From: Henriciella pelagia
GTDB taxonomy: Bacteria; Pseudomonadota; Alphaproteobacteria; Caulobacterales; Hyphomonadaceae
NCBI RefSeq assembly: GCF_002088945.1
Contig: NZ_NCSU01000006.1
Span: forward strand, 124,001-188,000
DNA: 64,000 bases
Reading direction: 5' to 3'
Shown here: piece by piece, positions 1 to 64,000 of the stretch
Position numbering within the stretch: position 1 is the stretch's first letter
How the letters are laid out: the number at the start of each line of letters is the position of its first letter
The notes under the pieces: generated by a model
Told to the model about the DNA's origin: nothing
What the model saw: the letters and a program-made list of their open reading frames with translations, nothing else
Database searches by the model: none
Translations under genes and position numbers: made by a program

Positions 1-1
1 T

Positions 2-67
2 CCGAACCAGAACATCAACTGGGTCACGCCGGAAGGTGGCGGCGGTCCGGCCTATCCGAACATGTAG
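2..67 (+). CDS. C-terminal end of an unidentified protein (partial)
   Basis: An open frame enters from the left edge and ends at a TAG at 65-67. Only 21 residues are inside the window, ending GGGGPAYPNM, a glycine/proline-rich tail. Codon use is GC-rich like the neighbours. It stops 33 bases before the next start and runs in the same direction, so it may be co-transcribed with it. The visible part is too short to name. Confidence 0.5.
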   Translation, partial: PNQNINWVTPEGGGGPAYPNM

Positions 68-100
68 GCAGGCCGCTTCGCCCGCTGGCGGGGAGAGGCA

Positions 101-712
101 ATGCAGACCTTTGAATTCAAGCCGGCCCTGATGCGGGGACGTGATAACTGGACTCTGGACAGTGGTCTGGTGACGCACAATGGCGAACCGTTCTGTTCCC
201 TGGAGCGCGTCACCGCGCTGCGCTATGCCGAGATGAGCGTGAAGCACACCCATTCGGAGTGGTTCGAGCTCACCGTGCCCGGGCGGGTGCACCGCGTCTC
301 CTGCAACATGCCGGCGGGCGATGACAGCAACCGGCAGTTTCGCGCCCTTTGCGCCGCGGTGCTGACGGATCTCGCCGAGCGCAAGCCAGGCCTGCAGGTA
401 ACGATTGGTGCCGGCGGTGCCATTCGCTGGGCCATGTTCATCATAGGCGCGGTCGCGGCTGTGTTTGGCCTGATCGTGCTGGCCAGTATTGCTTTCGACG
501 CAGTCCGCGACGCGAAAGTCGGCTTCGCGCTTCTCTTCAGTCTCGGCTTTGTCGCCTTTGGCGCCTGGCTCGCCTGGTCCTACAGGCCGTGGGCGCCGCC
601 GCTCCTCCTACCGGTCAGCCTGGCCAGGGACCTCTTGTCCCGCCTGTCGGTGAATGAACAGCCAGCCACTGGTGAAGAGGGCGGCAAAAACCCAGAACAG
701 GATAAAGGGTAG
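101..712 (+). CDS. Conserved-looking membrane protein of unknown function
   Basis: The 203-residue protein has a soluble N-terminal part (about residues 1-105, beta-rich, somewhat like a small PH-type domain), then two hydrophobic membrane segments (about 108-130 and 140-160) and a short polar tail. The ATG follows a strong ribosome site (GGGGAGAGG) at 7-base spacing, which supports the start. Its last 105 bases overlap the 3' end of the leftward glycosyltransferase gene. I do not recognise the family. The N-terminal fold is a guess from composition only. Confidence 0.7.
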   Translation: MQTFEFKPALMRGRDNWTLDSGLVTHNGEPFCSLERVTALRYAEMSVKHTHSEWFELTVPGRVHRVSCNMPAGDDSNRQFRALCAAVLTDLAERKPGLQVTIGAGGAIRWAMFIIGAVAAVFGLIVLASIAFDAVRDAKVGFALLFSLGFVAFGAWLAWSYRPWAPPLLLPVSLARDLLSRLSVNEQPATGEEGGKNPEQDKG

Positions 713-1663
713 CGCGCCGCCGCCAACCGCGCCGACGGCTGCGGCGATCCCGCATGCGGCGCTCAGGCCCCACCACACCATCGCCACTTCGATATGGCTC
801 CAGCCCGCCTTGATCAGCGACTGGTAGGCATGATCGCGGTGCGCCGTGAAGAGGGGCTGGCCCCTGTGGGTGCGGGACACAAGCGTCAGCAGCACGTCGA
901 TCAGTAAGGGCAGGGCGAGTGTTGCAATGGTCCAAACCGGCAGGCCCGAGATAAGACCGAATGTGGCGAAGATCGCTCCAACCCCGAAAGCGCCTGCGTC
1001 GCCGGCATAGAGCTCACCGCGCAGATTGTGGATCAGGAAACCGCCAATAGTTGCAATGATACAGGCGAGGCCCATCGGAAACCCGCCCCGCCCGGACAGC
1101 ATCAGGCTGAGGCCGAGGCCCGCCAGCATGAAGGCGAGCGATCCAAGTGACAGCCCATTGCTGCCATCCATGAAGTTCGAAGCGTTGATGAAAACGAGAA
1201 GCCAGGTGGCCGATCCGGCAATCAGGATGGCTGGCAGCGTCACTGTTCCAAATGGCGAGGCAAGCTCCGTCGCAGCTATGCCGAGGAGTGGGGCAGCAAC
1301 ACAAAGCGCAAGGAGGAGGGCGAGCTTCACAACCGGATTAAGGTCGAAAACATCGTCCGCCGCGCCGACAGCGCCGAACAGGAAGGTAAGGCCGAGCGCG
1401 AACCAGACGTCAGGAACGCGGCCCGGCAGCCAGTCCCCCCCCAGCCAGAGTGGTGACAGGGTGTGGACCGCCCCCGCGACCAGCATCACCAGTGCCACCG
1501 CTGCCAGGATGCCAACACCGCCCAGCCTGGGTATGGGCCGATCCTGGAGTTTACGCTGGCCATCCGGCGCATCGACGACGCCTGTCCGCTTTGTGGCCTC
1601 GCAGAGGATATAGGAGGCGAAGAAGCTGAGCCCGACGAGTGCGATGGAAACGAGAATGGTCAT
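608..1663 (-). CDS. WecA/MraY-family undecaprenyl-phosphate sugar-1-phosphate transferase
   Basis: A 351-residue polytopic membrane enzyme of the polyprenyl-phosphate N-acetylhexosamine-1-phosphate transferase family. Visible family marks, in order, are PIPRLGG near the N-terminus, the Asp pair in ADDVFDL, NFMDGSNGL, AGDAGAFGVG and the cytosolic HRDHAYQ loop. Such enzymes load a sugar-1-phosphate from a UDP-sugar onto undecaprenyl phosphate to start O-antigen or exopolysaccharide synthesis; the sugar cannot be told here. The ATG at 1663 overlaps the ispE stop (ATGA), so it is translationally coupled, and upstream in-frame ATGs would lie inside ispE. Location next to ispE and ispB fits a carrier-lipid theme. 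It lacks the extended architecture of true MraY. Confidence 0.88.
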   Translation of the reverse strand: MTILVSIALVGLSFFASYILCEATKRTGVVDAPDGQRKLQDRPIPRLGGVGILAAVALVMLVAGAVHTLSPLWLGGDWLPGRVPDVWFALGLTFLFGAVGAADDVFDLNPVVKLALLLALCVAAPLLGIAATELASPFGTVTLPAILIAGSATWLLVFINASNFMDGSNGLSLGSLAFMLAGLGLSLMLSGRGGFPMGLACIIATIGGFLIHNLRGELYAGDAGAFGVGAIFATFGLISGLPVWTIATLALPLLIDVLLTLVSRTHRGQPLFTAHRDHAYQSLIKAGWSHIEVAMVWWGLSAACGIAAAVGAVGGGALPFILFWVFAALFTSGWLFIHRQAGQEVPGQADR

Positions 1664-2529
1664 GTCTGCGCATGGCCATTGAGCAGAGTCGCCTTCACCC
1701 ACCAGTGCGGCTGGCTGGCCTGCAGGGCTTTTTCTGCCGCCTTTGCCTCGCGCAGGCTTGAGAAAAGCGCAAAGCATGACGCGCCTGAACCGGACATGCG
1801 CGCAAGCCGGTTGCCGGGAAGGGCGCGCAGCCGCTCAAGGACCGCGCCAATGGTCGGGACGAGATTGATCGCAGCCGCTTCAAGGTCATTGCGGGTTTCA
1901 CCGGAGAGAAATGCCGAGATGCTTTCGACAGTATCGAAATCCGGCATGTCCGTCAGCCTGAAGCCGTCTCCGCCGCCGGCCTTGTCATAGGCGTTGAAGA
2001 CAGCGCCGGTCGGGCAGGGCACGCCGGGATTGACCAGAATGGCAGGCAGGGCAGGCAGGGCATTTGCCGGTTCAAGCCGCTCGCCTTCACCGCGCATATA
2101 GCTGGTGGCCGAACGAAGGCTGACCGGTACATCGCCGCCAAGCCCCCGCGCAATGGTTAGCGCCACTGGAGCGGTGAGCGTTCCCATCTGGATGAGCGTG
2201 CGAAGCATTGCGCCGGCATCTGCCGATCCGCCACCCAGGCCGGCCGCAACCGGAATGGATTTGTGCAGGGTTAAGGAAAGGGGCGGAATGGTGAGGCCCT
2301 TTGCTTCGCAGGCCGAGATGGCGCGAAGGACGAGGTTTTCAGGGGACGACAATTCGAGACTCGCAAACGGGCCCTTCAGGCTCAGCGACAATTCGCTCGC
2401 ACGGCGTGCTTCCAGCCTGTCTGCGGCTTCGGCGCCTGCAAAGACGACAAGGGAATCGAGATCGTGCCGACCGTTTGGCTTCACCCGGTCAACGTGCAGG
2501 AACAGATTGACCTTCGCGGGGGCCAGCAT
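1660..2529 (-). CDS. ispE: 4-diphosphocytidyl-2-C-methyl-D-erythritol kinase
   Basis: IspE phosphorylates CDP-methylerythritol in the MEP route to isoprenoid precursors. The 289-residue protein opens APAKVNLFLHV, has the GHMP-kinase ATP loop PVAAGLGGGSADAG, and ends with the third motif RMSGSGASCFALF. Length matches the family (about 280-300). The start is the ATG at 2529, which shares one base with the stop of the upstream TPR gene (TGATG); an upstream in-frame ATG at 2637 would be an overlap artefact. Odd: the usual DGYH is replaced by NGRH in the N-terminal motif. Upstream TPR lipoproteins and ispB form a leftward cluster with it. Confidence 0.95.
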   Translation of the reverse strand: MLAPAKVNLFLHVDRVKPNGRHDLDSLVVFAGAEAADRLEARRASELSLSLKGPFASLELSSPENLVLRAISACEAKGLTIPPLSLTLHKSIPVAAGLGGGSADAGAMLRTLIQMGTLTAPVALTIARGLGGDVPVSLRSATSYMRGEGERLEPANALPALPAILVNPGVPCPTGAVFNAYDKAGGGDGFRLTDMPDFDTVESISAFLSGETRNDLEAAAINLVPTIGAVLERLRALPGNRLARMSGSGASCFALFSSLREAKAAEKALQASQPHWWVKATLLNGHAQT

Positions 2530-4265
2530 CAGGGAAGGTGCGCCTGCGCGCCGACAAGGGGTGGGCCTGTCAGGATCTTGCGCTGCACGACGTCGATTTC
2601 GCGCTTGTCCTCCAGCAGGGAAATTGTCCGCTGCCATTGATAGCGCGCTTCCAGCTTGCGGCCTGCCATCCAGTAGGCATCGCCAAGATGTTCATTGATC
2701 TCAGCCAGGCCTGGTTCCAGTTCGACCGCGCGTTCGAGATAGGAGATGGCCTCCTCATAGCGGCCAATCTTGTAATAGGCCCAGCCGAGACTGTCGGTGA
2801 TCGCCCCGCTGCCCGGCCGCAGGGAAAGCGCCATGCGGATGAGCTCAAGTCCTTCTTCGAGGTTGATGCCCCGATCGACCCAGCTATAGCCGAGATAATT
2901 CAGCACGTCCGGCGAGGTTGCGTTGAGCCCCTTGGCCGTCTTGAGGTCCGCCTCGGCCAGGGGCCAGGACCCCATCTCTTCGTGGATGGCACCGCGCGCA
3001 AAATAGAGACGCCAGTCCGGCGATTTTCTTGCCTTGTCGTCTTCGATCAGCTCGTCGAAGACCGTCAGCGCTTCTCCGTTGCGGTCAAGCGCACGCAGGA
3101 GATCCGCCATCTGTATCTTGAGGTCGCGGCCGGGGTCGCCACCGAGCGTCGTCCGGACCAGTTCATAGGCCTTCGCATTCTGCTGGTCACGGCGCAGCGC
3201 CCAGGCCAGCTGTCCCCGCGCCGTGGAGTAATAGGGTGAGCTCACAGGAATCGTCTGCAGCATGTTGATCGACTCTTCGCTGCGACCGGCCTGGTCGAGC
3301 GCGTCGGCCCAGAGGGCCTTGGCCGCGTCAAGGTCAGGATCAAGGCGCAGGGCAATCGAATAATAGACGCCCGGAAGATCATTCTGCGACTGAGCGCCGA
3401 GCGCGGCTGCGGGCACGTAGACCGAAAGGGCGGCACCCTCACGCACGCTGAGACGGTGCACTGCGGGCACAGCGCCGGCCTGCAGGTCTTCGATCAGTTG
3501 TGTGATGACGGGGTTATGGCCCGCGCTACTCCTGAACCGGTCCAGCACATCAATGGCTTTCTCCACATCGCCCTGGCTGGCGAGCTGCCGCGCATATGTG
3601 TCAGCGGCCGTCGCTGTGAGCGCGCCATTCTTGTCAATCCGGCTGAAGGTTTTGAGCGCGGCTTCGTCATCGCCCATCGCCGTTTCCATAAGGCCGAGCA
3701 GGTTCATCACGATCGTGTCCAGATAGGGATCGCCCTGGGACGCCGAGAGCAGTTTCAGCTGCGCATCACCGGGCTTGCCCTGGTCGAGCAGGGCCCAGGC
3801 CTCGAGCGAGGTCATGATCAGGCTGTTGAACAGGCCTGGATCACTGCCCTCCAGAATTCTAGAGAGCCGGTCGCCATGTCCGCTGATCAGCGCCTGCGCC
3901 GCCAGGGTCAGTCGCGGCAGGCTGGTTTCTTGCAGCGTTTCAGCGCTCGCCTTGTTCGAGATTGAAAGCGCGAGCGGAAAATTATTGGCAAGAAGCGCCG
4001 AGAAGACAGCACGCTCCATGATCGACTGGTCATGCGGGCTCGACCGCGCGACCAGCGCATATTTTCTCGCCGCCTGTCCGGGGTCATTGATCAGCGATGC
4101 GTACCGCGCGACGAGAAACTGGCTGTAGTCTTCTGCGATTGCATTGGTTTCCGCATCCGCGCGCGCAATGGCGAGTCGCTGGTTTAGCGAAGCGTTAGAC
4201 GTGTCCACGCTGGAGCAAGCCGCCAGGCCGGCAAGCGCGAGAACTGAGAGACTGACCCTGAGCAT
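2529..4265 (-). CDS. TPR-repeat lipoprotein
   Basis: The 578-residue protein begins MLRVSLSVLALAGLAAC, a lipoprotein signal with lipobox LAAC, so it is predicted to be anchored in a membrane facing the periplasm. The rest is helical; clear TPR units are seen toward the C-terminus (DVLNYLGYSW, ITDSLGWAYYKIGRYEEA, INEHLGDAYWMAGRKLEA). A TTG at 4304 would add 13 residues; neither start has a good ribosome site, so the start is uncertain and I chose the one giving a compact signal peptide. It lies directly upstream of ispE with a one-base overlap. A second TPR lipoprotein with a very similar C-terminal pattern lies just upstream, suggesting old duplication. Partner unknown. Confidence 0.85.
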   Translation of the reverse strand: MLRVSLSVLALAGLAACSSVDTSNASLNQRLAIARADAETNAIAEDYSQFLVARYASLINDPGQAARKYALVARSSPHDQSIMERAVFSALLANNFPLALSISNKASAETLQETSLPRLTLAAQALISGHGDRLSRILEGSDPGLFNSLIMTSLEAWALLDQGKPGDAQLKLLSASQGDPYLDTIVMNLLGLMETAMGDDEAALKTFSRIDKNGALTATAADTYARQLASQGDVEKAIDVLDRFRSSAGHNPVITQLIEDLQAGAVPAVHRLSVREGAALSVYVPAAALGAQSQNDLPGVYYSIALRLDPDLDAAKALWADALDQAGRSEESINMLQTIPVSSPYYSTARGQLAWALRRDQQNAKAYELVRTTLGGDPGRDLKIQMADLLRALDRNGEALTVFDELIEDDKARKSPDWRLYFARGAIHEEMGSWPLAEADLKTAKGLNATSPDVLNYLGYSWVDRGINLEEGLELIRMALSLRPGSGAITDSLGWAYYKIGRYEEAISYLERAVELEPGLAEINEHLGDAYWMAGRKLEARYQWQRTISLLEDKREIDVVQRKILTGPPLVGAQAHLP

Positions 4266-4349
4266 ATCAGTTTTGTTGATGGTCGAAACCGGAGAAGAAC
4301 GCAATTTCTTCGCTCACATTTCTTGAGTTTCGATCAGCATTGACCGCTA

Positions 4350-6299
4350 TCAGATGTCCTGACGCCCGATTTCGCCTTCATCGCCAAGTGAAACCTTGGG
4401 CAGGGGCTGTTTTTCAGGTGGCGGACCGGCCAGGCCATTGTCGAGCTTTTCCTGTATTTCGGCGCGTTTGGTCTCTGACGGATAGTCATTCAGCGCTGTG
4501 CGCCAGGCGGCACGGGCAGCGTCCTTGTCACCGAGATGCCAGTAGATGTCGCCGAGATGATCCTCGATCTCCCAATGGACATTGGGGGCGATCTCATTAC
4601 GGCTCTGCTCGATGTAGCGCCGCGCCCCTTCGAGGTCGCCCAGCTTGTAGCGGGCCCATCCGAAACTGTCGCTGATATAGGGGTCGGCAGGTGCCAGGGC
4701 ATTTGCGCGGGCGAGGACACGATAAGCTTCGGCATACCTGTCAGTATGTTCGACGAGAAAGTAGCCGAGCGTATTCAGCATGTAGGGATCATTCGGGCGT
4801 GCCAGGGACTCGGTACGGATCAGGCGCAGCGCCTCATCGATCTCATCGGCTTCGGCCAGCGCATTGGCGAGCGCCATGCGCCGGTCATGCGTATCATCGA
4901 GATTGCGCGCCGCCTTGGCGTGGACGAGGGCCTGCTCAAACTCGCCGAACTGGGCATAGATGGCAGAGCTTGTGCCGTGCGCACTCGCGCGTTCGGCATC
5001 TGTCAGGGCCAGCTCGGGCGTTTTCTCGGCAAGATCGGTCGCCTTCTTCTTGTCGTCGAGCAGGGCATAGATCAGCATGGCGCTCGAATAGGTGCCAAGC
5101 TCTTCATCTTCCTCGGCCAGCCTGATCGCTTCATCGAGGGCGGCATGTGATTTTTCTGGCTGTTCCAGACGTAGACAGGCCTGCGCTTCGGCGAGCTTCA
5201 GGCCAGCTGTTGGTTCTGGCGCAGCCGTTGCGACATGGATGGCGGCGTCGAAATAGGTTTCGTCATAGAGGTCGCCGACAATGGCGAGGCGCAGATCTTC
5301 ATTGCCCGGATCATTGATGAGAGCGAGCTGGTCAAACACCGATTTGGTGTCATCAAACCCGCGCACACGCTCGCCGACAAAGGCTGAGCGGATCAGCCGC
5401 TGATAGGAAAGCGCCAGCGAGTAATCGCTCAGCGACCGCGCAAAGGCGGCGCTGGCCGTCATCGTCTCGTCGTCGATACCGCGCCCGGTTTCCAGCTGTT
5501 CGAGCGCAGCCTGATAGGATACCGCCTCTTCAGGTTCGGCCGCAGCGAGGCGGGTGTAGAGATCCTTTGCCTCTTCGATTCGTCCGAGCTTGCGCAGCAG
5601 GATCGCCTGGCGCGCGACCACCAGCTTCACATGTCCATAGAGCAGGTTCTGCGGATCAAACTCATGCTCCGGGGCCGTGATCTTTGTCGGCGTGATCGAG
5701 GAATAGACTGCGAGGGCTTCCTGTTCGCGCCCGACAACTTCCAGCATGGCGGCAAGGGACAGGTCGCCAGTCAGGCCCGGCAGGGCTGCGCCCACGGCTC
5801 GATGCGCATCGACAGCGGCGTCGCTTTGGCCATTCAGCGCAAGATACCAGGCCTCCAGAAAGCCGCCCATGATCGTCATGTCATCGCTTTCCACGGCCGT
5901 CTTGACGGTCGCAAGCGCACGATCATAGTCACCGGCCGCTGCGGCATCGATGGACAGCACCACTGCTGCGAACGGGCTCGGCGTACCGTCGCGGACCGAA
6001 TTGGTCTGCATGGAGGCGATAAAGGCGGCGATGTCACCAGCCTTCACGGCGTCGACCGGCGACTCATAGGCCAGCAGGCCCACCGGGCGCCCATCTTCGC
6101 CGCGAACGGCTGTCTTCATTGCCGCATCCGACACTTCGTAATCGCCGCTATAGGCAGACAGCGCACCGAGCACTTCCTGCTTGCGGGCATCGAATTCGGC
6201 CCGTTCGGCGTCAGTAAAATTCGACGGTGCCGACTGGCTGGCACACCCGGACACGAACAGCGCTGCAGCAAGGATAGCGAGAGAAGCTTTGGACGTCAT
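4350..6299 (-). CDS. TPR-repeat lipoprotein, paralogue of the downstream gene
   Basis: A 649-residue exported protein starting MTSKASLAILAAALFVSGCAS, with lipobox VSGC. Internal helical repeats run through the protein, with the best TPR units near residues 480-600 (MLNTLGYFLVEHTDRYAEA, ISDSFGWARYKLGDLEGA, IEDHLGDIYWHLGDKDAA). The last three line up with the equivalent region of the downstream TPR lipoprotein, so the two are probably paralogues. It sits between ispB and the second TPR gene, all leftward. The family often scaffolds envelope complexes, but no specific partner can be read from the sequence. Confidence 0.85.
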   Translation of the reverse strand: MTSKASLAILAAALFVSGCASQSAPSNFTDAERAEFDARKQEVLGALSAYSGDYEVSDAAMKTAVRGEDGRPVGLLAYESPVDAVKAGDIAAFIASMQTNSVRDGTPSPFAAVVLSIDAAAAGDYDRALATVKTAVESDDMTIMGGFLEAWYLALNGQSDAAVDAHRAVGAALPGLTGDLSLAAMLEVVGREQEALAVYSSITPTKITAPEHEFDPQNLLYGHVKLVVARQAILLRKLGRIEEAKDLYTRLAAAEPEEAVSYQAALEQLETGRGIDDETMTASAAFARSLSDYSLALSYQRLIRSAFVGERVRGFDDTKSVFDQLALINDPGNEDLRLAIVGDLYDETYFDAAIHVATAAPEPTAGLKLAEAQACLRLEQPEKSHAALDEAIRLAEEDEELGTYSSAMLIYALLDDKKKATDLAEKTPELALTDAERASAHGTSSAIYAQFGEFEQALVHAKAARNLDDTHDRRMALANALAEADEIDEALRLIRTESLARPNDPYMLNTLGYFLVEHTDRYAEAYRVLARANALAPADPYISDSFGWARYKLGDLEGARRYIEQSRNEIAPNVHWEIEDHLGDIYWHLGDKDAARAAWRTALNDYPSETKRAEIQEKLDNGLAGPPPEKQPLPKVSLGDEGEIGRQDI

Positions 6300-6429
6300 G
6301 AAATGCCCTTCTATGTCACCTCAGAGTGTGCAGGCGCGGCGGGCCCCTGTCCAGCCTGCAAGATAAGACGCGACAAGTGTGGCGTCAGTCTGACATGAAA
6401 TCTGCCAGAACGGGGCATTTCGCCGTCAA

Positions 6430-7443
6430 TTAATGTGCGCGCTTGACGCAGAAATCGGCGAGTTGACCGAGAAGTGACTTCCACTGCGTATCCGGAAGGT
6501 CCGCAAGCGCAGACTTGGCGAGGCCCGCATAGGCTTCGGCTTCGGCAATGGTCGCTTCGGCGGCACCGGTTGTCCGGATGAGATGGATGGCGCGGGCAAG
6601 GTCGCTTTCTTCCTGCGTTTCGACATTCAGCGCGCGCGCCCAGAAGGCGTGATCTTCTGTCTTGCCACGGCGACGCGCAATGATCACAGGGAGAGTGACC
6701 TTGCCTTCCCGGAAATCGTCGCCGACCACTTTGCCGATCACCGAGGTCGTACCGCCATAATCGAGGACATCGTCGACAATCTGGAAGGCGAGGCCGAGAT
6801 TCTTGCCATAGCTCGCCAGCGCGTCAGCGTGCTCGCTGCTGCCCCCCGAGAGTGCGCCAGCGCGGCTGGCCGCCTCGAACAGCGCTGCCGTCTTGGCTTC
6901 GATGATGGCGAGATAGTCTTCTGTCGGCAGGTCGAGCTTGCCCTGCGCCGCGAGCTGGCGAACTTCGCCCTCTGCAATCACGGATGAGGCATTGGACAGG
7001 ATGCCGAGAATCTCCAGCGATCCGGTGTCGACCATCAGCGTGAAGGCGCGCGCGAAAAGAAAATCGCCGACCAGGATGGAGGCGGAATTGCCCCATACCG
7101 ATTTTGCCGCAGGCTTGCCGCGGCGAAGGTCGCTCTCATCGACCACATCATCATGCAGCAGCGTCGCGGTGTGAATGAACTCGACCGCCGCCGCCAGCGC
7201 ATGGGTGGAGCTCTTCGCCTTGCCGACGGCATGTGCAGCCGCGAGCGTAATGATCGGGCGCAGGCGCTTTCCGCCGGCCGTAACGATGTACTGGGAGAGG
7301 TCGGGAATAATGTCGACCGGGCTTGCCGCGCGGGCTTTCAGCAGGGTCTCCACCGCCGTGAGGTCCGATTCCAGCAGCGACTGGAGCTGGTCCACGACTG
7401 TGGCGTTCTTTGCGATGTCACGTGCTGTAGCCGATATGCTCAC
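6430..7443 (-). CDS. ispB: Polyprenyl diphosphate synthase (octaprenyl/decaprenyl type)
   Basis: A trans-prenyltransferase of 337 residues that elongates FPP/GPP with IPP to make the quinone side chain. Both Asp-rich motifs are present: DDVVDESDLRRG (first, with the basic RRG) and DDVLDYGG (second). GGKRLRP near residue 60 is the IPP-binding motif. Length is normal for IspB/DdsA. It is the first gene of the leftward cluster and is divergent from the DUF2007 gene, with about 100 bases between them that must hold both promoters. The exact chain length (C40 or C50) cannot be decided by eye; alphaproteobacteria often make Q10. Confidence 0.93.
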   Translation of the reverse strand: MSISATARDIAKNATVVDQLQSLLESDLTAVETLLKARAASPVDIIPDLSQYIVTAGGKRLRPIITLAAAHAVGKAKSSTHALAAAVEFIHTATLLHDDVVDESDLRRGKPAAKSVWGNSASILVGDFLFARAFTLMVDTGSLEILGILSNASSVIAEGEVRQLAAQGKLDLPTEDYLAIIEAKTAALFEAASRAGALSGGSSEHADALASYGKNLGLAFQIVDDVLDYGGTTSVIGKVVGDDFREGKVTLPVIIARRRGKTEDHAFWARALNVETQEESDLARAIHLIRTTGAAEATIAEAEAYAGLAKSALADLPDTQWKSLLGQLADFCVKRAH

Positions 7444-7539
7444 GAGGGATTTCCTATTCCGGTCGCTCAGACATTCCCATATGGATAACAGGCGGGCTCA
7501 GGTCCACCTCTGCGGTACAGGGCCGCATATAGGATAAGG

Positions 7540-7755
7540 ATGTCTATGGAAGAAGTGTTCCGCACCAATGACCCCGTCAAGCTGAGCTATATTCGTCATC
7601 TCATGGCCGAGGCAGGGATCGAGGTCTACATCCTTGATGAGCATACCGCTTATATTGACGGTCGCGGGCCGATGGTCCCCATCCGTGTCGTCGTCCACGA
7701 AGATGATGCCGATCGCGCCCGGCTCGAACTGAAAGATCTCGACCAGGATGGCTGA
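7540..7755 (+). CDS. DUF2007-family small protein
   Basis: A 71-residue soluble protein (EEVFRTNDPVKLSYIRHLMAEAGIE...) matching the DUF2007 pattern: a ferredoxin-like half fold that begins with a beta strand, then a helix containing 'LMAEAGIE' and a VVVHEDDADRA segment. Members are often annotated as putative signal-transducing proteins, without demonstrated function. The stop overlaps the start of the following methyltransferase by 8 bases, indicating a two-gene operon. An AAGG-type ribosome site lies just upstream of the ATG. Confidence 0.8.
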   Translation: MSMEEVFRTNDPVKLSYIRHLMAEAGIEVYILDEHTAYIDGRGPMVPIRVVVHEDDADRARLELKDLDQDG

Positions 7756-8491
7756 GACGGCGTTCACACGCGATGCCTTTCTCGGCGGGCTCGTCACCGT
7801 CCTGCAGCCGAAGAAGGGGTTTCGGGCCGGCACGGACAGCGTGCTGCTCGCCGCGGCGCTCGACCCGTCCATGACGGGCACGGCGGCCGAGTTCGGCTGC
7901 GGGGCAGGGGGCGCGCTCTTTCCGGCGGCGTGGCGACTGAAGGATGTAAGCTTTACCGGACTGGAGCTTGACCCTCTCATGCTCGATCTTGCCCGTCAGG
8001 GGATCGCGGAAAATGACCTTGCAGGGCGCGTTCAGGTGCAGGAGCAGAATGTCGGCAACATCCCGCATGACTGGGAAAACCGCTTCGATCTCGTCTTTTC
8101 CAATCCACCCTATTTCCGCACCGGCTCGATCACCCAGCCCGGCGAACGCAAGCATGAGGCCTATCTGGAAAGCGTCCCCCTGAAAGACTGGATCTGGGGC
8201 ATGCTGCACAGCCTCAAGCCGCGCGGGCGGTTCGTGATGATTCACCGCGCCTGCGAGCTTGCGCGCATCCTCGCCTTGATCGAGCGGCGCACCGGCCAGA
8301 TCGAGGTGATGCCCGTGCGCTCGCACCCCGGCGCAGACGCCAAGCGTGTCATCGTGCGTGCGCGCAAGGGGCTCCGCTCCGGTGAGATGCGGCTCCTCTC
8401 CGGCATCGACATCTACAAATCGAAAGGCGGGGACCGTACCGAGCTGCTCGAGCGCATCGCGCGATCCGACGCGGGTCTGGACTGGGGCTGA
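7748..8491 (+). CDS. TrmN6-like tRNA1(Val) (adenine37-N6)-methyltransferase family protein
   Basis: A 247-residue class I SAM-dependent methyltransferase. The N-terminal GFRAGTDSVLLAAAL matches the TrmN6/YfiC family signature, AEFGCGAGGALFP is the SAM-binding motif I, and SNPPYF is the NPPY catalytic motif of N6-adenine methyltransferases. Length matches E. coli TrmN6 (about 245). It starts inside the DUF2007 gene (8-base overlap). Target assignment to tRNA is by family only; PrmC-like protein methyltransferases share the NPPY motif but have a different N-terminal domain. Confidence 0.83.
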   Translation: MAETAFTRDAFLGGLVTVLQPKKGFRAGTDSVLLAAALDPSMTGTAAEFGCGAGGALFPAAWRLKDVSFTGLELDPLMLDLARQGIAENDLAGRVQVQEQNVGNIPHDWENRFDLVFSNPPYFRTGSITQPGERKHEAYLESVPLKDWIWGMLHSLKPRGRFVMIHRACELARILALIERRTGQIEVMPVRSHPGADAKRVIVRARKGLRSGEMRLLSGIDIYKSKGGDRTELLERIARSDAGLDWG

Positions 8492-8503
8492 ATACATCCG
8501 CCG

Positions 8504-8653
8504 ATACCTGCGAAGGCAGGTATCCATAATGTGTACTTTCAACGAGTGTTGACGCCTGAACGTTTCTCCATGGACGCCTGCCTTCGCAGGCGTCGTCGGA
8601 TCAATCTGCAAGGCTCCAGAATCCACTCATCCTTCGACTTTGCTCGGGATGAG
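8504..8653. repeat. Cluster of three REP-like palindromes
   Basis: Three palindromes fill the gap after the methyltransferase gene: 8504-8523 (8-base arms around GAAG), 8573-8594 (9-base arms around CTTC) and 8626-8653 (CTCATCC ... GGATGAG). Close relatives of all three occur again at 52.3-52.65 kb, so these are members of dispersed repeat families rather than gene-specific terminators, though they could stop transcription or stabilise the mRNA end. Confidence 0.7.
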
Positions 8654-8683
8654 GCGTAGGATGGCAACAGAGGAGAGGGAGCC

Positions 8684-8827
8684 ATGCAGAACCTGTTCAC
8701 CATGCTGATGATTGTCGGCAGCCTCGCCGGCCTCGCCATGGGTGCGCTCGCCCACCCGAAATTCTACGCCGCCGTCTTCCGCAAGAAACGCGCAGACAGC
8801 GCCGACCATGAGCATTCGATCGATTAG
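8684..8827 (+). CDS. Small single-pass membrane protein (47 aa)
   Basis: A 47-residue frame that starts with an ATG 6 bases after an excellent ribosome site (GAGGAGAGGG). The protein is MQNLFTMLMIVGSLAGLAMG followed by a short amphipathic part and a charged tail ending DHEHSID. One membrane helix spans about residues 3-23, with the Lys/Arg patch KFYAAVFRKKR suggesting the C-terminus is cytoplasmic. It stands alone between a repeat cluster and glyQ. Function unknown. Confidence 0.65.
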   Translation: MQNLFTMLMIVGSLAGLAMGALAHPKFYAAVFRKKRADSADHEHSID

Positions 8828-8911
8828 GGCGTGACACCCCCGCAGTTGCGAAATCGCCCGTCTGGCGGTAGGCGGTTGCGCTGAACTTCAGCTCTCGATT
8901 CAAGGCCTGCC

Positions 8912-9811
8912 ATGTCAGCCCCGACCGCCCGTGAAAAACCCGCTTCCTTTCAGGACCTGATCCTGCGCCTGCAGGCCTATTGGGCCGCGCAGGGCTGCGC
9001 GATCCTGCAGCCTTATGACATGGAAGTGGGCGCCGGCACGTTGCATCCGGCGACGGTCCTCCGCGCCCTCGGGCCCAAGGACTGGCGCGCCGCCTATGTG
9101 CAGCCGTCCCGCCGCCCGGCCGATGGCCGCTATGGCGAGAATCCGAACCGGCTCGGCCATTACTACCAGTATCAAGTCATCCTGAAGCCGAACCCGGCAA
9201 ACCTACAGGACCTTTATCTCAACTCGCTTTACGAGATCGGTATCGACCCGATGGTGCACGATATCCGCTTCGTCGAAGATGACTGGGAGAACCCGACCGT
9301 CGGCGCCTGGGGCCTCGGCTGGGAAGTCTGGTGCGACGGGATGGAAGTCAGCCAGTACACTTATTTCCAGCAGGTCGGCGGCCTCGACGTGTTCCCGGTC
9401 TCGGGCGAGCTGACCTACGGCCTCGAACGCCTCGCCATGTATGTGTTCGGCGTCGACAATGTCTACGATCTGCCGTTCAACGACCCGGCCTCTGCCGTGC
9501 CGCTCTCCTATGGCGACGTCTTCCTGCAGAATGAGCGCGAACAATCGGCCTTCAACTTCGAACTCGCCGATGTTGAGATGCTGCAGACCTGGTTCACCGG
9601 TTGCGAGAGCCAATCAAAGGCCCTGCGCGAAGCCGGAAAGCCGCTGCCAGCCTATGACTATGCGCTGAAAGCCTCCCACGTCTTCAATCTGATCGATGCG
9701 CGCGGCGCGATTTCGCCGACAGAGCGCCAGGCCTTCATCGCCCGCGTCCGCGATCTTGCCCGCGGCGCCGCAGAGCTCTGGGCCAAGCAGGAAGAGGAGC
9801 GGGCGGCCTGA
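8912..9811 (+). CDS. glyQ: Glycyl-tRNA synthetase, alpha subunit
   Basis: The alpha chain of the bacterial alpha2beta2 GlyRS, 299 residues (E. coli 303). It carries the class II catalytic core: [33 protein letters not shown] (ATP and glycine site), QYQVILKP and [19 protein letters not shown]. It charges tRNA-Gly together with GlyS, encoded 1 kb downstream. Unusually, two lipoprotein genes lie between the pair. The stop overlaps the first of them (TGATG), implying one transcript. Confidence 0.98.
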
Positions 9812-10284
9812 TGCTTCGCGCGTTCCCGTTTGTGGTTCTGCTGGCGCTCACCGCCTGTGGCGGCGACCCCGCTTCGGACGGCGAGACCGCGCCATCGACG
9901 ACCGTTCCGGCCCCGGTCATCGGCGCGGACATGGAACTGCCCGTCGAAGACCCATTCTGCACCTTCACGGCAGAAGGCGGCGCACCCGAAGGCGGCTATG
10001 TCTTCGTCACCAGCATGGGCGAGAGCGTCTATCACGGCTATGCCAGGCTCGATGGCGAGACCACCCGGCTCACCGAAGTGGAGGCCGGCTTTGGCGCGGG
10101 CATCGAAACGCGCCGCTATGTGACGGATGATGAGAGCGTCGAGCTGGAAGTGATCCTGCTGGAGGCGGGCGAGTCCGAAGAGGCTGTCTCCTATACCGGA
10201 TCCGTGCGCTCAATCTTCCCGGTCGAGGGGGATGCGGTGAAATTTGAAGGCCGCTGTGCCTATGCCGGAGACGCCCATGAATAG
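9811..10284 (+). CDS. Small lipoprotein, first of a tandem pair between glyQ and glyS
   Basis: A 157-residue protein with signal peptide [18 protein letters not shown], lipobox LTAC. After an Ala/Pro/Thr-rich linker there is a compact domain rich in Glu and Gly, with cysteines at CTFTAEGG and GRCAYAG that could pair. It shares a loose C-terminal pattern with the next lipoprotein (SVRSIFPVEGDAVKFEGRC versus TMAIIEPVE...GVKGSC), so the two look like diverged paralogues. The start shares a base with the glyQ stop. Function unknown. Confidence 0.75.
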   Translation: MLRAFPFVVLLALTACGGDPASDGETAPSTTVPAPVIGADMELPVEDPFCTFTAEGGAPEGGYVFVTSMGESVYHGYARLDGETTRLTEVEAGFGAGIETRRYVTDDESVELEVILLEAGESEEAVSYTGSVRSIFPVEGDAVKFEGRCAYAGDAHE

Positions 10285-10801
10285 ATATATCTTCGCATTG
10301 CTGGCCGGGGTCATGGTCTCCGCCTGCGCCGAGCGGGCGAGCGAACCTGCCGGGGCGCCGCAATACAATACCAGCATCGACGATCCGGCCCCGCCGGCTG
10401 AGGATGTCGCAGAGACAGACCCGCAGGCGCTCGCCATCGGCATGATGCATGAGCCGGACACAGCCGCCTATTGCACGCTGATGCAGGCTGCCCATGAGTT
10501 CGTCTATGACGACCCGGACACCTGGCGCTTCGTCTTCCTGAGCGAAGCCGAAGGCGAGGCCCCGCCGGCGCGAATCAGGATCAATGACGAGGTGCTGGCC
10601 TTCAGTGAAGAGAGAAAGACCGAGGACGCCGAAGGGGTCGAGACCTGGCGATACCGGTCCGAGGACCGCGGCATTCTGGTCGAACTGCAACTGAAACCGG
10701 TCGATGGCGGTGTCGAACATACCGACTATGAAGGCACGATGGCCATCATCGAACCGGTCGAAACTGAGAAAATGGGCGTAAAAGGCAGTTGCGGCGTCTG
10801 A
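10277..10801 (+). CDS. Small lipoprotein, second of the tandem pair
   Basis: A 174-residue protein starting MNRYIFALLAGVMVSACAE with lipobox VSAC. The ATG at 10277 overlaps the previous stop by 8 bases; upstream in-frame codons would not give a signal peptide. The mature part keeps two cysteines (YCTLMQAA and GSCGV at the end) in positions like the preceding lipoprotein. It ends 48 bases before glyS. Role unknown; its placement between two essential synthetase genes is likely a chance insertion that kept the operon intact. Confidence 0.75.
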   Translation: MNRYIFALLAGVMVSACAERASEPAGAPQYNTSIDDPAPPAEDVAETDPQALAIGMMHEPDTAAYCTLMQAAHEFVYDDPDTWRFVFLSEAEGEAPPARIRINDEVLAFSEERKTEDAEGVETWRYRSEDRGILVELQLKPVDGGVEHTDYEGTMAIIEPVETEKMGVKGSCGV

Positions 10802-10849
10802 CCGCCTGCGGCATCACGCGGACACGAAACACAGGACGATTTCCACGTC

Positions 10850-13372
10850 ATGGCTGAACTTCTCCTCGAACTCTTTTCGGAAGAGATTCCGGCACGCATG
10901 CAGGCAAAGGCCGAAAGCGATCTGCGCGACGCGCTGACCAGGGGCCTGACCGAAGCCGGCGTTGAGTTCGGTGAAGTGACGGCCCTGTCCGGCCCGCGCC
11001 GCCTCGCCATTGCAATTGACGGTCTGCCAGAGAAATCGGCTGATGTCAGCGAAGAGAAAAAAGGCCCAAAGGTCGGCGCGCCGGAACAGGCAGTGCAGGG
11101 CTTCCTGCGCGGGGCAGGCCTTACCTCGATCGATCAGGCCGAAGTGCGGAGCGACCCGAAAAAGGGCGACTTCTACGTCGCCGTGCGCGAAATTCCGGGT
11201 CGTCCGCTGGAAGACATCATTGCAGAACTCGTGCCGCAGATCGTGCGCGGATTCCACTGGCCGAAATCCATGCGCTGGGGACGCGGAGAGCTGCGCTGGG
11301 TGCGCCCGCTCCAGAGAATTGTCTGCGTTTTCAACGGCAAGACCGTCGAGTTCGAGATTGATGGCCTCAAATCCGGCAATGAAACCGAAGGCCACCGCGT
11401 CCAGGGGCGCGGTCCGTTCACTGTCTCGTCCCTGGACGAGTACCGCACAAAGCTGCAGCAGGAAGGCTCTGTCGTGCTGTCGCGCGAAGACCGCCGCCTG
11501 CTGATTGAGGAACAGGCCCACAAGGTCTGCGCCGAGGCTGGCCTGGAACTGGTCGAAGACAAGGGCCTGCTCGAAGAAGTGACCGGTCTTGCTGAATGGC
11601 CGGTGGTCATCCTTGGCGACATGGACCCTGCTTTCCTCGACCTGCCGGGCGAGGTCATCCAGCTCTCCATGCGCACGCACCAGAAATATTTCGCCGTGCG
11701 CGACCCGAAAACCGGAAATCTCGCGCCTCATTTCGTTGTGGTGGCCAATATCGAAGCAAAGGATGGCGGCAAGGCCATCGCGGCGGGCAATCGCAAGGTG
11801 CTGTCGGCGCGTCTCGATGATGCGCGCTTCTTCTGGGACAATGACCGCAATACGCCGCTCGAAAAGATGGCCGGGAAACTCTCGACGATCGACTTCAAGA
11901 AAGAGCTGGGCACCATTGCCGACAAGGTGGAGCGCGTCGCAGCCCTCGCGCGCGAACTCGCCCCGAAAGTCGGCGCGGATCCGGACCTTGCGGAAAAAGC
12001 CGCCAGGCTGGCCAAGGCGGACCTCGTCTCCGAAATGGTGTTCGAATTCCCTGAACTTCAGGGCGTGATGGGCCGGTATTATGCGCTGGAAGCCGGTAAA
12101 CGCGCCGGCGTCATACCGGACGCAAAGCGATCCGGGACCCAGTCAGCAGCAGAAGAGTCTGGGGCCCGGACAAGCTCTGACGAGCTTTCCGGGATGACGG
12201 GATTTGTGGACAGGCTTGATGAAGCCAGCGTGCGCGCCATCGCCGACGCCATCGCGATGCACTACAAGCCGCAAGGCCCGTCAGACGAGGTGCCGACAGA
12301 GCCTGTCAGCATCGCCGTCGCCCTCGCCGACAAGCTCGACACACTGGTCGGCTTCTGGGCCATCGACGAAAAACCCACCGGATCGAAAGACCCGTTCGCG
12401 CTGCGCCGCGCGGCACTGGGCGTCGTGCGGATCATTCTGGAGAATGAGGTTCGGCTGAATCTTCAGGATGATATCTTGAAGACATTCAACATCCTGATAT
12501 CGATTCCTTTTGCTGACTATATTTCATCGAGGTCGTCCGAAACGGCGCTTTCTGATGTCGAGCACCTCATCAGAAGACACGAGTTTAAGTTCAAACTTGT
12601 CCATGATTTCTTGTCGAATGAGAACGGTCAGTTTGACGTAATGGAACTTGCTAAAGCAGTGCATCTTTCTGACGTCCCTCAAAACTATGATTACGTCCGT
12701 CAGTTGCCGATAGATATATCTGCTGCAAATCACCCAGATGAAGCATGGGCTTTTATACACCGAAATCACCCAGGTGAACCTAAGAAGTACTTTCTTGAGG
12801 ATAATGAGGGAGCCCAATTAAATTTGGCAGGGAGAACAGAGGTTCAAAGAACTGACCTCCTCGCCTTCTTCGCTGACCGCCTCAAACAATACCTCCGCGA
12901 CGCCGGCGCGCGTTATGACCTTATTGATGCGGTCTTTGCGCTTGGCGAGGATGATCTCGTCCTCATCGTAAAGCGGGTCGAGGCGCTCGGCGCGTTCCTT
13001 GAGACCGAAGACGGCGCAAACCTTCAGGCGGGCTACAAACGCGCGGTCAACATTCTCAGGGCGGAAGAGAAAAAAGACGGCGCAGAATTTGCAGGCACGC
13101 CCGACACATCACTGTTCGAACAGGACGAGGAGAAGGCCCTGTACGCTGCCATCGAAGCATCTTCGGCAGAGGCCGATGCGGCCCTGAAGGCCGAGGACTT
13201 TGAGAGGGCCATGGCGGCGCTCGCGGCCCTGCGTGCGCCCGTCGATGCCTTCTTCGAACATATTCAGGTGAATGCCGAGAAACCAGAACTGAGGCAAAAC
13301 CGCCTATTGATTCTGAATTCCATTCGTGACGCTTTGCAACGCGTCGCGGATTTTTCCAAACTGGCGGCATAA
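10850..13372 (+). CDS. glyS: Glycyl-tRNA synthetase, beta subunit, with two in-frame insertions
   Basis: GlyS is the tRNA-binding chain of GlyRS. Typical parts are present: the N-terminal ELLLELFSEEIPARMQ, RTHQKYFAVRD, GRYYALEAG, HYKPQGPSDEVPT, SKDPFALRRAALGVVRII, then DLLAFFADRLKQYLRDAGARYD and a C-terminal anticodon-binding region. The chain is 840 residues against about 690 in most bacteria. The excess maps to two places: about residues 421-451, encoded by a palindromic repeat element at 12110-12201, and about residues 531-667, where an AT-rich stretch replaces the usual short linker of about 35 residues. Both keep frame and all flanking motifs are intact, so the protein is probably functional. 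Confidence 0.95.
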   Translation: MAELLLELFSEEIPARMQAKAESDLRDALTRGLTEAGVEFGEVTALSGPRRLAIAIDGLPEKSADVSEEKKGPKVGAPEQAVQGFLRGAGLTSIDQAEVRSDPKKGDFYVAVREIPGRPLEDIIAELVPQIVRGFHWPKSMRWGRGELRWVRPLQRIVCVFNGKTVEFEIDGLKSGNETEGHRVQGRGPFTVSSLDEYRTKLQQEGSVVLSREDRRLLIEEQAHKVCAEAGLELVEDKGLLEEVTGLAEWPVVILGDMDPAFLDLPGEVIQLSMRTHQKYFAVRDPKTGNLAPHFVVVANIEAKDGGKAIAAGNRKVLSARLDDARFFWDNDRNTPLEKMAGKLSTIDFKKELGTIADKVERVAALARELAPKVGADPDLAEKAARLAKADLVSEMVFEFPELQGVMGRYYALEAGKRAGVIPDAKRSGTQSAAEESGARTSSDELSGMTGFVDRLDEASVRAIADAIAMHYKPQGPSDEVPTEPVSIAVALADKLDTLVGFWAIDEKPTGSKDPFALRRAALGVVRIILENEVRLNLQDDILKTFNILISIPFADYISSRSSETALSDVEHLIRRHEFKFKLVHDFLSNENGQFDVMELAKAVHLSDVPQNYDYVRQLPIDISAANHPDEAWAFIHRNHPGEPKKYFLEDNEGAQLNLAGRTEVQRTDLLAFFADRLKQYLRDAGARYDLIDAVFALGEDDLVLIVKRVEALGAFLETEDGANLQAGYKRAVNILRAEEKKDGAEFAGTPDTSLFEQDEEKALYAAIEASSAEADAALKAEDFERAMAALAALRAPVDAFFEHIQVNAEKPELRQNRLLILNSIRDALQRVADFSKLAA
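12110..12201. repeat. Palindromic repeat element read in frame inside glyS
   Basis: The ends form an inverted repeat: GTCATACCGG at 12110 pairs with CCGGGATGAC at 12189-12198 (one mismatch). Inside, TCCGGGACCCAG at about 12131-12142 is nearly the complement of CTGGGGCCCGGA at about 12159-12170. The GTCATCCCGG...CCGGGATGAC termini and GATCCGGGACCCAG core are typical of intergenic alphaproteobacterial palindromes, but here the element is translated as about 30 residues of GlyS (starting VIPDAKRSG). Confidence 0.75.
12440..12850 (+). other. AT-rich in-frame insertion within glyS
   Basis: Hand counts give 25 G+C of 60 at 12601-12660 and 24 of 60 at 12781-12840, against 40 of 60 in the flanking line 12361-12420. 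The encoded stretch (FNILISIPFADYISS ... EDNEGAQLNLAGR) sits between the family motifs LGVVRII and DLLAFFADRL. No intein block, no stop codon and no recombinase-like motif was seen. It contains a 16-base near-direct repeat at 12727-12742 and 12763-12778. Boundaries are approximate. Confidence 0.7.
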
Positions 13373-13390
13373 TATTGCGGGAGGGGACAC

Positions 13391-13798
13391 ATGCTGATCA
13401 TCCCGCTCCTGTTCGGCCTTCTGGCCTTGTGGATGTGGAGCCTAGCCAAGATGCCTTCGAAGCAGGCACGGGACATATTTGACGCGCACGGACCGGCACC
13501 TTCGGAAGTGTCTGATCGTGACCGCGCCTTCGTGCTTGCCTTGCATCGGCGTTTCGGAACGAATGATTTCATGCTGAAGGCTATTCAGAATCGCCCGCTG
13601 GACCCGGAAATCACGGAAGAATTTGGCTTGAAACCTGCATGCCTGGACGACCGGACAGAGCTGGGGGTCCGTTTGCCGCAACTGAAACTTCTGGTGTCTT
13701 TCGAACCCGGGCGCTATCGCCTAACAAACGACGCTGCGCGACTGGCCGAAAGCCTCGCCCAAGAGAAATTGAGTCTGGAGAATACAAATCATGGCTGA
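13391..13798 (+). CDS. Small membrane-anchored protein of unknown function
   Basis: A 135-residue protein with one N-terminal membrane helix (MLIIPLLFGLLALWMWSLA) and a cytosolic-looking domain. A good ribosome site (GGGAGGGG) precedes the ATG. It follows glyS by 18 bases and overlaps the start of ppdK by 8 bases, so it sits inside a likely glyQ-glyS-ppdK transcript. I do not recognise the family. The absence of a charged N-terminal start makes a cleaved signal less likely than an anchor. Confidence 0.72.
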   Translation: MLIIPLLFGLLALWMWSLAKMPSKQARDIFDAHGPAPSEVSDRDRAFVLALHRRFGTNDFMLKAIQNRPLDPEITEEFGLKPACLDDRTELGVRLPQLKLLVSFEPGRYRLTNDAARLAESLAQEKLSLENTNHG

Positions 13799-16484
13799 CA
13801 GTGCTGAAACGATGACCAGGGATCAATGGGTCTATTCCTTCGGTGGTGGCACGGCCGATGGCGACACCACGATGAAGAATCTCCTCGGCGGCAAGGGCGC
13901 CAACCTCGCCGAAATGGCGCGCCTCGGTCTTCCGGTCCCTCCGGGCTTCACACTCACAACAGCTGTCTGTACCGCCTATTACGATCTTGGCGAAAAATAC
14001 CCGGCCGGTCTGGAAGCGCAGGTCGATGCCGCGCTGAAGGCCGTCGAAGCCGAAACCGGCAAGGTGTTCGGTGATCCGGAAAACCCGCTGCTCGTCTCCG
14101 TGCGGTCAGGGGCCCGCGCCTCCATGCCGGGCATGATGGACACGGTTCTCAATCTTGGCCTCTCCGAAGTGACGGTGAAGGGCCTCGCCCAGAAGGCTGG
14201 CGAGCGGTTCGCCTATGATTCGTATCGCCGCTTCATCCAGATGTACTGCAATGTCGTCCTCGGCCTGAAGCACGACACGTTCGAACACATCCTCGACGAC
14301 TATAAAGAGCGCCAGGATTACAGCCTCGACACCGAAATGACGGCCGATGACTGGAAAGAGATCATCTCCCAGTACAAGGCGGCCGTCGAGAAACAGCTCG
14401 GCAAGCCATTCCCGGACGATCCGAAGGAACAGCTCTGGGGCGCGATCGGCGCCGTGTTCGGCTCCTGGATGAATGACCGCGCGATCCTCTATCGCAAGCT
14501 CAACGACATCCCGGCCGCCTGGGGCACGGCGGTCAACGTCCAGTCCATGGTGTTCGGCAATATGGGCGACACCTCGGCAACCGGTGTTGCCTTCACGCGT
14601 GACCCGTCGACTGGCGAGAAGACCTTCTATGGCGAGTTTCTGATCAATGCGCAGGGCGAGGACGTTGTGGCCGGCATCCGCACGCCAGCGCCGATCTCAC
14701 GCTCACGCGCCGATGCGCTGTCATCCGACGAAGCCCCGCTCGAAGAGGCCATGCCGGCCGTCTATGAGGAACTGGTCGCTGTCGCGAACAAGCTCGAAAG
14801 CCACTATCGCGACATGCAGGACATCGAGTTTACGGTCGAGGACAACAAGCTCTACATGCTGCAGACGCGCAGCGGCAAACGCACCGCTGCCGCCGCCCTC
14901 AAGATCGCTGTCGACATGGCACAGGAAGGCCTGATCAGTGAGGAAGAGGCCGTGCTTCGCCTGATGCCAAACCAGCTCGACCAGCTGCTGCACCCGACCA
15001 TTGCCCCAGATGCGAAACGCGACGTGATCGTGAAAGGCCTGCCGGCCAGCCCTGGCGCGGCTGTCGGCAAGGTCGTCTTTGATTCCGATGAAGCAGCGGC
15101 GCTCGCAGAAAAGGGTGAAGACGTCATCCTGATGCGCGTCGAAACCAGCCCGGAAGACATTCACGGCATGCATGCAGCCCGCGCCATCGTCACCTCGCGC
15201 GGCGGCATGACCTCGCATGCGGCTGTGGTCGCTCGCGGCATGGGCCGGCCTTGCGTCTGCGGTGCCGGCGGCCTGCAGATCGATCCGGCAAACGGCATTT
15301 TCCGCTCCGGCGGCCGTGAGTTCAAGAAGGGCGATCTCGTCACCATTGATGGCGCGGAAGGCGAAGTCCTTCTCGGCGCGATCGATATGGTGAAGCCGGA
15401 CCTTTCGGGTGATTTCGGCAAGCTGATGGAGTGGGCAGACCGCGCCCGCAAACTGAAAGTGCGCACCAATGCCGAGACCCCGCATGATGTCGAAACTGCC
15501 AAGCAGTTCGGCGCGGAAGGCATCGGCCTCTGCCGTACCGAACATATGTTCTTTGACGCTGACCGCATCCCGGTCGTGCGTTCGATGATCCTCGCCGGCG
15601 ACAAGAAGGGCCGTGAGGCGGCGCTTTCGAAACTGCTACCGATGCAGCGTGCAGACTTCGCGGAAATCTTCCGCATCATGGAAGACCGCCCCTGCACCAT
15701 CCGCCTGCTTGACCCGCCGCTGCACGAATTCCTGCCGCATTCAGAAGCTGAAATGGCGGAAGTCGCCGCGTCTGCCGGTGTCGATGTTGCCGTCCTGAAG
15801 CGTCAGGCCGACGATCTGCACGAGAGCAATCCGATGCTCGGCCATCGTGGCTGCCGCCTCGGGATCACCTATCCGGAAATCTACGAGATGCAGGCCCGCG
15901 CCATCTTTGAGGCGGCGGTGCAGATTGCCAGGGAAACCGGATATAGCCCCGTCCCTGAAGTGATGATCCCGCTCGCGGCAACCCGCAAGGAGATCGATAT
16001 CCTGAAGGAGCGGATCGACGCGACGGCCAAGGCAGTCTTTGAGGAGACCGGCACGACGCTGGAATACCTCGTCGGCACCATGATCGAGCTGCCGCGCGCA
16101 GCCCTGCAGGCTGGCCAGATTGCAGAATCGGCAGCCTTCTTCTCATTCGGTACGAACGACCTCACGCAGACAACGCTCGGCATTTCGCGCGATGACGCGG
16201 CCCGCTTCCTCAAATCCTATGAGGAGCAGGGCATCTATGAGAAGGACCCGTTCGTGACACTGGACCAGGATGGCGTCGGCGAGCTGGTGAAGATCGCAGC
16301 GGAGCGTGGTCGCAAGACCCGGCCCGAGATCAAGCTCGGCATTTGCGGCGAACATGGCGGTGACCCGGCATCGGTGATCTTCTGTCACCATCTGGGACTG
16401 GATTATGTGTCCTGCTCGCCTTACCGGGTGCCCATCGCCAGACTCGCAGCGGCACATGCTGCGTTGCAGCAAAACGAGGCCTGA
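13791..16484 (+). CDS. ppdK: Pyruvate, phosphate dikinase
   Basis: PPDK interconverts pyruvate, ATP and Pi with PEP, AMP and PPi. The 897-residue length is normal. The N-terminal ATP-grasp domain shows YSFGGG, LLGGKGANLAEM and SVRSGARASMPGMMDTVLN; the phosphohistidine domain has GGMTSHAAVVARGMG with the catalytic His at about residue 476; the C-terminal PEP/pyruvate barrel has GLCRTEHMFF, LGHRGCRLGI, SFGTNDLTQ and GICGEHGGDP with the catalytic Cys. All key motifs look intact. It probably feeds gluconeogenesis or PPi-dependent carbon flux. It starts inside the preceding small gene. Confidence 0.98.
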   Translation: MADSAETMTRDQWVYSFGGGTADGDTTMKNLLGGKGANLAEMARLGLPVPPGFTLTTAVCTAYYDLGEKYPAGLEAQVDAALKAVEAETGKVFGDPENPLLVSVRSGARASMPGMMDTVLNLGLSEVTVKGLAQKAGERFAYDSYRRFIQMYCNVVLGLKHDTFEHILDDYKERQDYSLDTEMTADDWKEIISQYKAAVEKQLGKPFPDDPKEQLWGAIGAVFGSWMNDRAILYRKLNDIPAAWGTAVNVQSMVFGNMGDTSATGVAFTRDPSTGEKTFYGEFLINAQGEDVVAGIRTPAPISRSRADALSSDEAPLEEAMPAVYEELVAVANKLESHYRDMQDIEFTVEDNKLYMLQTRSGKRTAAAALKIAVDMAQEGLISEEEAVLRLMPNQLDQLLHPTIAPDAKRDVIVKGLPASPGAAVGKVVFDSDEAAALAEKGEDVILMRVETSPEDIHGMHAARAIVTSRGGMTSHAAVVARGMGRPCVCGAGGLQIDPANGIFRSGGREFKKGDLVTIDGAEGEVLLGAIDMVKPDLSGDFGKLMEWADRARKLKVRTNAETPHDVETAKQFGAEGIGLCRTEHMFFDADRIPVVRSMILAGDKKGREAALSKLLPMQRADFAEIFRIMEDRPCTIRLLDPPLHEFLPHSEAEMAEVAASAGVDVAVLKRQADDLHESNPMLGHRGCRLGITYPEIYEMQARAIFEAAVQIARETGYSPVPEVMIPLAATRKEIDILKERIDATAKAVFEETGTTLEYLVGTMIELPRAALQAGQIAESAAFFSFGTNDLTQTTLGISRDDAARFLKSYEEQGIYEKDPFVTLDQDGVGELVKIAAERGRKTRPEIKLGICGEHGGDPASVIFCHHLGLDYVSCSPYRVPIARLAAAHAALQQNEA

Positions 16485-16849
16485 AACGGGTCAGATTCTG
16501 CCCGATTGGGCACCTCAGACCCGGCTTCCTGACCGATGGAACCGTTGTATTTCAGCAACACTGCGTTTCGATGCCGAAACGAGGTGGGTGTTAACTATGC
16601 CCCGTGAGGTGTTGAAATGGCAGGACTTTTTGCCCTCAGTCCTGAGCGGTAAAACGCAGGCCGGTGCGCATGGGTTCCGAGGCTCACAGAAATGTAAGTC
16701 AGCGAAGCAGCGATTTGATTGCTATGTGCCGCTCGAGTTCAATATTTAGTCCAAACGAAAAGCCGGAAACATCAGGGAATGGGCAGCAGGGCCGGTTTGG
16801 CCTGATTACTGCTTGGATGGCTTAAACCGGCAATCAGAGGGGACAGGTG
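16485..16849. other. Intergenic region with two inverted repeats
   Basis: This 365-base gap after ppdK holds no convincing gene. It contains a 7-base inverted repeat CGTTTCG-ATGC-CGAAACG at 16564-16581, without a following T run, and an 8-base one, GCCGGTTT at 16791-16798 with AAACCGGC at 16824-16831. The second ends 5 bases before the ribosome site of the next gene, so it could affect its translation or be an operator. The 16.58-16.75 kb part is less GC-rich than the genes and probably holds the promoter of the hydrolase gene. Confidence 0.5.
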
Positions 16850-17845
16850 ATGTCACTCAGAACGGCAAAACAGAGCCCGCGAATTTTCGCGGATACCTCC
16901 CTCCGCGGCAAAATTGGCCGCTGGTGGCTGGCCAAGAGCGATGCCGAGCAGCGGACCTTCGTGACGCGCTCAGCGCTCGTCTCAACCTTTGCGGCTGGCC
17001 TGGTTGTCGCCCTGCCGATGATTTCCTCGATCAATGTGCAGAAGCAGGCCGAGGCCGAGTATCGCGCCCAGACAGAACGCTTTGCAGCCGTGCAGGATGC
17101 CGGCGAAGCGGTCCGCGCAGATCCGAAGGCTCCAGAACTGATGCGCCATGAATGGCTGCGCAATGTCGAATTCTCGCTGGAGCGTAATCCTGAACAGGCG
17201 CTCAGCCGTTATGGCGGGCTGGAGCGTGACTCCGCCGTTCTCGCCGGCATGAAGAGCTTCGACCCGGTTCACCTCGACAAGGCCGAGGATATGAGCCGCC
17301 AGATGAAGTGTCTCGCCGAAGCCGTCTATTATGAGGCCCGCAGCGAATCGACCGCCGGCCAGCTTGCTGTCGCTGAAGTCATCATGAACCGCGTCAAGGA
17401 TCACCGCTATCCGAACACGGCGTGCGATGTGGTCTATCAGGGCGCCACGCGCACGACGGGCTGTCAGTTCACTTTCACCTGTGACGGTGCGCTGGAGCGC
17501 AAGCCGCGCGGATCGAAATGGGAAGCTGCCAAGGCCATTGCGGCCCACATCTATCTCAACCTGGATGAAAAGCGCACGGCTGGCGCAACGCACTATCACG
17601 CGACCTACGTCAATCCGGTCTGGAATTCCGGCCTGATCAAGACCTCGAAGATCGGCACGCACATCTTTTACCGCTTCCCGCGGGGAGCAGAGTGGGCAAG
17701 TGCCCGAGCTGCCCAGCAGGCCCGCTTCGACCGTGAAGCAAGCGGCATTGAGGGGGGCGACTCGTCCATCATGACAATCACGGGCGAATCGAGCACTGAA
17801 GATCTCAACGCCAAGTCATTGAGCGTCCTCAGCCCCGCGCCATAA
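16850..17845 (+). CDS. SleB-type cell wall hydrolase, membrane-anchored
   Basis: A 331-residue protein with one N-terminal membrane segment (about residues 43-60, SALVSTFAAGLVVALP) and a C-terminal Hydrolase_2/SleB domain: CLAEAVYYEARSES with the expected Glu, GQLAVAEVIMNRV, YPNTACDVVYQG, CQFTFTCDG and THYHATYVNPVW. The family contains spore-cortex lytic enzymes and, in proteobacteria, peptidoglycan hydrolases of cell wall remodelling. The ATG at 16850 follows AGAGGGGAC; a GTG one codon earlier is less likely. The inverted repeat just upstream may regulate it. Periplasmic action is inferred from the anchor. Confidence 0.85.
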   Translation: MSLRTAKQSPRIFADTSLRGKIGRWWLAKSDAEQRTFVTRSALVSTFAAGLVVALPMISSINVQKQAEAEYRAQTERFAAVQDAGEAVRADPKAPELMRHEWLRNVEFSLERNPEQALSRYGGLERDSAVLAGMKSFDPVHLDKAEDMSRQMKCLAEAVYYEARSESTAGQLAVAEVIMNRVKDHRYPNTACDVVYQGATRTTGCQFTFTCDGALERKPRGSKWEAAKAIAAHIYLNLDEKRTAGATHYHATYVNPVWNSGLIKTSKIGTHIFYRFPRGAEWASARAAQQARFDREASGIEGGDSSIMTITGESSTEDLNAKSLSVLSPAP

Positions 17846-17857
17846 GGATCGATTTGT

Positions 17858-18517
17858 ATGAGTGAAGATAGTCTGTTTGAGGCAGTCGACACTTATATAA
17901 ACAGCCTGTTCGTCGAAGATGATCCTGTGCTGGAACGCGCCATCACGCGCGCGACCGCTGCCGGACTGCCGGAAATCCAGGTGTCGCCCGGACAGGGCAA
18001 GCTGATCTACCTCCTCGCAAAGATGATCGGCGCCAGGCGGGTCCTCGAAGTCGGCACGCTCGGCGGCTATTCGACGGTCTGGCTCGGCCGTGCGCTTCCC
18101 AAGGACGGCAAGCTGATAACGGTGGAACTCGAACCGGCGCATGTCAAAGTTGCTCGCGAAACGCTGCAGGATGCCGGTCTTGCCGATCACTGTGAGGTGA
18201 TCGAAGGCAAGGCGCTCGACGTGCTCAGCGGTCTCCAGCCGGCCTTCGACATGGTTTTTCTCGATGCCAACAAGGATGGCTATCCTGCCTATCTGAAGCA
18301 GGCGGTCAGGCTGACCCGTCCGGGCGGACTGATCGTGGCCGACAATGTCGTGCGGGAAGGGGCGGTGCTGAAGCCATCATCCGTCGACGCGAATGCCATT
18401 GGCGCGGCCGCCTTCAACCAGGCGCTTGCCAGCCATCCGCAGCTTGAGGCCATCGTGCTCCAGCAGGTCGGCATAAAGGGCCATGACGGCCTCGCTGTGG
18501 CCCGGGTGAAGGACTGA
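17858..18517 (+). CDS. SAM-dependent O-methyltransferase (family 3, CCoAOMT-like)
   Basis: A 219-residue class I methyltransferase of the O-methyltransferase family 3. The SAM site is VLEVGTLGGYSTVWLGRAL, the acidic end of strand 2 is VELEPAHVKVA, and the metal-binding region is DMVFLDANKDGYPAYL followed by GLIVADNVVREG. Length is typical. It follows the hydrolase gene by 12 bases with an AAGGAT ribosome site, so the two may be co-transcribed. Substrate cannot be predicted; bacterial members methylate small catechols and other hydroxylated compounds. Confidence 0.88.
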   Translation: MSEDSLFEAVDTYINSLFVEDDPVLERAITRATAAGLPEIQVSPGQGKLIYLLAKMIGARRVLEVGTLGGYSTVWLGRALPKDGKLITVELEPAHVKVARETLQDAGLADHCEVIEGKALDVLSGLQPAFDMVFLDANKDGYPAYLKQAVRLTRPGGLIVADNVVREGAVLKPSSVDANAIGAAAFNQALASHPQLEAIVLQQVGIKGHDGLAVARVKD

Positions 18518-18550
18518 CGGTACGGAGTCCTGCGTCGGCCGCAGGCTCAC

Positions 18551-19768
18551 TCAGCAGGGAAAGCGGGTTGTCCAGCGCTGATCATCGCCCGTGAAGCGTT
18601 TCAGCGGTTCACCAGTCTTGTGGCAGCGGGCAGTCTGGCGTCCATTCTCACTGAAGTTTGCAGTGAATACGTCGACGTTCCAATTGTCGCCATTCCATCC
18701 GCCGCTGAAAGTGGTGCGCAGGCTGATGGATTCCACATCGGCTGCAGACGTCCCCTCGGGCAGTGAAATACCGACAGTTTGCCAGGTGTGGTCGATCCAG
18801 CGTTGCCCCTGGTTAAGATTGTTCGCCGCGACAACGCCGCCGCCGCGCAGGCGCACGGTGGCGTGGACATTGTCATTCCCCCCGCGCAAGTCGTCTCCAC
18901 CTGTCTTGATGTCGAGAATGATTTCACGCGGTGAGTCCGGCACTGATGGCGCGTTGCGGGGGGTGTAGTTCTGTTGAACAAACCAGGTTCGCCAACAGAC
19001 TTCATCGCCGACACGGTTGCGCTCAAGGTTGCACCAGGCATTGCGTTCCGGTTTCGGAACCATGGTCACCTTTCGTGCCCCGTAATTTGGTTCGTAGATG
19101 AAGATCTTCAGGTCTTCCTTGTGCTCGCCAAGATCACCCTTGTAGCGGCCCATGTCATAGCCATAGGCGAGGACGACATGGTCTGCCCCAGGATCACCCG
19201 ACAGGGATTTCAGGCCGAGCGGCACTGGCCGGCCGGCGTCTATCTTCTCGCGCAGTTCCTCAAGGCGGCCCCCATTGGTGCCCTGGAGCCCCCAGCGGAA
19301 GAACTCGTCATCGCGAATGCCGAGCGGGTTCATGTGAAGTTCGACCCACTTATCCATGTGCGCTTCTAGCGCTGTCATGTTGCGGGCGTAGAGATAGCTT
19401 TGCAGGGTCGTACCGTTGACGGGTGTATAGTCCTGCCGCGGGATCGGCTTCCCGGCACGCCAGTAATCAAGCGCGGCATACACCATGCCGCCGCACAGCC
19501 CGCTGGTGGTGACGTCGAACACACCGGTTACCGTCTTGAAGGTATTTATGAATCTGAAGCCGTCCGCCACCGGGTCGAAGTCTGTCATTCGGGCGGTGGT
19601 CAGAGGTATGGCAATGGATGGGTCTATCTTTAGCGTCCCCGGCCTGATTGTCGGCTTGGTCAAAACCGCCTTGCCGCCAGATTTTTCGGGCGGCTCGGCT
19701 ATGGCGGCAGGGGCAAGCCCCGCGACCATCATCACAAGTGAGGCTGCTACCTTCTGAGGCAGTTCCAT
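18551..19768 (-). CDS. Secreted protein with papain/C39-like Cys-His motif, unknown function
   Basis: A 405-residue exported protein: signal peptide MELPQKVAASLVMMVAGLAP with cleavage near AIAEPP. The ATG at 19768 has a strong AAGGAGGG site; an ATG at 19810 would spoil the signal. The region TTSGLCGGMVYAALDYW (Cys about 92) resembles a papain-type nucleophile helix, DHVVLAYGYD gives a His (about 197) at a strand start and IYEPNYG an Asn (about 228), in the order Cys-His-Asn. The C-terminal third is beta-rich with HATVRLRGGG and WNVDVF. Cysteine peptidase or amidase activity is an inference; the substrate is unknown. Leftward and isolated from the SDR gene by about 100 bases. Confidence 0.75.
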   Translation of the reverse strand: MELPQKVAASLVMMVAGLAPAAIAEPPEKSGGKAVLTKPTIRPGTLKIDPSIAIPLTTARMTDFDPVADGFRFINTFKTVTGVFDVTTSGLCGGMVYAALDYWRAGKPIPRQDYTPVNGTTLQSYLYARNMTALEAHMDKWVELHMNPLGIRDDEFFRWGLQGTNGGRLEELREKIDAGRPVPLGLKSLSGDPGADHVVLAYGYDMGRYKGDLGEHKEDLKIFIYEPNYGARKVTMVPKPERNAWCNLERNRVGDEVCWRTWFVQQNYTPRNAPSVPDSPREIILDIKTGGDDLRGGNDNVHATVRLRGGGVVAANNLNQGQRWIDHTWQTVGISLPEGTSAADVESISLRTTFSGGWNGDNWNVDVFTANFSENGRQTARCHKTGEPLKRFTGDDQRWTTRFPC

Positions 19769-19864
19769 GGCGTCCCTCCTTCCCACAGTGCAACGGGGAA
19801 AAGATATCATGTATAGGATGGGACGCGAAAGACTTTCGAACTCGCTCGACCAGTTGAAAGCGTC

Positions 19865-20674
19865 CTAGGTGCGAGGGCCGAGAGTCTTCTCAAGCTGCTT
19901 CTTCAGCCGCTTCGGCATGAACCGCGCCGCAAAGCGGGTGCGTTCAGCCATCTTGCCGGCCATATAGTGAACTTCCTTGCCATGCGCAGCGTCCCAGGCG
20001 CGTTCAGCCGCCAGTTCGACCGGATAGACTTCGGAGCCTGACTCCCGGATCATGTCGCTCATTTTCACATTTGCGCCGTCCTTGGCGCCCATATCGAGGA
20101 TCGGCGTATCGATGAACCAGGGCATGAGGGAGGTGACCCGGATCCCGATATTCGAAAACTCGATATCGAGCGCTTCTGTGAGGCCGCGCACGGCGAACTT
20201 GGTTGCAACATAGACCGCCAGCTTCGGTGCACCGAACACGCCAGCGGTCGAGGCGGTATTGACGATGCGCGACCCTTTGGTCTGACGCAGCAGGGGAAGC
20301 GCCGCCTGCACGCCATTGATGACACCCTTCACATTGATGTCGACAATGGCGTCATTGTCCTCGCCGGAAATGTCTTCGAACCAGCCATGTCGGCCAATCC
20401 CGGCATTGTTGAAAAGAACGTTCAGCCTGCCATCGGTTGCCTTGGCGAAATCATCCATGCAGCGCTTCCAGTCATCGCGGCTGCGTACATCGAGCTTGCC
20501 CGAAATGCAGTTCTCTTCGCCGATCTCGGCCGCCACTTTCTTCAGGCCGGCTTCATTGATGTCGTAGAGGCCGACAAACCAGCTGCGGTCAGCAAACAGT
20601 TTTGCCGTTGCTGCGCCGATGCCGGATGCGGCTCCGGTGATGAAGATGCTCTTGCGGCCGATACACTCGCCCAT
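19865..20674 (-). CDS. Short-chain dehydrogenase/reductase
   Basis: A 269-residue classical SDR. The cofactor loop is ITGAASGIGAATAK, the central NNAG motif is LNVLFNNAGIG, and the catalytic Ser and Tyr-x3-Lys are VNTASTAG and VYVATK. The start at 20674 is preferred over 20689 because GGAGGA lies 7 bases upstream of it. It follows nadC in the same direction with a 57-base gap, so it may be the last gene of the nad transcript, but nothing links its chemistry to NAD synthesis. The last 30 residues are Lys/Arg-rich. Substrate unknown. Confidence 0.9.
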   Translation of the reverse strand: MGECIGRKSIFITGAASGIGAATAKLFADRSWFVGLYDINEAGLKKVAAEIGEENCISGKLDVRSRDDWKRCMDDFAKATDGRLNVLFNNAGIGRHGWFEDISGEDNDAIVDINVKGVINGVQAALPLLRQTKGSRIVNTASTAGVFGAPKLAVYVATKFAVRGLTEALDIEFSNIGIRVTSLMPWFIDTPILDMGAKDGANVKMSDMIRESGSEVYPVELAAERAWDAAHGKEVHYMAGKMAERTRFAARFMPKRLKKQLEKTLGPRT

Positions 20675-20730
20675 GTCCAGTCCTCCCATTTGCCGCCGTT
20701 TCGTTTGAGGCGGTCAGTCAGGAAACAGGT

Positions 20731-21582
20731 TCACGGCAGGTCGAGGCCGACGTCAAGATTTGACGCAGAGTGAGTTAGCGCACCGACGGAAATATAATCG
20801 ACGCCAGTTTCGGCGATTCCGGCGACCGTATCGAGATTGACGCCGCCCGACGCTTCGGCCTTGCACGCCCCATCGATCATCTCCACGGCGCGGCGCAGCG
20901 TGTCATTGTCCATATTGTCCAGGAGCACAGCATGCGGCTTCAGCGGCAGCGCTTCTTCGAGCTGCTGCAGATTGTCGACCTCAATCTCGATCATGCGAAG
21001 GTGCCCGGCATAGTCGTGCGCCCGCTTCAGCGCTTCGGTGATCGACCCACAGGCCGCGATATGGTTGTCCTTGATCAGGATCGCGTCATCGAGGCCGTAG
21101 CGATGGGATGTGCCGCCGCCGCAGCGCACGGCCCGCTTCTCGACGGCGCGGTGGCCCGGCGTCGTCTTGCGCGTGCAGACGATGGTTGCATCCGTGTGCG
21201 AGACTTTGTCCACGAAGGTCGCCGTCAGGGTCGCAATGCCGGACAGGCGGCCCAGAAAATTCAGCATGGTCCGCTCGGCAATCAGGATGGAGCGTGCCTC
21301 GCCAGACAGGGTTGCAATCATATCGCCGGGCGAAAGCGCATCGCCATCCTGCTTGCTCTGGTCGAGTGTCACAGCGGGGTCGACGAGCTTCAGCGCGTAT
21401 GCGGCAGCATCCATGCCGGCCAGGCGCCCCGGCTTGCGCGCGGCAATCTTCGCCTCGATCATCGTGCCCGGCTTGATCGTTGCATCCGTGGTCAGGTCGC
21501 CGGCTCGGCCAAGGTCTTCCGACAGCGCAAGACGGACGATCGGGTCCAGGACCAGATCAGGCAACGGTGGGGGTGCAATCAT
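20731..21582 (-). CDS. nadC: Nicotinate-nucleotide pyrophosphorylase (quinolinate phosphoribosyltransferase)
   Basis: NadC converts quinolinate and PRPP to nicotinate mononucleotide, the third step of de novo NAD synthesis. The 283-residue protein shows RTMLNFLGRLSGIATLT, CTRKTTPGHRAVEKRAVRCGG, HRYGLDDAILIKDNH and the C-terminal EASGGVNLDTV and DYISVGALTHS. All phosphoribosyl-site residues look intact. It overlaps the end of nadB by 4 bases (ATGA), so the two are coupled. Confidence 0.97.
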   Translation of the reverse strand: MIAPPPLPDLVLDPIVRLALSEDLGRAGDLTTDATIKPGTMIEAKIAARKPGRLAGMDAAAYALKLVDPAVTLDQSKQDGDALSPGDMIATLSGEARSILIAERTMLNFLGRLSGIATLTATFVDKVSHTDATIVCTRKTTPGHRAVEKRAVRCGGGTSHRYGLDDAILIKDNHIAACGSITEALKRAHDYAGHLRMIEIEVDNLQQLEEALPLKPHAVLLDNMDNDTLRRAVEMIDGACKAEASGGVNLDTVAGIAETGVDYISVGALTHSASNLDVGLDLP

Positions 21583-23126
21583 AGGGTGGCTTCTTCCTTG
21601 GCGGGCTCGGACGGCAGGCGTACAAAGCTGCGCCGCGCTTCGTCCATCGTTTCAGTAAAGTCGGAGCGGTAATGTCCACCGCGGCTTTCTTCGCGGCTGA
21701 GGGCCGCCGCAGCGATCAGACGCGATGCTGTAAGCGCGCGGGCATCGCCGTGCTGTACGCTCATTATGTCGATGTCTTCCAGCAGGCTGGCAAGGCCGTC
21801 CGCGTCACGCACCACGCCGCATTTCTCGGCCATGCCAAGGCGAAGGGCCTGCAGGGCGTCAGGGGGCAGTTCGTCTGGTACGTCACCGGAAGAGTGCGAC
21901 GGCTGGTTAAGGTCGGCTTCGCGCAGCCTGTCTGCAATGCGTGAGGCGAAAACCACCGCCTCAAGCAGGGAATTGGACGCGAGCCGGTTCGCGCCGTGCG
22001 CACCGGTCGAGGCGCATTCGCCGCACACAGACAACCCGTCCAGCGTGGACCGCCCCCACATGTCTGCCACGACACCACCCATGTGATAGTGCGCGGCGGG
22101 TGCGACAGGGATGGGTTTGACCCGCGGGTCTATGCCGGCCGCCATGCAGGCCGCGAATACCGTGGGAAAGTGCGCCGGAAATTCATTGCCGACGGCCTCG
22201 CGCGCATCGAGGAACGCGCCGCGCCCAGCCATGCGTTCGGAATGGATCGCACGCGCAACTTCATCGCGCGGGGCCAGTTCAGCGTCCTCATGATAGCGAT
22301 GCATGAAAGGCTGCCCCTTGCGATCGAGCAGGACAGCCCCTTCGCCGCGCAGGGCTTCGGTTGCGAGCGGCGCGGGGTCGAGGCCCACATCCATGGCGGT
22401 CGGGTGGAACTGGACAAATTCAGGATCGGCAATCAGCGCACCAGCTGACCAGGCCATGGCGAGAGCGTCGCCGCGTGACTGCGGCGGGTTGGTCGTTACC
22501 CGAAACAGACCGCCGGACCCGCCTGTACAGAAAATCGTTTCGCGCGCGGTTAGCGGCGACAGGTTTCCCTTTCGGTCGCGCACCACCGCCCCGGCAATCT
22601 GGCCATTCTCATCCTGCAGAAGGCCAACGGCGCGGAACGGCCATTTCAGCGTGATATTGCCAGCGGCCTGAACAGCAGCGGTCAACGCACCCATAATGGC
22701 CTTGCCCGCGAGGTCTCCGGCAACCCGCGCCACGCGCGGAACCGAATGAGCGGCCTCCAGCGACAGGGCGAGCGCGCCTTCATCGGTCCGGTCAAAGGGC
22801 ACGCCCATTTCGATGAGGTCCAGCACCCGGGCTGGGCCTTCTTCGGCGATGAGGCGGGCGATGATCGGGTCAACGAGACCGGCGCCCGCCGCAACCGTAT
22901 CGGCAGCATGCGACTCTGCCGTGTCGAGCGGGTCAAGGGCGGCCGCGAGTCCGCCCTGCGCCCAGGCAGAGGAGGCCGCTTCACCGAGTGGGGCAGGGGC
23001 GATAACGGTGCATTTGCGCGGGGCGAGCCGCAGTGCGAGGAACAGGCCAGCAAGGCCCGCGCCGACGATGAGGATATCGTCGCCCGGGCCAGGTTCACCC
23101 GCCTTGATGCGCGTCGAGTGGTTCAT
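21579..23126 (-). CDS. nadB: L-aspartate oxidase
   Basis: The FAD flavoprotein that oxidises L-aspartate to iminoaspartate for quinolinate synthesis. Of 515 residues, ILIVGAGLAGLFLALRLA is the FAD Rossmann loop; SSAWAQGGLAAAL, CTGGSGGLFRVTTNP, FVQFHPTA and HYHMGGV fit the succinate dehydrogenase/fumarate reductase fold; GECASTGAHGANRLASNSL is the C-terminal FAD-binding motif. Length is normal. It is downstream of two small exported-protein genes that separate it from nadA, and overlaps nadC by 4 bases. Confidence 0.96.
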   Translation of the reverse strand: MNHSTRIKAGEPGPGDDILIVGAGLAGLFLALRLAPRKCTVIAPAPLGEAASSAWAQGGLAAALDPLDTAESHAADTVAAGAGLVDPIIARLIAEEGPARVLDLIEMGVPFDRTDEGALALSLEAAHSVPRVARVAGDLAGKAIMGALTAAVQAAGNITLKWPFRAVGLLQDENGQIAGAVVRDRKGNLSPLTARETIFCTGGSGGLFRVTTNPPQSRGDALAMAWSAGALIADPEFVQFHPTAMDVGLDPAPLATEALRGEGAVLLDRKGQPFMHRYHEDAELAPRDEVARAIHSERMAGRGAFLDAREAVGNEFPAHFPTVFAACMAAGIDPRVKPIPVAPAAHYHMGGVVADMWGRSTLDGLSVCGECASTGAHGANRLASNSLLEAVVFASRIADRLREADLNQPSHSSGDVPDELPPDALQALRLGMAEKCGVVRDADGLASLLEDIDIMSVQHGDARALTASRLIAAAALSREESRGGHYRSDFTETMDEARRSFVRLPSEPAKEEATL

Positions 23127-23144
23127 GTCAGCCCCCGCCCTTCA

Positions 23145-23588
23145 TCAGGATATGGCGCCTTCCGCCCGCCGCCATATGGCGGGGTAGGCCCCGCTCCCCA
23201 GCAGCACGCCATCCATGGATGAGGCGTCCTTGATGACGAGCTGGAAGTGGTCGGGCAGATAGCTGTCGGTTGGCTCGCCTTCGAGAAAATTGACGATCGT
23301 CGAAAACACGGTGAGCTGGTCACCATCGACCGATGCCGAACAGCTTTGCTCGACCGTGTAGAGGACATCGGCAGACGGGCAATCCTGGCGTGCTGTCAGT
23401 TCGCAGTCATATCTGTCGGGGTCATCGCCCGGCATCAGGCGGGCCTGCCCGCTGAAGCTGCAGACCGGATGAACCTCGGCTTCAAACATCCAGATGCCGG
23501 CAATATTGGGTGCTGGCTCGGTCGTCTGGCTGAAGGCGACCTGCCCAGTCAGACAGGCGAGAGACAGGAGGGCAGCGGTGCGGATCAC
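23145..23588 (-). CDS. Small exported protein, second of a tandem pair in the nad cluster
   Basis: A 147-residue protein with signal peptide MIRTAALLSLACLTGQVAFS. The mature part carries IAGIWMFEAEVHPVCSFSGQARL and DRYDCELTA, which align with GNWTFQTKPYREGQCLMSGTARL and GVYDCELTA of the next upstream gene, with matching cysteines; both end with a DHFQLVI/DNFALTI strand. The two are paralogues. The beta-rich domain starting GxW and two conserved cysteine pairs suggest a small secreted beta barrel. No enzyme motif was seen. It overlaps the upstream gene by 4 bases and ends 19 bases before nadB. Confidence 0.75.
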   Translation of the reverse strand: MIRTAALLSLACLTGQVAFSQTTEPAPNIAGIWMFEAEVHPVCSFSGQARLMPGDDPDRYDCELTARQDCPSADVLYTVEQSCSASVDGDQLTVFSTIVNFLEGEPTDSYLPDHFQLVIKDASSMDGVLLGSGAYPAIWRRAEGAIS

Positions 23589-24040
23589 GAAATGCCCTCT
23601 TCGGACCGGATGAACACCACTGGCGCTGTTGCGGCAGACACGAGCGAACCGTACATGCGCTGCGAGCTCTGTATCGTCAGGGCGAAATTGTCCGGCACAT
23701 AGGTCAGGCCTTCGATCTTCGACTCAAGGAACTGGTCGATCACCGAGCGGATGGACACCTGGTTGCCGAACCGCCGGGCCGTGCATGTCTGCAGGACAAC
23801 TGACCGGCCCCAGAGGGAGCAGACTTCCACCGCGGTGAGTTCGCAGTCATAGACGCCTTCTTCCGGATTGGGGGTCAGGCGCGCTGTACCGCTCATCAGG
23901 CACTGGCCTTCGCGATAGGGTTTGGTCTGGAAGGTCCAGTTTCCGAGAATGTCGCTTGGGTCGCGATTTTCCGTGGCTCCGGCGGTCGGCGTGGCAACCA
24001 TCAGAAGTGCTGCAAGGCAAGCCATCAGGACAGGTCGCAT
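23585..24040 (-). CDS. Small exported protein, first of the tandem pair in the nad cluster
   Basis: A 151-residue protein beginning MRPVLMACLAALLMVATPTAGA, a signal peptide. The ATG at 24040 has GGAGACC upstream; an in-frame ATG 63 bases earlier would extend into the gap and lose the signal. It shares its whole layout with the next gene (GxW start, YDCELTA, paired Cys). It lies 82 bases downstream of nadA, and the stop overlaps the next start. Role unknown; location suggests the same transcript as nadA and nadB. Confidence 0.75.
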   Translation of the reverse strand: MRPVLMACLAALLMVATPTAGATENRDPSDILGNWTFQTKPYREGQCLMSGTARLTPNPEEGVYDCELTAVEVCSLWGRSVVLQTCTARRFGNQVSIRSVIDQFLESKIEGLTYVPDNFALTIQSSQRMYGSLVSAATAPVVFIRSEEGIS

Positions 24041-24121
24041 GGGGCAGGTCTCCGGGGGGAAAGAGCTGAAGCGGGGTTGCTGTGGTCGAGCAAACCCCGC
24101 CAAAGCGGCGACTTCAAGGCA

Positions 24122-25270
24122 TCAGGCGGCCGAAATGACCTCGATCTCCAGCGGCTTGAGGCCGGTTTCGAAGGCGAGCGGCTTTTCCGTCTTGGGCAGG
24201 GCCAGCATCGCATCGATGGCTTGCTTGGCCTTCACCCGCACCGATTCCTCGATTTTCACCTCATGCTCCATGTCGATCAGGCAATCGAGGATGTTCTCGA
24301 GCGTGATGCGCTTCATGTGCGGACAGAGATTACATGGGCGGATGAAGTTCACGCCGGGATTTTCAGCGGCGACATTGTCGCTCATCGAGCATTCGGTCAG
24401 CAGCACGACCTTGTTCGGGCTCTCATCTTTCACATAGTTGGCGAGCGCCGAGGTCGAGCCGGCAAAGTCTGCCGCCTCGAGAACATCCGGCGGGCATTCC
24501 GGGTGAGCCAGGATGACAACGCCCGGATGCGCTTCACGCAGCTGGTTTACATCGTCAGCGCTGAACAGTTCATGCACTTCGCATGCGCCCGGCCAGGTGA
24601 TGATGCGGATATCGGTCTGGGCGGCGACATTCTTGGCGAGATACTGGTCCGGCACGAGAATGACCGTGTCGGTCTTCCATTCCTTCGCGACTGCCTCAAC
24701 CACCTGCGCGGCATTCGAACTGGTGCAGGTGATGTGGCACTCGGCCTTCACGTCCGCGGTTGTGTTCACATAGGTGACGACCGGATAGTCGGGATACTTT
24801 TCCTTGATAAGGCGAACATCGGCGCCGGTGATCGAAGCGGCGAGCGAACAGCCCGCTTCGAGGCTCGGGATCAGCACCGTCTTCTCGGGCGCCAGGATCT
24901 TCGATGTTTCCGCCATGAAATGGACGCCGGCCTGGACGATCACGTCCTGCTCGACCTGCGAAGCTTCACGGGCAAGTTGAAGGCTGTCACCGCGGAAGTC
25001 GCCGACGAGACGGAAGATATCCGGCGTCATGTAATTGTGCGCCAGGATAACCGCATTCTTCTCTTTCTTGAGGCGGTTGATCTCGGCCACGAGCGGCGCA
25101 ACGGCGGGCCATTCCATGGGAGTGATGAAGTCCGATACGAGCGGGTAAAGCGCGTCGGTTTCGGCCTTGACGGCATCATCATATTTCAGGCCGCGGGCTT
25201 CAGCGGCATTGGCAGCGCGAAGCGGCGTCGGGGTCGGACAGCTTGGTCCGGAGTCAATAAGTCTGGCCAT
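24122..25270 (-). CDS. nadA: Quinolinate synthase
   Basis: NadA condenses iminoaspartate with dihydroxyacetone phosphate to quinolinate and carries a [4Fe-4S] cluster. The 382-residue protein has NAVILAHNYMTPDIF (first substrate loop), QVEQDVIVQAGVHFMAETSKIL, PSLEAGCSLA, YVNTTADVKAECHITCTSSNA, GACEVHEL, HPECPPDVL and PCNLCPHMKRITL; the three cluster cysteines fall in the expected spots. The ATG at 25270 has GGAGGA 9 bases upstream; an open frame continues about 700 bases further without a ribosome site and is not credible. First gene of the nad cluster. Confidence 0.96.
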   Translation of the reverse strand: MARLIDSGPSCPTPTPLRAANAAEARGLKYDDAVKAETDALYPLVSDFITPMEWPAVAPLVAEINRLKKEKNAVILAHNYMTPDIFRLVGDFRGDSLQLAREASQVEQDVIVQAGVHFMAETSKILAPEKTVLIPSLEAGCSLAASITGADVRLIKEKYPDYPVVTYVNTTADVKAECHITCTSSNAAQVVEAVAKEWKTDTVILVPDQYLAKNVAAQTDIRIITWPGACEVHELFSADDVNQLREAHPGVVILAHPECPPDVLEAADFAGSTSALANYVKDESPNKVVLLTECSMSDNVAAENPGVNFIRPCNLCPHMKRITLENILDCLIDMEHEVKIEESVRVKAKQAIDAMLALPKTEKPLAFETGLKPLEIEVISAA

Positions 25271-25603
25271 GGTGTAGTCCTCCACGCTTTTGCTCAATCT
25301 GAGCATTAGTTGGGTATGCAACTGCCCGATTTCAAGACCTTCCACCATGGAACGAAAGAAACCTGACCCTCGCCACCCCTTATAGGCGGGGTGAGCAAAA
25401 GGCGGTGTAATCGTCAAATTTCCGATTGGCAAGGGCAATGTCGATTTTGTGACAAAGCGTCCGCCCTGATCTGTTCCGACGGCGCAAAAAAGAATCCCTG
25501 AAGAGTCAGAGCCTTGTTTCAAAATTAAGATTCTGTTTACCAAAAAACGATTGCGCAGCGGAACAAAAAGAGAATATAGGGATCGGAACGGAAGGAGAAC
25601 AAC
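25271..25603. promoter_or_regulatory. nadA upstream region with a candidate operator
   Basis: This 333-base divergent gap serves nadA (leftward) and the 115-aa gene (rightward). A dyad TGCTCA-ATC-TGAGCA lies at 25291-25305, about 20 bases upstream of the nadA ATG, extended by T..T and A..A outside. Alphaproteobacterial nadABC genes are reported to be controlled by repressors of the NrtR/NadQ type that bind such dyads; whether this matches their motif I cannot verify. A hairpin CACCCC ... GGGGTG occurs at 25374-25393. The right half is AT-rich and likely holds the promoter of the rightward gene. Confidence 0.4.
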
Positions 25604-25951
25604 ATGGAATGTGTCAATTTTCGCGGACGCTCTGGTCGCCTCGTTGCTTTCACCAGAATGGCATCCGACAGCGCATGGGCGAGACATGCTGGTGTGGCGC
25701 TCTTTGCGTCCCGTGACACCTATGGCTGGCGCATTGTCCGCATGGTCGAAATGACCGGCCGCATGCATGACGTCCAACCGTTCTGGGCAGAGCTTGACGC
25801 CAAGCGCTACGGTGCCTCTGCCATCTTCGTCCATGATGAAACCGATTTCGAGGTCCGTCGCGCCCTGATGAGTGACCTCGAAGCAGGGCTGAGCCCGGTC
25901 TTCCCGGCTTTTACCGGTGCTCAGCCCGAAAGCTTGCGCCTCGCGGCGTAG
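25604..25951 (+). CDS. Small soluble protein of unknown function
   Basis: A 115-residue protein with the ATG 6 bases after GAAGGAGAA, a strong site. No signal peptide or membrane segment. The sequence is mixed alpha/beta with a charged HDETDFEVRRALMSDLE stretch in the second half, and no recognised motif. It is divergent from nadA and followed within 6 bases by a strong terminator hairpin, so it forms a one-gene unit. An ordinary expressed gene by its signals; family unknown. Confidence 0.7.
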   Translation: MECVNFRGRSGRLVAFTRMASDSAWARHAGVALFASRDTYGWRIVRMVEMTGRMHDVQPFWAELDAKRYGASAIFVHDETDFEVRRALMSDLEAGLSPVFPAFTGAQPESLRLAA

Positions 25952-25956
25952 AGGAG

Positions 25957-26003
25957 GGGGTGCTGGCACTTTTCACCAGTCGGTGCCGGCACCCCGTTTT
26001 ATT
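25957..26003 (+). terminator. Rho-independent terminator
   Basis: GGGGTGCTGGCAC at 25957-25969 pairs with GTGCCGGCACCCC at 25983-25995 (13 pairs with one G-U), followed by GTTTTATT. It ends the rightward 115-aa gene and, being nearly symmetric, may also serve the convergent DUF885 gene whose stop is at 25999. Confidence 0.8.
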
Positions 26004-27897
26004 GTTCGAGCCGCTCGCCATACCAGGCCTCGATATCCTGTTCGACCATTGAGAGTGGGCGTGGTCCACCCCTCAGCACGGCCGTGTTGAAGCCCTGCTC
26101 GGAGAACCGGCCGGTCAGCACGGCTTCGGCGCGGCTGCGCATGTCCAGGATACGGTTGCGCCCATAGAAATAGGCCGATGCCTGTCCCGGCCAGACGGCA
26201 TAGCGCGCCACTTCCTCTTCCATCGCCTCACGTGGAAATCCGGTCGTTTCGGTGAGATAGGTCACCGCCTCATCAAAACTCCAGCCTTGCGAGTGAATGC
26301 CGGTATCGACCACGAGCCGCGCAGCCCGCAGCAGGATGGACTGAAGATAGCCGATCCGGCCATACGGGTCGCCGGTATAGAGGCCTATGCCATCGGCAAG
26401 ATCCTCGGCATACACCGCCCAGCCTTCACCATAGGCTGTATTCCAGATCATCTGGCGCAGCAGCGGCATGCGGCTCGACTGGGCCACGCTGGCGCTTTCG
26501 ATGTGATGGCCGGGAATGCCCTCATGATGCAGCAGGGTCGCCAGGGTGAAGTCCGGCCACTGGCTGAGGTCGGAAAGATTGATCTGGAAGAGGGCAGGGT
26601 TGGACCCATTGGCCGCCGCCGGGACGTAGGATGCGCCGGCAAACGCATCTTCCTTATAGGCCGGCATGCGGGTGATCACGAGGCTGGCCTGCGGCGGCGA
26701 TTCCAGGAGGCGGGGCATGATCTCGGCCGCCGCGCGCAAGTGCTGGCGTAGCCGGGCGAGCACCTGTTCTCGCGCCGTACCTTCATCATCATCTGCAAGG
26801 ATTTGCCCTGGCGACGCTGAAAGCAGTCGCAGCCGCTCAGCGACGCTCCCATCTGTCAGTCCAATCATCGCAAACGCGTCATCAATTTCCGACTGTATGT
26901 CGGTCATCGCCCTGAGGCCTTCCTGGTGCAGGAAGTCGGGATCAATGCCCGCTTCAGTATAGAAACCGAGAATGTCGCGGTAATAGGCATTGGCTGCGGC
27001 CACGCCGTTTCCGGCCATCGGGGCGCTATTGTCGGACAGCTCGATTCCGGGTGCGGTGGAGGCATCGAGGGCCAGTCGCTTCACTGTGTCTGCAAAGTCG
27101 AGATAGGCTGGAAAGACCCTGTCTGTCATCAGGCGCCGGACAGTGGCCCGATAGTCCTCAGCGGAATATTCCTCGCCCTCATCGAGGCCGCCAATCACTG
27201 CGTCGAAGCGAACGATCAACGGGTGCTCGTCAACGGCCTGCCCGGCGAACTGGCGCAGGCGCTGCTCAAGTTTATCGAGGACGATGCGTGGCGGAAGGAT
27301 TCCGTTCGCGGCGTCTGAAACGAGGCGTCTTCTCTCGTCCTCGACAGCGCCAGGCAGGGCCGAGAGCCTCGCGAGGAAATTGTCAGCCTCCCTGTACGAA
27401 CTGAGTGGCTGGCTCGAAATCAGAAGGTCCGGCACATCGACCCAGGCACCGCTCAGCTGGTCAACCGCATACGGCCGGGCCAGACCCGGCTCATATCGGC
27501 CAAATCCATAGGATTCGAGCCGCGTCAGCGCTTCATACTGATCGCGGATGATGTCGAGATGGCGCGCCAGCCGGCTGTCATCCGGCAGGGCGGGGGCCGC
27601 GTTGAGACGCTCCAGTAATTCCAGCCGCAGCAGCCGCTTTCTTTCAAAGCGCGCCTGCGAGCGGTCGTCGAGCGTGCTCTGGAAGGGCTGGCCGATCCGC
27701 GTCTCTTCAAGGCCGAGCCGGCTCGCGGTTTCCGGAGACAGGGCGAGTTCGGCAAAGGCGGTGTCACGAAAGGTCTGGTCGATCTCCTGCACCGTGCGCC
27801 GGGCGATCCCGTCTTCATTCACCGGTGCTGAACAGGCTGTAGCAGCGCATACAGCCAGGGTGACAAGGCCAACGTGGTTCGAGGTGAAAAAGCGCAT
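25999..27897 (-). CDS. DUF885-family lipoprotein, putative metallo-carboxypeptidase
   Basis: A 632-residue protein with N-terminus MRFFTSNHVGLVTLAVCAATAC; lipobox ATAC predicts a lipid anchor. An ATG 33 bases upstream (27930) gives a longer basic N-region and cannot be excluded. The DUF885 signature LLHHEGIPGHHIES carries the HHEG...GHH arrangement thought to bind zinc, followed by AYGEGWAVYAEDLADGIGLY and GQASAYFYGRNRILDMR. The family resembles M32-like peptidases, but activity is rarely shown. Probably acts on peptides in the periplasm. Convergent with the previous gene across a shared terminator. Confidence 0.88.
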   Translation of the reverse strand: MRFFTSNHVGLVTLAVCAATACSAPVNEDGIARRTVQEIDQTFRDTAFAELALSPETASRLGLEETRIGQPFQSTLDDRSQARFERKRLLRLELLERLNAAPALPDDSRLARHLDIIRDQYEALTRLESYGFGRYEPGLARPYAVDQLSGAWVDVPDLLISSQPLSSYREADNFLARLSALPGAVEDERRRLVSDAANGILPPRIVLDKLEQRLRQFAGQAVDEHPLIVRFDAVIGGLDEGEEYSAEDYRATVRRLMTDRVFPAYLDFADTVKRLALDASTAPGIELSDNSAPMAGNGVAAANAYYRDILGFYTEAGIDPDFLHQEGLRAMTDIQSEIDDAFAMIGLTDGSVAERLRLLSASPGQILADDDEGTAREQVLARLRQHLRAAAEIMPRLLESPPQASLVITRMPAYKEDAFAGASYVPAAANGSNPALFQINLSDLSQWPDFTLATLLHHEGIPGHHIESASVAQSSRMPLLRQMIWNTAYGEGWAVYAEDLADGIGLYTGDPYGRIGYLQSILLRAARLVVDTGIHSQGWSFDEAVTYLTETTGFPREAMEEEVARYAVWPGQASAYFYGRNRILDMRSRAEAVLTGRFSEQGFNTAVLRGGPRPLSMVEQDIEAWYGERLEQ

Positions 27898-28028
27898 CAA
27901 AAAGCTGTTCCGGTTCGGTCTTCGCAACATGACAGTATGATTAAACTCTCAGCATAATCGCTGTTCGGCGGTTGTGAGTGGTAATCATATTCGATAAACC
28001 CCGCCGGTCTAATTAACAGGAGTTTCCC

Positions 28029-28871
28029 GTGGAAAATACTCAGCCAGCACAGACTGCGCCGCTCAGCGGGCAAGTTCTCTTCTATTCCAATCCCCAGCCG
28101 CTTTCCTCGGAGAAGCACGGTGGTCTTGGTATCAAGCAAGTGGAAAAGCCATTCGCGTTTCTTGGCAAGGCGCATGCTGTGCCGCTGACCGTGAATGAGT
28201 TTGGCCTCGCGGCGACCTCCTATCCGATCCTCTTCGTCGGCGAGGATCGCACGCCAATCGGCGCGATGGGCATCCGCCAGAACGAGAACCTGTTCGTGTC
28301 CAAGGACGGCACGGTTGACCCGGATTTCTATGTGCCTGCCTTTGCGCGTCGTTATCCCTTCGTTTTCGCCAATGACCAGCAAGGCCAGCGCCTGCTGCTC
28401 TGCGTCGACCGGGATGCGCCAATGGTGACCAACCAGCCTGAAGTTCCCTTCTTCGAGAACGGACAGCCGAGCCAGTTCACCAACAACGCCATGGAATTCT
28501 GCCAGGAGTTCGAACGTCAGCGCCAGAACACCGAAGCCTTCGTTCGCACGCTGCGCGACCTTGACCTCTTCACCAAGAAGACGGCCGCGTTCCAGCCGCG
28601 TGATGCGCAGGGCAATGAGTCCGGCCCGCAACAGACGCTCGCCGAATACTGGGCCATCGACGATGCCAAGCTTCAGGCACTTCCTGCCGACAAGGTGGAA
28701 GAGCTGAACCGCAATGGCATCATCGCAGCCTGCGCGGCCTGCTCGATTTCCCTGCTGAACTGGTCCCGCGTGATCAACCGCGCCATCAAGACCCAGTCGT
28801 CGGAAATCGATTCCGCCAACCAGCAGCCGCAGCCGCAAGGCGGATCAGAAGGCCCGAGCTTCCAGATCTAG
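28029..28871 (+). CDS. SapC-family protein
   Basis: A 280-residue protein with SapC family features: VPLTVNEFGLAATSYPILFVGE, PIGAMGIRQNENLFV, VPAFARRYPFVFANDQ and FCQEFERQRQNTEAFV. SapC was named from S-layer protein export loci, but many members stand alone with no S-layer gene nearby, as here; the function is open. The start is GTG at 28029, 6 bases after AGGAG. There is no signal peptide. The C-terminal tail is Gln/Pro-rich. A terminator follows 40 bases after the stop, so it is monocistronic. Confidence 0.87.
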   Translation: MENTQPAQTAPLSGQVLFYSNPQPLSSEKHGGLGIKQVEKPFAFLGKAHAVPLTVNEFGLAATSYPILFVGEDRTPIGAMGIRQNENLFVSKDGTVDPDFYVPAFARRYPFVFANDQQGQRLLLCVDRDAPMVTNQPEVPFFENGQPSQFTNNAMEFCQEFERQRQNTEAFVRTLRDLDLFTKKTAAFQPRDAQGNESGPQQTLAEYWAIDDAKLQALPADKVEELNRNGIIAACAACSISLLNWSRVINRAIKTQSSEIDSANQQPQPQGGSEGPSFQI

Positions 28872-28909
28872 TCGGTTTCCGGCGTCATTCTGATGCAGGA
28901 CACAACAAG

Positions 28910-28940
28910 GCGGCTCGGCAAATTGCCGGGCCGCTTTTTT
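28910..28940 (+). terminator. Rho-independent terminator after the SapC gene
   Basis: Stem GCGGCTCGGCAA with TTGCCGGGCCGC at 28910-28934 (one mismatch) followed by six T residues at 28935-28940. Typical intrinsic terminator. Confidence 0.88.
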
Positions 28941-29042
28941 GTTCAAACAAGGTCCTCACGTTTTAGAGAGGTGGTTTCATTCGATGCCAATTGCAGCATA
29001 TGGCTTCGCAGAACGATAACTCTGAGTGACTATTCAATTCGC

Positions 29043-31187
29043 ATGATGAAAAAACTGATCCAGCTCTTCGCACTGTGTCTTGCCACATTGAGCGCTGCGG
29101 TGCCGGGCGTCGCCGAACCGGTTGATGGAGGGCACGCCCGTGTCGACTTCATCAGCGAACGGGAAGTCGCCATTCCCGGTGAAACCGTCTGGCTCGGCTT
29201 TGATTTCGAGATGGACCCCAAATGGCACATTTACTGGCTGAATGCGGGGGATGCGGGGATTCCGCCAGAAATGTTCTGGTCCGACGAGACCACCATCGAC
29301 GAGGCGGCCATTGGCGAGATCAGCTGGCCGCGACCCGAACTCATCCCCGTCGTTGAAGGCGAGATCATGGATTATGGCTATAGCGACCGCGTGGTCCTGC
29401 CATTTCCGGTGACCATCCCAGACGACGCTGACGACACGATCCGCTTCGATGGCACGCTGGACTATCTTATCTGCGAGGACATCTGCATTCCCGAACGGGT
29501 GGAGCTCACGCTTTATCTAGAAGTCGGCGACACGCAGGTCCCCGACATGGACGGCGCAGAACGCATTGCGGATGCGCTGGCACAAGTGCCGCCCGAACTC
29601 GATGGTGAGGCGCGTCTTACCCAGGATGGTGATACCTGGGTCCTCTCTGTCACCGGCGACCAGATTGCAGGCATCACCGGGGACGCCCGCTTCTTTCCTG
29701 AAACCCACGACATCGTGCACTCGGCTGACCAGCCGCATGAGTTTGGCGAGGCGGGTGTTCGCCTCACCCTGACGCCCGATAGCGACGAACTTCCCGAAAC
29801 GCTGGCCGGTATACTTGCAATCCACCCGGCAGGGGGCGGCGATCCGATAGCCGTGAACATCGACGCTGTACCGGGCGACGCGCTGGAAGGCACGACAGGC
29901 ATTGCTGGTGCCAGCGGCTCCGGCCGGACGGAAAGTTCTGGCGCGAGTGGCGGGATCAATCTTGTCGTCATGCTATCGCTGGCGCTGCTGGGCGGGCTGG
30001 TCCTCAACCTCATGCCGTGCGTACTGCCAGTCCTGTCAATCAAGGCAATCGGCATGGTCCAGGCGGCAGCCCAGGGGGAGAAATCGCATCTTCGCGAACA
30101 TGGCATCTGGTACACGGTGGGTGTCCTCCTGTCCTTTGCCGCGACGGCCGCTGCATTCCTCACGCTACGTGCAGCAGGCCAGTTCGTCAGTCTTGGCTTC
30201 CAGCTCCAGTATCCGGCGGTCGTGGCGGCGCTGGCCCTGGTCATGGTCCTGATCGGCCTGTGGCTGCTCGGCGTCTTTCATCTCGGCACATCTGTCCAGA
30301 ATGTCGGGTCGGGGCTTGCCAGCAAGCGTGGCAATTCCGGCGCATTCTTCACCGGTGTTCTCGCAGCAGTCGTTGGGGCGCCTTGCGTTGGCCCCTTCGT
30401 TGGCGTGGCTCTTGGTGCTGTGCTCGACAAGCCATGGCCCATCGTCATGGCGGTCTTCCTCGCGCTTGGACTTGGTCTCGCCCTGCCTTTCCTCGTGCTC
30501 AGTTTCGTGCCGGGTCTTCACAAGGCACTGCCGAAGCCCGGCGCGTGGATGGAGCGTCTGAAGCAGGCATTCGCCTTCCCGATGTTCCTGACGGCGGCCT
30601 GGCTCATCACTGTGCTCGGCAATCATCCCGCCGCCGGAGCGACTGCTTTCGGTGCCGTCATCCTCGCTTTCGGCGTTTGGCTGATGAGCGTTTCCGGTGG
30701 CAAGCTGAAAGTGCCGGTGCTTGCCGCAGGCGCGGCGCTCAGTGTGTTCGCGATTGGCTGGCCGGTCATGGCAGGCTTCAGGGATGCCCCGGCCGATACC
30801 AGTGTGAAATCCTACGCGTCAGTAACACCTGAGCCATGGTCGAATGAGCGCGTCGCAGAGCTCATTGCGGCGGGCGAGGGGGTATTCGTCGACTTCACCG
30901 CGACCTGGTGCGCGACCTGCCAGGTGAACAAGCGCACGACACTTACCAAGCCAGATGTGCTCGATGCGATGGCTCAAGCGAATGTGAACTTCCTTGTCGC
31001 CGATTTCACTAGGCCGAATGAAGAGATTGCGGCAGAACTCAAGAAGCGCGGAAGCCCCGGCATTCCGCTATACCTTCTCTATGCGCCCGGCGAGAGTGAG
31101 CCAGAAATTTTGCCAACTTTGCTCAATCCGGGCATGATGAAACGGAAACTCGGCGCCTTCGAAACCGCCGGACTGGAAGACAACTAG
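29043..31187 (+). CDS. dsbD: Thiol:disulfide interchange protein DsbD
   Basis: DsbD carries electrons from cytoplasmic thioredoxin across the inner membrane to periplasmic partners. The 714-residue chain has a signal peptide (MMKKLIQLFALCLATLSAA), an N-terminal beta domain with a CEDICIPE cysteine pair, about eight membrane helices with cysteines in LMPCVLPVLS and GAPCVGPFVG, and a C-terminal thioredoxin domain with WCATC (Cys about 623 and 626). All three redox centres are present. The ATG at 29043 gives the signal peptide directly; an in-frame ATG 150 bases upstream does not. The thioredoxin-like gene 11 bases downstream is a likely partner. Confidence 0.93.
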   Translation: MMKKLIQLFALCLATLSAAVPGVAEPVDGGHARVDFISEREVAIPGETVWLGFDFEMDPKWHIYWLNAGDAGIPPEMFWSDETTIDEAAIGEISWPRPELIPVVEGEIMDYGYSDRVVLPFPVTIPDDADDTIRFDGTLDYLICEDICIPERVELTLYLEVGDTQVPDMDGAERIADALAQVPPELDGEARLTQDGDTWVLSVTGDQIAGITGDARFFPETHDIVHSADQPHEFGEAGVRLTLTPDSDELPETLAGILAIHPAGGGDPIAVNIDAVPGDALEGTTGIAGASGSGRTESSGASGGINLVVMLSLALLGGLVLNLMPCVLPVLSIKAIGMVQAAAQGEKSHLREHGIWYTVGVLLSFAATAAAFLTLRAAGQFVSLGFQLQYPAVVAALALVMVLIGLWLLGVFHLGTSVQNVGSGLASKRGNSGAFFTGVLAAVVGAPCVGPFVGVALGAVLDKPWPIVMAVFLALGLGLALPFLVLSFVPGLHKALPKPGAWMERLKQAFAFPMFLTAAWLITVLGNHPAAGATAFGAVILAFGVWLMSVSGGKLKVPVLAAGAALSVFAIGWPVMAGFRDAPADTSVKSYASVTPEPWSNERVAELIAAGEGVFVDFTATWCATCQVNKRTTLTKPDVLDAMAQANVNFLVADFTRPNEEIAAELKKRGSPGIPLYLLYAPGESEPEILPTLLNPGMMKRKLGAFETAGLEDN

Positions 31188-31198
31188 GGAGTTCGCTC

Positions 31199-31852
31199 AT
31201 GTCAAAGATTACCCGCCGCGAAATCAGCCTCGCCTCCGGCATGGCCGCCGCCGTCGCGCTCAGCGCCGGTGCCCTGATCGCATTTTCTGCCGATGCGTCA
31301 CCGGCAGCAGAGCCGGGCAATGTCGCGCCAGCCTTCACGGGCACGACCAGCACGGGCGAGGAAGTGTCGCTTTCGGATTTTGCCGGCAAGACCGTCGTTC
31401 TCGAATGGACAAATGATGGCTGCCCTTTTGTGAAGAAGCACTATGCTGAGCCGCCGAAGAACATGCAGACCCTGCAAAGTGAAGACGCGGCGGGTGACGA
31501 TGTGGTCTGGCTCCAGATCATTTCGTCCAAGCCCGGCTCGCAGGGCTATGTCTCGGGCGCCGAAGCCAACGCGATCAATGAAGGCCGCGGCGCAACGCCA
31601 GACCATGTCATTCTCGACCCGTCAGGCGATATTGGCCGTCTGTATGATGCCAAGACCACGCCGCACATGTTCGTGATCAAGGGCGACAGCGAGATCGCCT
31701 ATGCCGGCGCCATCGATTCGATCCGCTCGGCACGGGTCGAGGATATCGAGACTGCAGACAATTATGTCCGTGCAGCGCTGGGTGCGGTTGAGGCCGGCGA
31801 GCCGGTTCAGGTCGCATCCTCCAAGCCTTATGGCTGCTCCGTCAAATACTAG
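31199..31852 (+). CDS. Exported thioredoxin-like (redoxin) protein
   Basis: A 217-residue protein with an RR motif (ITRREISLASG) before a hydrophobic stretch, consistent with a Tat or Sec signal. The mature domain has the AhpC/TSA-redoxin layout: VAPAFTGTTSTGEEVSLSDF, VVLEWTNDGCPFVKKHY, HVILDPSGDIGRLYDAKTTPHMFVI. The usual CxxC is reduced to one cysteine (GCPFVKK); a second Cys is near the C-terminus (GCSVKY). It follows dsbD by 11 bases, so it may be a DsbD client or peroxidase-like protein; the substrate is unknown. Confidence 0.88.
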   Translation: MSKITRREISLASGMAAAVALSAGALIAFSADASPAAEPGNVAPAFTGTTSTGEEVSLSDFAGKTVVLEWTNDGCPFVKKHYAEPPKNMQTLQSEDAAGDDVVWLQIISSKPGSQGYVSGAEANAINEGRGATPDHVILDPSGDIGRLYDAKTTPHMFVIKGDSEIAYAGAIDSIRSARVEDIETADNYVRAALGAVEAGEPVQVASSKPYGCSVKY

Positions 31853-31876
31853 TCCGGGTCAACCGGTCCGCACAAA

Positions 31877-32410
31877 TCACTCGATGCGGCGTACCCGGAA
31901 GAGGACGCCGTCATCGAGCTTCATCATGAAGCTGCCGAGGGCGGCGGACCTGACCGTTGCATTGTCGACGCCGACTTTGCGCGAATAGTAGACCCGCTTA
32001 TTGTCGGTCTGTTGCCAGACCTGTCCGTTCTCCAGATAGATGACGAACTTTCCGTCGGACGTCGAGGAGACCCGGGCGACCGGTGAGGTAATTTCCGTGA
32101 GCTCATTGTCTTTGTCGTCTCCCCCAAGAGCGGGCATGACAAGCTTCGGCAGGCTGGGGAGCGAGAAGCCGAAGGAGTCGCGCTTCACCTCTTCAACCTG
32201 TTCGCGTGTCACGGTGACGACGTCTCCGGCATCTTCGGCCGCTTTCAGCCGTCCGACGGCCGCATCGTAACAGGTGAGGCGTTCGCTATCGCCTGCAATA
32301 TTGGAGCAGGCATAAACGCTGGCTGTGGACGCGTTACCGGTCGATTCGTCGGCACTGGACGGCATGGATATTCCCATTGCTGCCCCTGCTGCGAGCAAAA
32401 TATACTTCAT
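31877..32410 (-). CDS. Exported protein with a Cys-x-Cys-type N-terminal motif, unknown function
   Basis: A 177-residue protein with signal peptide MKYILLAAGAAMGISMPSSA. The mature N-terminus has YACSNIAGDSERLTCYDAAVGRL, a motif common in small exported proteins where the two Cys bracket 'I..D..RL'. The C-terminal half is beta-rich (FVIYLENGQVWQQTDNKRVYY). The family is widespread in proteobacteria but not assigned by me. It converges on the redoxin gene, with 24 bases between stops, and is divergent from the peptide-binding gene with a 100-base shared promoter region. Confidence 0.78.
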   Translation of the reverse strand: MKYILLAAGAAMGISMPSSADESTGNASTASVYACSNIAGDSERLTCYDAAVGRLKAAEDAGDVVTVTREQVEEVKRDSFGFSLPSLPKLVMPALGGDDKDNELTEITSPVARVSSTSDGKFVIYLENGQVWQQTDNKRVYYSRKVGVDNATVRSAALGSFMMKLDDGVLFRVRRIE

Positions 32411-32513
32411 TATCGTTCATCTCCTGCTCAGCTCTGCCGCGCTCTCTTTCCAAGAGCGCGCTCGTCTGAGACACTATGACGAGATGGTTAAATAGGGAAA
32501 GTCACGCAAACAC

Positions 32514-34172
32514 ATGATCAGATCACTGAAGACGTCGCTTCTGGCAGCATCTGCTGCCGGGCTTGTCATGACACTTGCTGCCTGTGGCGGCGGCTCATCC
32601 TCCGATGATGGCGCGAAAGTGCTGCGCCGGGGCATCTCGGCCAAGGTCGACACGCTCGACCCGCATCGGTCTTCGGCGAAATGGGAGAACATCGTGATCT
32701 CCGACATGATTGTCGGCCTGATGACGATCACGCCCGAACGGGACGTGATTCCAGGCGTCGCAGAAAGCTGGGAGACGAGTGAAGACGGCCTGACCTGGAC
32801 ATTCAAGCTGAAGGAGACGGTGTGGTCTGATGGCGAACCTGTCACCGCAGAGGATTTCGTCTATGCCTTCCGCCGCATCCAGGACCCGGCCATCGCGTCC
32901 CAGTATTCCTCGCTTCTCTACATCGTGAAGAATGCGGCGCAGGTGAACGCGGGCGAACTTCCACCGGAAGAGCTCGGTGTGCGCGCGGTCGACGATTATA
33001 CCTTCGAGATCACGCTGGAAGAGCCGGCCCCTTACCTGCTTGGCCTCCTGACCCACTACACCACCTATCCGGTGCCGAAGCACATCGTCGAGCAGTATGG
33101 CGAAGCGTGGATCCAGCCGGAGAATATCGAGGTCAACGGGCCCTACAAACTGGCCTACTGGCGCACAGGTGACCAGCTGGTCTCGGAAAAGAACCCACTC
33201 TTCTATGAGGCCGACGATGTCTGCTTTGACCGCGTCGCCTATTTCGAGATCGAGGATGCCTCGGCGGTCGAGCGCCGCATCGAATCCGGTGAACTGGATA
33301 TCAATAACGGGTTCGATGGCGGACGCACTGTCGAGCTGGAAAAGAAATTCCCGGGCTGGGTACGCACCGCGCCGAGCCTGATCACCACCTACTGGACGCT
33401 GAACACAAGCCAGGAGCCGTTCACCGATGTGCGTGTGCGCAAGGCGCTCGCCATGGCGCTCGACCGCGAATTTATCGTCGAGAAAGTCCTGACGCCGGGC
33501 TATATTCCAGCCTACTCCTTCGTGCCGCCAACGATGAGCAATTACGAGGTTGACCGGCCTGAAGTGAGCTTCGTCGACCTCAGCCGTGAAGAGCGCCTCG
33601 CCCAAGCGAGATCGCTTCTGGAAGAGGCCGGATACGGGCCGGGCAATCCATTGAATTTCGAGTTCATCTATCGCTCGACGGACGACAATCCGAAAGTTGC
33701 GCCGGTGGCGCAGGCGAACTGGCAGGAAATCGCTCCCTGGGTGCGGGCGGACATTCTGAAGCAGGACACCAAAGTGCTCTATGCGCGTCTTCGCCAGAGC
33801 GATTTCGAGGCGGCTGACGGTGCCTGGGTCGCCGATTTCGACGACCCGATCAACTTCCTCTACCTGCTCGATTCCACGACGGGTCAGCAGAACTATGGCC
33901 GTTACAGCAACCCGGAATATGACAATCTGCTTGCACGGGCGAGCCAGGAGCGGGACCTTGACGCGCGCGCCGCGATCTTCGCAGAGGCCGAAGCCCTGAT
34001 GCTGGAGGATTATCCGATCACGCCAATGTGGGTCCAGGTCACCAAGAATCTCGTCGACCCTGACATTACCGGATGGGGCGAGAACGCCCAGGACGATCAC
34101 CTGTCCCGGTGGATGTGCCGGGCGGACGCGGCAACAGTCAGCGCCGAAAGCGAGGCACCGTCAGACGAATAG
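32514..34172 (+). CDS. Oligopeptide-binding lipoprotein (OppA-type, SBP family 5)
   Basis: A 552-residue extracytoplasmic solute-binding protein. Signal peptide MIRSLKTSLLAASAAGLVMTLAACGG with lipobox LAAC; the mature chain has LRRGISAKVDTLDPHRS, VIPGVAESWETSEDGLTWTF, FRRIQDPAI, VRKALAMALDREFIVEKV and YPITPMWV, all typical of OppA/MppA. It would deliver peptides to an ABC importer, yet no permease or ATPase genes are adjacent. Either the partners are elsewhere or it works alone in murein peptide scavenging, as MppA does with shared Opp permeases. Confidence 0.92.
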   Translation: MIRSLKTSLLAASAAGLVMTLAACGGGSSSDDGAKVLRRGISAKVDTLDPHRSSAKWENIVISDMIVGLMTITPERDVIPGVAESWETSEDGLTWTFKLKETVWSDGEPVTAEDFVYAFRRIQDPAIASQYSSLLYIVKNAAQVNAGELPPEELGVRAVDDYTFEITLEEPAPYLLGLLTHYTTYPVPKHIVEQYGEAWIQPENIEVNGPYKLAYWRTGDQLVSEKNPLFYEADDVCFDRVAYFEIEDASAVERRIESGELDINNGFDGGRTVELEKKFPGWVRTAPSLITTYWTLNTSQEPFTDVRVRKALAMALDREFIVEKVLTPGYIPAYSFVPPTMSNYEVDRPEVSFVDLSREERLAQARSLLEEAGYGPGNPLNFEFIYRSTDDNPKVAPVAQANWQEIAPWVRADILKQDTKVLYARLRQSDFEAADGAWVADFDDPINFLYLLDSTTGQQNYGRYSNPEYDNLLARASQERDLDARAAIFAEAEALMLEDYPITPMWVQVTKNLVDPDITGWGENAQDDHLSRWMCRADAATVSAESEAPSDE

Positions 34173-34196
34173 TCTGACTGTTGCTGGGAGGGGGGA

Positions 34197-35222
34197 ATGA
34201 GTTCTGAGCTGGAAACCCTGGGAGCCGCATCTGTCGGCTCCCTGTCCACCACGCGCACGGCTGACCTGTCCGGTCAGCCGTGCCGCAATTGCGGGGAGAT
34301 GGTCGAGCAGCGCCACTGTCCGCGCTGCGGCCAGCTTGCGGCAAGCTTTCACCGGCCCTTCATCTCGTTGATCTTCGAAAGCATCAATGATGCCATGGCG
34401 CTCGATGGCCGCATATCGAGGACGCTGCCGCTTCTGCTGTTCCGCCCGGGTGTGCTGACCCGGCGCTATAATGAGGGCAAGCGCGCGCGCTATGTTCCGC
34501 CATTCCGGCTCTTTCTGCTCTCCAGCCTGATCTTCTATTTCATCGTGTTCGCGCTGCTCGACGGCCAGTCCTGGACGAGTGATCCGATCAACATCAATGG
34601 CGACGCGCAGCGTGAACTCACCGACGAAGAAATGGCGGAACTTGAGAAGCAGCTGAACGAAGCGGGCATTGGGACCAGCGGGTCCTTCTTCAAGCTCGAC
34701 TCAGGAGAAGAGAACGCCAGCGCCGGCCTCGAGTCTCCTGAAGCCGCTTCGGCCCCAGAGGGTTCGCCGACAGATGCCGATAGCGAAGAAGAGACAAGCG
34801 AGATTGAGGAGCGGCTGAGGCGCATCGCGGACAATCCGAAGCTTCTCTTCATGGCGATCCAGGACTGGGCGCCGCGTCTCAGCCTGCTGCTGGTTCCACT
34901 GACCATGCTCACGCTTGCCCTGATGTATTTCTGGAAGCGCAGGCTCTACACCTATAATCACGCCATACATGCCTTCCATCTGCATACATGGATGTATCTT
35001 GCCGGCGCTCTCACCGTCCTTGTCTCGCAGGTGACAGGTCCGGGCGTGTGGGCCGTGTTTGTCATCATCATGCCGATTTACGTCATACTGAGCCTGCGCG
35101 GAGCCTACGGCACCGGCTTCATTATGGGCTTCCTGAGAATGTGCCTGCTGTTTACGGTCTGGTCGGTGGGGCTCACCCTGCTCACCGCCTTCACCTTCAT
35201 CGCAAGTGTATTTTCGGTATAG
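34197..35222 (+). CDS. DUF3667-family membrane protein with zinc ribbon
   Basis: A 341-residue protein. The N-terminal zinc ribbon is PCRNCGEMVEQRHCPRCGQL with four cysteines (CxxC...CxxC). The next block, FHRPFISLIFESINDAMALD and RYVPPFRLFLLSSLIFYF, is the DUF3667 signature with the first membrane helix. A long acidic linker (about residues 130-205) precedes four more helices. Function of the family is unknown. It follows the peptide-binding gene by 24 bases with a GGAGGGGGG ribosome site, so co-transcription is likely. Confidence 0.86.
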   Translation: MSSELETLGAASVGSLSTTRTADLSGQPCRNCGEMVEQRHCPRCGQLAASFHRPFISLIFESINDAMALDGRISRTLPLLLFRPGVLTRRYNEGKRARYVPPFRLFLLSSLIFYFIVFALLDGQSWTSDPININGDAQRELTDEEMAELEKQLNEAGIGTSGSFFKLDSGEENASAGLESPEAASAPEGSPTDADSEEETSEIEERLRRIADNPKLLFMAIQDWAPRLSLLLVPLTMLTLALMYFWKRRLYTYNHAIHAFHLHTWMYLAGALTVLVSQVTGPGVWAVFVIIMPIYVILSLRGAYGTGFIMGFLRMCLLFTVWSVGLTLLTAFTFIASVFSV

Positions 35223-35527
35223 TTTCCTGTTAATTGCGAATAGGCGCGGTCTACAATTCTATACTTGTTCCGCGAAGTTGAGTAGAAATTACTCTAAGTT
35301 AGAGGGGCCGAAATAACGGGTGGGATTTGCTCTAGTTTCCCGCGATCACGGCAAGGATGGTCTCAACTGAAACAGTTTTGCAACACGTTTCCACCATCTT
35401 GTCTTGGTTTTGTCACTTTTCGTTGACCCCTGTCAGGCCCCTCCATAACCGTTAAAGCTAAGCCGTGCTCTTTCAGGGGAATGCGGCTGCCATTCAGGCT
35501 AAACGAGTTAATGTTGGAGGTTCCATA
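35223..35527 (+). promoter_or_regulatory. Upstream region of the TonB-dependent receptor
   Basis: A 305-base gap. A possible sigma70-type promoter is TTGACC at 35423-35428 with ATAACC at 35445-35450 (16-base spacer), about 80 bases before the GTG start. No clear metal-, iron- or sugar-regulator dyad was recognised. The 35.22-35.34 kb part is AT-rich and could hold another signal. Confidence 0.35.
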
Positions 35528-38500
35528 GTGAACGGGAATATACTCAAGAAGCACCTGCTCTCTTCGGCAGTGTTTGCTGGAGCGTCGATGACGCTTGTCG
35601 CAGCACCGTCGTTTGCGCAGGATGACGTAGAGACGGTGCCAGCCGTTTCAGCAATTGATGAAGACGAAGTAGCGCGGCAGGAAACGGTTGTCGTAACCGG
35701 CTCTCTCATTCCGTCGTCAGGCAACCTGGTTGCGACCAGCCCGGTCACCGAGATCGGTGCCGAGCAGTTCGCAATCCGCGGTACGCTGAAAGCCGAAGAT
35801 CTCATTAACACTCTGCCACAGGCATTTGGAGCACAGGGCTCCAACCTTGCGAACGGTGGTACTGGTACTGCTTCCATCAACCTGCGTGGTCTGGGTTCGT
35901 CCCGTACGCTGGTCCTGATGAACGGTCGCCGCCTGCCTTACGGCTCGCTCAATATCGCCGCTCCGGACATCAACTCGATCCCGACCCAGCTGGTCGAGCG
36001 CGTTGACGTGCTGACCGGTGGTGCTTCGGCGACTTACGGTTCCGACGCTGTGTCCGGTGTTGTCAACTTCGTCATGAATGACGATTTTGAAGGCTTCCGC
36101 ATCGACGGCAATTACAGCTTCTTCCAGCACAACAATGATGGTGAGCTTCAGGGCCTCCTGGAAGAGTTCTCTGCTGCAAACCCAAGCCAGTATGATGTGC
36201 CTTCGGGCAGCACCGTTGATGGCGAAGCGGTAGACATCACATTGATGGCTGGCGGCTACTTCGACAACGGCAAGGGCCACGCAATGGCTTATGCTGGCTA
36301 CCAGAACGTCAACGAAGTCCTGCAGGGCAACCGTGACTACTCCCAGTGTGCTCTTGGTACCCGCAATAGCGGCACCGAGTTCACCTGCTCAGGTTCGTCC
36401 ACGAACCAGTTCACGAACCTGCTTGACCTGTCCGGCTCTCTGCCGACGGGCGTCTGGGCACGCGTTGACCCGACCAATGGTACTTTTGCGGCACGCGACT
36501 TCGTGTCCGACACGTTCAACTTCAATCCGTACAACCACTTCCAGCGTCCGAACGAGAAGTACAACTTCGGTACGTTCATCAACTACGATATTACCGAGAA
36601 TATCGAAGCCTATGGCGAGTTCATGTTCGTTCAGAACGAAACGAACTCCCAGATCGCACCTTCTGGTGTGTTCGGTTACGGTGTTGCCGGTGCAAATGGT
36701 GGCCTGAACTGTGACAACCCATACCTGTCCGCTCAACAGCGCGACTTCATCGGTTGTACCGGTCTTGCCCCTGACGCAGTTGTTGGTGCCGACGGCTCCC
36801 TGCTTGCGCTTCGTCGTAACGTAGAGGGTGGTCCTCGTAACCAGGACATCCGTCACACGACATTCCGGAATGTGATCGGTATCCGCGGTGACCTCGAAGG
36901 TACCTCAGTTGGCTACGATGTCTACGCGTCGTTCTCCAAAGTGGTTCGTGACGAAGTCTACAACAACGACCTGTCAATCCGGAAGATGTCCAACGCGCTT
37001 TATGCGGTTGACGATGGCAGCGGCAACGTTGTCTGTAACGTCAACGTTGACGCAGACCCGCTCAACGATGATCCAAACTGCGTACCGTACGACATCTGGT
37101 CGGGCAACGCGCCTGATCCTGCGGCGATCGCTTACATCGTTTCTCCGCTGAACCGCAGCGGCGACACCACGCAGACTGTGATCTCCGGCAAACTGTTCGG
37201 CTCCATGGCTGACTGGGGTATCGTTTCGCCTATGGCTGCAGATGCACCAGGCTGGGCCTTCGGTGCCGAGTATCGCCGCGACACGCTCGATTCCAATCCG
37301 GATGCCAACTACCAGTCCGGTGATGGTGCAGGTCAGGGTGGTCCAACGACTGCCATTTCCGGCGCTCAGAACGTGATCGACGTGTTTGCCGAACTTAACG
37401 TTCCGCTGATCCAGGACCGTCCGGGTATCTACACCCTCGGTTTCGACACGGCCTATCGTAAGTCGTTCTATGACAACGTAGACTCCGACGCGTACAAGTT
37501 CGGTCTTGACTACGCACCAACCGCTGACGTCCGCTTCCGCGCTTCGTACCAGCGTGCGGTCCGTGCAGCGAACATCTTCGAACTGTTCACAGCACAGTCG
37601 ATCGGTCTGTTCGACCTCGACGATGGTGATCCATGTGGTGCGCTTCCAGGCGAAACGCCGATCTTCACGGAAGCTCAGTGTGTGAACACCGGTCTTGATC
37701 CAGCGAACTACGGTTCTGCCGGCCTGATCAACCCAGCCGGTCAGTACAACACCTTCGGCGGGGGTAACCCGGATCTTGAGCCGGAAGAGTCCGACACGAT
37801 CACGTTTGGCTTCGTTGCGACGCCAAGCTTCGTTGACGGCCTGACGGTGTCGGTCGACTACTTCGACATCGAAGTGGAAGGTTACATCAACACGGTGCCA
37901 GAAGAGACCTCCCTGACCCAGTGTGGTCTGACAGGCGATCCGTTCTTCTGTTCGCTCGTCAACCGTGGTACTGGCGGCACGCTGTGGGCTGGTCAAACCG
38001 GCTTCATCACCGCAACGAACCTAAACACCGGTAGCCTCGCAACCAGCGGCTACGACATCCAGGCCAACTACCTGTATGACAGCGGTGCTTACGGCTCGTT
38101 CAACTTCGACTATGTCGGCACGATCCTCGAAAGCCTCGAGTTCCAGTCGCTGCCAGATGCTAGCGTTACGCCAGTCGTCGACTGTGCCGGCCTCTATGCC
38201 GGTCGTTGTCAGACGAACTTCGGTACGGGTGCAAACCCAGAGTATCGCCACAAGGCAAGCGTGACCTGGTCGCCAGTTGGTGGGAAACTCTTCCTGACCG
38301 GTACGTGGCGTTACTACGACGAAGTCGCTCAGGAAAACGCCGCACCTGATCCAATCAACGCGACGCTCGACTCCCAGAACTATCTGGACCTGTCGGCTCG
38401 CTACAACCTGCTGGACAACACGACGGTCCGCTTCGGTGTGAACAACATCACCGACGAAGATCCGCCACTGTCCTCCGTGGTTGGTACGGCACCAGGTAAC

Positions 38501-38572
38501 GGTAACACCTACCCACAAGTGTACGACGCAATGGGTCGCTACATCTTCATGGGTGCGACGATCGACTTCTAG
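35528..38572 (+). CDS. TonB-dependent outer membrane receptor
   Basis: A 1014-residue receptor. The start is GTG at 35528, 7 bases after GGAGG; it gives the signal peptide VNGNILKKHLLSSAVFAGAS cut after PSFAQ. Next comes the TonB-box-like ETVVVTGSLI, then the plug (EDLINTLPQAFG, ASINLRGLGSSRTLVLMNGRR, GGASATYGSDAVSGVVNFVM) and a 22-strand barrel ending in Phe (MGATIDF). The style matches Caulobacter/sphingomonad receptors for carbohydrates or peptides. Codon use leans to GGT, CGT and GCT, unlike the GGC/CGC of neighbours, typical of very highly expressed genes. Substrate unknown. A terminator follows. Confidence 0.94.
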   Translation: MNGNILKKHLLSSAVFAGASMTLVAAPSFAQDDVETVPAVSAIDEDEVARQETVVVTGSLIPSSGNLVATSPVTEIGAEQFAIRGTLKAEDLINTLPQAFGAQGSNLANGGTGTASINLRGLGSSRTLVLMNGRRLPYGSLNIAAPDINSIPTQLVERVDVLTGGASATYGSDAVSGVVNFVMNDDFEGFRIDGNYSFFQHNNDGELQGLLEEFSAANPSQYDVPSGSTVDGEAVDITLMAGGYFDNGKGHAMAYAGYQNVNEVLQGNRDYSQCALGTRNSGTEFTCSGSSTNQFTNLLDLSGSLPTGVWARVDPTNGTFAARDFVSDTFNFNPYNHFQRPNEKYNFGTFINYDITENIEAYGEFMFVQNETNSQIAPSGVFGYGVAGANGGLNCDNPYLSAQQRDFIGCTGLAPDAVVGADGSLLALRRNVEGGPRNQDIRHTTFRNVIGIRGDLEGTSVGYDVYASFSKVVRDEVYNNDLSIRKMSNALYAVDDGSGNVVCNVNVDADPLNDDPNCVPYDIWSGNAPDPAAIAYIVSPLNRSGDTTQTVISGKLFGSMADWGIVSPMAADAPGWAFGAEYRRDTLDSNPDANYQSGDGAGQGGPTTAISGAQNVIDVFAELNVPLIQDRPGIYTLGFDTAYRKSFYDNVDSDAYKFGLDYAPTADVRFRASYQRAVRAANIFELFTAQSIGLFDLDDGDPCGALPGETPIFTEAQCVNTGLDPANYGSAGLINPAGQYNTFGGGNPDLEPEESDTITFGFVATPSFVDGLTVSVDYFDIEVEGYINTVPEETSLTQCGLTGDPFFCSLVNRGTGGTLWAGQTGFITATNLNTGSLATSGYDIQANYLYDSGAYGSFNFDYVGTILESLEFQSLPDASVTPVVDCAGLYAGRCQTNFGTGANPEYRHKASVTWSPVGGKLFLTGTWRYYDEVAQENAAPDPINATLDSQNYLDLSARYNLLDNTTVRFGVNNITDEDPPLSSVVGTAPGNGNTYPQVYDAMGRYIFMGATIDF

Positions 38573-38597
38573 GTCGGTTATCGAAACTGAAATCGGG

Positions 38598-38628
38598 AAG
38601 GGCGGTCCTTGGGCCGCCCTTTTCTTTT
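38598..38628 (+). terminator. Rho-independent terminator after the TonB receptor
   Basis: AAGGGCGG at 38598-38605 pairs with CCGCCCTT at 38614-38621, with an 8-base loop and a TTCTTTT run after it. Confidence 0.85.
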
Positions 38629-38652
38629 GCGTGACGGGTAGAGAGCAGGTAG

Positions 38653-39393
38653 GTGGCAGGCGTGACGCGCAATCGACCCATTCCGACTATCAAACCTGAT
38701 GATGCGGCTTTCATCCGCTCGCTGCTCATTCACGAAGATGACCAGGTGCTGGCCTTCAACAAGCCGTCTGGCCTGCCGGTCCAGACAGCGGGCGGGCGCG
38801 GCCAGTCGCTTGATTTCCTGCTCTGGGCGTTTGCTAAATCCAATGGCAAGCGCCCGAAACTCGTCCACCGGATCGATTCCGGCACCTCCGGTGTTCTCGT
38901 GGTCGCACGGACCAAGCCTGCCGCCGCGCACCTCTCCGAACAGTTCGCCAGCCGTACGACCGAAAAGACCTATCTCGCCATCGTGTCCGGCGACGTTCCC
39001 GCCGACAACGCCGGGGTCCTCTCGACGCCACTGAAAAAAGTTCCCTCAGACAGGGGCGGGCGCGAAAAAATGATCGCGGCGAGGGCGGGTGAAGCAGGAG
39101 CCCAGTCGGCGACAACCGCCTGGAGCATTCTTTCAAGGTCCGGTAATTACGCCCTCATCGAGGCAAGACCGGAGACGGGCCGCATGCATCAGATCAGGGC
39201 GCACATGGCCATTCTCGGCTGTCCTATTCTGGGCGACCGGATCTATGGCACTGGCAAGCTTTCCGCCGACCGGTTGATGCTGCACGCCGCCAGGCTCGAC
39301 ATCGAGCACCCCAATGGCAGCCGCCTCAGCCTTGAAGCGCCGCTTTCGGATGATTTTCTGGCAAAGGCCAGCGGGCTTGGCCTCCGAACCTAG
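38653..39393 (+). CDS. RluA-family pseudouridine synthase (no S4 domain)
   Basis: A 246-residue enzyme isomerising uridine in rRNA or tRNA. The catalytic block is KLVHRIDSGTSGVLVVART with the essential Asp, preceded by VLAFNKPSGLPVQT and followed by KTYLAIVSG and ARPETGRMHQIRAHM. It lacks an N-terminal S4 domain, so it is of the short RluA/TruC-like type. The start is GTG at 38653 after GAGAGCAGG. It stands between the TonB receptor terminator and the convergent phosphotransferase. Target site cannot be told. Confidence 0.9.
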   Translation: MAGVTRNRPIPTIKPDDAAFIRSLLIHEDDQVLAFNKPSGLPVQTAGGRGQSLDFLLWAFAKSNGKRPKLVHRIDSGTSGVLVVARTKPAAAHLSEQFASRTTEKTYLAIVSGDVPADNAGVLSTPLKKVPSDRGGREKMIAARAGEAGAQSATTAWSILSRSGNYALIEARPETGRMHQIRAHMAILGCPILGDRIYGTGKLSADRLMLHAARLDIEHPNGSRLSLEAPLSDDFLAKASGLGLRT

Positions 39394-39418
39394 CGATCGG
39401 CTGCCGGGGTCACAAACA

Positions 39419-40495
39419 TCAGGCCGCTGCGAACCAGTCGACGGCATCATGATCGGCAATGAGATCGACGGCACCGTTCAGCATACGGAAGAACATGTTG
39501 TCGCCGCGTTCTGTCTGGGTGACGACCATGGCGGCGAAAAAGGCGGTCAGGAAATGCTGGTAGGCGCCAGAAACATAGTGACGGGTGAAGTCACCCCGCG
39601 AATAAGTGCTGACTCCAAGCGCATCGAGATTTTCAAGGTAAAGGTCGAGCAGGGCAGATTCGTGCTCTCTTCGCGTTGCCGGGTCAATCGCACCGGCAAT
39701 GAAATAGCCGACATCGGCGCCGCCCGGCCCGTAGCCGAAACTCTGCCAGTCGACGACGGTCACAGGCTTTTCAGTGTTCGACAGGTCGAACAGCATGTTG
39801 TCCGGCCGGAAGTCGGAATGGATGAGGCAGCGCTGGCCGGTCCGGATCGTTTCATTGGCTTCGAGATTGCGGCTCATCGCATCGCCGATCTGCCTTGCCT
39901 GGCCCGCTACGCGTGCGCCATAGCGGGCCTTGAATCCATCCCAGAGACCGGCGACCAGCTCCGGTGAAATCGGGTTGGGCGCATTCGTCGTGCCCGATAC
40001 CCAATGATACCGGTCCAGTGTCTCATCCTCCCAGAAAGCCGAATGCAGCTTGGCCGCTTCCTTCAGGACGAGGCGAGTTGCTTCGAGGCTTGTCCCGGCA
40101 AGCTGGTCGCCCTGTTCGGCCGGCGCAAGATCGCCCATGATCAGCACAAAATCGTGCGTCTCTTCATCAAGGTCGGTGAAATAGCAGCGCGGCGTCGAGA
40201 TGCGGGCCTGCGGCTGGAGCAGCTGGTAGAACTTCACTTCCCGATAATAGTTCATCAGCTGGATGCCGGTCGCGCGGCTCTCCGCGCCGTCGGACGGGAA
40301 CTTTCCGACAAGCGTCTTTGGCGCATCGGGCCCGGCGCGTTCATAGTCCAGCTTGAAGCGCACGCAGTCGCCAATCTGGCCGGTGCCGACCTGGCCGGCC
40401 TCGAAGGCGCGGACCCTGGCCTCAACGCCCCCGCTCTGCAGGGCAGCGGTCAGCCAGTCCGCATCAATGTCTCTCCATTCTCGAATGTCAGGCAT
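39419..40495 (-). CDS. Aminoglycoside/ecdysteroid-kinase-like phosphotransferase
   Basis: A 358-residue protein-kinase-fold small-molecule kinase. The catalytic loop is CLIHSDFRPDNMLFD (Asp and Asn of the HxDxxxxN type) and the metal Asp is in VVDWQSFGYGPGGADVGYFI. The N-lobe has GQIGDCVRFKLDYE and TLVGKFPS (ATP Lys). This matches the APH/DUF1679-type kinases often found with steroid or alcohol catabolism in proteobacteria rather than true antibiotic resistance enzymes. The start at 40495 overlaps the SnoaL gene by 8 bases and has GGAGAG upstream. Third gene of a leftward operon. Confidence 0.87.
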   Translation of the reverse strand: MPDIREWRDIDADWLTAALQSGGVEARVRAFEAGQVGTGQIGDCVRFKLDYERAGPDAPKTLVGKFPSDGAESRATGIQLMNYYREVKFYQLLQPQARISTPRCYFTDLDEETHDFVLIMGDLAPAEQGDQLAGTSLEATRLVLKEAAKLHSAFWEDETLDRYHWVSGTTNAPNPISPELVAGLWDGFKARYGARVAGQARQIGDAMSRNLEANETIRTGQRCLIHSDFRPDNMLFDLSNTEKPVTVVDWQSFGYGPGGADVGYFIAGAIDPATRREHESALLDLYLENLDALGVSTYSRGDFTRHYVSGAYQHFLTAFFAAMVVTQTERGDNMFFRMLNGAVDLIADHDAVDWFAAA

Positions 40496-40862
40496 TGGCG
40501 AGCTCTCCGAGGGGATGAACATAGACTTCATTGTGCGCGATCAGGCCGTCTTTCAGGATGACGAGATCAAAGCCGCGCATCCGGCCGCCTTCGCCATTCT
40601 CGCCAATGTCGCAATACCAGCGGCCGCAGAACCCGCCATTGATCGCCCAGACTGTCTCCGGTGTGTAGGTCATCGGCGGCGTCGAGCCGAACAGGCCTTC
40701 AAGATAGGTGCGCAGAGCGTCCCGGCCATTCAGGCCTTCGGTCGTCTGCGGGTCCTTATAGACGCAGTCCGGGGCATAGAAGCCGACAAGCCGTTCGACA
40801 TCCTTGTCGCTCCAGGCTTTCAGCCAGTCTGCATTGAAGCGTTCGCAATCCATCGGGCTCAT
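40488..40862 (-). CDS. SnoaL-like / NTF2-fold protein
   Basis: A 124-residue SnoaL_2-type protein: ADWLKAWSDKDVERLVGFYAPDCVYKDPQ at the start and GGFCGRWYCDIGENG ... GFDLVILKDGLIAHNEVYVHP at the end are the usual cone-shaped fold. Members include polyketide cyclases, ketosteroid-isomerase relatives and hydratases. It overlaps the monooxygenase gene stop and the kinase start, so the three are tightly coupled. Catalytic residues cannot be confirmed by eye. Substrate unknown. Confidence 0.84.
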   Translation of the reverse strand: MSPMDCERFNADWLKAWSDKDVERLVGFYAPDCVYKDPQTTEGLNGRDALRTYLEGLFGSTPPMTYTPETVWAINGGFCGRWYCDIGENGEGGRMRGFDLVILKDGLIAHNEVYVHPLGELANA

Positions 40863-42088
40863 CCGTTCAACACCTTTTGCCTGTGTTCTTCGGTAAACAT
40901 GTCGGCGGGAACCGTTTCCGGCCCGCCCATGATCGCCGCGCCATGAATACCGAGCGTCGGGTCCAGCGCCTTGCGCTCATGGTATCGCTTGCGGCGGGCG
41001 CGGGCCGTCTCGTCAAACTCCATATCGAGGGCCGCCTGCAGCTGGCCGGCAAAGCGAAGACGGCGCATGCGTTCGGCGCGTTCTTCGGCATAGGCGGTGA
41101 AGTCAGGCCGTCGGCTCTTTGGCGTCGCCTTCAGGATATCCGACACCATGCGCACATCGCGATAGGTGATTGAAAGGCCGAGCCCATTGATCGGATCATT
41201 CCAGCCAGCCGCATCGCCGATCAGCACGCAACCTTCCGCAAACGGTTCATCGGTCCAGCTGTCATTGTTGAAATAGGAAAACAGCGGCCCGGCCGGCGTT
41301 CCCTCCGCAATCGCCTCATTGCCGGGGGCGCAATTCATGCGGAACGCTTCCAGGAACTTCAGTGCGCCGTCCTCGCCGGCAAACCGGCCTTTTTCTTCCA
41401 GCGCATAACCACCATAGACGCGGACGCGGTCACCGCCCTGAGGGAAGGCGAGAAAGCCGAAATTGCCTTCCGTGCCGATGGCCTGTTTCGTGTCGATCCA
41501 GCCTCTGACCCCTTCAACGAGAAGCCCGGCGAACCAGTGATGCGGCTTGTCCTGATGCAGCTTGATGTCGGCTGCCTTGCGAACCGGCGACTGGCGGCCT
41601 TCCGCGCCGACGATGAGCGGCGCGCGGGCCGTGTAGGTTTCACCGCCCACTTCATAGGTGACAGCGGGTGCACGCCCCAGCTTTATGTCGGTGACATTGA
41701 CGCCGCGCAGGGCCTCCGCGCCATTGCGGACAGCTTCGTCAAACAGCGTCTGACAGTGATGCGGATGTCCGATGGCGAGCGGGCCTGGCACGCCTTCAGC
41801 GAAGATTTCCAGAGGCAGGGCCGTCGCCTCGGCGGTCGCCGGGTCATAGCTTTCATCATATGTAACGTGCTGACGAATGTGATGGCCGCCCGCCTGGCAG
41901 AGCAGGTCATACAGGCCGAGCGTCTTTGTCTCGACAACACCCCAAGGCGCAATCCATTCCCCGCGCACACGGTCTTCATAGGTTTCGGACTTTTCGAGCA
42001 GCAGCACGGAGTGTCCGGCCTTCGCCATGGTCGCCGCCAGGGCAGAGCCGCCAATCCCACCTCCGATGATGATCAGGTCGTAGCTCAA
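40859..42088 (-). CDS. FAD-dependent monooxygenase (UbiH/p-hydroxybenzoate hydroxylase family), TTG start
   Basis: A 409-residue flavoprotein. The FAD loop is LIIIGGGIGGSALAATMAKAG, then ERVRGEW-like EDRVRGEWIAPWG, an IVGAEGRQSPVR (DG-like) motif and CVLIGDAAGWNDPINGLGLS (GD motif). I place the start at TTG 42088 because the site GGGAGG lies 6 bases upstream and it gives the exact usual N-terminus; longer frames run into crcB. Such enzymes hydroxylate aromatics or other ring compounds; the C-terminal half also recalls FAD halogenases. First gene of a three-gene unit with the SnoaL and kinase genes. Confidence 0.87.
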   Translation of the reverse strand: MSYDLIIIGGGIGGSALAATMAKAGHSVLLLEKSETYEDRVRGEWIAPWGVVETKTLGLYDLLCQAGGHHIRQHVTYDESYDPATAEATALPLEIFAEGVPGPLAIGHPHHCQTLFDEAVRNGAEALRGVNVTDIKLGRAPAVTYEVGGETYTARAPLIVGAEGRQSPVRKAADIKLHQDKPHHWFAGLLVEGVRGWIDTKQAIGTEGNFGFLAFPQGGDRVRVYGGYALEEKGRFAGEDGALKFLEAFRMNCAPGNEAIAEGTPAGPLFSYFNNDSWTDEPFAEGCVLIGDAAGWNDPINGLGLSITYRDVRMVSDILKATPKSRRPDFTAYAEERAERMRRLRFAGQLQAALDMEFDETARARRKRYHERKALDPTLGIHGAAIMGGPETVPADMFTEEHRQKVLNG

Positions 42089-42232
42089 TTTTTCCTCCCT
42101 CACGCCTCTTGGCGGGCATGATGTGAAAGGGAGCGTACCGGCAGCGACGAGGCTGGCAAGCCACGACGCCGCGTCAGCTTCCCTGAGTGTGTGGACTATC
42201 GTTTCGCCCGCAATCGACGTAAAAGCCCGCCC

Positions 42233-42622
42233 ATGAACGGATTTGTCTATGTGGCTCTCGGTGGCGCGCTCGGCGCAAGCCTGCGTCATGGCGCGGGGCT
42301 CGCAGCTGTGCGCTTCGGTCTTGGCGGCTGGCCCTGGGCCACCTTCTTTGTAAACCTGCTGGGCAGTCTCCTTATGGGCCTGCTGATCGGCTTCCTTGCC
42401 TTCAAGGGCGAGGGGCTCGGCGGCGGGCAAGGCACGCGTCTTTTCCTGGCCACCGGCCTGCTCGGCGGCTTCACCACTTTCTCGGCCTTCTCCCTGGAGA
42501 TTGCCGAATATGTCCAGAAGGATGACTGGACCCGGGCGATTGCCTATGCGGGCCTCTCGGTCATCCTTGGTCTCGCTCTCGTTCTCACCGGCATGTTGAT
42601 CATGCGGAAAGTCCTCGCATGA
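42233..42622 (+). CDS. crcB: Fluoride ion channel CrcB/Fluc
   Basis: A 129-residue protein with four membrane helices. Family marks: YVALGGALGASLRHGAGL (Gly-rich helix 1 and Arg), FFVNLLGSLLMGLLIGF (the Asn and GS pair) and LLGGFTTFSAFSLE (the Phe-box Phe residues). CrcB exports fluoride as a dual-topology dimer. No fluoride riboswitch could be recognised in the 110 bases upstream. The start is the ATG at 42233. Its last 4 bases overlap the next gene, giving a two-gene operon. Confidence 0.93.
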   Translation: MNGFVYVALGGALGASLRHGAGLAAVRFGLGGWPWATFFVNLLGSLLMGLLIGFLAFKGEGLGGGQGTRLFLATGLLGGFTTFSAFSLEIAEYVQKDDWTRAIAYAGLSVILGLALVLTGMLIMRKVLA

Positions 42623-43614
42623 ACCAGCAAGTCATCAACGAAACCGTCAGCCCGAAGGAAGAAGGCGTTCGCCTCGACCGCTGGGTGAAGCGCCGTCTTC
42701 AGGTCACGCAGGGCCAGCTCGAAAAGCTGCTTCGCTCCGGCCAGATCCGTGTCGATGGCAGCCGCGCCAAGGCCAATACGCGCCTTGAGGCCGGTATGGT
42801 TGTGCGCCTGCCACCTGTCCACCAGCCCACCGCGGAAGAAAAGAAAGCCTACAAGCCCGGCAAGGCGTCCTCGCGCGATGAGCAGTTCATGCGGGAAATG
42901 GTCATCTATGAGGATGATGACATGTTCGCGCTGAACAAGCCTGCAGGCATCGCCGTCCAGGGCGGCACCAAGCAGGGCGGGCGCCATATCGACGGCATGC
43001 TGGACATTCTCTCGGACGGCGAATATCGCCCGAAACTGGTCCACCGGCTCGACAAGGAAACATCGGGCCTGCTTCTCATCGCCCGTCACCCGGCATCGGC
43101 TGCGCGTCTCGGCGAACTCTTCCGCTCGCGCGACATGGAGAAGGCCTACTGGGCCGTCACCGTCGGTGCGCCGAAGCCGCCAGCCGGTCAGGTCCGCTGC
43201 TGGATGACCAAGGGGCAGGGACCGGAAGGCCGCGAACGCATGGTCCAGTGCGCGCAAAATGACGAAGGTGCCCGCCACGCCGTCACCGATTACGTCACTG
43301 TTTCACAGGCTGCCCAGAAGGCTGCATGGGTCGCGCTGCGCCCGCAGACGGGCCGCATGCACCAGCTGCGCTTTCACATGCACGAAATCGGCACGTCCAT
43401 TCTCGGCGACGACAAATACGTGACCCGGCGCGAGATTCCGCAGGGCGTCGCCTCCGGCCTGCACCTGCATGCCCGTGCCCTCCTCATCCCGCGCCCGAAC
43501 AAGAAGCCGCTGCTCCTGAAGGCGCCTTTGTCAGGTCATATGAAAGAGACGTTCAAGACGCTCGGCTTCCTTGAGGAAGAAGCCGGAAACGACCCGTTTG
43601 AGTTGTTTCTCTGA
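42619..43614 (+). CDS. RluC/RluD-type 23S rRNA pseudouridine synthase with S4 domain
   Basis: A 331-residue enzyme. The N-terminal S4 domain is RLDRWVKRRLQVTQGQLEKLLRSGQIRVDG; the catalytic domain has MFALNKPAGIAVQGG, KLVHRLDKETSGLLLIAR with the catalytic Asp, and RPQTGRMHQLRFHM. Length and order match RluC, which modifies U955, U2504 and U2580; RluD and RluB share parts, so the exact site is uncertain. It overlaps crcB by 4 bases. The next 200 bases hold repeats. Confidence 0.92.
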   Translation: MNQQVINETVSPKEEGVRLDRWVKRRLQVTQGQLEKLLRSGQIRVDGSRAKANTRLEAGMVVRLPPVHQPTAEEKKAYKPGKASSRDEQFMREMVIYEDDDMFALNKPAGIAVQGGTKQGGRHIDGMLDILSDGEYRPKLVHRLDKETSGLLLIARHPASAARLGELFRSRDMEKAYWAVTVGAPKPPAGQVRCWMTKGQGPEGRERMVQCAQNDEGARHAVTDYVTVSQAAQKAAWVALRPQTGRMHQLRFHMHEIGTSILGDDKYVTRREIPQGVASGLHLHARALLIPRPNKKPLLLKAPLSGHMKETFKTLGFLEEEAGNDPFELFL

Positions 43615-43619
43615 GAGTG

Positions 43620-43755
43620 AGCACCACCCGGCGTCCCCCTCCGCCTGCCGGCACCTCCCCCGTCAACGGGGGAGGATATCAAGACGCAGATGACAGTCGC
43701 CGTCTTCCCCCGCCTGCGGGGGAAGTGGCCGCGAAGCGGTCGAAGGGGGCACTCT
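43620..43755. repeat. REP-like palindrome cluster after the pseudouridine synthase gene
   Basis: Two perfect hairpins with 10-base arms: 43654-43675 (CCTCCCCCGT / ACGGGGGAGG around CA) and 43704-43725 (CTTCCCCCGC / GCGGGGGAAG around CT), followed by GGCCGCGAAGCGGTC. These resemble the genome-wide intergenic palindromes of alphaproteobacteria and may also end transcription. AT-rich DNA follows up to the HAD gene. Confidence 0.75.
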
Positions 43756-43840
43756 ATCATTCTGTACTTAAAGTATTTTTGAGCAGTCTCGAAACTTTGA
43801 TAATTAGGCTCGCTCGAGAGAATCATTGGAAGACCCCCGC

Positions 43841-44515
43841 ATGACCTTCAAGCTCGCCATCTGGGACATGGACGGTACCATAGTCGACAGCCGGGATGTC
43901 ATCCGTACGGCCATGTGCCGCGCCTTCGAGGCGTGCGGCCTGCCAGAGCCGCACTATGACGACCTCCGCAAGACCATCGGACTTGGCCTTGAAGAAGTCT
44001 GCCAGACGCTTGCGCCGGATTATCACGACATTCCGGGCCTCTCGCTTGCCTACAAGGAAGCATTCGTCCTCCGCCGCCAGGAGGAGGACTTCAAGGAGCC
44101 GCTCTATGACGGCGCGATGGAAACGCTGGAGCGTCTCGCAAATGACAACTGGCTGATCGCCATGGCGACGGGCAAGTCCCATCGCGGTATCCGCGCGATC
44201 TTCGAGATGCATCCGCTGGAACAGTATTTCGATACGATCTGGTGCGCCGATGACGGCCCGGGCAAACCACACCCTTTCATGGTCGAGCAGGCCATGAATG
44301 CCCTGGGCGCGGACGCCCACCAGTCTCTGATTATCGGCGATGCGATCCACGACATTGCAATGGGGCGCAATGCCGGCATTCACACAATCGGTGTCAGTTG
44401 GGGATTTGGCGAGGCGAGCGAACTGGAAGCCGTCGGCGCGCATGAAATCCACCATGATTTTGCCAGCCTGAATGCTGGCCTGGATCAGTTCGCCTTCGCC
44501 AGTTCAGAAAAATAG
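43841..44515 (+). CDS. HAD-family phosphatase (phosphoglycolate phosphatase-like)
   Basis: A 224-residue HAD hydrolase of subfamily IA. Motif I is IWDMDGTIVDS with the nucleophilic Asp, motif II is ATGKSHRG, motif III Lys is GPGKPHPFM and motif IV is LIIGDAIHDIAMG. A four-helix cap lies between I and II. Members dephosphorylate phosphoglycolate, sugar phosphates or nucleotides; the substrate cannot be fixed. The ATG at 43841 follows GGAAG. Monocistronic or together with the small lipoprotein gene 60 bases on. Confidence 0.88.
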   Translation: MTFKLAIWDMDGTIVDSRDVIRTAMCRAFEACGLPEPHYDDLRKTIGLGLEEVCQTLAPDYHDIPGLSLAYKEAFVLRRQEEDFKEPLYDGAMETLERLANDNWLIAMATGKSHRGIRAIFEMHPLEQYFDTIWCADDGPGKPHPFMVEQAMNALGADAHQSLIIGDAIHDIAMGRNAGIHTIGVSWGFGEASELEAVGAHEIHHDFASLNAGLDQFAFASSEK

Positions 44516-44577
44516 GGAACCCCTTCGCAGGTGCAGCGTTAGTCACGCGGTTACCAAGGCAAACAAGGGGAACCTCA

Positions 44578-44727
44578 ATGAAAAAACCACTTCTCGCACT
44601 GCTGTTCGCAATGGGTGCTGTTGGCACGTCCGCACTCGCCGCCTGTGACAGCAATGATGGTCCACTGGAAGAAGCCGGTGAAGAAATGGATGAAGCGGCA
44701 GATGATGTCGAAGATTCGGTCGACTAG
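44578..44727 (+). CDS. Small acidic lipoprotein (49 aa), entericidin-like
   Basis: A 49-residue protein MKKPLLALLFAMGAVGTSAL... with lipobox LAAC. After cleavage only about 27 residues remain, mostly Glu and Asp (EEAGEEMDEAADDVEDSVD). This size and build resemble entericidin-type lipoproteins, but no sequence identity is claimed. AAGGGGAA precedes the ATG. A GC-rich inverted repeat follows the stop. Function unknown. Confidence 0.72.
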   Translation: MKKPLLALLFAMGAVGTSALAACDSNDGPLEEAGEEMDEAADDVEDSVD

Positions 44728-44750
44728 ATAGCCGCCCGACAGAAGTTTCA

Positions 44751-44781
44751 GAAGGGCCGTCCCGGATAGGGGCGGCCCTTC
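44751..44781 (+). terminator. Possible terminator after the small lipoprotein gene
   Basis: GAAGGGCCGTCCC ... GGGGCGGCCCTTC forms a long stem at 44751-44781 with a short loop; the following CGCGATTCTG has no strong T run, so termination is uncertain. Confidence 0.5.
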
Positions 44782-44892
44782 GCGATTCTGGTCCAATGTG
44801 CTGTTTTCATGATGTTAAATGCAGTTTCCATGGATCGCTTTCATCCCGGCTGCGTTGCTTGGGCAACATTCATTGACAGCAAGGGCACTCAC

Positions 44893-45336
44893 ATGAAATT
44901 CGGCATTGATCATCTACTGGCGGGCATGGCAATCGCTGCAGCCGGCGGAGGGGTCCTGTCACTTTCAGCCTGGTCCAGCCCGAACACCAATCCGATGGAA
45001 ACGCGGTTCACCGAAGCTGACTATGCCGCTTTTGATCGCAATTTCACTTATGGGGACCAGACCTGCGAGGTCGGCTTTGCCGATCACGGCCTGTGCTTTT
45101 CATCGTCCAGCCTCGAGAACAATATTGTGAAGGGCGAACGCTTTCCCGACACCATGTATCCGCTGGCTCTCGAATGGCGCGCTTCGCTCAACATGCCGCG
45201 CAAGCCCGACGCCCTCAAGACCGTGAGGATCGGCCGGACCATCGCATTGATGGACCGCGAAAGCCGCACCGTTATCGATACGATGCGCCTCGACCGGACG
45301 AGTTTTGCAGAGGCCACGCAGGCAACATCCGGCTGA
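44893..45336 (+). CDS. Small exported or membrane-anchored protein of unknown function
   Basis: A 147-residue protein with an N-terminal hydrophobic helix (IDHLLAGMAIAAAGGGVLSL) after KFG, either a signal peptide or anchor. The rest has one CEVGFADHGLCF Cys pair and many charged residues, with no known motif. The ATG at 44893 follows AAGGGC; an earlier in-frame ATG at 44809 would add a Cys/Trp-rich stretch that looks non-coding. It lies between the lipoprotein gene and the ATP12 gene. Confidence 0.65.
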   Translation: MKFGIDHLLAGMAIAAAGGGVLSLSAWSSPNTNPMETRFTEADYAAFDRNFTYGDQTCEVGFADHGLCFSSSSLENNIVKGERFPDTMYPLALEWRASLNMPRKPDALKTVRIGRTIALMDRESRTVIDTMRLDRTSFAEATQATSG

Positions 45337-45388
45337 ATTCTGACAAGTCCCGTTTCATTTCCGTCCGGCCCGTGTCAGGAAGCAGGCC

Positions 45389-46114
45389 ATGACACCTGCA
45401 CCTGACCGGGCCGCCGGCCTTCCAAAGAAATTCTACAAGTCCGCGGGCGCAGCCGCTGTCGAAGGCGGCTGGCGCGTCGAACTGGACGGGCGACCGCTGA
45501 AAACGCCGGCCAAGCAGGATCTCGTCCTGCCGAACGACGCGCTGGCCGGCCTGGTCGCGAAGGAATGGGCCGGGCAGGGCGACCATATCGACCCCGCCAC
45601 CATGCCTCTTACCCGGCTGGTCAACGTCGCGCTGGACCGCACGCCCGCTGCACGCGAAGAGCTCGCCGCCGAAGTCGCGAAATATGCCGAGACCGATCTG
45701 GTTTGCCATCTCGCCGACAGCCCCGCAGGCTTGCGCGAGCGTCAGGAAGCTGGCTGGCGGCCGCTGCGCGAATGGGCCGGAAAAAAGCTCGATATCGTGC
45801 TGGTGCCGGTCGAAGGCATCATCGCATCGCCGCAGCCGCAAGCATCGCTGCAGGCGGCGCATGACCATGCCCTGTCGCGCGATGACCTGACGCTGACCGG
45901 GCTTGCCTGGGCCTGCGGGCTCTACGGCTCGTGCGTCCTGGCCTATGCGGTCCTGGAAGGTGAGGTCGATGCTGGCACCGCCTTTGACCTCTCGCGCATC
46001 GATGAAGACTGGCAGATCGAACAATGGGGCGAGGATGAAGAAGCCGCCGAGGCGGCCAGGGCCCGCCGCCGCGACGCCGAAGCGCTCGGCGCCTTCTTCC
46101 GGTCCCTTCGCTGA
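45389..46114 (+). CDS. ATP12-family F1-ATPase assembly chaperone
   Basis: A 241-residue protein of the ATP12 family, shared by alphaproteobacteria and mitochondria, which helps assemble the F1 alpha/beta subunits. Marks: KKFYKSAGAAAVEGGWRVELDGRPLKTPAK, LPNDALAGLVAKEWAGQGD, TMPLTRLVNVALD, EVAKYAETDLVCHLAD and a final WGEDEEAAEAARARRRD helix. No signal peptide. It stands alone on a short transcript; the adjacent genes are unrelated exported proteins. Confidence 0.92.
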   Translation: MTPAPDRAAGLPKKFYKSAGAAAVEGGWRVELDGRPLKTPAKQDLVLPNDALAGLVAKEWAGQGDHIDPATMPLTRLVNVALDRTPAAREELAAEVAKYAETDLVCHLADSPAGLRERQEAGWRPLREWAGKKLDIVLVPVEGIIASPQPQASLQAAHDHALSRDDLTLTGLAWACGLYGSCVLAYAVLEGEVDAGTAFDLSRIDEDWQIEQWGEDEEAAEAARARRRDAEALGAFFRSLR

Positions 46115-46191
46115 CACGCCAGCGCCAATTTAATTTGCGATACCGATGAACCGCTTTGCGCGATCAGCGTTTAGCGACAGGAGGTATCCTC

Positions 46192-46827
46192 ATGAAAAAC
46201 CGAGTTCTGACCTGCATTCCCGCTGCTCTTATCGCGCTCAGCGCCTGCGGCGGCCCCGACACTGATGAGCGCGCAGCAGAGGTTCCACCGCCGACCATCG
46301 AAGAGTCTGCACCTCGCGTGCCGGCCGATGGCGCAGCCCCGGTCCTGCCCGAGGAGCCGGCCGAGACAAGTGCAACACCGTCCAACGCTGACTGCACGGT
46401 CATGTCCGCCGACGGCTTCTGCAATGTCACTTTCGGCATGACAGAGACTGAAGTCCGCGACGCCTATGAGGGAGAGCTCATCGGCGACATGACGGAGAAC
46501 ACGTCCTGCTATTACCTGCGCACCGGCGAGGACAATTACAATGTCCTCTTCATGATCGCCGAAGGCACCATGCAGCGCATTGATATCCGTGACGCGAGCG
46601 TGTCCAGCAATGCTGGCGCGGCTGTCGGCATGCCGCTGGATGAGGTCGAGGCGCTTTATGACACCACCAGCCGTACCCCCAACAAGTACAATGCCGACAT
46701 CGAAGTCCTGAAAGTCGAACTGGGCGATGGCGTGTTCGGCATCTTCGAAGAAGGCGAGGATGGCACTGTCCGCGCCTGGCGCTACGGCGTCGAACCGGCC
46801 GTCAGCTATGTTGAAGGCTGCGCCTGA
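46192..46827 (+). CDS. Lipoprotein of unknown function
   Basis: A 211-residue protein starting MKNRVLTCIPAALIALSACGG, lipobox LSAC; the ATG at 46192 is 5 bases after the perfect site AGGAGGT. A Pro/Glu linker (about residues 22-62) is followed by a domain with CTVMSADGFCNVTFGMTETEVRDAY and SCYYL, where cysteines may pair, and AVGMPLDEVEALY. The two similar 'GM(T/P)..EV..(A/L)Y' helices suggest an internal repeat, loosely like BamE/OmlA-type domains, but this is only an impression. No enzyme motif. Confidence 0.75.
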   Translation: MKNRVLTCIPAALIALSACGGPDTDERAAEVPPPTIEESAPRVPADGAAPVLPEEPAETSATPSNADCTVMSADGFCNVTFGMTETEVRDAYEGELIGDMTENTSCYYLRTGEDNYNVLFMIAEGTMQRIDIRDASVSSNAGAAVGMPLDEVEALYDTTSRTPNKYNADIEVLKVELGDGVFGIFEEGEDGTVRAWRYGVEPAVSYVEGCA

Positions 46828-46964
46828 AAACCGGGCCGTGCAGGGCGGTGACGTCCCCCTCCTGCGCGGCCTCCAGGGCCCTGACAAACCAGCGACACCT
46901 TCCTGAACCGAACCCGAATGGGCCGGTCAGGCCGGGTTGAGGCGGCCTGTGTTTTCCTGCAGCC

Positions 46965-47543
46965 ATGATGAAACGCATCATGACCCCCCGAGTGGCGGCG
47001 CTGGCTTTGGCGGCAACTCCACTCTTCGCGGCCCCGGCGCTCGCGGACGCACCGGGCAGACACGCTGCGGCCAGCCCGGCCGTTTCGGTGAATCTTGGCG
47101 ATGCATCGCTCTACGTTTCGGTGGGGCATGATCGCTGGCGTGACCGCGATGGGCGCTATCATAATCGCTCGCGCTACGGACAGGCCCCGTGGGAAGTCCG
47201 CCAGATGCGCCGGGAAGCCCGCCAGATGTGCGTGCGCGCCGTCAACCGTGCCGGTTATCGCGCCGGCTTCCGCGATGTCGATGTCGACGATGATATCCGC
47301 ACCCGCCAGATTGGCCGCTATGCCTTCCAGGTGCGGCTGGACGATGTCGAGTTCGAAGGCCGTCGGCGCGAGTTTGAGCGCGATGTGACCTGCATTGTCC
47401 GCCGTGGCCGGATCGAGTCCATCTCCGGCATTCCGCAGCCGGGCCGTGGTCACGGCTACCACCGCGGCCATGACGACTATCGCTACGATGACTGGCATCA
47501 TCGCTATGACCGTGGCCTTCGCGGCGGTCGCCCCGGAAGCTAG
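46965..47543 (+). CDS. Secreted basic protein with a Gly/His/Asp-rich tail
   Basis: A 192-residue exported protein: signal peptide MMKRIMTPRVAALALAATPLFAAPALA. The middle has VGHDRWRDRDGRYHNRSRYG, WEVRQMRREARQMCVRAVNRAGY and an ordered domain with two cysteines (CVRAVN, CIVRRG). The tail repeats HRGHDDYRYDDWHHRYD-type segments and could bind metal. Family not recognised; similar Arg/His-rich exported proteins are common in this group. A hairpin follows. Confidence 0.72.
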   Translation: MMKRIMTPRVAALALAATPLFAAPALADAPGRHAAASPAVSVNLGDASLYVSVGHDRWRDRDGRYHNRSRYGQAPWEVRQMRREARQMCVRAVNRAGYRAGFRDVDVDDDIRTRQIGRYAFQVRLDDVEFEGRRREFERDVTCIVRRGRIESISGIPQPGRGHGYHRGHDDYRYDDWHHRYDRGLRGGRPGS

Positions 47544-47595
47544 CCGCGCCTTCAGGGCCGATCACCTGACAAAAAAGCAGGCCGGAACACGCCAG

Positions 47596-47625
47596 AGGGC
47601 AGGTTTCCTAAGGGAAGCCTGCCCT
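47596..47625 (+). terminator. Probable terminator between the basic protein gene and pccB
   Basis: AGGGCAGG at 47596-47603 pairs with CCTGCCCT near 47618-47625, extended inside by TTCC/GGGA; the following TCTGCTTG is weakly T-rich. Confidence 0.55.
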
Positions 47626-47694
47626 TCTGCTTGCCTAGAGCGCCCGCCATGCGTAACACATGCGACGGTACACGGACTGATGGAGTAGAGCGGC

Positions 47695-49227
47695 ATGAAG
47701 GACGTCATCGAAGCCCTTGAGGCAAAGCGTGAAGAGGCTCGCCTTGGCGGCGGCAAGAAGCGGATCGAGCGCCAGCATGAAAAGGGCAAGCTGACGGCGC
47801 GCGAACGCGTCACCATGCTGCTCGATGAAGGCAGTTTCGAGGAAACCGACATGTTCGTGGAGCACCGCTCCAATGATTTCGGCATGGAAGAACAGCGTAT
47901 CCCGGGCGACGGCGTGGTGACGGGTTGGGGCACGGTCAATGGCCGCCTCGTCTATGTCTTCTCCAAGGATTTCACCGTCTTCGGCGGCTCGCTGTCCAAG
48001 GCACAGTCGGAAAAGATCGTGAAGATCCAGAAGATGGCCGCAAAGAATGGTGCACCGGTCATCGGCATCTTTGACGCAGGCGGCGCACGCATCCAGGAGG
48101 GCGTCGATTCGCTCGCCGGCTATGCCGACATCTTCATGGAGAATGTCCTCTCCTCCGGCGTCATTCCGCAGATCTCCGTGATCATGGGCCCGTGCGCCGG
48201 CGGTGACGTCTACTCCCCGGCCATGACAGACTTCATCTTCATGGTGAAGGACACCTCCTACATGTATGTGACCGGCCCGGATGTCGTGAAGACCGTTACC
48301 AATGAGGAAGTTACCCACGAGACCCTTGGCGGCGCGTCCGTGCACGCCAAGAAGTCCGGCGTGGTCGATGGCGCCTTCGAGAATGATATCGAGACGCTTA
48401 TCCAGATGCGCCGGCTGATCGACTTCCTGCCGCTCTCCAACCGCGATGCCGCGCCGGTGCGCCCAAGCTTTGATGACCCGGAGCGGATCGAGCCAAGCCT
48501 CGACTCGCTCATCCCCGCCAATCCGAACACGCCTTACGATATGAAGGAGCTGATCGAGAAGACGGTGGACGAGGGCGACTTCTTCGAGATCAGCCCGGAT
48601 TTCGGCGCGAACATCATCTGCGGCTTTGGCCGTATGGAAGGCTCGACCGTTGGTGTGGTCGCCAACCAGCCAATGACGCTCGCCGGCGTGCTCGACATTG
48701 ACAGCTCCCGCAAGGCGGCCCGCTTTGTCCGCTTCTGCGACTGTTTCAACATCCCGATCGTCACCTTCGTGGACGTGCCGGGCTTCATGCCGGGCACCAA
48801 GCAGGAATATGGCGGCCTCATCAAGCATGGCGCCAAGCTTCTCTTTGCCTATGCCGAAGCGACCGTGCCGAAGGTCACCGTCATCACGCGCAAGGCCTAT
48901 GGCGGCGCTTATGACGTGATGAGCTCCAAGCACCTGCGCGGCGATGTGAACTATGCCTGGCCGACGGCAGAGATCGCCGTGATGGGCGCCAAGGGCGCGG
49001 TCGAGATCATCTTCCGCAAGGATATTGGCGACGAGAAGAAGATCGCCGAGCACACCAAGATGTATGAGGACAATTTCGCGAACCCCTATGTGGCCGCGAA
49101 AAAGGGCTATATCGACGACATCATCATGCCGCACTCAACCCGCAAGCGCGTCATCAAGGCGCTCAGAACCCTCCGCACCAAGGAACTCGAAAACCCCTGG
49201 AAAAAGCACGATAATATTCCGCTTTAA
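47695..49227 (+). CDS. pccB: Propionyl-CoA carboxylase, beta subunit
   Basis: PccB transfers carboxyl from carboxybiotin to propionyl-CoA, giving methylmalonyl-CoA. The 510-residue chain has the two crotonase-like carboxyltransferase domains: [62 protein letters not shown] and, in the C-terminal half, [38 protein letters not shown] [15 protein letters not shown] and AVEIIFRK. Length is normal. Its partner pccA lies 8 kb downstream. Its stop codon abuts the stop of the leftward ATPase gene without a spacer. Confidence 0.96.
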
Positions 49228-52017
49228 TCAGAAGCCGTATTTCTCTCTTCTCCTTCTAAATGCGTCAGCACTACCTTCGAGTATGAGTTCAACGGAATCT
49301 CGCGTTTCCGACCTGTCCAATGCGCCGATGCAAGGGATGCCTTTGAGCGTCTTAATCGCGCCTCGACTATTGGCGACTTCGAGAGGAATAATTAGCTCGG
49401 CATCTCCATTAACTGGGATGTTGGCGTTGTGTGACACAACTATGATTTGCCGTTCTTCTTTTCGCTCTCTGAGCAGAGGCACGAGTTGTTCGTAAACAAA
49501 TTCATTGTCCAAGTCGTCTTCGGGTTGATCGATTAACACCGGCTCAGACCCCGCGGCGAGTATCATTGACAACACAGTCGTCGATTTCTGCCCTGCTGAT
49601 AGGTTACGACCGCGTAGCTCTCCTACCTTTTTCCCATCTTCTCTTCGATGAAGTGCCACTGTGACTGCGTCGGGAATTCGCGTGAATAGGCACGTGTTGA
49701 TCACTTCTTCTGGCATCCAATCGGCGATAGTTTCTAGTTTCTTTCTGGACACGTCACTGGGGAAACCGGGAATGTTAGATTGGCCCTTAGAATATTGGTT
49801 GATCCACTCTTCCAAAATTAGCACAGGCGGCAAGTCGTCGGTGAGCCCTTTGGAAAAAGCCGCCTCCAATACTAGTCGCCAGTCTTCTTTGCTGACTCTT
49901 CTATTGTCTTGTGGGATGTGCTTCATTTGATTCAGGAACGAACCTAGGTCTCCATGCTTCAAGACCTCGCATTTGACGGTTGGAGCGCCGCTATTGGTTC
50001 GTGGTACCGCTTCATTCAATTGCTTTGCGGCTGAAACCCGAACTTCGAACTGAGCACGCCATACTTGGGCCAGTTCGCTCGTGACCAATTCGCGGATTTC
50101 CGTGCGAAGCTTGTCGATTCCTTCTAGTTTTTTGGACACGGCAGCTAGGCGTTGCTGCAAGCTGTCAAGCAGTTCTACATTCCGTTTGTGATCATTTGGA
50201 TCCACTCCATCTGCTTCCAAACTTGCCAGAGCCGTTTCGTACTGCTCTTCAGCCTTTTTGAGTCCGTCCTCCCATTTTTGCCGTTCGGTGTCGTCTTTCG
50301 CTGCCGCAGCCTTTGTGCGCGCCGAGTCAATTGCTTGGGCAACATTGATCTTAAGTTCTGCCGATATCTTTTGGATTTGAGCCTGCACGCGGGCTACTAT
50401 GTCCTTCTGAGGACTCTCTAGGTCAGTTATTAGAAGTTGAAGTGGTAGCTGCGCCGCAACACTGGAAAGTTGCGCCAGGCGCTCTTCCAAAAGTGCTTCA
50501 AATCGGCTGATCAGCCGCTTTTCTCGTTCCCAATTCTGCCAACCATCAAGTGCTGCGGACTTATCTTGGACTTTTTTTATTCTTGCCTGCAGCGTCAAAA
50601 TTTGAGAGCGCAACTCAGCTTGCTCTCTTTGAAGATCAGAGTATTGACTTAGCGCTGAATTCTTTGACTGCAGCGTGGATACCAATTCCCTTTCTATACC
50701 TTCCAATTTCTGCAGTTCCGCGCCATTGAGGTCGTCGAGGATATCACGTTGGCGTTTTGGATCGTTAGCTATCTCTTCGATTTGGCTTCTGCTATACACT
50801 CTTGCGGGAAAGAAGCTGTCCAATCTTCCGACTTCGGCGTCACCATTTACTGTTGGCTCTCTTCCATTGAAGCAGTCCAGTTGCCACTCGTCTTGTTCGT
50901 AATCGGAGCCGGTCCAGTAAGTTATTGATACTGAGCCACCATTTTGTAGCGTGGATTGCAGAGACTCGAAATCGGCTCGGAGAGCTTCGGGGACTTCAGA
51001 GGTTCGTCCAAGCGCAATACGTAGATATTCGAGTAGAGTTGACTTTCCTGTTCCTCTGCCGCCGATGAATGCATTTAGGTGCGGAGAGAACTTTATAGCC
51101 GTATCAGAGAGAAACTGTGCGCCCTTTACTGAAATGCTGCTTATGTGCGGATGCCCAATCGACTTATCAGGGCAGCTATCATGATCGTCTGAAATTCTTA
51201 TTCGAGAAGACTCGTCCAAAAATGCTTGTCGCAGAGATTCAATCGACGGCTTCGACATCCTAATCCAAGAAAATCTGTGACCGATGTGATTTGGAGTTTT
51301 GTCGGACGGATTTATCGATTTGCAGTCCGAAGACATAAGCTTGGCTATAGGGCGAACTCTCTTCCAAGCTGGATCGCAAAGAGGGCCATTACTCAGCAAA
51401 TTTTGAAACCCTTGACTCATCTTCGAAACCGATTTTGGAATTTCGACCGCCAACAGTTGCTCACGCCTGAACTCATCTGCTTGAAGCCATTCAGCGATCT
51501 TGTTGTTGTCGAATATGCCATCGTTGCTTTGTACATGGGGTAGGATGACAATCCCCTTGTGCTTGCCTTGAACGATGTCCAATATTTCGGAGAGTGGTTT
51601 CGACGACGGCAGATGGTCGCCAGACGACGACTGTCTCGGATTAGGTACGCCGCACTCTGTCAGAATGTGATCGATCTCGTTCAAATCTTTGTCCGGATCG
51701 AACAGCGCTAAAACATGCACTCCTTTACCTACATTCGCCGTAAATTCAAATCCCGGAAATATTGTTATAGGCGCGCCCTTCGCCTGAGATGATGCTTCCC
51801 TCCGGAGCAATGGAATGAAGTCTTTTGAAGCAAAGTTGTGATCAGTGATTGCAATAACTTCCAAAGACTCTGCCAAGCAGCGGCTGATATATTCGGCAGC
51901 TGCTTTCGGAGCGTCCACGGACATGTCATATTTTTCACCCATCCAATGCTTAGCATCGGCTGGAGTTTGCATTTGAAGATCGCACTTAAAAAAGCGAGCG
52001 CCAGCGTAATCTATCAT
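49228..52017 (-). CDS. PHP-domain / SMC-like AAA ATPase (TrlF-type), candidate defence protein
   Basis: A 929-residue fusion. Residues 1-270 follow the PHP phosphoesterase pattern (AITDHN at 57-61, FPGFEF, KGVHVLALFD, VILPHVQSND), although HxH is QMQ at 15-17. Then comes an ABC/Rad50-type ATPase: Walker A IGGRGTGKST at about 318-327, a long coiled coil (about 430-650), signature LSAGQ at about 806, Walker B VLIDQPEDDLD and switch SHN at 852-854. Such PHP-ATPases are annotated as TrlF and turn up in defence islands. The DNA is much more AT-rich than its neighbours, a sign of transfer. GGAAG precedes the ATG. Defence is an inference. Confidence 0.88.
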   Translation of the reverse strand: MIDYAGARFFKCDLQMQTPADAKHWMGEKYDMSVDAPKAAAEYISRCLAESLEVIAITDHNFASKDFIPLLRREASSQAKGAPITIFPGFEFTANVGKGVHVLALFDPDKDLNEIDHILTECGVPNPRQSSSGDHLPSSKPLSEILDIVQGKHKGIVILPHVQSNDGIFDNNKIAEWLQADEFRREQLLAVEIPKSVSKMSQGFQNLLSNGPLCDPAWKRVRPIAKLMSSDCKSINPSDKTPNHIGHRFSWIRMSKPSIESLRQAFLDESSRIRISDDHDSCPDKSIGHPHISSISVKGAQFLSDTAIKFSPHLNAFIGGRGTGKSTLLEYLRIALGRTSEVPEALRADFESLQSTLQNGGSVSITYWTGSDYEQDEWQLDCFNGREPTVNGDAEVGRLDSFFPARVYSRSQIEEIANDPKRQRDILDDLNGAELQKLEGIERELVSTLQSKNSALSQYSDLQREQAELRSQILTLQARIKKVQDKSAALDGWQNWEREKRLISRFEALLEERLAQLSSVAAQLPLQLLITDLESPQKDIVARVQAQIQKISAELKINVAQAIDSARTKAAAAKDDTERQKWEDGLKKAEEQYETALASLEADGVDPNDHKRNVELLDSLQQRLAAVSKKLEGIDKLRTEIRELVTSELAQVWRAQFEVRVSAAKQLNEAVPRTNSGAPTVKCEVLKHGDLGSFLNQMKHIPQDNRRVSKEDWRLVLEAAFSKGLTDDLPPVLILEEWINQYSKGQSNIPGFPSDVSRKKLETIADWMPEEVINTCLFTRIPDAVTVALHRREDGKKVGELRGRNLSAGQKSTTVLSMILAAGSEPVLIDQPEDDLDNEFVYEQLVPLLRERKEERQIIVVSHNANIPVNGDAELIIPLEVANSRGAIKTLKGIPCIGALDRSETRDSVELILEGSADAFRRRREKYGF

Positions 52018-52184
52018 TCTGCTTTCTTCCTAATTATCTCTCTTTGGTAGAAGAAATAATTCGACTGTGTTGACAATCTCTAATTCCATCCCCGTCTCTC
52101 GCGCCCCGTTTATAACCTCTTCCATCCTACGGCCTGACCGGGGAGTCCGGACCAGCTGTGGCTCGCTATTTAGTTTGCCCTCAC

Positions 52185-52211
52185 GCCAAATGGCAGATTC
52201 TGCCATTTGGC
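52185..52211. repeat. Perfect 27-base palindrome
   Basis: GCCAAATGGCAGA, a central T, then TCTGCCATTTGGC: 13-base arms with no mismatch. It is not followed by a T run. It could be a strong hairpin, a regulator site or a mobile repeat end. Confidence 0.85.
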
Positions 52212-52358
52212 CATAGCAAGCCTCTTCCGATCTGGTTCAGGCGGTCAAGGCTGCCGCAGGCACGGCGTCCTTCGACAAGCTCAGGATGAGGGCCGCCTGG
52301 CCTTGAGGGCCTGAAACAGGTCGGACACGCAGAGCCACTGCCGTGGCCTTCTGCGCTG

Positions 52359-52381
52359 AAATCAGTCCACTGGACTGATTT
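52359..52381. repeat. Perfect 23-base palindrome
   Basis: AAATCAGTCCA, a central C, then TGGACTGATTT: 11-base arms with no mismatch, just after another hairpin at 52328-52355 (CGCAGAGCCAC / GTGGCCTTCTGCG). Confidence 0.85.
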
Positions 52382-52829
52382 TCGGGCGCTCCGAAGACGG
52401 GCAAATCCAGATCGGACACGCGCCCTCTCAGTATGTGCTCATCCCGGCGAAGGCCGGGATCTCAGCCAATCTAAGTGCAGCGTTTTCCTCACGAGATCCC
52501 GGCCTTCGCGGGAAAGAGTGGCGGTCAGGTTTGCCGCAGACCCCTGCGCAGGCAGGGGTCCATGGCGAACCATCTCGCCGACGGGCTGCCTTCAAAAGAA
52601 CGGATCATGGATACCTGCCTTCGCAGGTATCTTCGGCAATCATACACCCAACAATTCTGCGCCGCCCCGGACCTGATCCAGGGTCCATCTCCGGCCCTGT
52701 CGCCTTGCTGATACGGAGGGAGATGGACACTGTGGTCCCCAGCCTTCGCGGGGGCAGGCAGGCCACGGTGAACCGCCTGACAGATCGAATCCATCCCACA
52801 CCCCTTCAGACCGGCGCATACTCCCCACC

Positions 52830-53219
52830 ATGCTGACCCGCGCCTGGATTCTCGACATTCTGGACAAGCTGCCGCTTGTCTACTGGCCGGTCTTCTTCTG
52901 GGAGGTCTGGTGGTTCGAGCGCTATTGCCGCGCCTATCGGGCGGCGAACCCGGTCGGCCTTCTCGCCATTGGCGTCACGCAGACCGGGCGCATCATCATC
53001 AGGCTGCAGAGCGCCGGCGACCGGCCACAAGAAAACGACTGGACGGCGCATGCCCCGCGCGCGCCGTGGCTCCGGCTCGATCTCACACGCCTCGCCTCGG
53101 CCCATTCAGACAATTCGGGCACGGCGCATCCGGCGCTGACCTGCCATCAACCAGACATCGGCCTGGTATCGGCCCATGATCGGCCTGCCACCGGCCCGCT
53201 CCTGCTCGACCCCGGCTAG
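52830..53219 (+). CDS. Hypothetical protein with aromatic-rich N-terminus
   Basis: A 129-residue frame starting MLTRAWILDILDKLPLVYWP and continuing VFFWEVWWFERYCRAYRAAN, an unusual run of Trp, Tyr and Phe that may dip into the membrane. The second half is polar and low in order. No clear ribosome site (CATACTCCCCACC precedes the ATG). Both strands are open here; I prefer this one because its start is hydrophobic and its codons follow the local GC3 pattern. Function unknown and the call is moderate. Confidence 0.5.
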   Translation: MLTRAWILDILDKLPLVYWPVFFWEVWWFERYCRAYRAANPVGLLAIGVTQTGRIIIRLQSAGDRPQENDWTAHAPRAPWLRLDLTRLASAHSDNSGTAHPALTCHQPDIGLVSAHDRPATGPLLLDPG

Positions 53220-53308
53220 CGCGCCCATCCTCTCGAAACCAATCTGAGAACGCCGCAAGTCCCCCGACTCTGCGGCCGCCCGTTCAGGTCTTTTCGAGGG
53301 GCGGGCAC

Positions 53309-53341
53309 AAAAAAAACGCCAGCGGGAGACCCACTGGCGTT
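53309..53341 (-). terminator. Rho-independent terminator of the cold shock gene
   Basis: On the minus strand AACGCCAGTGGG pairs with CCCGCTGGCGTT (one mismatch, loop TCT) and is followed by a run of six or more T residues (A run at 53309-53316 on the plus strand). Confidence 0.9.
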
Positions 53342-53387
53342 CTTCATGCTGCAAGGGCCGAGCGAGCCCGGCCCTTTAAAGCTGGAT

Positions 53388-53597
53388 TTAAGCCGCTTCG
53401 ATCTGGTCGACGGCTTCCTTGCCTTTGCGCGGGTCGATGGCCGTGCTGTACTGCACTTTCTGGCCTTCGGAGAGCGAACGCATGCCGCAGCGCTCAAGCG
53501 CGCTCACATGCACGAACACGTCAGTGCCGCCCTGGTCGGGCTGAATGAAACCAAAACCTTTTTGGTCGTTGAAGAATTTTACGGTGCCTGGGGTCAT
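53388..53597 (-). CDS. Cold shock protein (CspA family)
   Basis: A 69-residue single-domain cold shock protein. It starts [20 protein letters not shown] (RNP1 is KGFGFI) and has [10 protein letters not shown] (RNP2). The ATG at 53597 follows AGGAG by about 7 bases; a longer frame upstream has no ribosome site. CspA proteins bind single-stranded RNA/DNA and melt RNA structures at low temperature. A strong terminator follows the stop. No long cold-box 5' leader was recognised in the upstream 270 bases. Confidence 0.95.
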
Positions 53598-53875
53598 GAA
53601 AGAACTCCTATAAGCATTACCCACACGCGACATTGCGAGCAGGGGGGTCGAAACTTTTTTAGGAGTGGTCGAAGTCGAGAGCGCAGCAGACCCCTTCACA
53701 GGGCAACCGCAAACAAGGCCTGATAGTCCGGCGAAAGGGTCGAAGCAGCTTCTCTCTACGGTTTCGTGCACTTGTGCAAGGGGAAACCACTGCCCTGATG
53801 CATTTGTCATGGGCCGGGCAAGGCCTGGGCCCCCTTCGCGAGGGCCAGAGGCCTGCCCCTGTCACGCCCGCCGGG

Positions 53876-55567
53876 CTAGGCGGTGGCCGGAACGAATTTC
53901 TGGCGCAGATCCTTCTTCAGGAACTTGCCGCTTGCATTGCGGGGCAGGAGGTCATCCTGGAACCAGATGAAGCGCGGCACCTTGTGCTTGGCCATCACGG
54001 CAGAGCAGTGCTCGCGCAGGGCAGCCTCGCTCAGCGTCTCGCCCGGTTTCAGAACGATGACCACGCCGACTTCCTCGCCGAGCCGGTCATCCGGCACACC
54101 AAACACGCAGCACTCGGCCACCGCATCATGCCGGTAGATGCCGGCTTCGACTTCGGCGCAGTACACATTCTCCCCGCCGCGCAGGACCATGTCCTTCTTG
54201 CGGTCGACAAGATAGATGAAGCCGTTCTCGTCGATGCGGGCCACGTCGCCCGTGTGCAGCCAGCCATCGGTGATGGCTTCGGCCGTGGCGTCGGGGCGGT
54301 TGAGATAGCCCTTGATGACGGAGGAGCCCTTGACCCAGAGCTCGCCAAGCTCGCCCTGCGGCACTTCATTGCCAAGGTCGTCGACGCACTTGACCTCGAA
54401 ATTCGGCATGGCGGGGCCGGCACTGTCAGGCTTGTCGACATAGAAGTCTGCGGCGATCGAGGTGATGATGCCGCAGGTCTCTGTCATGCCATAGCCGGTA
54501 TTCGGGCGAGCCGTGGCGACCTTGTCCTCGATCTTCTGTACGAGGTCTGGCGGGACCTGCGCGCCGCCCCCGCCCAGCGTCATCAGGCTGGACGTGTCGG
54601 TCTTGTCGAAGTCGGGATGGTTGATGATTTCGCGGGCCATCACCGGAACGCCGCTCATCGAGGTGATCTTTTCGCGCTCGATAATGCGCAGGGCTTCGCC
54701 GGCATCCCAGCGGTACATCAGGACCATCTTGCCGCCTGCTGCCGTGACCGCATAGGCGCCGCAATTATTGGCGGTCACATGGAAGAGCGGGGTCGTGATC
54801 AGGCCATTCGGAACGGGCGGCGGGTCAGGAGGCGCTTCGCCGGTGGCCATGAAGACCGCCGCTGCCGAGGATACGCGCGAATACATCAAGTTCATCAAAT
54901 TCGCGATGCAGCCACGATGGGTGAGCTGCGCGCCCTTTGGAAAGCCGGTCGTGCCGGATGTGTAGAAGATGCAGGCGTCCGAATCCGGATCGACCTCTGC
55001 GTCGGGCAGGGCGCCGCCATGGGCGATGACGTCAGACCAGGGCGTGATGTTGTCCGTTGTCTCGTCGAGGCGGACGCCGACCAGTTTGACACCGTCGACC
55101 ATTGCAGGCTTTTCGCGAACCCGGGCCAGGCGTTCAGAGTCGAGGAAGAAGACCTTTGGCTCGGAATCGGCAAGCGCATAGCTCATCTCTTCGGCGGTCC
55201 ACCAGGCATTCATGCCCACTACGGTGATGCCCACCGATACACAGGCCCAGTAGACCAGCATCCATTCCGGGTAATTGCGCATCGAGATCGCGACGCGGTC
55301 GCCAGGCTGGACGCCCTGCGCGAACAGCCATGACGCAATGGCTGCGACCTGCGCATGCGCGTCGCCATAGGTGAGGCGTTCATCTTCGTAGACGAGATAG
55401 TCCCGGTCCGAGAATTCCTGCGTGGCGAGCCAGACGTCGCGAATACTGGGCGGTGCGTTCTTGAATGTCCGGATCCGGTTTCCCAGCACATTTGCCTCGA
55501 CAATTTCGAAGTCGCCGCCAGGTCCGGTCAGTTGGTCTCGCGCTTTCGCCAGTTCTGCGTAGTACAT
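53876..55567 (-). CDS. AMP-forming acyl-CoA synthetase (class I adenylate-forming)
   Basis: A 563-residue ligase activating a carboxylic acid to its CoA thioester. The P-loop is IFYTSGTTGFPKGAQLTH, followed by NTGYGMTETCGI, ELWVKGSSVIKGYLN, GWLHTGDVARID, YLVDRKKDMVLRGGENVYCAEVE and the C-terminal PRNASGKFLKKDLR with the catalytic Lys. This pattern fits medium/long-chain fatty acid or cyclohexane-type acid ligases; the chain preference is not clear. The ATG at 55567 has GGGGAG 5 bases upstream; the frame stays open another 180 bases but without signals. It lies between the pcc genes, in line with an acyl-CoA catabolic neighbourhood. Confidence 0.93.
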   Translation of the reverse strand: MYYAELAKARDQLTGPGGDFEIVEANVLGNRIRTFKNAPPSIRDVWLATQEFSDRDYLVYEDERLTYGDAHAQVAAIASWLFAQGVQPGDRVAISMRNYPEWMLVYWACVSVGITVVGMNAWWTAEEMSYALADSEPKVFFLDSERLARVREKPAMVDGVKLVGVRLDETTDNITPWSDVIAHGGALPDAEVDPDSDACIFYTSGTTGFPKGAQLTHRGCIANLMNLMYSRVSSAAAVFMATGEAPPDPPPVPNGLITTPLFHVTANNCGAYAVTAAGGKMVLMYRWDAGEALRIIEREKITSMSGVPVMAREIINHPDFDKTDTSSLMTLGGGGAQVPPDLVQKIEDKVATARPNTGYGMTETCGIITSIAADFYVDKPDSAGPAMPNFEVKCVDDLGNEVPQGELGELWVKGSSVIKGYLNRPDATAEAITDGWLHTGDVARIDENGFIYLVDRKKDMVLRGGENVYCAEVEAGIYRHDAVAECCVFGVPDDRLGEEVGVVIVLKPGETLSEAALREHCSAVMAKHKVPRFIWFQDDLLPRNASGKFLKKDLRQKFVPATA

Positions 55568-55802
55568 CCTGCTCCCCGTATGGTGATTTTTTGCGACCAT
55601 ACACATCCTCGCGCCGGGAGAAATGGCGAACCTTGCGGAAACCCGTCCCTTACCAACCCAATGCGTGCCTCGCAGCAGGCGGCAGGCTGTGACTTCGCGC
55701 CGCTTAATTGCATGATCCTGGTGATTGCACACGCCAAACTTGTACAATGTTGAAAGAAGAGAAAATTTGTGAAAATTCAGGGCATCGGACGAGCGAAACA
55801 GG

Positions 55803-56246
55803 ATGACCCGCAGGATGAAGGAAGACCCGGAGGAGTTGTACCGTCTGGTCTATGTAAGCACTGCTGTCGACAGTCTCACCGATCAAGATATTGAGAGCAT
55901 TCTGAACGTCTCGCAGAGCAATAATGACGAGCGCTACATCACCGGCTTCCTTGCGCATAATGGCAAGGCCTTCATGCAGGCGCTCGAGGGAGCTCGCGAT
56001 GAGGTGCAGGATATCTATCGCCGCATTACAAAGGACGACCGTCATACCGGTGTAACGCAGATTATCGGTGAGCCTGTGTCCTGCCGGGCCTTTCCCGAGT
56101 GGAGCATGAACTATCATCGGGTCGACAATCAGGGCGGTGCCTCGACCATGGTCATCCGCAATGACGATTCCATTGATGCCTTGCTGAGTGCCGACATGCC
56201 GCGGGACCTTTTGTATCTGTTCTCGAAATTCATCCGCATACGCTGA
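55803..56246 (+). CDS. BLUF-domain blue-light photoreceptor
   Basis: A 147-residue single-domain BLUF protein, sensing blue light through bound FAD. It has LYRLVYVSTA, SQSNNDERYITGFLAHNGKAFMQALEG and RAFPEWSMNY. The key residues Tyr17, Asn41, Gln59, Trp100 and Met102 keep the same spacing as Tyr21, Asn45, Gln63, Trp104 and Met106 of AppA, so photochemistry should be intact. No output domain is fused; the last 35 residues may form the usual cap helices. It probably signals through a partner protein. Divergent from the acyl-CoA ligase. Confidence 0.93.
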   Translation: MTRRMKEDPEELYRLVYVSTAVDSLTDQDIESILNVSQSNNDERYITGFLAHNGKAFMQALEGARDEVQDIYRRITKDDRHTGVTQIIGEPVSCRAFPEWSMNYHRVDNQGGASTMVIRNDDSIDALLSADMPRDLLYLFSKFIRIR

Positions 56247-56321
56247 GCCCGGCAGCCTGATTTCATTAACTTTGCGCTGCTAACGCTCTGGAAACAGATT
56301 TCTGGAAGGCTACCGCGTATT

Positions 56322-57314
56322 ATGACGAATACAGCTCTTGGGGAATCGATGGAAAACGAGATGCAGCTGATGATGGCGCGCATCGCCCATATCGGCGAGA
56401 TCAGCGAAGCCGAAGCTCGCCGCATCGTTAACGAGATTTACAAGGATGGCATTGTCAGTCGAGACGAAGCCGAGACGCTGTTTCGCCTGAACAATCAGCT
56501 CGCCGAACGCGATCCTGTATGGGTTGAACGCTTCATTGAGGCGATCAAGGATTTCCTGCTCACGCGCGAAGCGCCGGAAGGCTGGATCACCGATGATGAA
56601 GCTGACTGGCTGATCGCACAGATGAGCGCCGACGGCCATATCGAGACTGCCAGCGAAATCGACCTGATGCTGACCTTGCTTCGATACGCAGACGGCGCGC
56701 CCGAATCGCTCTCGCGCTATTGCCTCGAAGCGATATCGCGGCGGATCATAAAGAATGGCGTGGCTGATGAGGCAATGACCGAGCGCATGCGCCGCATCCT
56801 GTTTGCGCCCGCAGGTGAAAGCAGCCTGTTCGTCAGTCGGCACGAGGCCACGATCCTGTTCCAGACCAATGACGCTGTCGCCAATGCCCCAAATGCCATG
56901 GTTTGGAACACCATGTTTGCAAAAGCGGTGCTCAACCACCTTGTCGCTGCGGCGCATCCCGACCCTGTCAGCGAAGCCGAGGCGCTGCGGCGCGAAGCCT
57001 GGCTCAAGGATACCAATACCAGCGTCAGCGGCTTTTTCGGCCGGATGGTCAATGCCTTCACGAGCGGCACCTGGTTCGACAAGATCAGCTACAATGAAGA
57101 AGCCGCGGCCCGCGCCCGCTACAAGGCGAAGGAGTCGGCCCACAAAAAAGGCGCCGTCGTCACTGATGACGAGCAGAACTGGTTCCTGCGCCGTCTCGGA
57201 TGGGACAAGACGGTCAGTCCGGCTGAACGCGCCCTGGTCGACCTTTTGAAGAGCGAAGCCCCTGGATTTGCCCAGGGCCTGCAGGAAGCAACGAAATCGA
57301 TCGAAGCGGCCTGA
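56322..57314 (+). CDS. Helical protein with EF-hand/TerB-like repeats, unknown function
   Basis: A 330-residue soluble protein made of helices with a repeated D/E-rich turn: DGIVSRDEAETLF, GWITDDEADWL, DGHIETASEID and GAVVTDDEQNWFLRR. Each has a D/G-x-I/V turn then an acidic helix, like degenerate EF-hands or TerB-type units. No signal peptide. It is 76 bases after the BLUF gene in the same direction, so it might be a light-signalling partner, but this is only positional. I do not recognise a named family. Confidence 0.72.
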   Translation: MTNTALGESMENEMQLMMARIAHIGEISEAEARRIVNEIYKDGIVSRDEAETLFRLNNQLAERDPVWVERFIEAIKDFLLTREAPEGWITDDEADWLIAQMSADGHIETASEIDLMLTLLRYADGAPESLSRYCLEAISRRIIKNGVADEAMTERMRRILFAPAGESSLFVSRHEATILFQTNDAVANAPNAMVWNTMFAKAVLNHLVAAAHPDPVSEAEALRREAWLKDTNTSVSGFFGRMVNAFTSGTWFDKISYNEEAAARARYKAKESAHKKGAVVTDDEQNWFLRRLGWDKTVSPAERALVDLLKSEAPGFAQGLQEATKSIEAA

Positions 57315-57449
57315 TTGCGATACCGGGCCTGTTTGCCGGAAAAGCCGGAGCATTTGGTCGCGCTTTCCCTACGTCACCTCATAGACATTGCGTTCCGTGG
57401 GCGATAAGCCACTGCAGTCAATGTGTAACTGCTGTTTCAGGGGGCAGGT

Positions 57450-59447
57450 TTGTTCAAGAAGATCCTGATCGCCAATCGTGGCGAGATCGCCGTGCGGGTC
57501 ATCAAGACGTGTAAACGTCTTGGGGTGAAAACTGTCGTCGTCTATTCCGATGCCGACGCGGATTCCATGGCTGTCGAGATGGCCGATGAGGCCGTCCATA
57601 TCGGCCCTTCCGCAGCTTCAGAGTCCTATCTTGTCATGGACAAGATCGTCGATGCGGTGAAGCAGACCGGCGCCGAAGCGGTTCACCCCGGCTTCGGCTT
57701 TCTTTCCGAGAACCCGGCCTTCGCAGAGCGCTTGAAGAAAGAGAATATCGTCTTCATCGGCCCGAATGCGCACGCCATTGAGGCGATGGGCGACAAGATC
57801 AGTTCCAAGAAGCTTGCCGCCGAAGCTGGCGTGTCCACTGTGCCTGGTCATATGGGGCTCATCGAGAGCACCAAGGAAGCGGTGAAGATCTCGAAGGACA
57901 TCGGCTATCCGGTGATGATCAAGGCGTCTGCGGGCGGCGGCGGCAAGGGTATACGAGTCGCCTCCAATGACAAGGAAGTCGAAGAGGGTTTTCCGGCTGT
58001 GAAGGCCGAAGCCAAGTCTTCCTTCGGCGATGACCGCGTCTTCATCGAGAAGTTCATCCTCGACCCACGCCACATCGAAATCCAGGTGTTGGGCGACAAG
58101 CACGGCAACTGCATCTACCTGTTCGAGCGCGAATGCTCGATCCAGCGCCGCAACCAGAAAGTCATCGAGGAAGCGCCGAGCCCTCTGCTCGATGAGGCAA
58201 CCCGCAAGAAGATGGGTGAACAGGCCGTCGCACTGGCCAAGGCTGTGAACTATGACAGTGCCGGCACGGTCGAGTTTGTCGCGTCCGGCGTCGACAAGAG
58301 CTTCTATTTCCTTGAAATGAACACCCGTCTGCAGGTGGAGCACCCGGTCACGGAAATGATCTCGGGTGTCGACCTCGTCGAGCAGATGCTTCGCGTCGCT
58401 TATGGTGAGACGCTGAGCATCAAGCAGAGTGACCTGAAGATCAACGGCTGGGCGGTCGAAAGCCGCGTATACGCCGAAGACCCTTACCGCAAGTTCTTGC
58501 CATCCATCGGACGCCTGAAGCGTTTCCATCCGCCTGTGGAAGGACCGCTGAATGGCGGCACGGTACGCCTCGATTCTGGTGTGCGCGAAGGCGATGAGAT
58601 CTCGATGTTCTATGACCCGATGATCGCCAAGCTGATCACGCACGGCAAGGACCGCGACCAGGCGCTCAACGTTCAGGCTGCAGCGCTCGACCGCTTCCAC
58701 ATCGAAGGTATTCAGGACAATATCCCGTTCGTGGCCGCGGTCATGGATGAGGCCCGGTTCCGCTCCGGAGACATCACGACAGCCTATATCAAGGACGAGT
58801 TTCCGGACGGCTTTGAAGGCGTTCCGGCGACGGATTACCAGACGCTGATCCTGACGGCGTCTGCCGCTTATGTGCACGGGCTTTTTGCCCGCCGCGCCGA
58901 GCAGATTTCCGGCCGCATGACCGAGCCTGGCGAGCAACGCCGCGACTGGGTCGTTATTCTTGGCGACAAGCATCAGGATGTCGAGCTTGAGCTTGGCGAC
59001 GGCGAAGCGACAATAACGATTGATGGCACCGACCATACGCTCGTCACCGACTGGTGGCCCGGCACGCATCTCTTTGAAGGGCACCTTGATGGCGAGCCAT
59101 TTGCCGTCAAATTCTCCGACAGGACTGAAGGCTATGTCTTCCGCCATCGCGGCGTTGCGGTGCGGGCGCTGGTCTGCACGCCTCTGACGGCCAGCCTGCA
59201 TGCGCGCCTGCCTGAAAAGCCGAAGCCGGATACGTCCAAGCTGATCATTTCTCCAATGCCGGGACTGGTCGTCTCGGTTGACGTGGAAATAGGCCAGACT
59301 GTGGAAGAGGGTGAGGCGGTCTGCATCGTCGAGGCGATGAAGATGCAGAACATCATCCGTGCGGAGGCGACCGGCGTCGTGAAGGCGATCAATGTCGGCG
59401 CGGGCGACAGCGTCGCCGCGGACGAGATCATGGTCGAGTTCGAATAG
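57450..59447 (+). CDS. pccA: Propionyl-CoA carboxylase, alpha (biotin) subunit, TTG start
   Basis: The biotin-carrying subunit of 665 residues: biotin carboxylase (FKKILIANRGEIAVRV, GHxG-like HPGFGFLSEN, KASAGGGGKGIRV, ERECSIQRRNQKVIEEAPSP, MNTRLQVEHPVTE), a linking BT region, and a C-terminal biotinyl domain with EAMKMQN (biotin Lys about 631). The start is TTG at 57450 after AGGGGGCAGG and gives the exact family N-terminus. With PccB it carboxylates propionyl-CoA. The pair is split by about 8 kb that includes the ATPase gene, the acyl-CoA ligase and the BLUF gene. Confidence 0.96.
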   Translation: MFKKILIANRGEIAVRVIKTCKRLGVKTVVVYSDADADSMAVEMADEAVHIGPSAASESYLVMDKIVDAVKQTGAEAVHPGFGFLSENPAFAERLKKENIVFIGPNAHAIEAMGDKISSKKLAAEAGVSTVPGHMGLIESTKEAVKISKDIGYPVMIKASAGGGGKGIRVASNDKEVEEGFPAVKAEAKSSFGDDRVFIEKFILDPRHIEIQVLGDKHGNCIYLFERECSIQRRNQKVIEEAPSPLLDEATRKKMGEQAVALAKAVNYDSAGTVEFVASGVDKSFYFLEMNTRLQVEHPVTEMISGVDLVEQMLRVAYGETLSIKQSDLKINGWAVESRVYAEDPYRKFLPSIGRLKRFHPPVEGPLNGGTVRLDSGVREGDEISMFYDPMIAKLITHGKDRDQALNVQAAALDRFHIEGIQDNIPFVAAVMDEARFRSGDITTAYIKDEFPDGFEGVPATDYQTLILTASAAYVHGLFARRAEQISGRMTEPGEQRRDWVVILGDKHQDVELELGDGEATITIDGTDHTLVTDWWPGTHLFEGHLDGEPFAVKFSDRTEGYVFRHRGVAVRALVCTPLTASLHARLPEKPKPDTSKLIISPMPGLVVSVDVEIGQTVEEGEAVCIVEAMKMQNIIRAEATGVVKAINVGAGDSVAADEIMVEFE

Positions 59448-59507
59448 GCTGTTTCGCCGAATCGAGAAACTCATCTAGACTGAACGTTCAGTTCAGGAGG
59501 CTCCATC

Positions 59508-60044
59508 ATGGGCAATCTGCTTTTCAATCCCCAGGGCCGGATCCTGAAGCACCGTTTCTGGCAGGGGCTGGTAATCCTCACCGTCGCGTCCGTGCTGTTT
59601 CAGGCCTTTCAGGTGAGGCTGGGCCCAGCGCTCGGTGTGGGCGGCATGACCGTTTTCTTCCTGCTCGGGCTGTTGCTGCTTTATGCGGAAGTCTGCGTCT
59701 ACGCGAAGCGCTTCCATGATGCAGGCACCACAGCGTGGTGGATTCTCGCCGTCTGGGTCGGGTCTTTCATCATCAGCATGATCATGAGCCAGCTGTTCGG
59801 CTCAGTCTTCCTTGGTGAGCGCGGCGCGGCGATTGAAGCCGAAGTCGCTGAGCGGCTCGCCCAGGGGGAATTCATGGTTGCGATTGAGGCGTCGACCGCC
59901 CTCGCCGAAATGGTTCTACCGCTCACGCTCATCACGATTGTGGTCAGCGCCGTTGTCATGGGCTTCATCGTCGGATCGCTGAAAACCCAGCCCGGCCAGA
60001 ACAAGCACGGCCCGGTTCCGGGTGAGGAATGGCAGGATTTCTAG
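59508..60044 (+). CDS. DUF805-family membrane protein
   Basis: A 178-residue protein with four membrane helices, opening NPQGRILKHRFWQGLVIL and containing AEVCVYAKRFHDAGTTAWWI, the DUF805 signature (AKRxHDxGxSGWW). An acidic/Glu-Ala loop lies at about residues 105-130. Function of DUF805 is unknown. GTTCAGGAGG upstream of the ATG is a good ribosome site. A second DUF805-like gene follows 90 bases on; the two form a tandem pair of diverged paralogues. Confidence 0.83.
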   Translation: MGNLLFNPQGRILKHRFWQGLVILTVASVLFQAFQVRLGPALGVGGMTVFFLLGLLLLYAEVCVYAKRFHDAGTTAWWILAVWVGSFIISMIMSQLFGSVFLGERGAAIEAEVAERLAQGEFMVAIEASTALAEMVLPLTLITIVVSAVVMGFIVGSLKTQPGQNKHGPVPGEEWQDF

Positions 60045-60058
60045 GGCCTGCGCCTTTT

Positions 60059-60115
60059 TTCTTATCGTTTATTGATAAAATCCAAAAAGCGCGTATAAGC
60101 GTTTTTCGATAAGAA
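60059..60115. promoter_or_regulatory. Inverted repeats ahead of the second DUF805 gene
   Basis: TTCTTATCG at 60059-60067 and CGATAAGAA at 60107-60115 form a perfect 9-base inverted repeat 39 bases apart. A third TTGATAA lies between. The stretch is AT-rich and could be a promoter with operators, or a transcript hairpin with the preceding T run acting as part of a terminator for the first DUF805 gene. Confidence 0.4.
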
Positions 60116-60133
60116 CGAGAAGGCCTCCCGGTT

Positions 60134-60928
60134 ATGTCAGACACAAGCAGCGGCCAAGTGCTGGACCCCAAACGCCCCTGGCTCACCGATGAGCGGGAGC
60201 TGCCGGGGCACATGAACTGGCTCCACACGCTCTTCGACCCGACCGGCGAATCGCCGCGCCTGCACTTTACGCGGGCCTGGACCTTGCTGTTCACACTTCA
60301 GACGATTGTGATCCTGGTGCCTTTCGCCATCGCGACGGTCGTCAACTTTGCGGGCGGCGACGGTTCACCGATTGGCACATTCGGTGTGTATGCCACGCCT
60401 GTCGTCTTCGTGATCACGACGCTGATCTCCTATATCATTCATTCGCGCAGGCTGAATGATGCCGGCAAGTGGCCAATCCTCGCGCTGGTTCCGCTGGTGC
60501 CTCTGCTGCTTGCCCTCGCAGCCTTCATGGCGACCGCGATGGGCGAAATTCAGAAATATGATCAGCGTTTCGAACAACGCCAGCAATACCTTGCAGATCC
60601 GGATGCCTATCTTGAGAGACAGCTCCAGGAGAGCCGCGAGGCGCAGGCAGCCGCTCGCCAGAGGGCTGCCGAAGCTGAAGCCAATGGCGAAGCGGCACCG
60701 CAGCAGCGCCGCGGACCGCCTCCGGGGGGACGGGGACAGGCCGATCAGGGGGGCGGCGTTGACAAGCCGCTGCCACCAAAGGCCGAAACAGTGCTCAAGG
60801 CTTCACTGCCGACCATTCAGCGGATCATGATTCCACTGAGCGCCCTGATTGCGATCTGGAGCCTGCTCTGGGTTGCGCGGGTGCCTTTCTTCGGAACTTA
60901 TCCGGGCGATCCGGACTACCGCGCATAG
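60134..60928 (+). CDS. DUF805-like membrane protein with Gln/Arg-rich insert
   Basis: A 264-residue protein with DUF805 features ([20 protein letters not shown] and [19 protein letters not shown]). Three helices come early, one late ([20 protein letters not shown]). Between them, about residues 140-215 are a polar Gln/Arg/Gly-rich linker, predicted cytoplasmic. The paralogue upstream lacks this insert. The stop is at 60928, overlapping the convergent lipB end by 13 bases. Function unknown. Confidence 0.78.
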
Positions 60929-61644
60929 TCAGACGAAGGCGCCGCTTTCAGCAAGGGTGGTTCGGTTTCCGACAGATCGGAAGCGAAGATGGCCTCAAAG
61001 GCCTTTTTCAGGGCCGCGTCCGCATCGTCCATCGTTACGGGCAGGCCAAGATCGACCAGGCTGGTCACACCAAGGCCGTCTTCTGCGATGCCGCAGGGTG
61101 TGATGCCGCCGAAATGTGTGAGGTCTGGCTCCACATTCAGGCTGATGCCATGGAAGCTGACCCACCGCTTAAGACGAAGGCCGATGGCAGCGATCTTGTC
61201 CTCGCGGGTCGGTCCGCCAAGCTGTGTCCGGTCGACCCAGACACCAACCCGTCCGCACCGGACCTCGCCTTTCACATTGAACGAATCAAGCGCCGTAATG
61301 ACCCAGCTTTCCAGCTTGCGCACGAAGTCGCGAACATCGCGGCCTCTCGCGGCGACATCCAGCATGACATAGGCCACGCGCTGGCCGGGGCCGTGATAGG
61401 TGTATTGCCCGCCGCGGCTGGTCTCGAAGACCGGGAAACGGCTCGCATCCTTGAGGTCGTCCGCCTTGGCGCTGGTACCCGCAGTGTAGAGCGGCGGGTG
61501 CTCGAGCAGCCAGACAAGCTCGGGCGCACCCGCTTCGCGGATTTCGCGCACCCTGCGTTCCATGAAAGCCACAGCAGCCTGATAATCAACCAGCTCCCGG
61601 CTCACAGCCCATTCGACGTTTGGAATTTCTGTCATTTCCCGCAT
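60916..61644 (-). CDS. lipB: Octanoyl-[acyl carrier protein]:protein N-octanoyltransferase
   Basis: LipB transfers octanoate from ACP to lipoyl domains. The 242-residue protein has [60 protein letters not shown] with the catalytic Lys and [19 protein letters not shown] with the catalytic Cys. The start is uncertain between ATG 61644 and 61635; a longer frame would overlap the divergent tRNA. It converges on the DUF805 gene with a 13-base overlap. Part of de novo lipoylation; lipA is not in the window. Confidence 0.95.
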
Positions 61645-61718
61645 ATAGAGGTGCAGGAAGGGCTTCACAAAGCTTCTTTGCGCACTTATACCGCGCGGAC
61701 TTCCCGCATGGGATACGT

Positions 61719-61803
61719 GCGGTCGTGGCGGAACTGGTAGACGCGCAGCGTTGAGGTCGCTGTGGAGCAATCCGTGGAGGTTCGAGTCCTCTCGACCGCA
61801 CCA
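61719..61803 (+). tRNA. tRNA-Leu (GAG)
   Basis: The cloverleaf closes: acceptor GCGGTCG with CGACCGC, anticodon stem CAGCG with CGCTG around loop TTGAGGT (anticodon GAG), a class II variable arm with GGA-GCAA-TCC, and T-arm GGAGG-TTCGAGT-CCTCT. The CCA end is encoded (61801-61803). The D-loop has GGTAG. It sits 75 bases from the lipB start on the other strand and 63 bases before mgtE. Confidence 0.96.
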
Positions 61804-61865
61804 TCCCGTGGGAAGTTTCAGGCAGGGGGTTGCGCAAGCGCCCGGACAAGAGGAGATCTCACCCT

Positions 61866-63257
61866 ATGTCCGACCTGCCAGACCTCCAGACCGATGAACA
61901 GGTAGACGAGCCCGAACGCGAGGCTCACCTGGCGCTTGAACAGGATGTGCGCGAAGCAGTATGGGAACAGGATACGCGCTGGCTTTCCCGCACGCTGACT
62001 CGCCTGCACCCGGCCGATGCTGCCGACCTTCTTGAACAGCTTTCGACGGATGATTTTGCCGAAGCGGTGAAGCTGCTGCATGGTCAGCTGCCCACCGATA
62101 TCATCATCGAGCTTCGTGATGAGTATCGCGAGGAGGCGGTTGATGTGCTGCCGGACGAGGCGGTAGCCGCTGTTCTGGAAGAGCTGGATTCCGATGACGT
62201 CACGACGATTCTCGAAGACCTCGAGGATGACCGGCGCGAACGCATCCTGGATGAATTGGCGCCGGAAGACCGGGCGTCGCTGGAGCAGGGCTTTGCCTAT
62301 GCGGAAGACACGGCCGGACGCCTCATGCAGCGCGAATACTTTGCTGCGCCTGAGTTCTGGACGGTCGGGCATGCCATTGATCATGCGCGCGAAAATGCCG
62401 ATGACCTTCCCGATGAATTCTACGAAGTCTACGTGATTGATCCGACACACCGGCTGAAAGGGCAGGTGCCGCTGGCAACGCTGCTGCGCACGCCGCGCGA
62501 TGTGAAGCTCGCCGATATCATGGAAGAAGTGCAGTCGAACATCAGCGTCGACATGGACCAGGAAGAAGCGGCCTACCAGTTCCAGAAATACTCACTGGCG
62601 TCCGCGCCTGTCACGGACGATGCCGACCGCCTGCTCGGCATGCTCACAGTTGATGACGTGGTCGATGTCATACAGGAAGAGAATACCGAAGACCTCCTGG
62701 CGCTGTCCGGCGTGAACTCGGCCGATGGGTCTGACACGGTGCTCGATTCGGTAAAGGCGCGCGCGCCGTGGCTGGCCGTGAACCTTGTCACGGCATTCAT
62801 CGCTTCGGGGATCATTTCCCTCTTTGAGGGCACGATCGACCAGATCGTGCAGCTGGCCATCCTGATGCCGGTTGTTGCGGCCCTTGGCGGCAATGCAGGC
62901 AGTCAGGGGCTCGCGGTTGCGGTGCGGGCCATTGCAGAGCGCGAAATGGACGGCGATGCGAGCCGCCGCGCGATCGTGCGCGAAACGCTGACCGGTCTTG
63001 CCAATGGCGTCATTTTCGCAATCGGTGTGGCAGCCATCGCCGGCTTCTGGTTCCAGAGCGTTGGTCTCGCCCTCACCATCGGCATCGCAATGTTCGCAAC
63101 TTTCGTCTGGGCTGGCTTTTCGGGCGTCATCGTACCGCTCGCCCTGCGCAGGATGGGGGCAGACCCAGCGGTCGCGTCTTCGGTATTCGTGCTGACACTC
63201 ACCGACGTCATGGCCTTCTTCAGTTTCCTCGGTCTTGCCACACTCATCCTGCTGTAA
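61866..63257 (+). CDS. mgtE: Magnesium transporter MgtE
   Basis: A 463-residue Mg2+ channel. The N-terminal MgtE_N helical domain has TRLHPADAADLLEQLS and VLEELDSDDVTTILEDL; a CBS pair follows (EDTAGRLMQREYFAAPEF, SVDMDQEEAAYQFQKYSLASAPV, VDDVVDVIQEE); then five membrane helices carry PVVAALGGNAGSQGLAVAVRAIA, the conserved selectivity region, and FVWAGFSGVIVPLALR. The ATG at 61866 has GAGGAG upstream. Length is normal. No M-box riboswitch fits in the 62-base gap after the tRNA. Confidence 0.95.
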   Translation: MSDLPDLQTDEQVDEPEREAHLALEQDVREAVWEQDTRWLSRTLTRLHPADAADLLEQLSTDDFAEAVKLLHGQLPTDIIIELRDEYREEAVDVLPDEAVAAVLEELDSDDVTTILEDLEDDRRERILDELAPEDRASLEQGFAYAEDTAGRLMQREYFAAPEFWTVGHAIDHARENADDLPDEFYEVYVIDPTHRLKGQVPLATLLRTPRDVKLADIMEEVQSNISVDMDQEEAAYQFQKYSLASAPVTDDADRLLGMLTVDDVVDVIQEENTEDLLALSGVNSADGSDTVLDSVKARAPWLAVNLVTAFIASGIISLFEGTIDQIVQLAILMPVVAALGGNAGSQGLAVAVRAIAEREMDGDASRRAIVRETLTGLANGVIFAIGVAAIAGFWFQSVGLALTIGIAMFATFVWAGFSGVIVPLALRRMGADPAVASSVFVLTLTDVMAFFSFLGLATLILL

Positions 63258-63339
63258 TGGCAGGCCTGAGCATTAGTCGGCGTGCAGCTTGCACCGCTTC
63301 GCCGTGAAGCAAGTGGGATGTGCCGCTTTGGAGCATGTA

Positions 63340-64000
63340 ATGAGGTCAGATCTTCGTACGTCCGAGGCTGGACTGAAGCTGATCATGTCATATGAGGGCT
63401 TTCGGCCCGTGTCGAAGCAGCTGCCGGATGGTGGCTGGGTGATCGGCTATGGGCATACCCGGGCGGCAAGAGCGAACCTGCGTGTCAGCCAGCCGGAAGC
63501 CGCCGCGATCCTTCGCGAATATGACCTCCCGCCCATCGAGAAAGCACTCGACGACCTGTTGCTCGTCCCGGTCAGCCAGACCGAGTTCGATGCGCTGGTG
63601 TCCTTCGCCTTCAATATCGGGCTCGACCAGTTCGAGAATTCCGACGTCCTCGCGCACATCAATGCCGGTGACAAGCTGAAGGCCGCCGCCGCTATGGAGA
63701 GCTGGCGCAAGGCTCGCGTCGGCACGCGCGACATGATTGTAGACCCGCTCGTACGCCGCCGCGCCGATGAGAAGGCGCTTTTCCTGAAGACCAGTGGCGC
63801 TGTGCCGCTCGCGTCGTCCAGCCGGTTCCGCCCGCTCATCGACGACGAAACTGTCCAGCCGGCCCGGCGGTTTGGTGATCCGGCAACAGAACGGTCCAGG
63901 CCCACCCCTGCATTTGATCATTCGCGCGACGAAGAGACGGCGCCGGAAGCGGCTGCCCGCAAGGTGCGTGAGCGTTTGACGCGCATTTTGGGCGAGGAAG
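63340..64000 (+). CDS. GH24-like lysozyme/endolysin-fold protein (partial at right edge)
   Basis: A frame open to the window end, at least 220 residues. The lysozyme domain is at the front: LKLIMSYEGFRPVSKQLPDG, GWVIGYGHT, then DLLLVPVSQTEFDALVSFAFNIGLDQF and INAGDKLKAAAAMESWRKA. The Glu (SYEGF) and Thr (GYGHT) of the GH24 triad are at normal distance, but the Asp that usually lies 9 residues after the Glu is replaced by Leu, with an Asp two residues on. No phage genes are adjacent, and a polar tail follows the domain, so it may be a bacterial cell-wall enzyme rather than a phage endolysin. Confidence 0.8.
   Translation, partial: MRSDLRTSEAGLKLIMSYEGFRPVSKQLPDGGWVIGYGHTRAARANLRVSQPEAAAILREYDLPPIEKALDDLLLVPVSQTEFDALVSFAFNIGLDQFENSDVLAHINAGDKLKAAAAMESWRKARVGTRDMIVDPLVRRRADEKALFLKTSGAVPLASSSRFRPLIDDETVQPARRFGDPATERSRPTPAFDHSRDEETAPEAAARKVRERLTRILGEE

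Follow-up and report, generated by a model that had tools for sequence, protein, structure and literature searches.

Why does the glyS gene of Henriciella pelagia carry an AT-rich block of 133 codons, and how did such a block come to be there? Aminoacyl-tRNA synthetases (aaRS) are textbook housekeeping enzymes and are slow to evolve. The block lies in the 64,000-nucleotide stretch of DNA analysed here (the window), and a first-pass annotation had read it as a foreign segment captured by an essential gene. The question involves the following features, all on the forward strand.

8912..9811, +: putative glyQ, the alpha subunit partner (open frame and sequence)
10850..13372, +: glyS, glycyl-tRNA synthetase beta subunit, 840 aa (Pfam matches, E. 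coli alignment)
12098..12235, +: site A, a second in-frame insertion of about 40 codons, GC-rich and strongly palindromic
12365..12457, +: conserved upstream flank, the end of the HD domain (...LRRAALGVVRIILENEVRL) and left edge of the variable site (L001/P0003 identity)
12458..12856, +: site B insert, an AT-rich variable domain of 133 codons (comparison with relatives, composition)
12727..12778, +: imperfect 16-nt direct repeat inside the insert, start-to-start spacing 36 nt
12857..13000, +: conserved downstream flank (LLAFFADRLKQYLRD...), right edge of the variable site, running into the anticodon-binding domain (L001/P0003 identity)

The frame at 10850-13372 is uninterrupted over 840 codons. 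Its product has the PF02092 core (E 4.1e-185) and the DALR anticodon-binding domain (DALR_1, PF05746, E 1.1e-10) that together define GlyS, and it aligns in two stretches to E. coli GlyS 7yse. It is the single GlyS match in the whole genome, and the model for the alpha2-type glycyl-tRNA synthetase (GlyRS), TIGR00389, gave one sub-threshold partial match (25.3 bits against a cut-off of 243.3, model positions 441-562). Judged from these matches, the glyS product is the sole glycyl-tRNA synthetase of the genome, with no alpha2-type enzyme, and so presumably essential.

E. coli GlyS, the beta subunit of an alpha2-beta2 GlyRS (PDB 7eiv, 7yse), aligns with the window protein in its core, domain order and site flanks. 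Its HD domain comprises residues 341-540, before the anticodon-binding domain, with site B near the HD end (available text of PMC8464048). The counterpart of site B there is 25 residues long in the numbering of the 7yse alignment, and the accessible parts of the two structure papers describe no insert at this point. In the window protein site B likewise falls between the HD and anticodon-binding domains, where 133 residues stand between ...IILENEVRL and LLAFFADRL. The G+C content in 120-base steps is 42-48% across 12420-12899 and about 57-67% in neighbouring steps; by segment it is 0.43 in the insert (0.43 also at third positions) against 0.59-0.64 elsewhere in glyS. The insert has no stop and no frameshift, and the chance of a stop-free segment after mononucleotide shuffling is P = 0.00025. 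The first-pass annotation had thus correctly described an AT-rich, in-frame extra segment in this tRNA-binding subunit, and its edges, 12440-12850, differ by no more than 18 bases from the edges that comparison gives. Its estimate of about 105 extra codons agrees with the E. coli protein, but relative to the 11-residue linker of L021/P0073 the excess is 122; its flank G+C of 67% is right as a local value and too high for the gene, which has about 62%. Short-linker relatives have 5-28 codons where the window has 133.

Site B of GlyS is hypervariable. No segment of the same length and normal composition, as expected of an old lineage-specific extension, is shared by all relatives: among 59 aligned GlyS the site ranges from 2 to 136 codons and is mostly AT-rich. 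In 164 GlyS proteins it holds 5-150 residues. The 110 inserts of at least 30 residues fall into 81 families without mutual BLASTP similarity; a family is defined here by BLASTP, with only A2-A3 and A2-A4 compared by profile, so that remote kinship or a shared fold is possible. When both inserts have at least 30 residues, the same family is found in 7/7 pairs at core identity of at least 99.3%, in 3/21 at 97-99.3%, in 0/43 at 95-97% and in 1/104 at 90-95%. Short linkers stay alike (23 of 29 pairs at 97-99.3% core identity, 9 of 11 at 95-97%), and another 21 pairs at 97-99.3% combine a short with a long site. The nearest relative, with 98.2% core identity, has identical flanks but an 83-residue insert unrelated to that of the window. 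In L001 and P0003 the upstream flank is identical up to the edge of unrelated inserts, as are the first 60 residues downstream. Two GlyS labelled Henriciella mobilis, also 98.2% identical in the core, have 21 and 69 residues at the site. Near-identical cores hold dissimilar inserts of unequal length, and for this reason we rejected gradual change of one old, fast-evolving domain. The site has fewer than 40 residues in 20 of the 28 class loci read, and the enzyme can thus in general do without the insert.

In the genome pairs compared, glyS stands out. Among 222 ortholog pairs between this genome and G025, the unalignable internal block of glyS far exceeds any other, and a second method gave the same result for 213 pairs. 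Together with 306 pairs from another comparison (519 in total, limited to about 300 kb and 400 kb per genome pair), one further gene, mutY-like, has an internal block of more than 40 residues. This 99-residue block (G018 vs G004) was rejected as an insert, being a diverged tract of equal length with 266 bases lacking a BLASTN match.

The inserts look like long-standing protein, judged by their composition as coding sequence. Of 39 inserts, all are open in the glyS frame and 1-9 in the other frames (log10 P about -65); Cys and acidic content resemble the core and differ from the two other frames examined. In all three insert family pairs tested pN is below pS. The pN values of 0.15, 0.39 and 0.53 exceed those of the core (0.10, 0.23 and 0.24), which indicates weaker constraint on the inserts. 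Site B segments are in frame, protein-like and unlike in nearly all species pairs, even where the remainder of GlyS is 95-98% identical.

We compared 77 of the 91 inserts of at least 40 residues, near-duplicates dropped, with the Pfam, PHROGs, PADLOC and NCBIfam libraries. Each match concerned one member only and was at chance level (best E 0.0049, 0.0088, 0.0034 and 0.02, respectively); PADLOC gave two such matches (E 0.0034 and 0.037) and none for the window insert. The absence of intein features and of a nuclease, claimed earlier for the window insert, was confirmed, and none of the 77 matched an intein or nuclease family. Inteins are followed by Cys, Ser or Thr, end in Asn and contain intein domains; the window insert ends ...RTD with Leu as the next residue. 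A group I or II intron or another known RNA element was rejected, since an Rfam covariance search of 12300-13000 gave a single sub-threshold match outside the insert. A palindromic repeat element (RPE, REP or MITE) at site B was rejected for lack of inverted repeats of at least 12 bases and, apart from a 20-base match at E 0.18, of a second genomic copy, and a diversity-generating retroelement target for lack of a template repeat, that is, a second DNA copy in the genome. Searches for homologues outside GlyS gave no solved structure at E <= 1 (families A2 and A3, window insert), no phage record at E <= 10 for the window insert and none below E 2 for a family A4 member, and no viral contig by peptide pattern for A2 and the window insert. 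Two plasmid matches (E 3 and 6) covered a quarter of the window insert and were judged to be chance. Among proteins of about 73-233 aa there was no stand-alone homologue of the window insert at E <= 10, and only 5 candidates shared words. Profile comparison detected no relation between A2 and A3 or A2 and A4. The AlphaFold2 model of the window protein has low confidence for most of the insert (block pLDDT 25-57 over residues 551-660), and that of P0083 has block pLDDT 30-41 over residues 551-640; the comparison of the predicted structure with the PDB covers the GlyS core only.

Site A of the same gene is of another kind. Its single-strand DNA fold has a z-score of -5.66 (0 of 200 shuffles as good), and it has the inverted repeats of palindromic elements. 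Partial copies of 41-95 bases elsewhere in the genome (71-83% identity, E 3.7e-5, 8.5e-4 and 0.038) align poorly once their surroundings are included, and most relatives lack the insertion. Site A is probably a dispersed repeat and not a domain of the site B type. In this it resembles the Rickettsia palindromic elements and in-frame MITEs, which, in the available text of PMC10969869, lie in frame in housekeeping genes whose proteins tolerate them. The site B insert, unlike these elements, is AT-rich and protein-like, with neither inverted repeats nor a second copy.

The inserts recur across species in a restricted way. Three inserts searched across genomes were found in GlyS only, one of them in cores no more than 66% identical, and two of the three belong to multi-member families that recur between species. 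One family is common to L015, P0005 and L043, although their cores are 66-86% identical. Among the genomes searched, the window insert turned up nowhere but in its own glyS, so its transfer was not observed. In L010, nucleotide identity to L005 and L011 is 0.91-0.97 over residues 1-412, 0.65-0.66 over residues 466-505 (0.25-0.30 at third positions), 0.76-0.79 over residues 506-538 and 0.86-0.96 behind the insert. On these identities, the diverged tract next to the L010 insert shows at least one recent import; a search for its source in the other 58 sequences gave no close match (best 0.76). Of ten independent pairs, four have clearly diverged flanks (0.13-0.26 lower), three show negligible divergence (0.01 lower), and in the other three the difference runs the opposite way (0.03-0.11 higher). 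The L001/P0003 flanks are identical right to the insert, which implies a very short exchange tract or another mechanism. An all-against-all comparison of insert DNA from 39 loci recovered nothing but the L013/L017 family and a single 17-base match, and a comparison with 1.5 Mb of genome stretches nothing but the insert DNA itself and a single 22-base match; an origin by inversion or duplication was therefore rejected. The insert does have an evolutionary history of its own, distinct from the rest of GlyS, as the first-pass annotation proposed. Capture of a single foreign segment is not borne out, as the same site holds a dissimilar segment in most insert-bearing relatives, and the restriction of the searched inserts to GlyS and the composition of the inserts, that of long-standing coding sequence, speak against it as well.

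The reading that we favour, and to which we give an even chance, is that site B is a polymorphic cassette, its domain swapped among glyS genes by recombination and its diversity probably kept by an antagonist. As in domain swapping, close relatives have dissimilar middles between conserved flanks and some distant ones have the same middles. Homologous recombination in the conserved flanks would carry inserts from the glyS of one strain or species to that of another; we infer this movement because distant species share families and one species has a synonymously diverged import tract. The diversity would be maintained by diversifying or negative-frequency-dependent selection, and we infer a phage or toxin as the selective agent: in the simplest case, a phage-encoded or delivered toxin protein may engage the synthetase at the site B surface, making a rare insert advantageous. 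The AT-rich composition would be that of fast-circulating accessory sequence, which is typical of defence and surface loci. The glyS SNPs listed for 4 strains in work on 109 phage-resistant E. coli mutants (available part of PMC8711792) may be a weak lead to such an antagonist, the SNPs not being at site B. None of the 77 inserts matches a defence, phage or other family beyond chance, so the inserts do not themselves point to immunity. More tentatively, and with a probability that we set below even, alphaproteobacterial GlyRS could be the frame of an immune-type polymorphic locus, in which very many interchangeable GlyS-only domains, exchanged among species through recombination, would decide sensitivity to phages, or to toxins working on or through glycyl-tRNA synthesis, as a decoy, guard or escape surface.

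It is also conceivable, though unlikely, that the loop between the HD and anticodon-binding domains accepts nearly any sequence, supplied by a recombination hotspot or frequent birth of inserts, with no selection for diversity and with inserts staying on as harmless. Such neutral tolerance agrees with the coexistence of short linkers and inserts of widely differing length, with in-frame repeat-like insertions in other GlyS loops of the class, and with the faster evolution of inserts relative to the core. It accounts poorly for the lack of any other AT-rich internal block of comparable size in the 213 and 306 ortholog pairs, for protein-like inserts with pN below pS, for the restriction of the searched inserts to GlyS, and for the replacement of inserts, but not of short linkers, after only a few percent of core divergence. 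The low pN in the three family pairs tested would fit moonlighting, with each domain docking GlyRS to a lineage-specific partner or regulating it, for instance by adjusting glycylation to its niche, and being swapped as partners differ between strains, and aaRS have acquired inserted domains and non-canonical functions (available text of PMC8464048). We consider this quite improbable: 81 families in 110 inserts seem far above docking needs, and unlike inserts in near-identical GlyS would suggest antagonism over a stable partnership.

A selfish element preferring site B (intein, group I or II intron, palindromic or bypass element) would explain the one precise, AT-rich site with variable occupancy and short-linker alleles, and site A does resemble a palindromic repeat; we regard it as very improbable, since Rfam matched nothing in the insert, none of the 77 inserts matched an intein or nuclease family, the window insert has neither inverted repeats nor a second genomic copy, and the glyS frame is open and protein-like in all 39 inserts. 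Many of the listed relatives are metagenome records, which might suggest an assembly or gene-calling artefact; that likelihood is close to nil, as the pattern is present in the one-contig genome G018, in G025 with glyS on a 3.8-Mb contig and in named records not marked MAG, and the window insert lies within one uninterrupted frame on a 300-kb contig.

The literature searched contained nothing describing such a variable insert site in GlyS. The pattern is normally expected of surface or immunity proteins, not of a core housekeeping enzyme. Whole-segment exchange at a few percent of core change implies strong recurring selection on GlyRS or an unfamiliar recombination hotspot. Exchange of site B domains under pressure from an antagonist could point to a new class of phage or competitor weapons against GlyRS, or to a guard system. 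The inserts also yield dozens of small protein families without an assigned fold, and isogenic strains differing in the insert only are a ready assay for its role.

The known domain-swapping loci, such as HsdS target-recognition domains, polymorphic toxin/immunity pairs, S-layer and O-antigen, serve defence, competition or the surface. Site B shares with them a conserved frame, a diverse swapped middle, families that cross species and diversity between close strains; unlike in these loci, a cytosolic translation enzyme provides the frame, and the 77 inserts match no known family. CAAD domains of cyanobacteria are appended to aaRS, and domains of the Ins3 and CAAD types are stable, clade-wide and of one family each. 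Ins3 is an extra inserted domain of human GlyRS, mentioned in the available parts of the E. coli GlyRS structure papers. Site B is like both in adding a domain to an aaRS and unlike both in that 81 BLASTP-unrelated families alternate at a single position.

Judged by its nearest named GlyS, the window belongs to a Henriciella-like alphaproteobacterium. The glyS gene of the window carries in-frame insertions at two places, site A and site B:

10850–13372, + strand: glyS, 840 codons, with clear PF02092 and DALR_1 matches
12098–12235, within glyS: insertion at site A
12458–12856, within glyS: insertion at site B, 133 residues

The whole-genome search gave a single GlyS match in the 3.44-Mb genome and no match to an alpha2-type glycyl-tRNA synthetase at the curated cut-off; glyS is thus presumably essential. 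The in-frame AT-rich extra segment described in the first-pass annotation is confirmed. Stepwise composition of the window falls to 42–48% G+C around the 133 residues, which are flanked by ...VRIILENEVRL and LLAFFADRLKQ, and the segment has a G+C content of 0.43 versus 0.59–0.64 in the other glyS segments. By alignment numbering, E. coli GlyS has 25 residues at this place, in contrast to 133 here. Site B lies close to the end of the HD domain (E. coli residues 341–540 according to an excerpt of PMC8464048), ahead of the anticodon-binding domain (ABD); an excerpt of PMC9908026 describes a joint rotation of these two domains by ~30 degrees upon tRNA binding. An imperfect 16-nt direct repeat within the insert (12727–12778; NHPDEAWAFIHRNHPGEP) hints at an internal 12-codon duplication. 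Between glyQ and glyS (9811–10801) there are two small overlapping frames, lipoprotein-like by eye.

GlyS was read in all 61 genomes searched (the window's own, 28 of the genus, 8 of the family and 24 of the order), 59 in one alignment and L018 and L063 separately. The site B segment spans 2–136 codons in the 59 aligned proteins, and no stop codons were found among the GlyS matches listed for the 61 genomes. Together with 120 listed of 7998 homologues, and without exact duplicates, the set comprised 165 GlyS, or 164 after the partial protein P0038 was left out. Segment lengths range from 5 to 150 residues; the 110 segments of at least 30 residues form 81 families, of which 63 have a single member (all-against-all BLASTP, E ≤ 0.01). 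Both thresholds are our choice, and "unrelated" stands for the lack of a BLASTP match.

Long inserts at site B are mostly replaced before the core, the part of GlyS outside the insert, has diverged by more than a few percent. Among pairs with both inserts of at least 30 residues, which are not independent, the insert family is the same in 7/7 pairs at core identity of at least 99.3%, 3/21 at 97–99.3%, 0/43 at 95–97%, 1/104 at 90–95%, 1/184 at 85–90% and 4/496 at 80–85%. Under a 40% identity rule, short linkers are alike in 23/29 pairs at 97–99.3% and 9/11 at 95–97%, and in merely 6/11 at 90–95% and 43/110 at 85–90%. Short linkers thus differ from long inserts in turnover, and hypervariability is a property of the long inserts rather than of the place. 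P0003, the closest distinct GlyS among the matches listed, has a core 98.2% identical to that of the window and identical flanks (45 residues before and 60 after the insert), and its 83-residue insert is unrelated to the window insert. Two GlyS labelled Henriciella mobilis, also with 98.2% core identity, have 21 versus 69 residues at site B. P0094 and P0099 have 100% identical cores and differ solely inside the insert (97% identical), which may reflect either variation within a population or a mistake in assembly.

Probable traces of recombination lie around some inserts. Nucleotide identity of the glyS gene L010 to L005 and L011 is 0.91–0.97 over residues 1–412, 0.65–0.66 at residues 466–505 (third positions 0.25–0.30), 0.76–0.79 at residues 506–538 and 0.86–0.96 behind the insert; the diverged tract has no close match in the other 58 sequences (best 0.76). 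L008 and L025 have a like dip at residues 506–538 (identity 0.66, third positions 0.24). In ten independent pairs chosen regardless of insert, third-position identity near the insert is below the distal value by 0.13–0.26 in four and by 0.01 in three, and is 0.03–0.11 above it in three, so that the average flank effect is modest. Since the flanks of the window gene and P0003 are identical, some exchanges would be very short, or a further mechanism is also at work. In P0039, P0042 and P0096, GlyS also differs directly behind site B (P0042 has LQWFLDERLVVAQKDKGVRHDYVEAA... instead of LLAFFADRLKQYLRD...); it looks as though these genes had received the insert together with a different beginning of the anticodon-binding domain.

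Some insert families are shared by distant GlyS: L015, P0005 and L043 have a common family (core identity 66–86%), as do L013, L017, P0016, P0050 and P0095 (72–93%). Families A2 and A4 and the window insert, the three searched across genomes, were found only in GlyS. A4 occurs in 1/249 genomes of the order, and its peptide pattern, searched in one genome per species for 84,980 species, gave one locus each in Henriciella aquimarina and MAG RI_213; these are the glyS genes L015 and L043. A2 occurs in 2/249 genomes, and the open frames that hold it (780 and 779 codons) both read as GlyS. The window insert is present in 1/398 genomes, its own, where neither the protein nor the DNA search gave a further site.

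The inserts resemble genuine protein. In inserts of at least 30 residues the mean G+C is 0.511 versus 0.616 in the core (lower in 36/39 loci); in 20 shorter segments it is 0.540 versus 0.595 (lower in 17/20). The glyS frame is open in 39/39 inserts, with a chance of about 10^-65 by mononucleotide shuffling, and the five other frames are open in 1–9/39. Cysteine and acidic residues make up 0.4% and 17% of inserts versus 0.5% and 16% of the core, and 3.1 and 3.7% (Cys) and 4 and 8% (acidic) in two other frames. The pS/pN values of the inserts in three family pairs (0.84/0.15, 0.64/0.39 and 0.71/0.53), with synonymous sites near saturation, are compatible with purifying selection that is strong for the first pair and weak for the third; in every pair pN is higher in the insert than in the N-terminal core (0.10, 0.23 and 0.24). 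By charge and hydropathy, 79/100 inserts of at least 40 residues lie on the folded side, with the window insert at the boundary. AlphaFold2 modelled most of the insert without confidence.

Such a site is unusual among the ortholog pairs compared. Between contig C13 (300 kb) of the window genome and 400 kb of genome G025, GlyS is the only one of 222 ortholog pairs in which two alignable parts enclose a stretch of at least 15 residues that cannot be aligned. By a second method (213 ortholog pairs for these genomes, 306 for G018–G004), site B is the largest block in the former (143 versus 77 residues); in the latter (43 versus 77) the one larger block is a diverged stretch of 99 residues, equal in length in both genomes, in a frame that we take to be mutY-like. 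Site A is among the blocks in both genome pairs; none of the remaining blocks exceeds 40 residues, and their letters often suggest low-complexity linkers. In the mutY-like locus of G018 (L187, about 8100–8365), 266 bases have no BLASTN match to G004, at the same length and in surroundings 88–93% identical; this is probably an imported diverged tract. A GlyS match was found in 157/190 genomes of the class and 146/150 of a phylum sample. Among the 28 best-scoring class loci (L064–L091), site B has fewer than 40 residues in 20; six of the eight longer segments are poorer in G+C than the core (L078 and L090 are not), for example 111 residues at 0.48 versus 0.61, 102 at 0.41 versus 0.60 and 74 at 0.49 versus 0.65. 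The site is thus in use beyond the order, patchily.

Searches of 77 inserts against Pfam, PHROG, PADLOC and NCBIfam gave no match beyond chance, and a search of solved structures found nothing related to the window insert, to family A2 or to family A3. An RNA element was rejected for lack of an Rfam match, and an intein by the junction residues, which are not of intein type. A repeat element was likewise rejected at site B, where the insert has neither an inverted repeat nor a second genomic copy. Site A differs in this respect: it is GC-rich and strongly palindromic (z -5.66). Partial copies of it occur at other places in the genome and align poorly once surroundings are included; relatives have different repeat-like sequences or nothing at site A. 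It is probably an in-frame repeat of the kind known from Rickettsia, where an excerpt of PMC10969869 reports in-frame repeat insertions. The glyS gene L007 has a 31-residue Ala/Gln/Ser-rich insertion (74% G+C) after reference residue 533; lying behind site B, this is a third variable place in GlyS. Four other alphaproteobacterial glyS genes (L149, L150, L151 and L153) have in-frame repeat-like peptides at further places, including after reference residues 372–379 and 534; one contains ...LDSRLRGNDE, similar to a common palindromic repeat.

The first-pass annotation read the site B insert as a single foreign segment captured in glyS. We conclude that it is a swappable diversified segment at the HD–ABD junction. 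Segments would be exchanged among glyS genes through recombination. Their diversity may be kept by selection for rarity, which is favoured by how the inserts turn over, by how many families there are and by the different behaviour of short linkers. The simplest agent of such selection would be a phage protein or delivered toxin engaging glycyl-tRNA synthetase. Among the open-access papers listed on insertions in GlyS and aminoacyl-tRNA synthetases, HD-domain structure, core-gene cassettes, frequency-dependent selection and phage or toxin links, none describes a hypervariable GlyS site in its title or abstract opening, which is no proof of its absence from print. Excerpts of two published reports provide weak leads for a possible antagonist, neither of them bearing on site B: glyS SNPs are listed for 4 strains where 109 E. 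coli mutants resistant to phage were studied (PMC8711792), and AtaT2, a toxin of the GNAT type, acetylates Gly-tRNA-Gly (PMC7470980).
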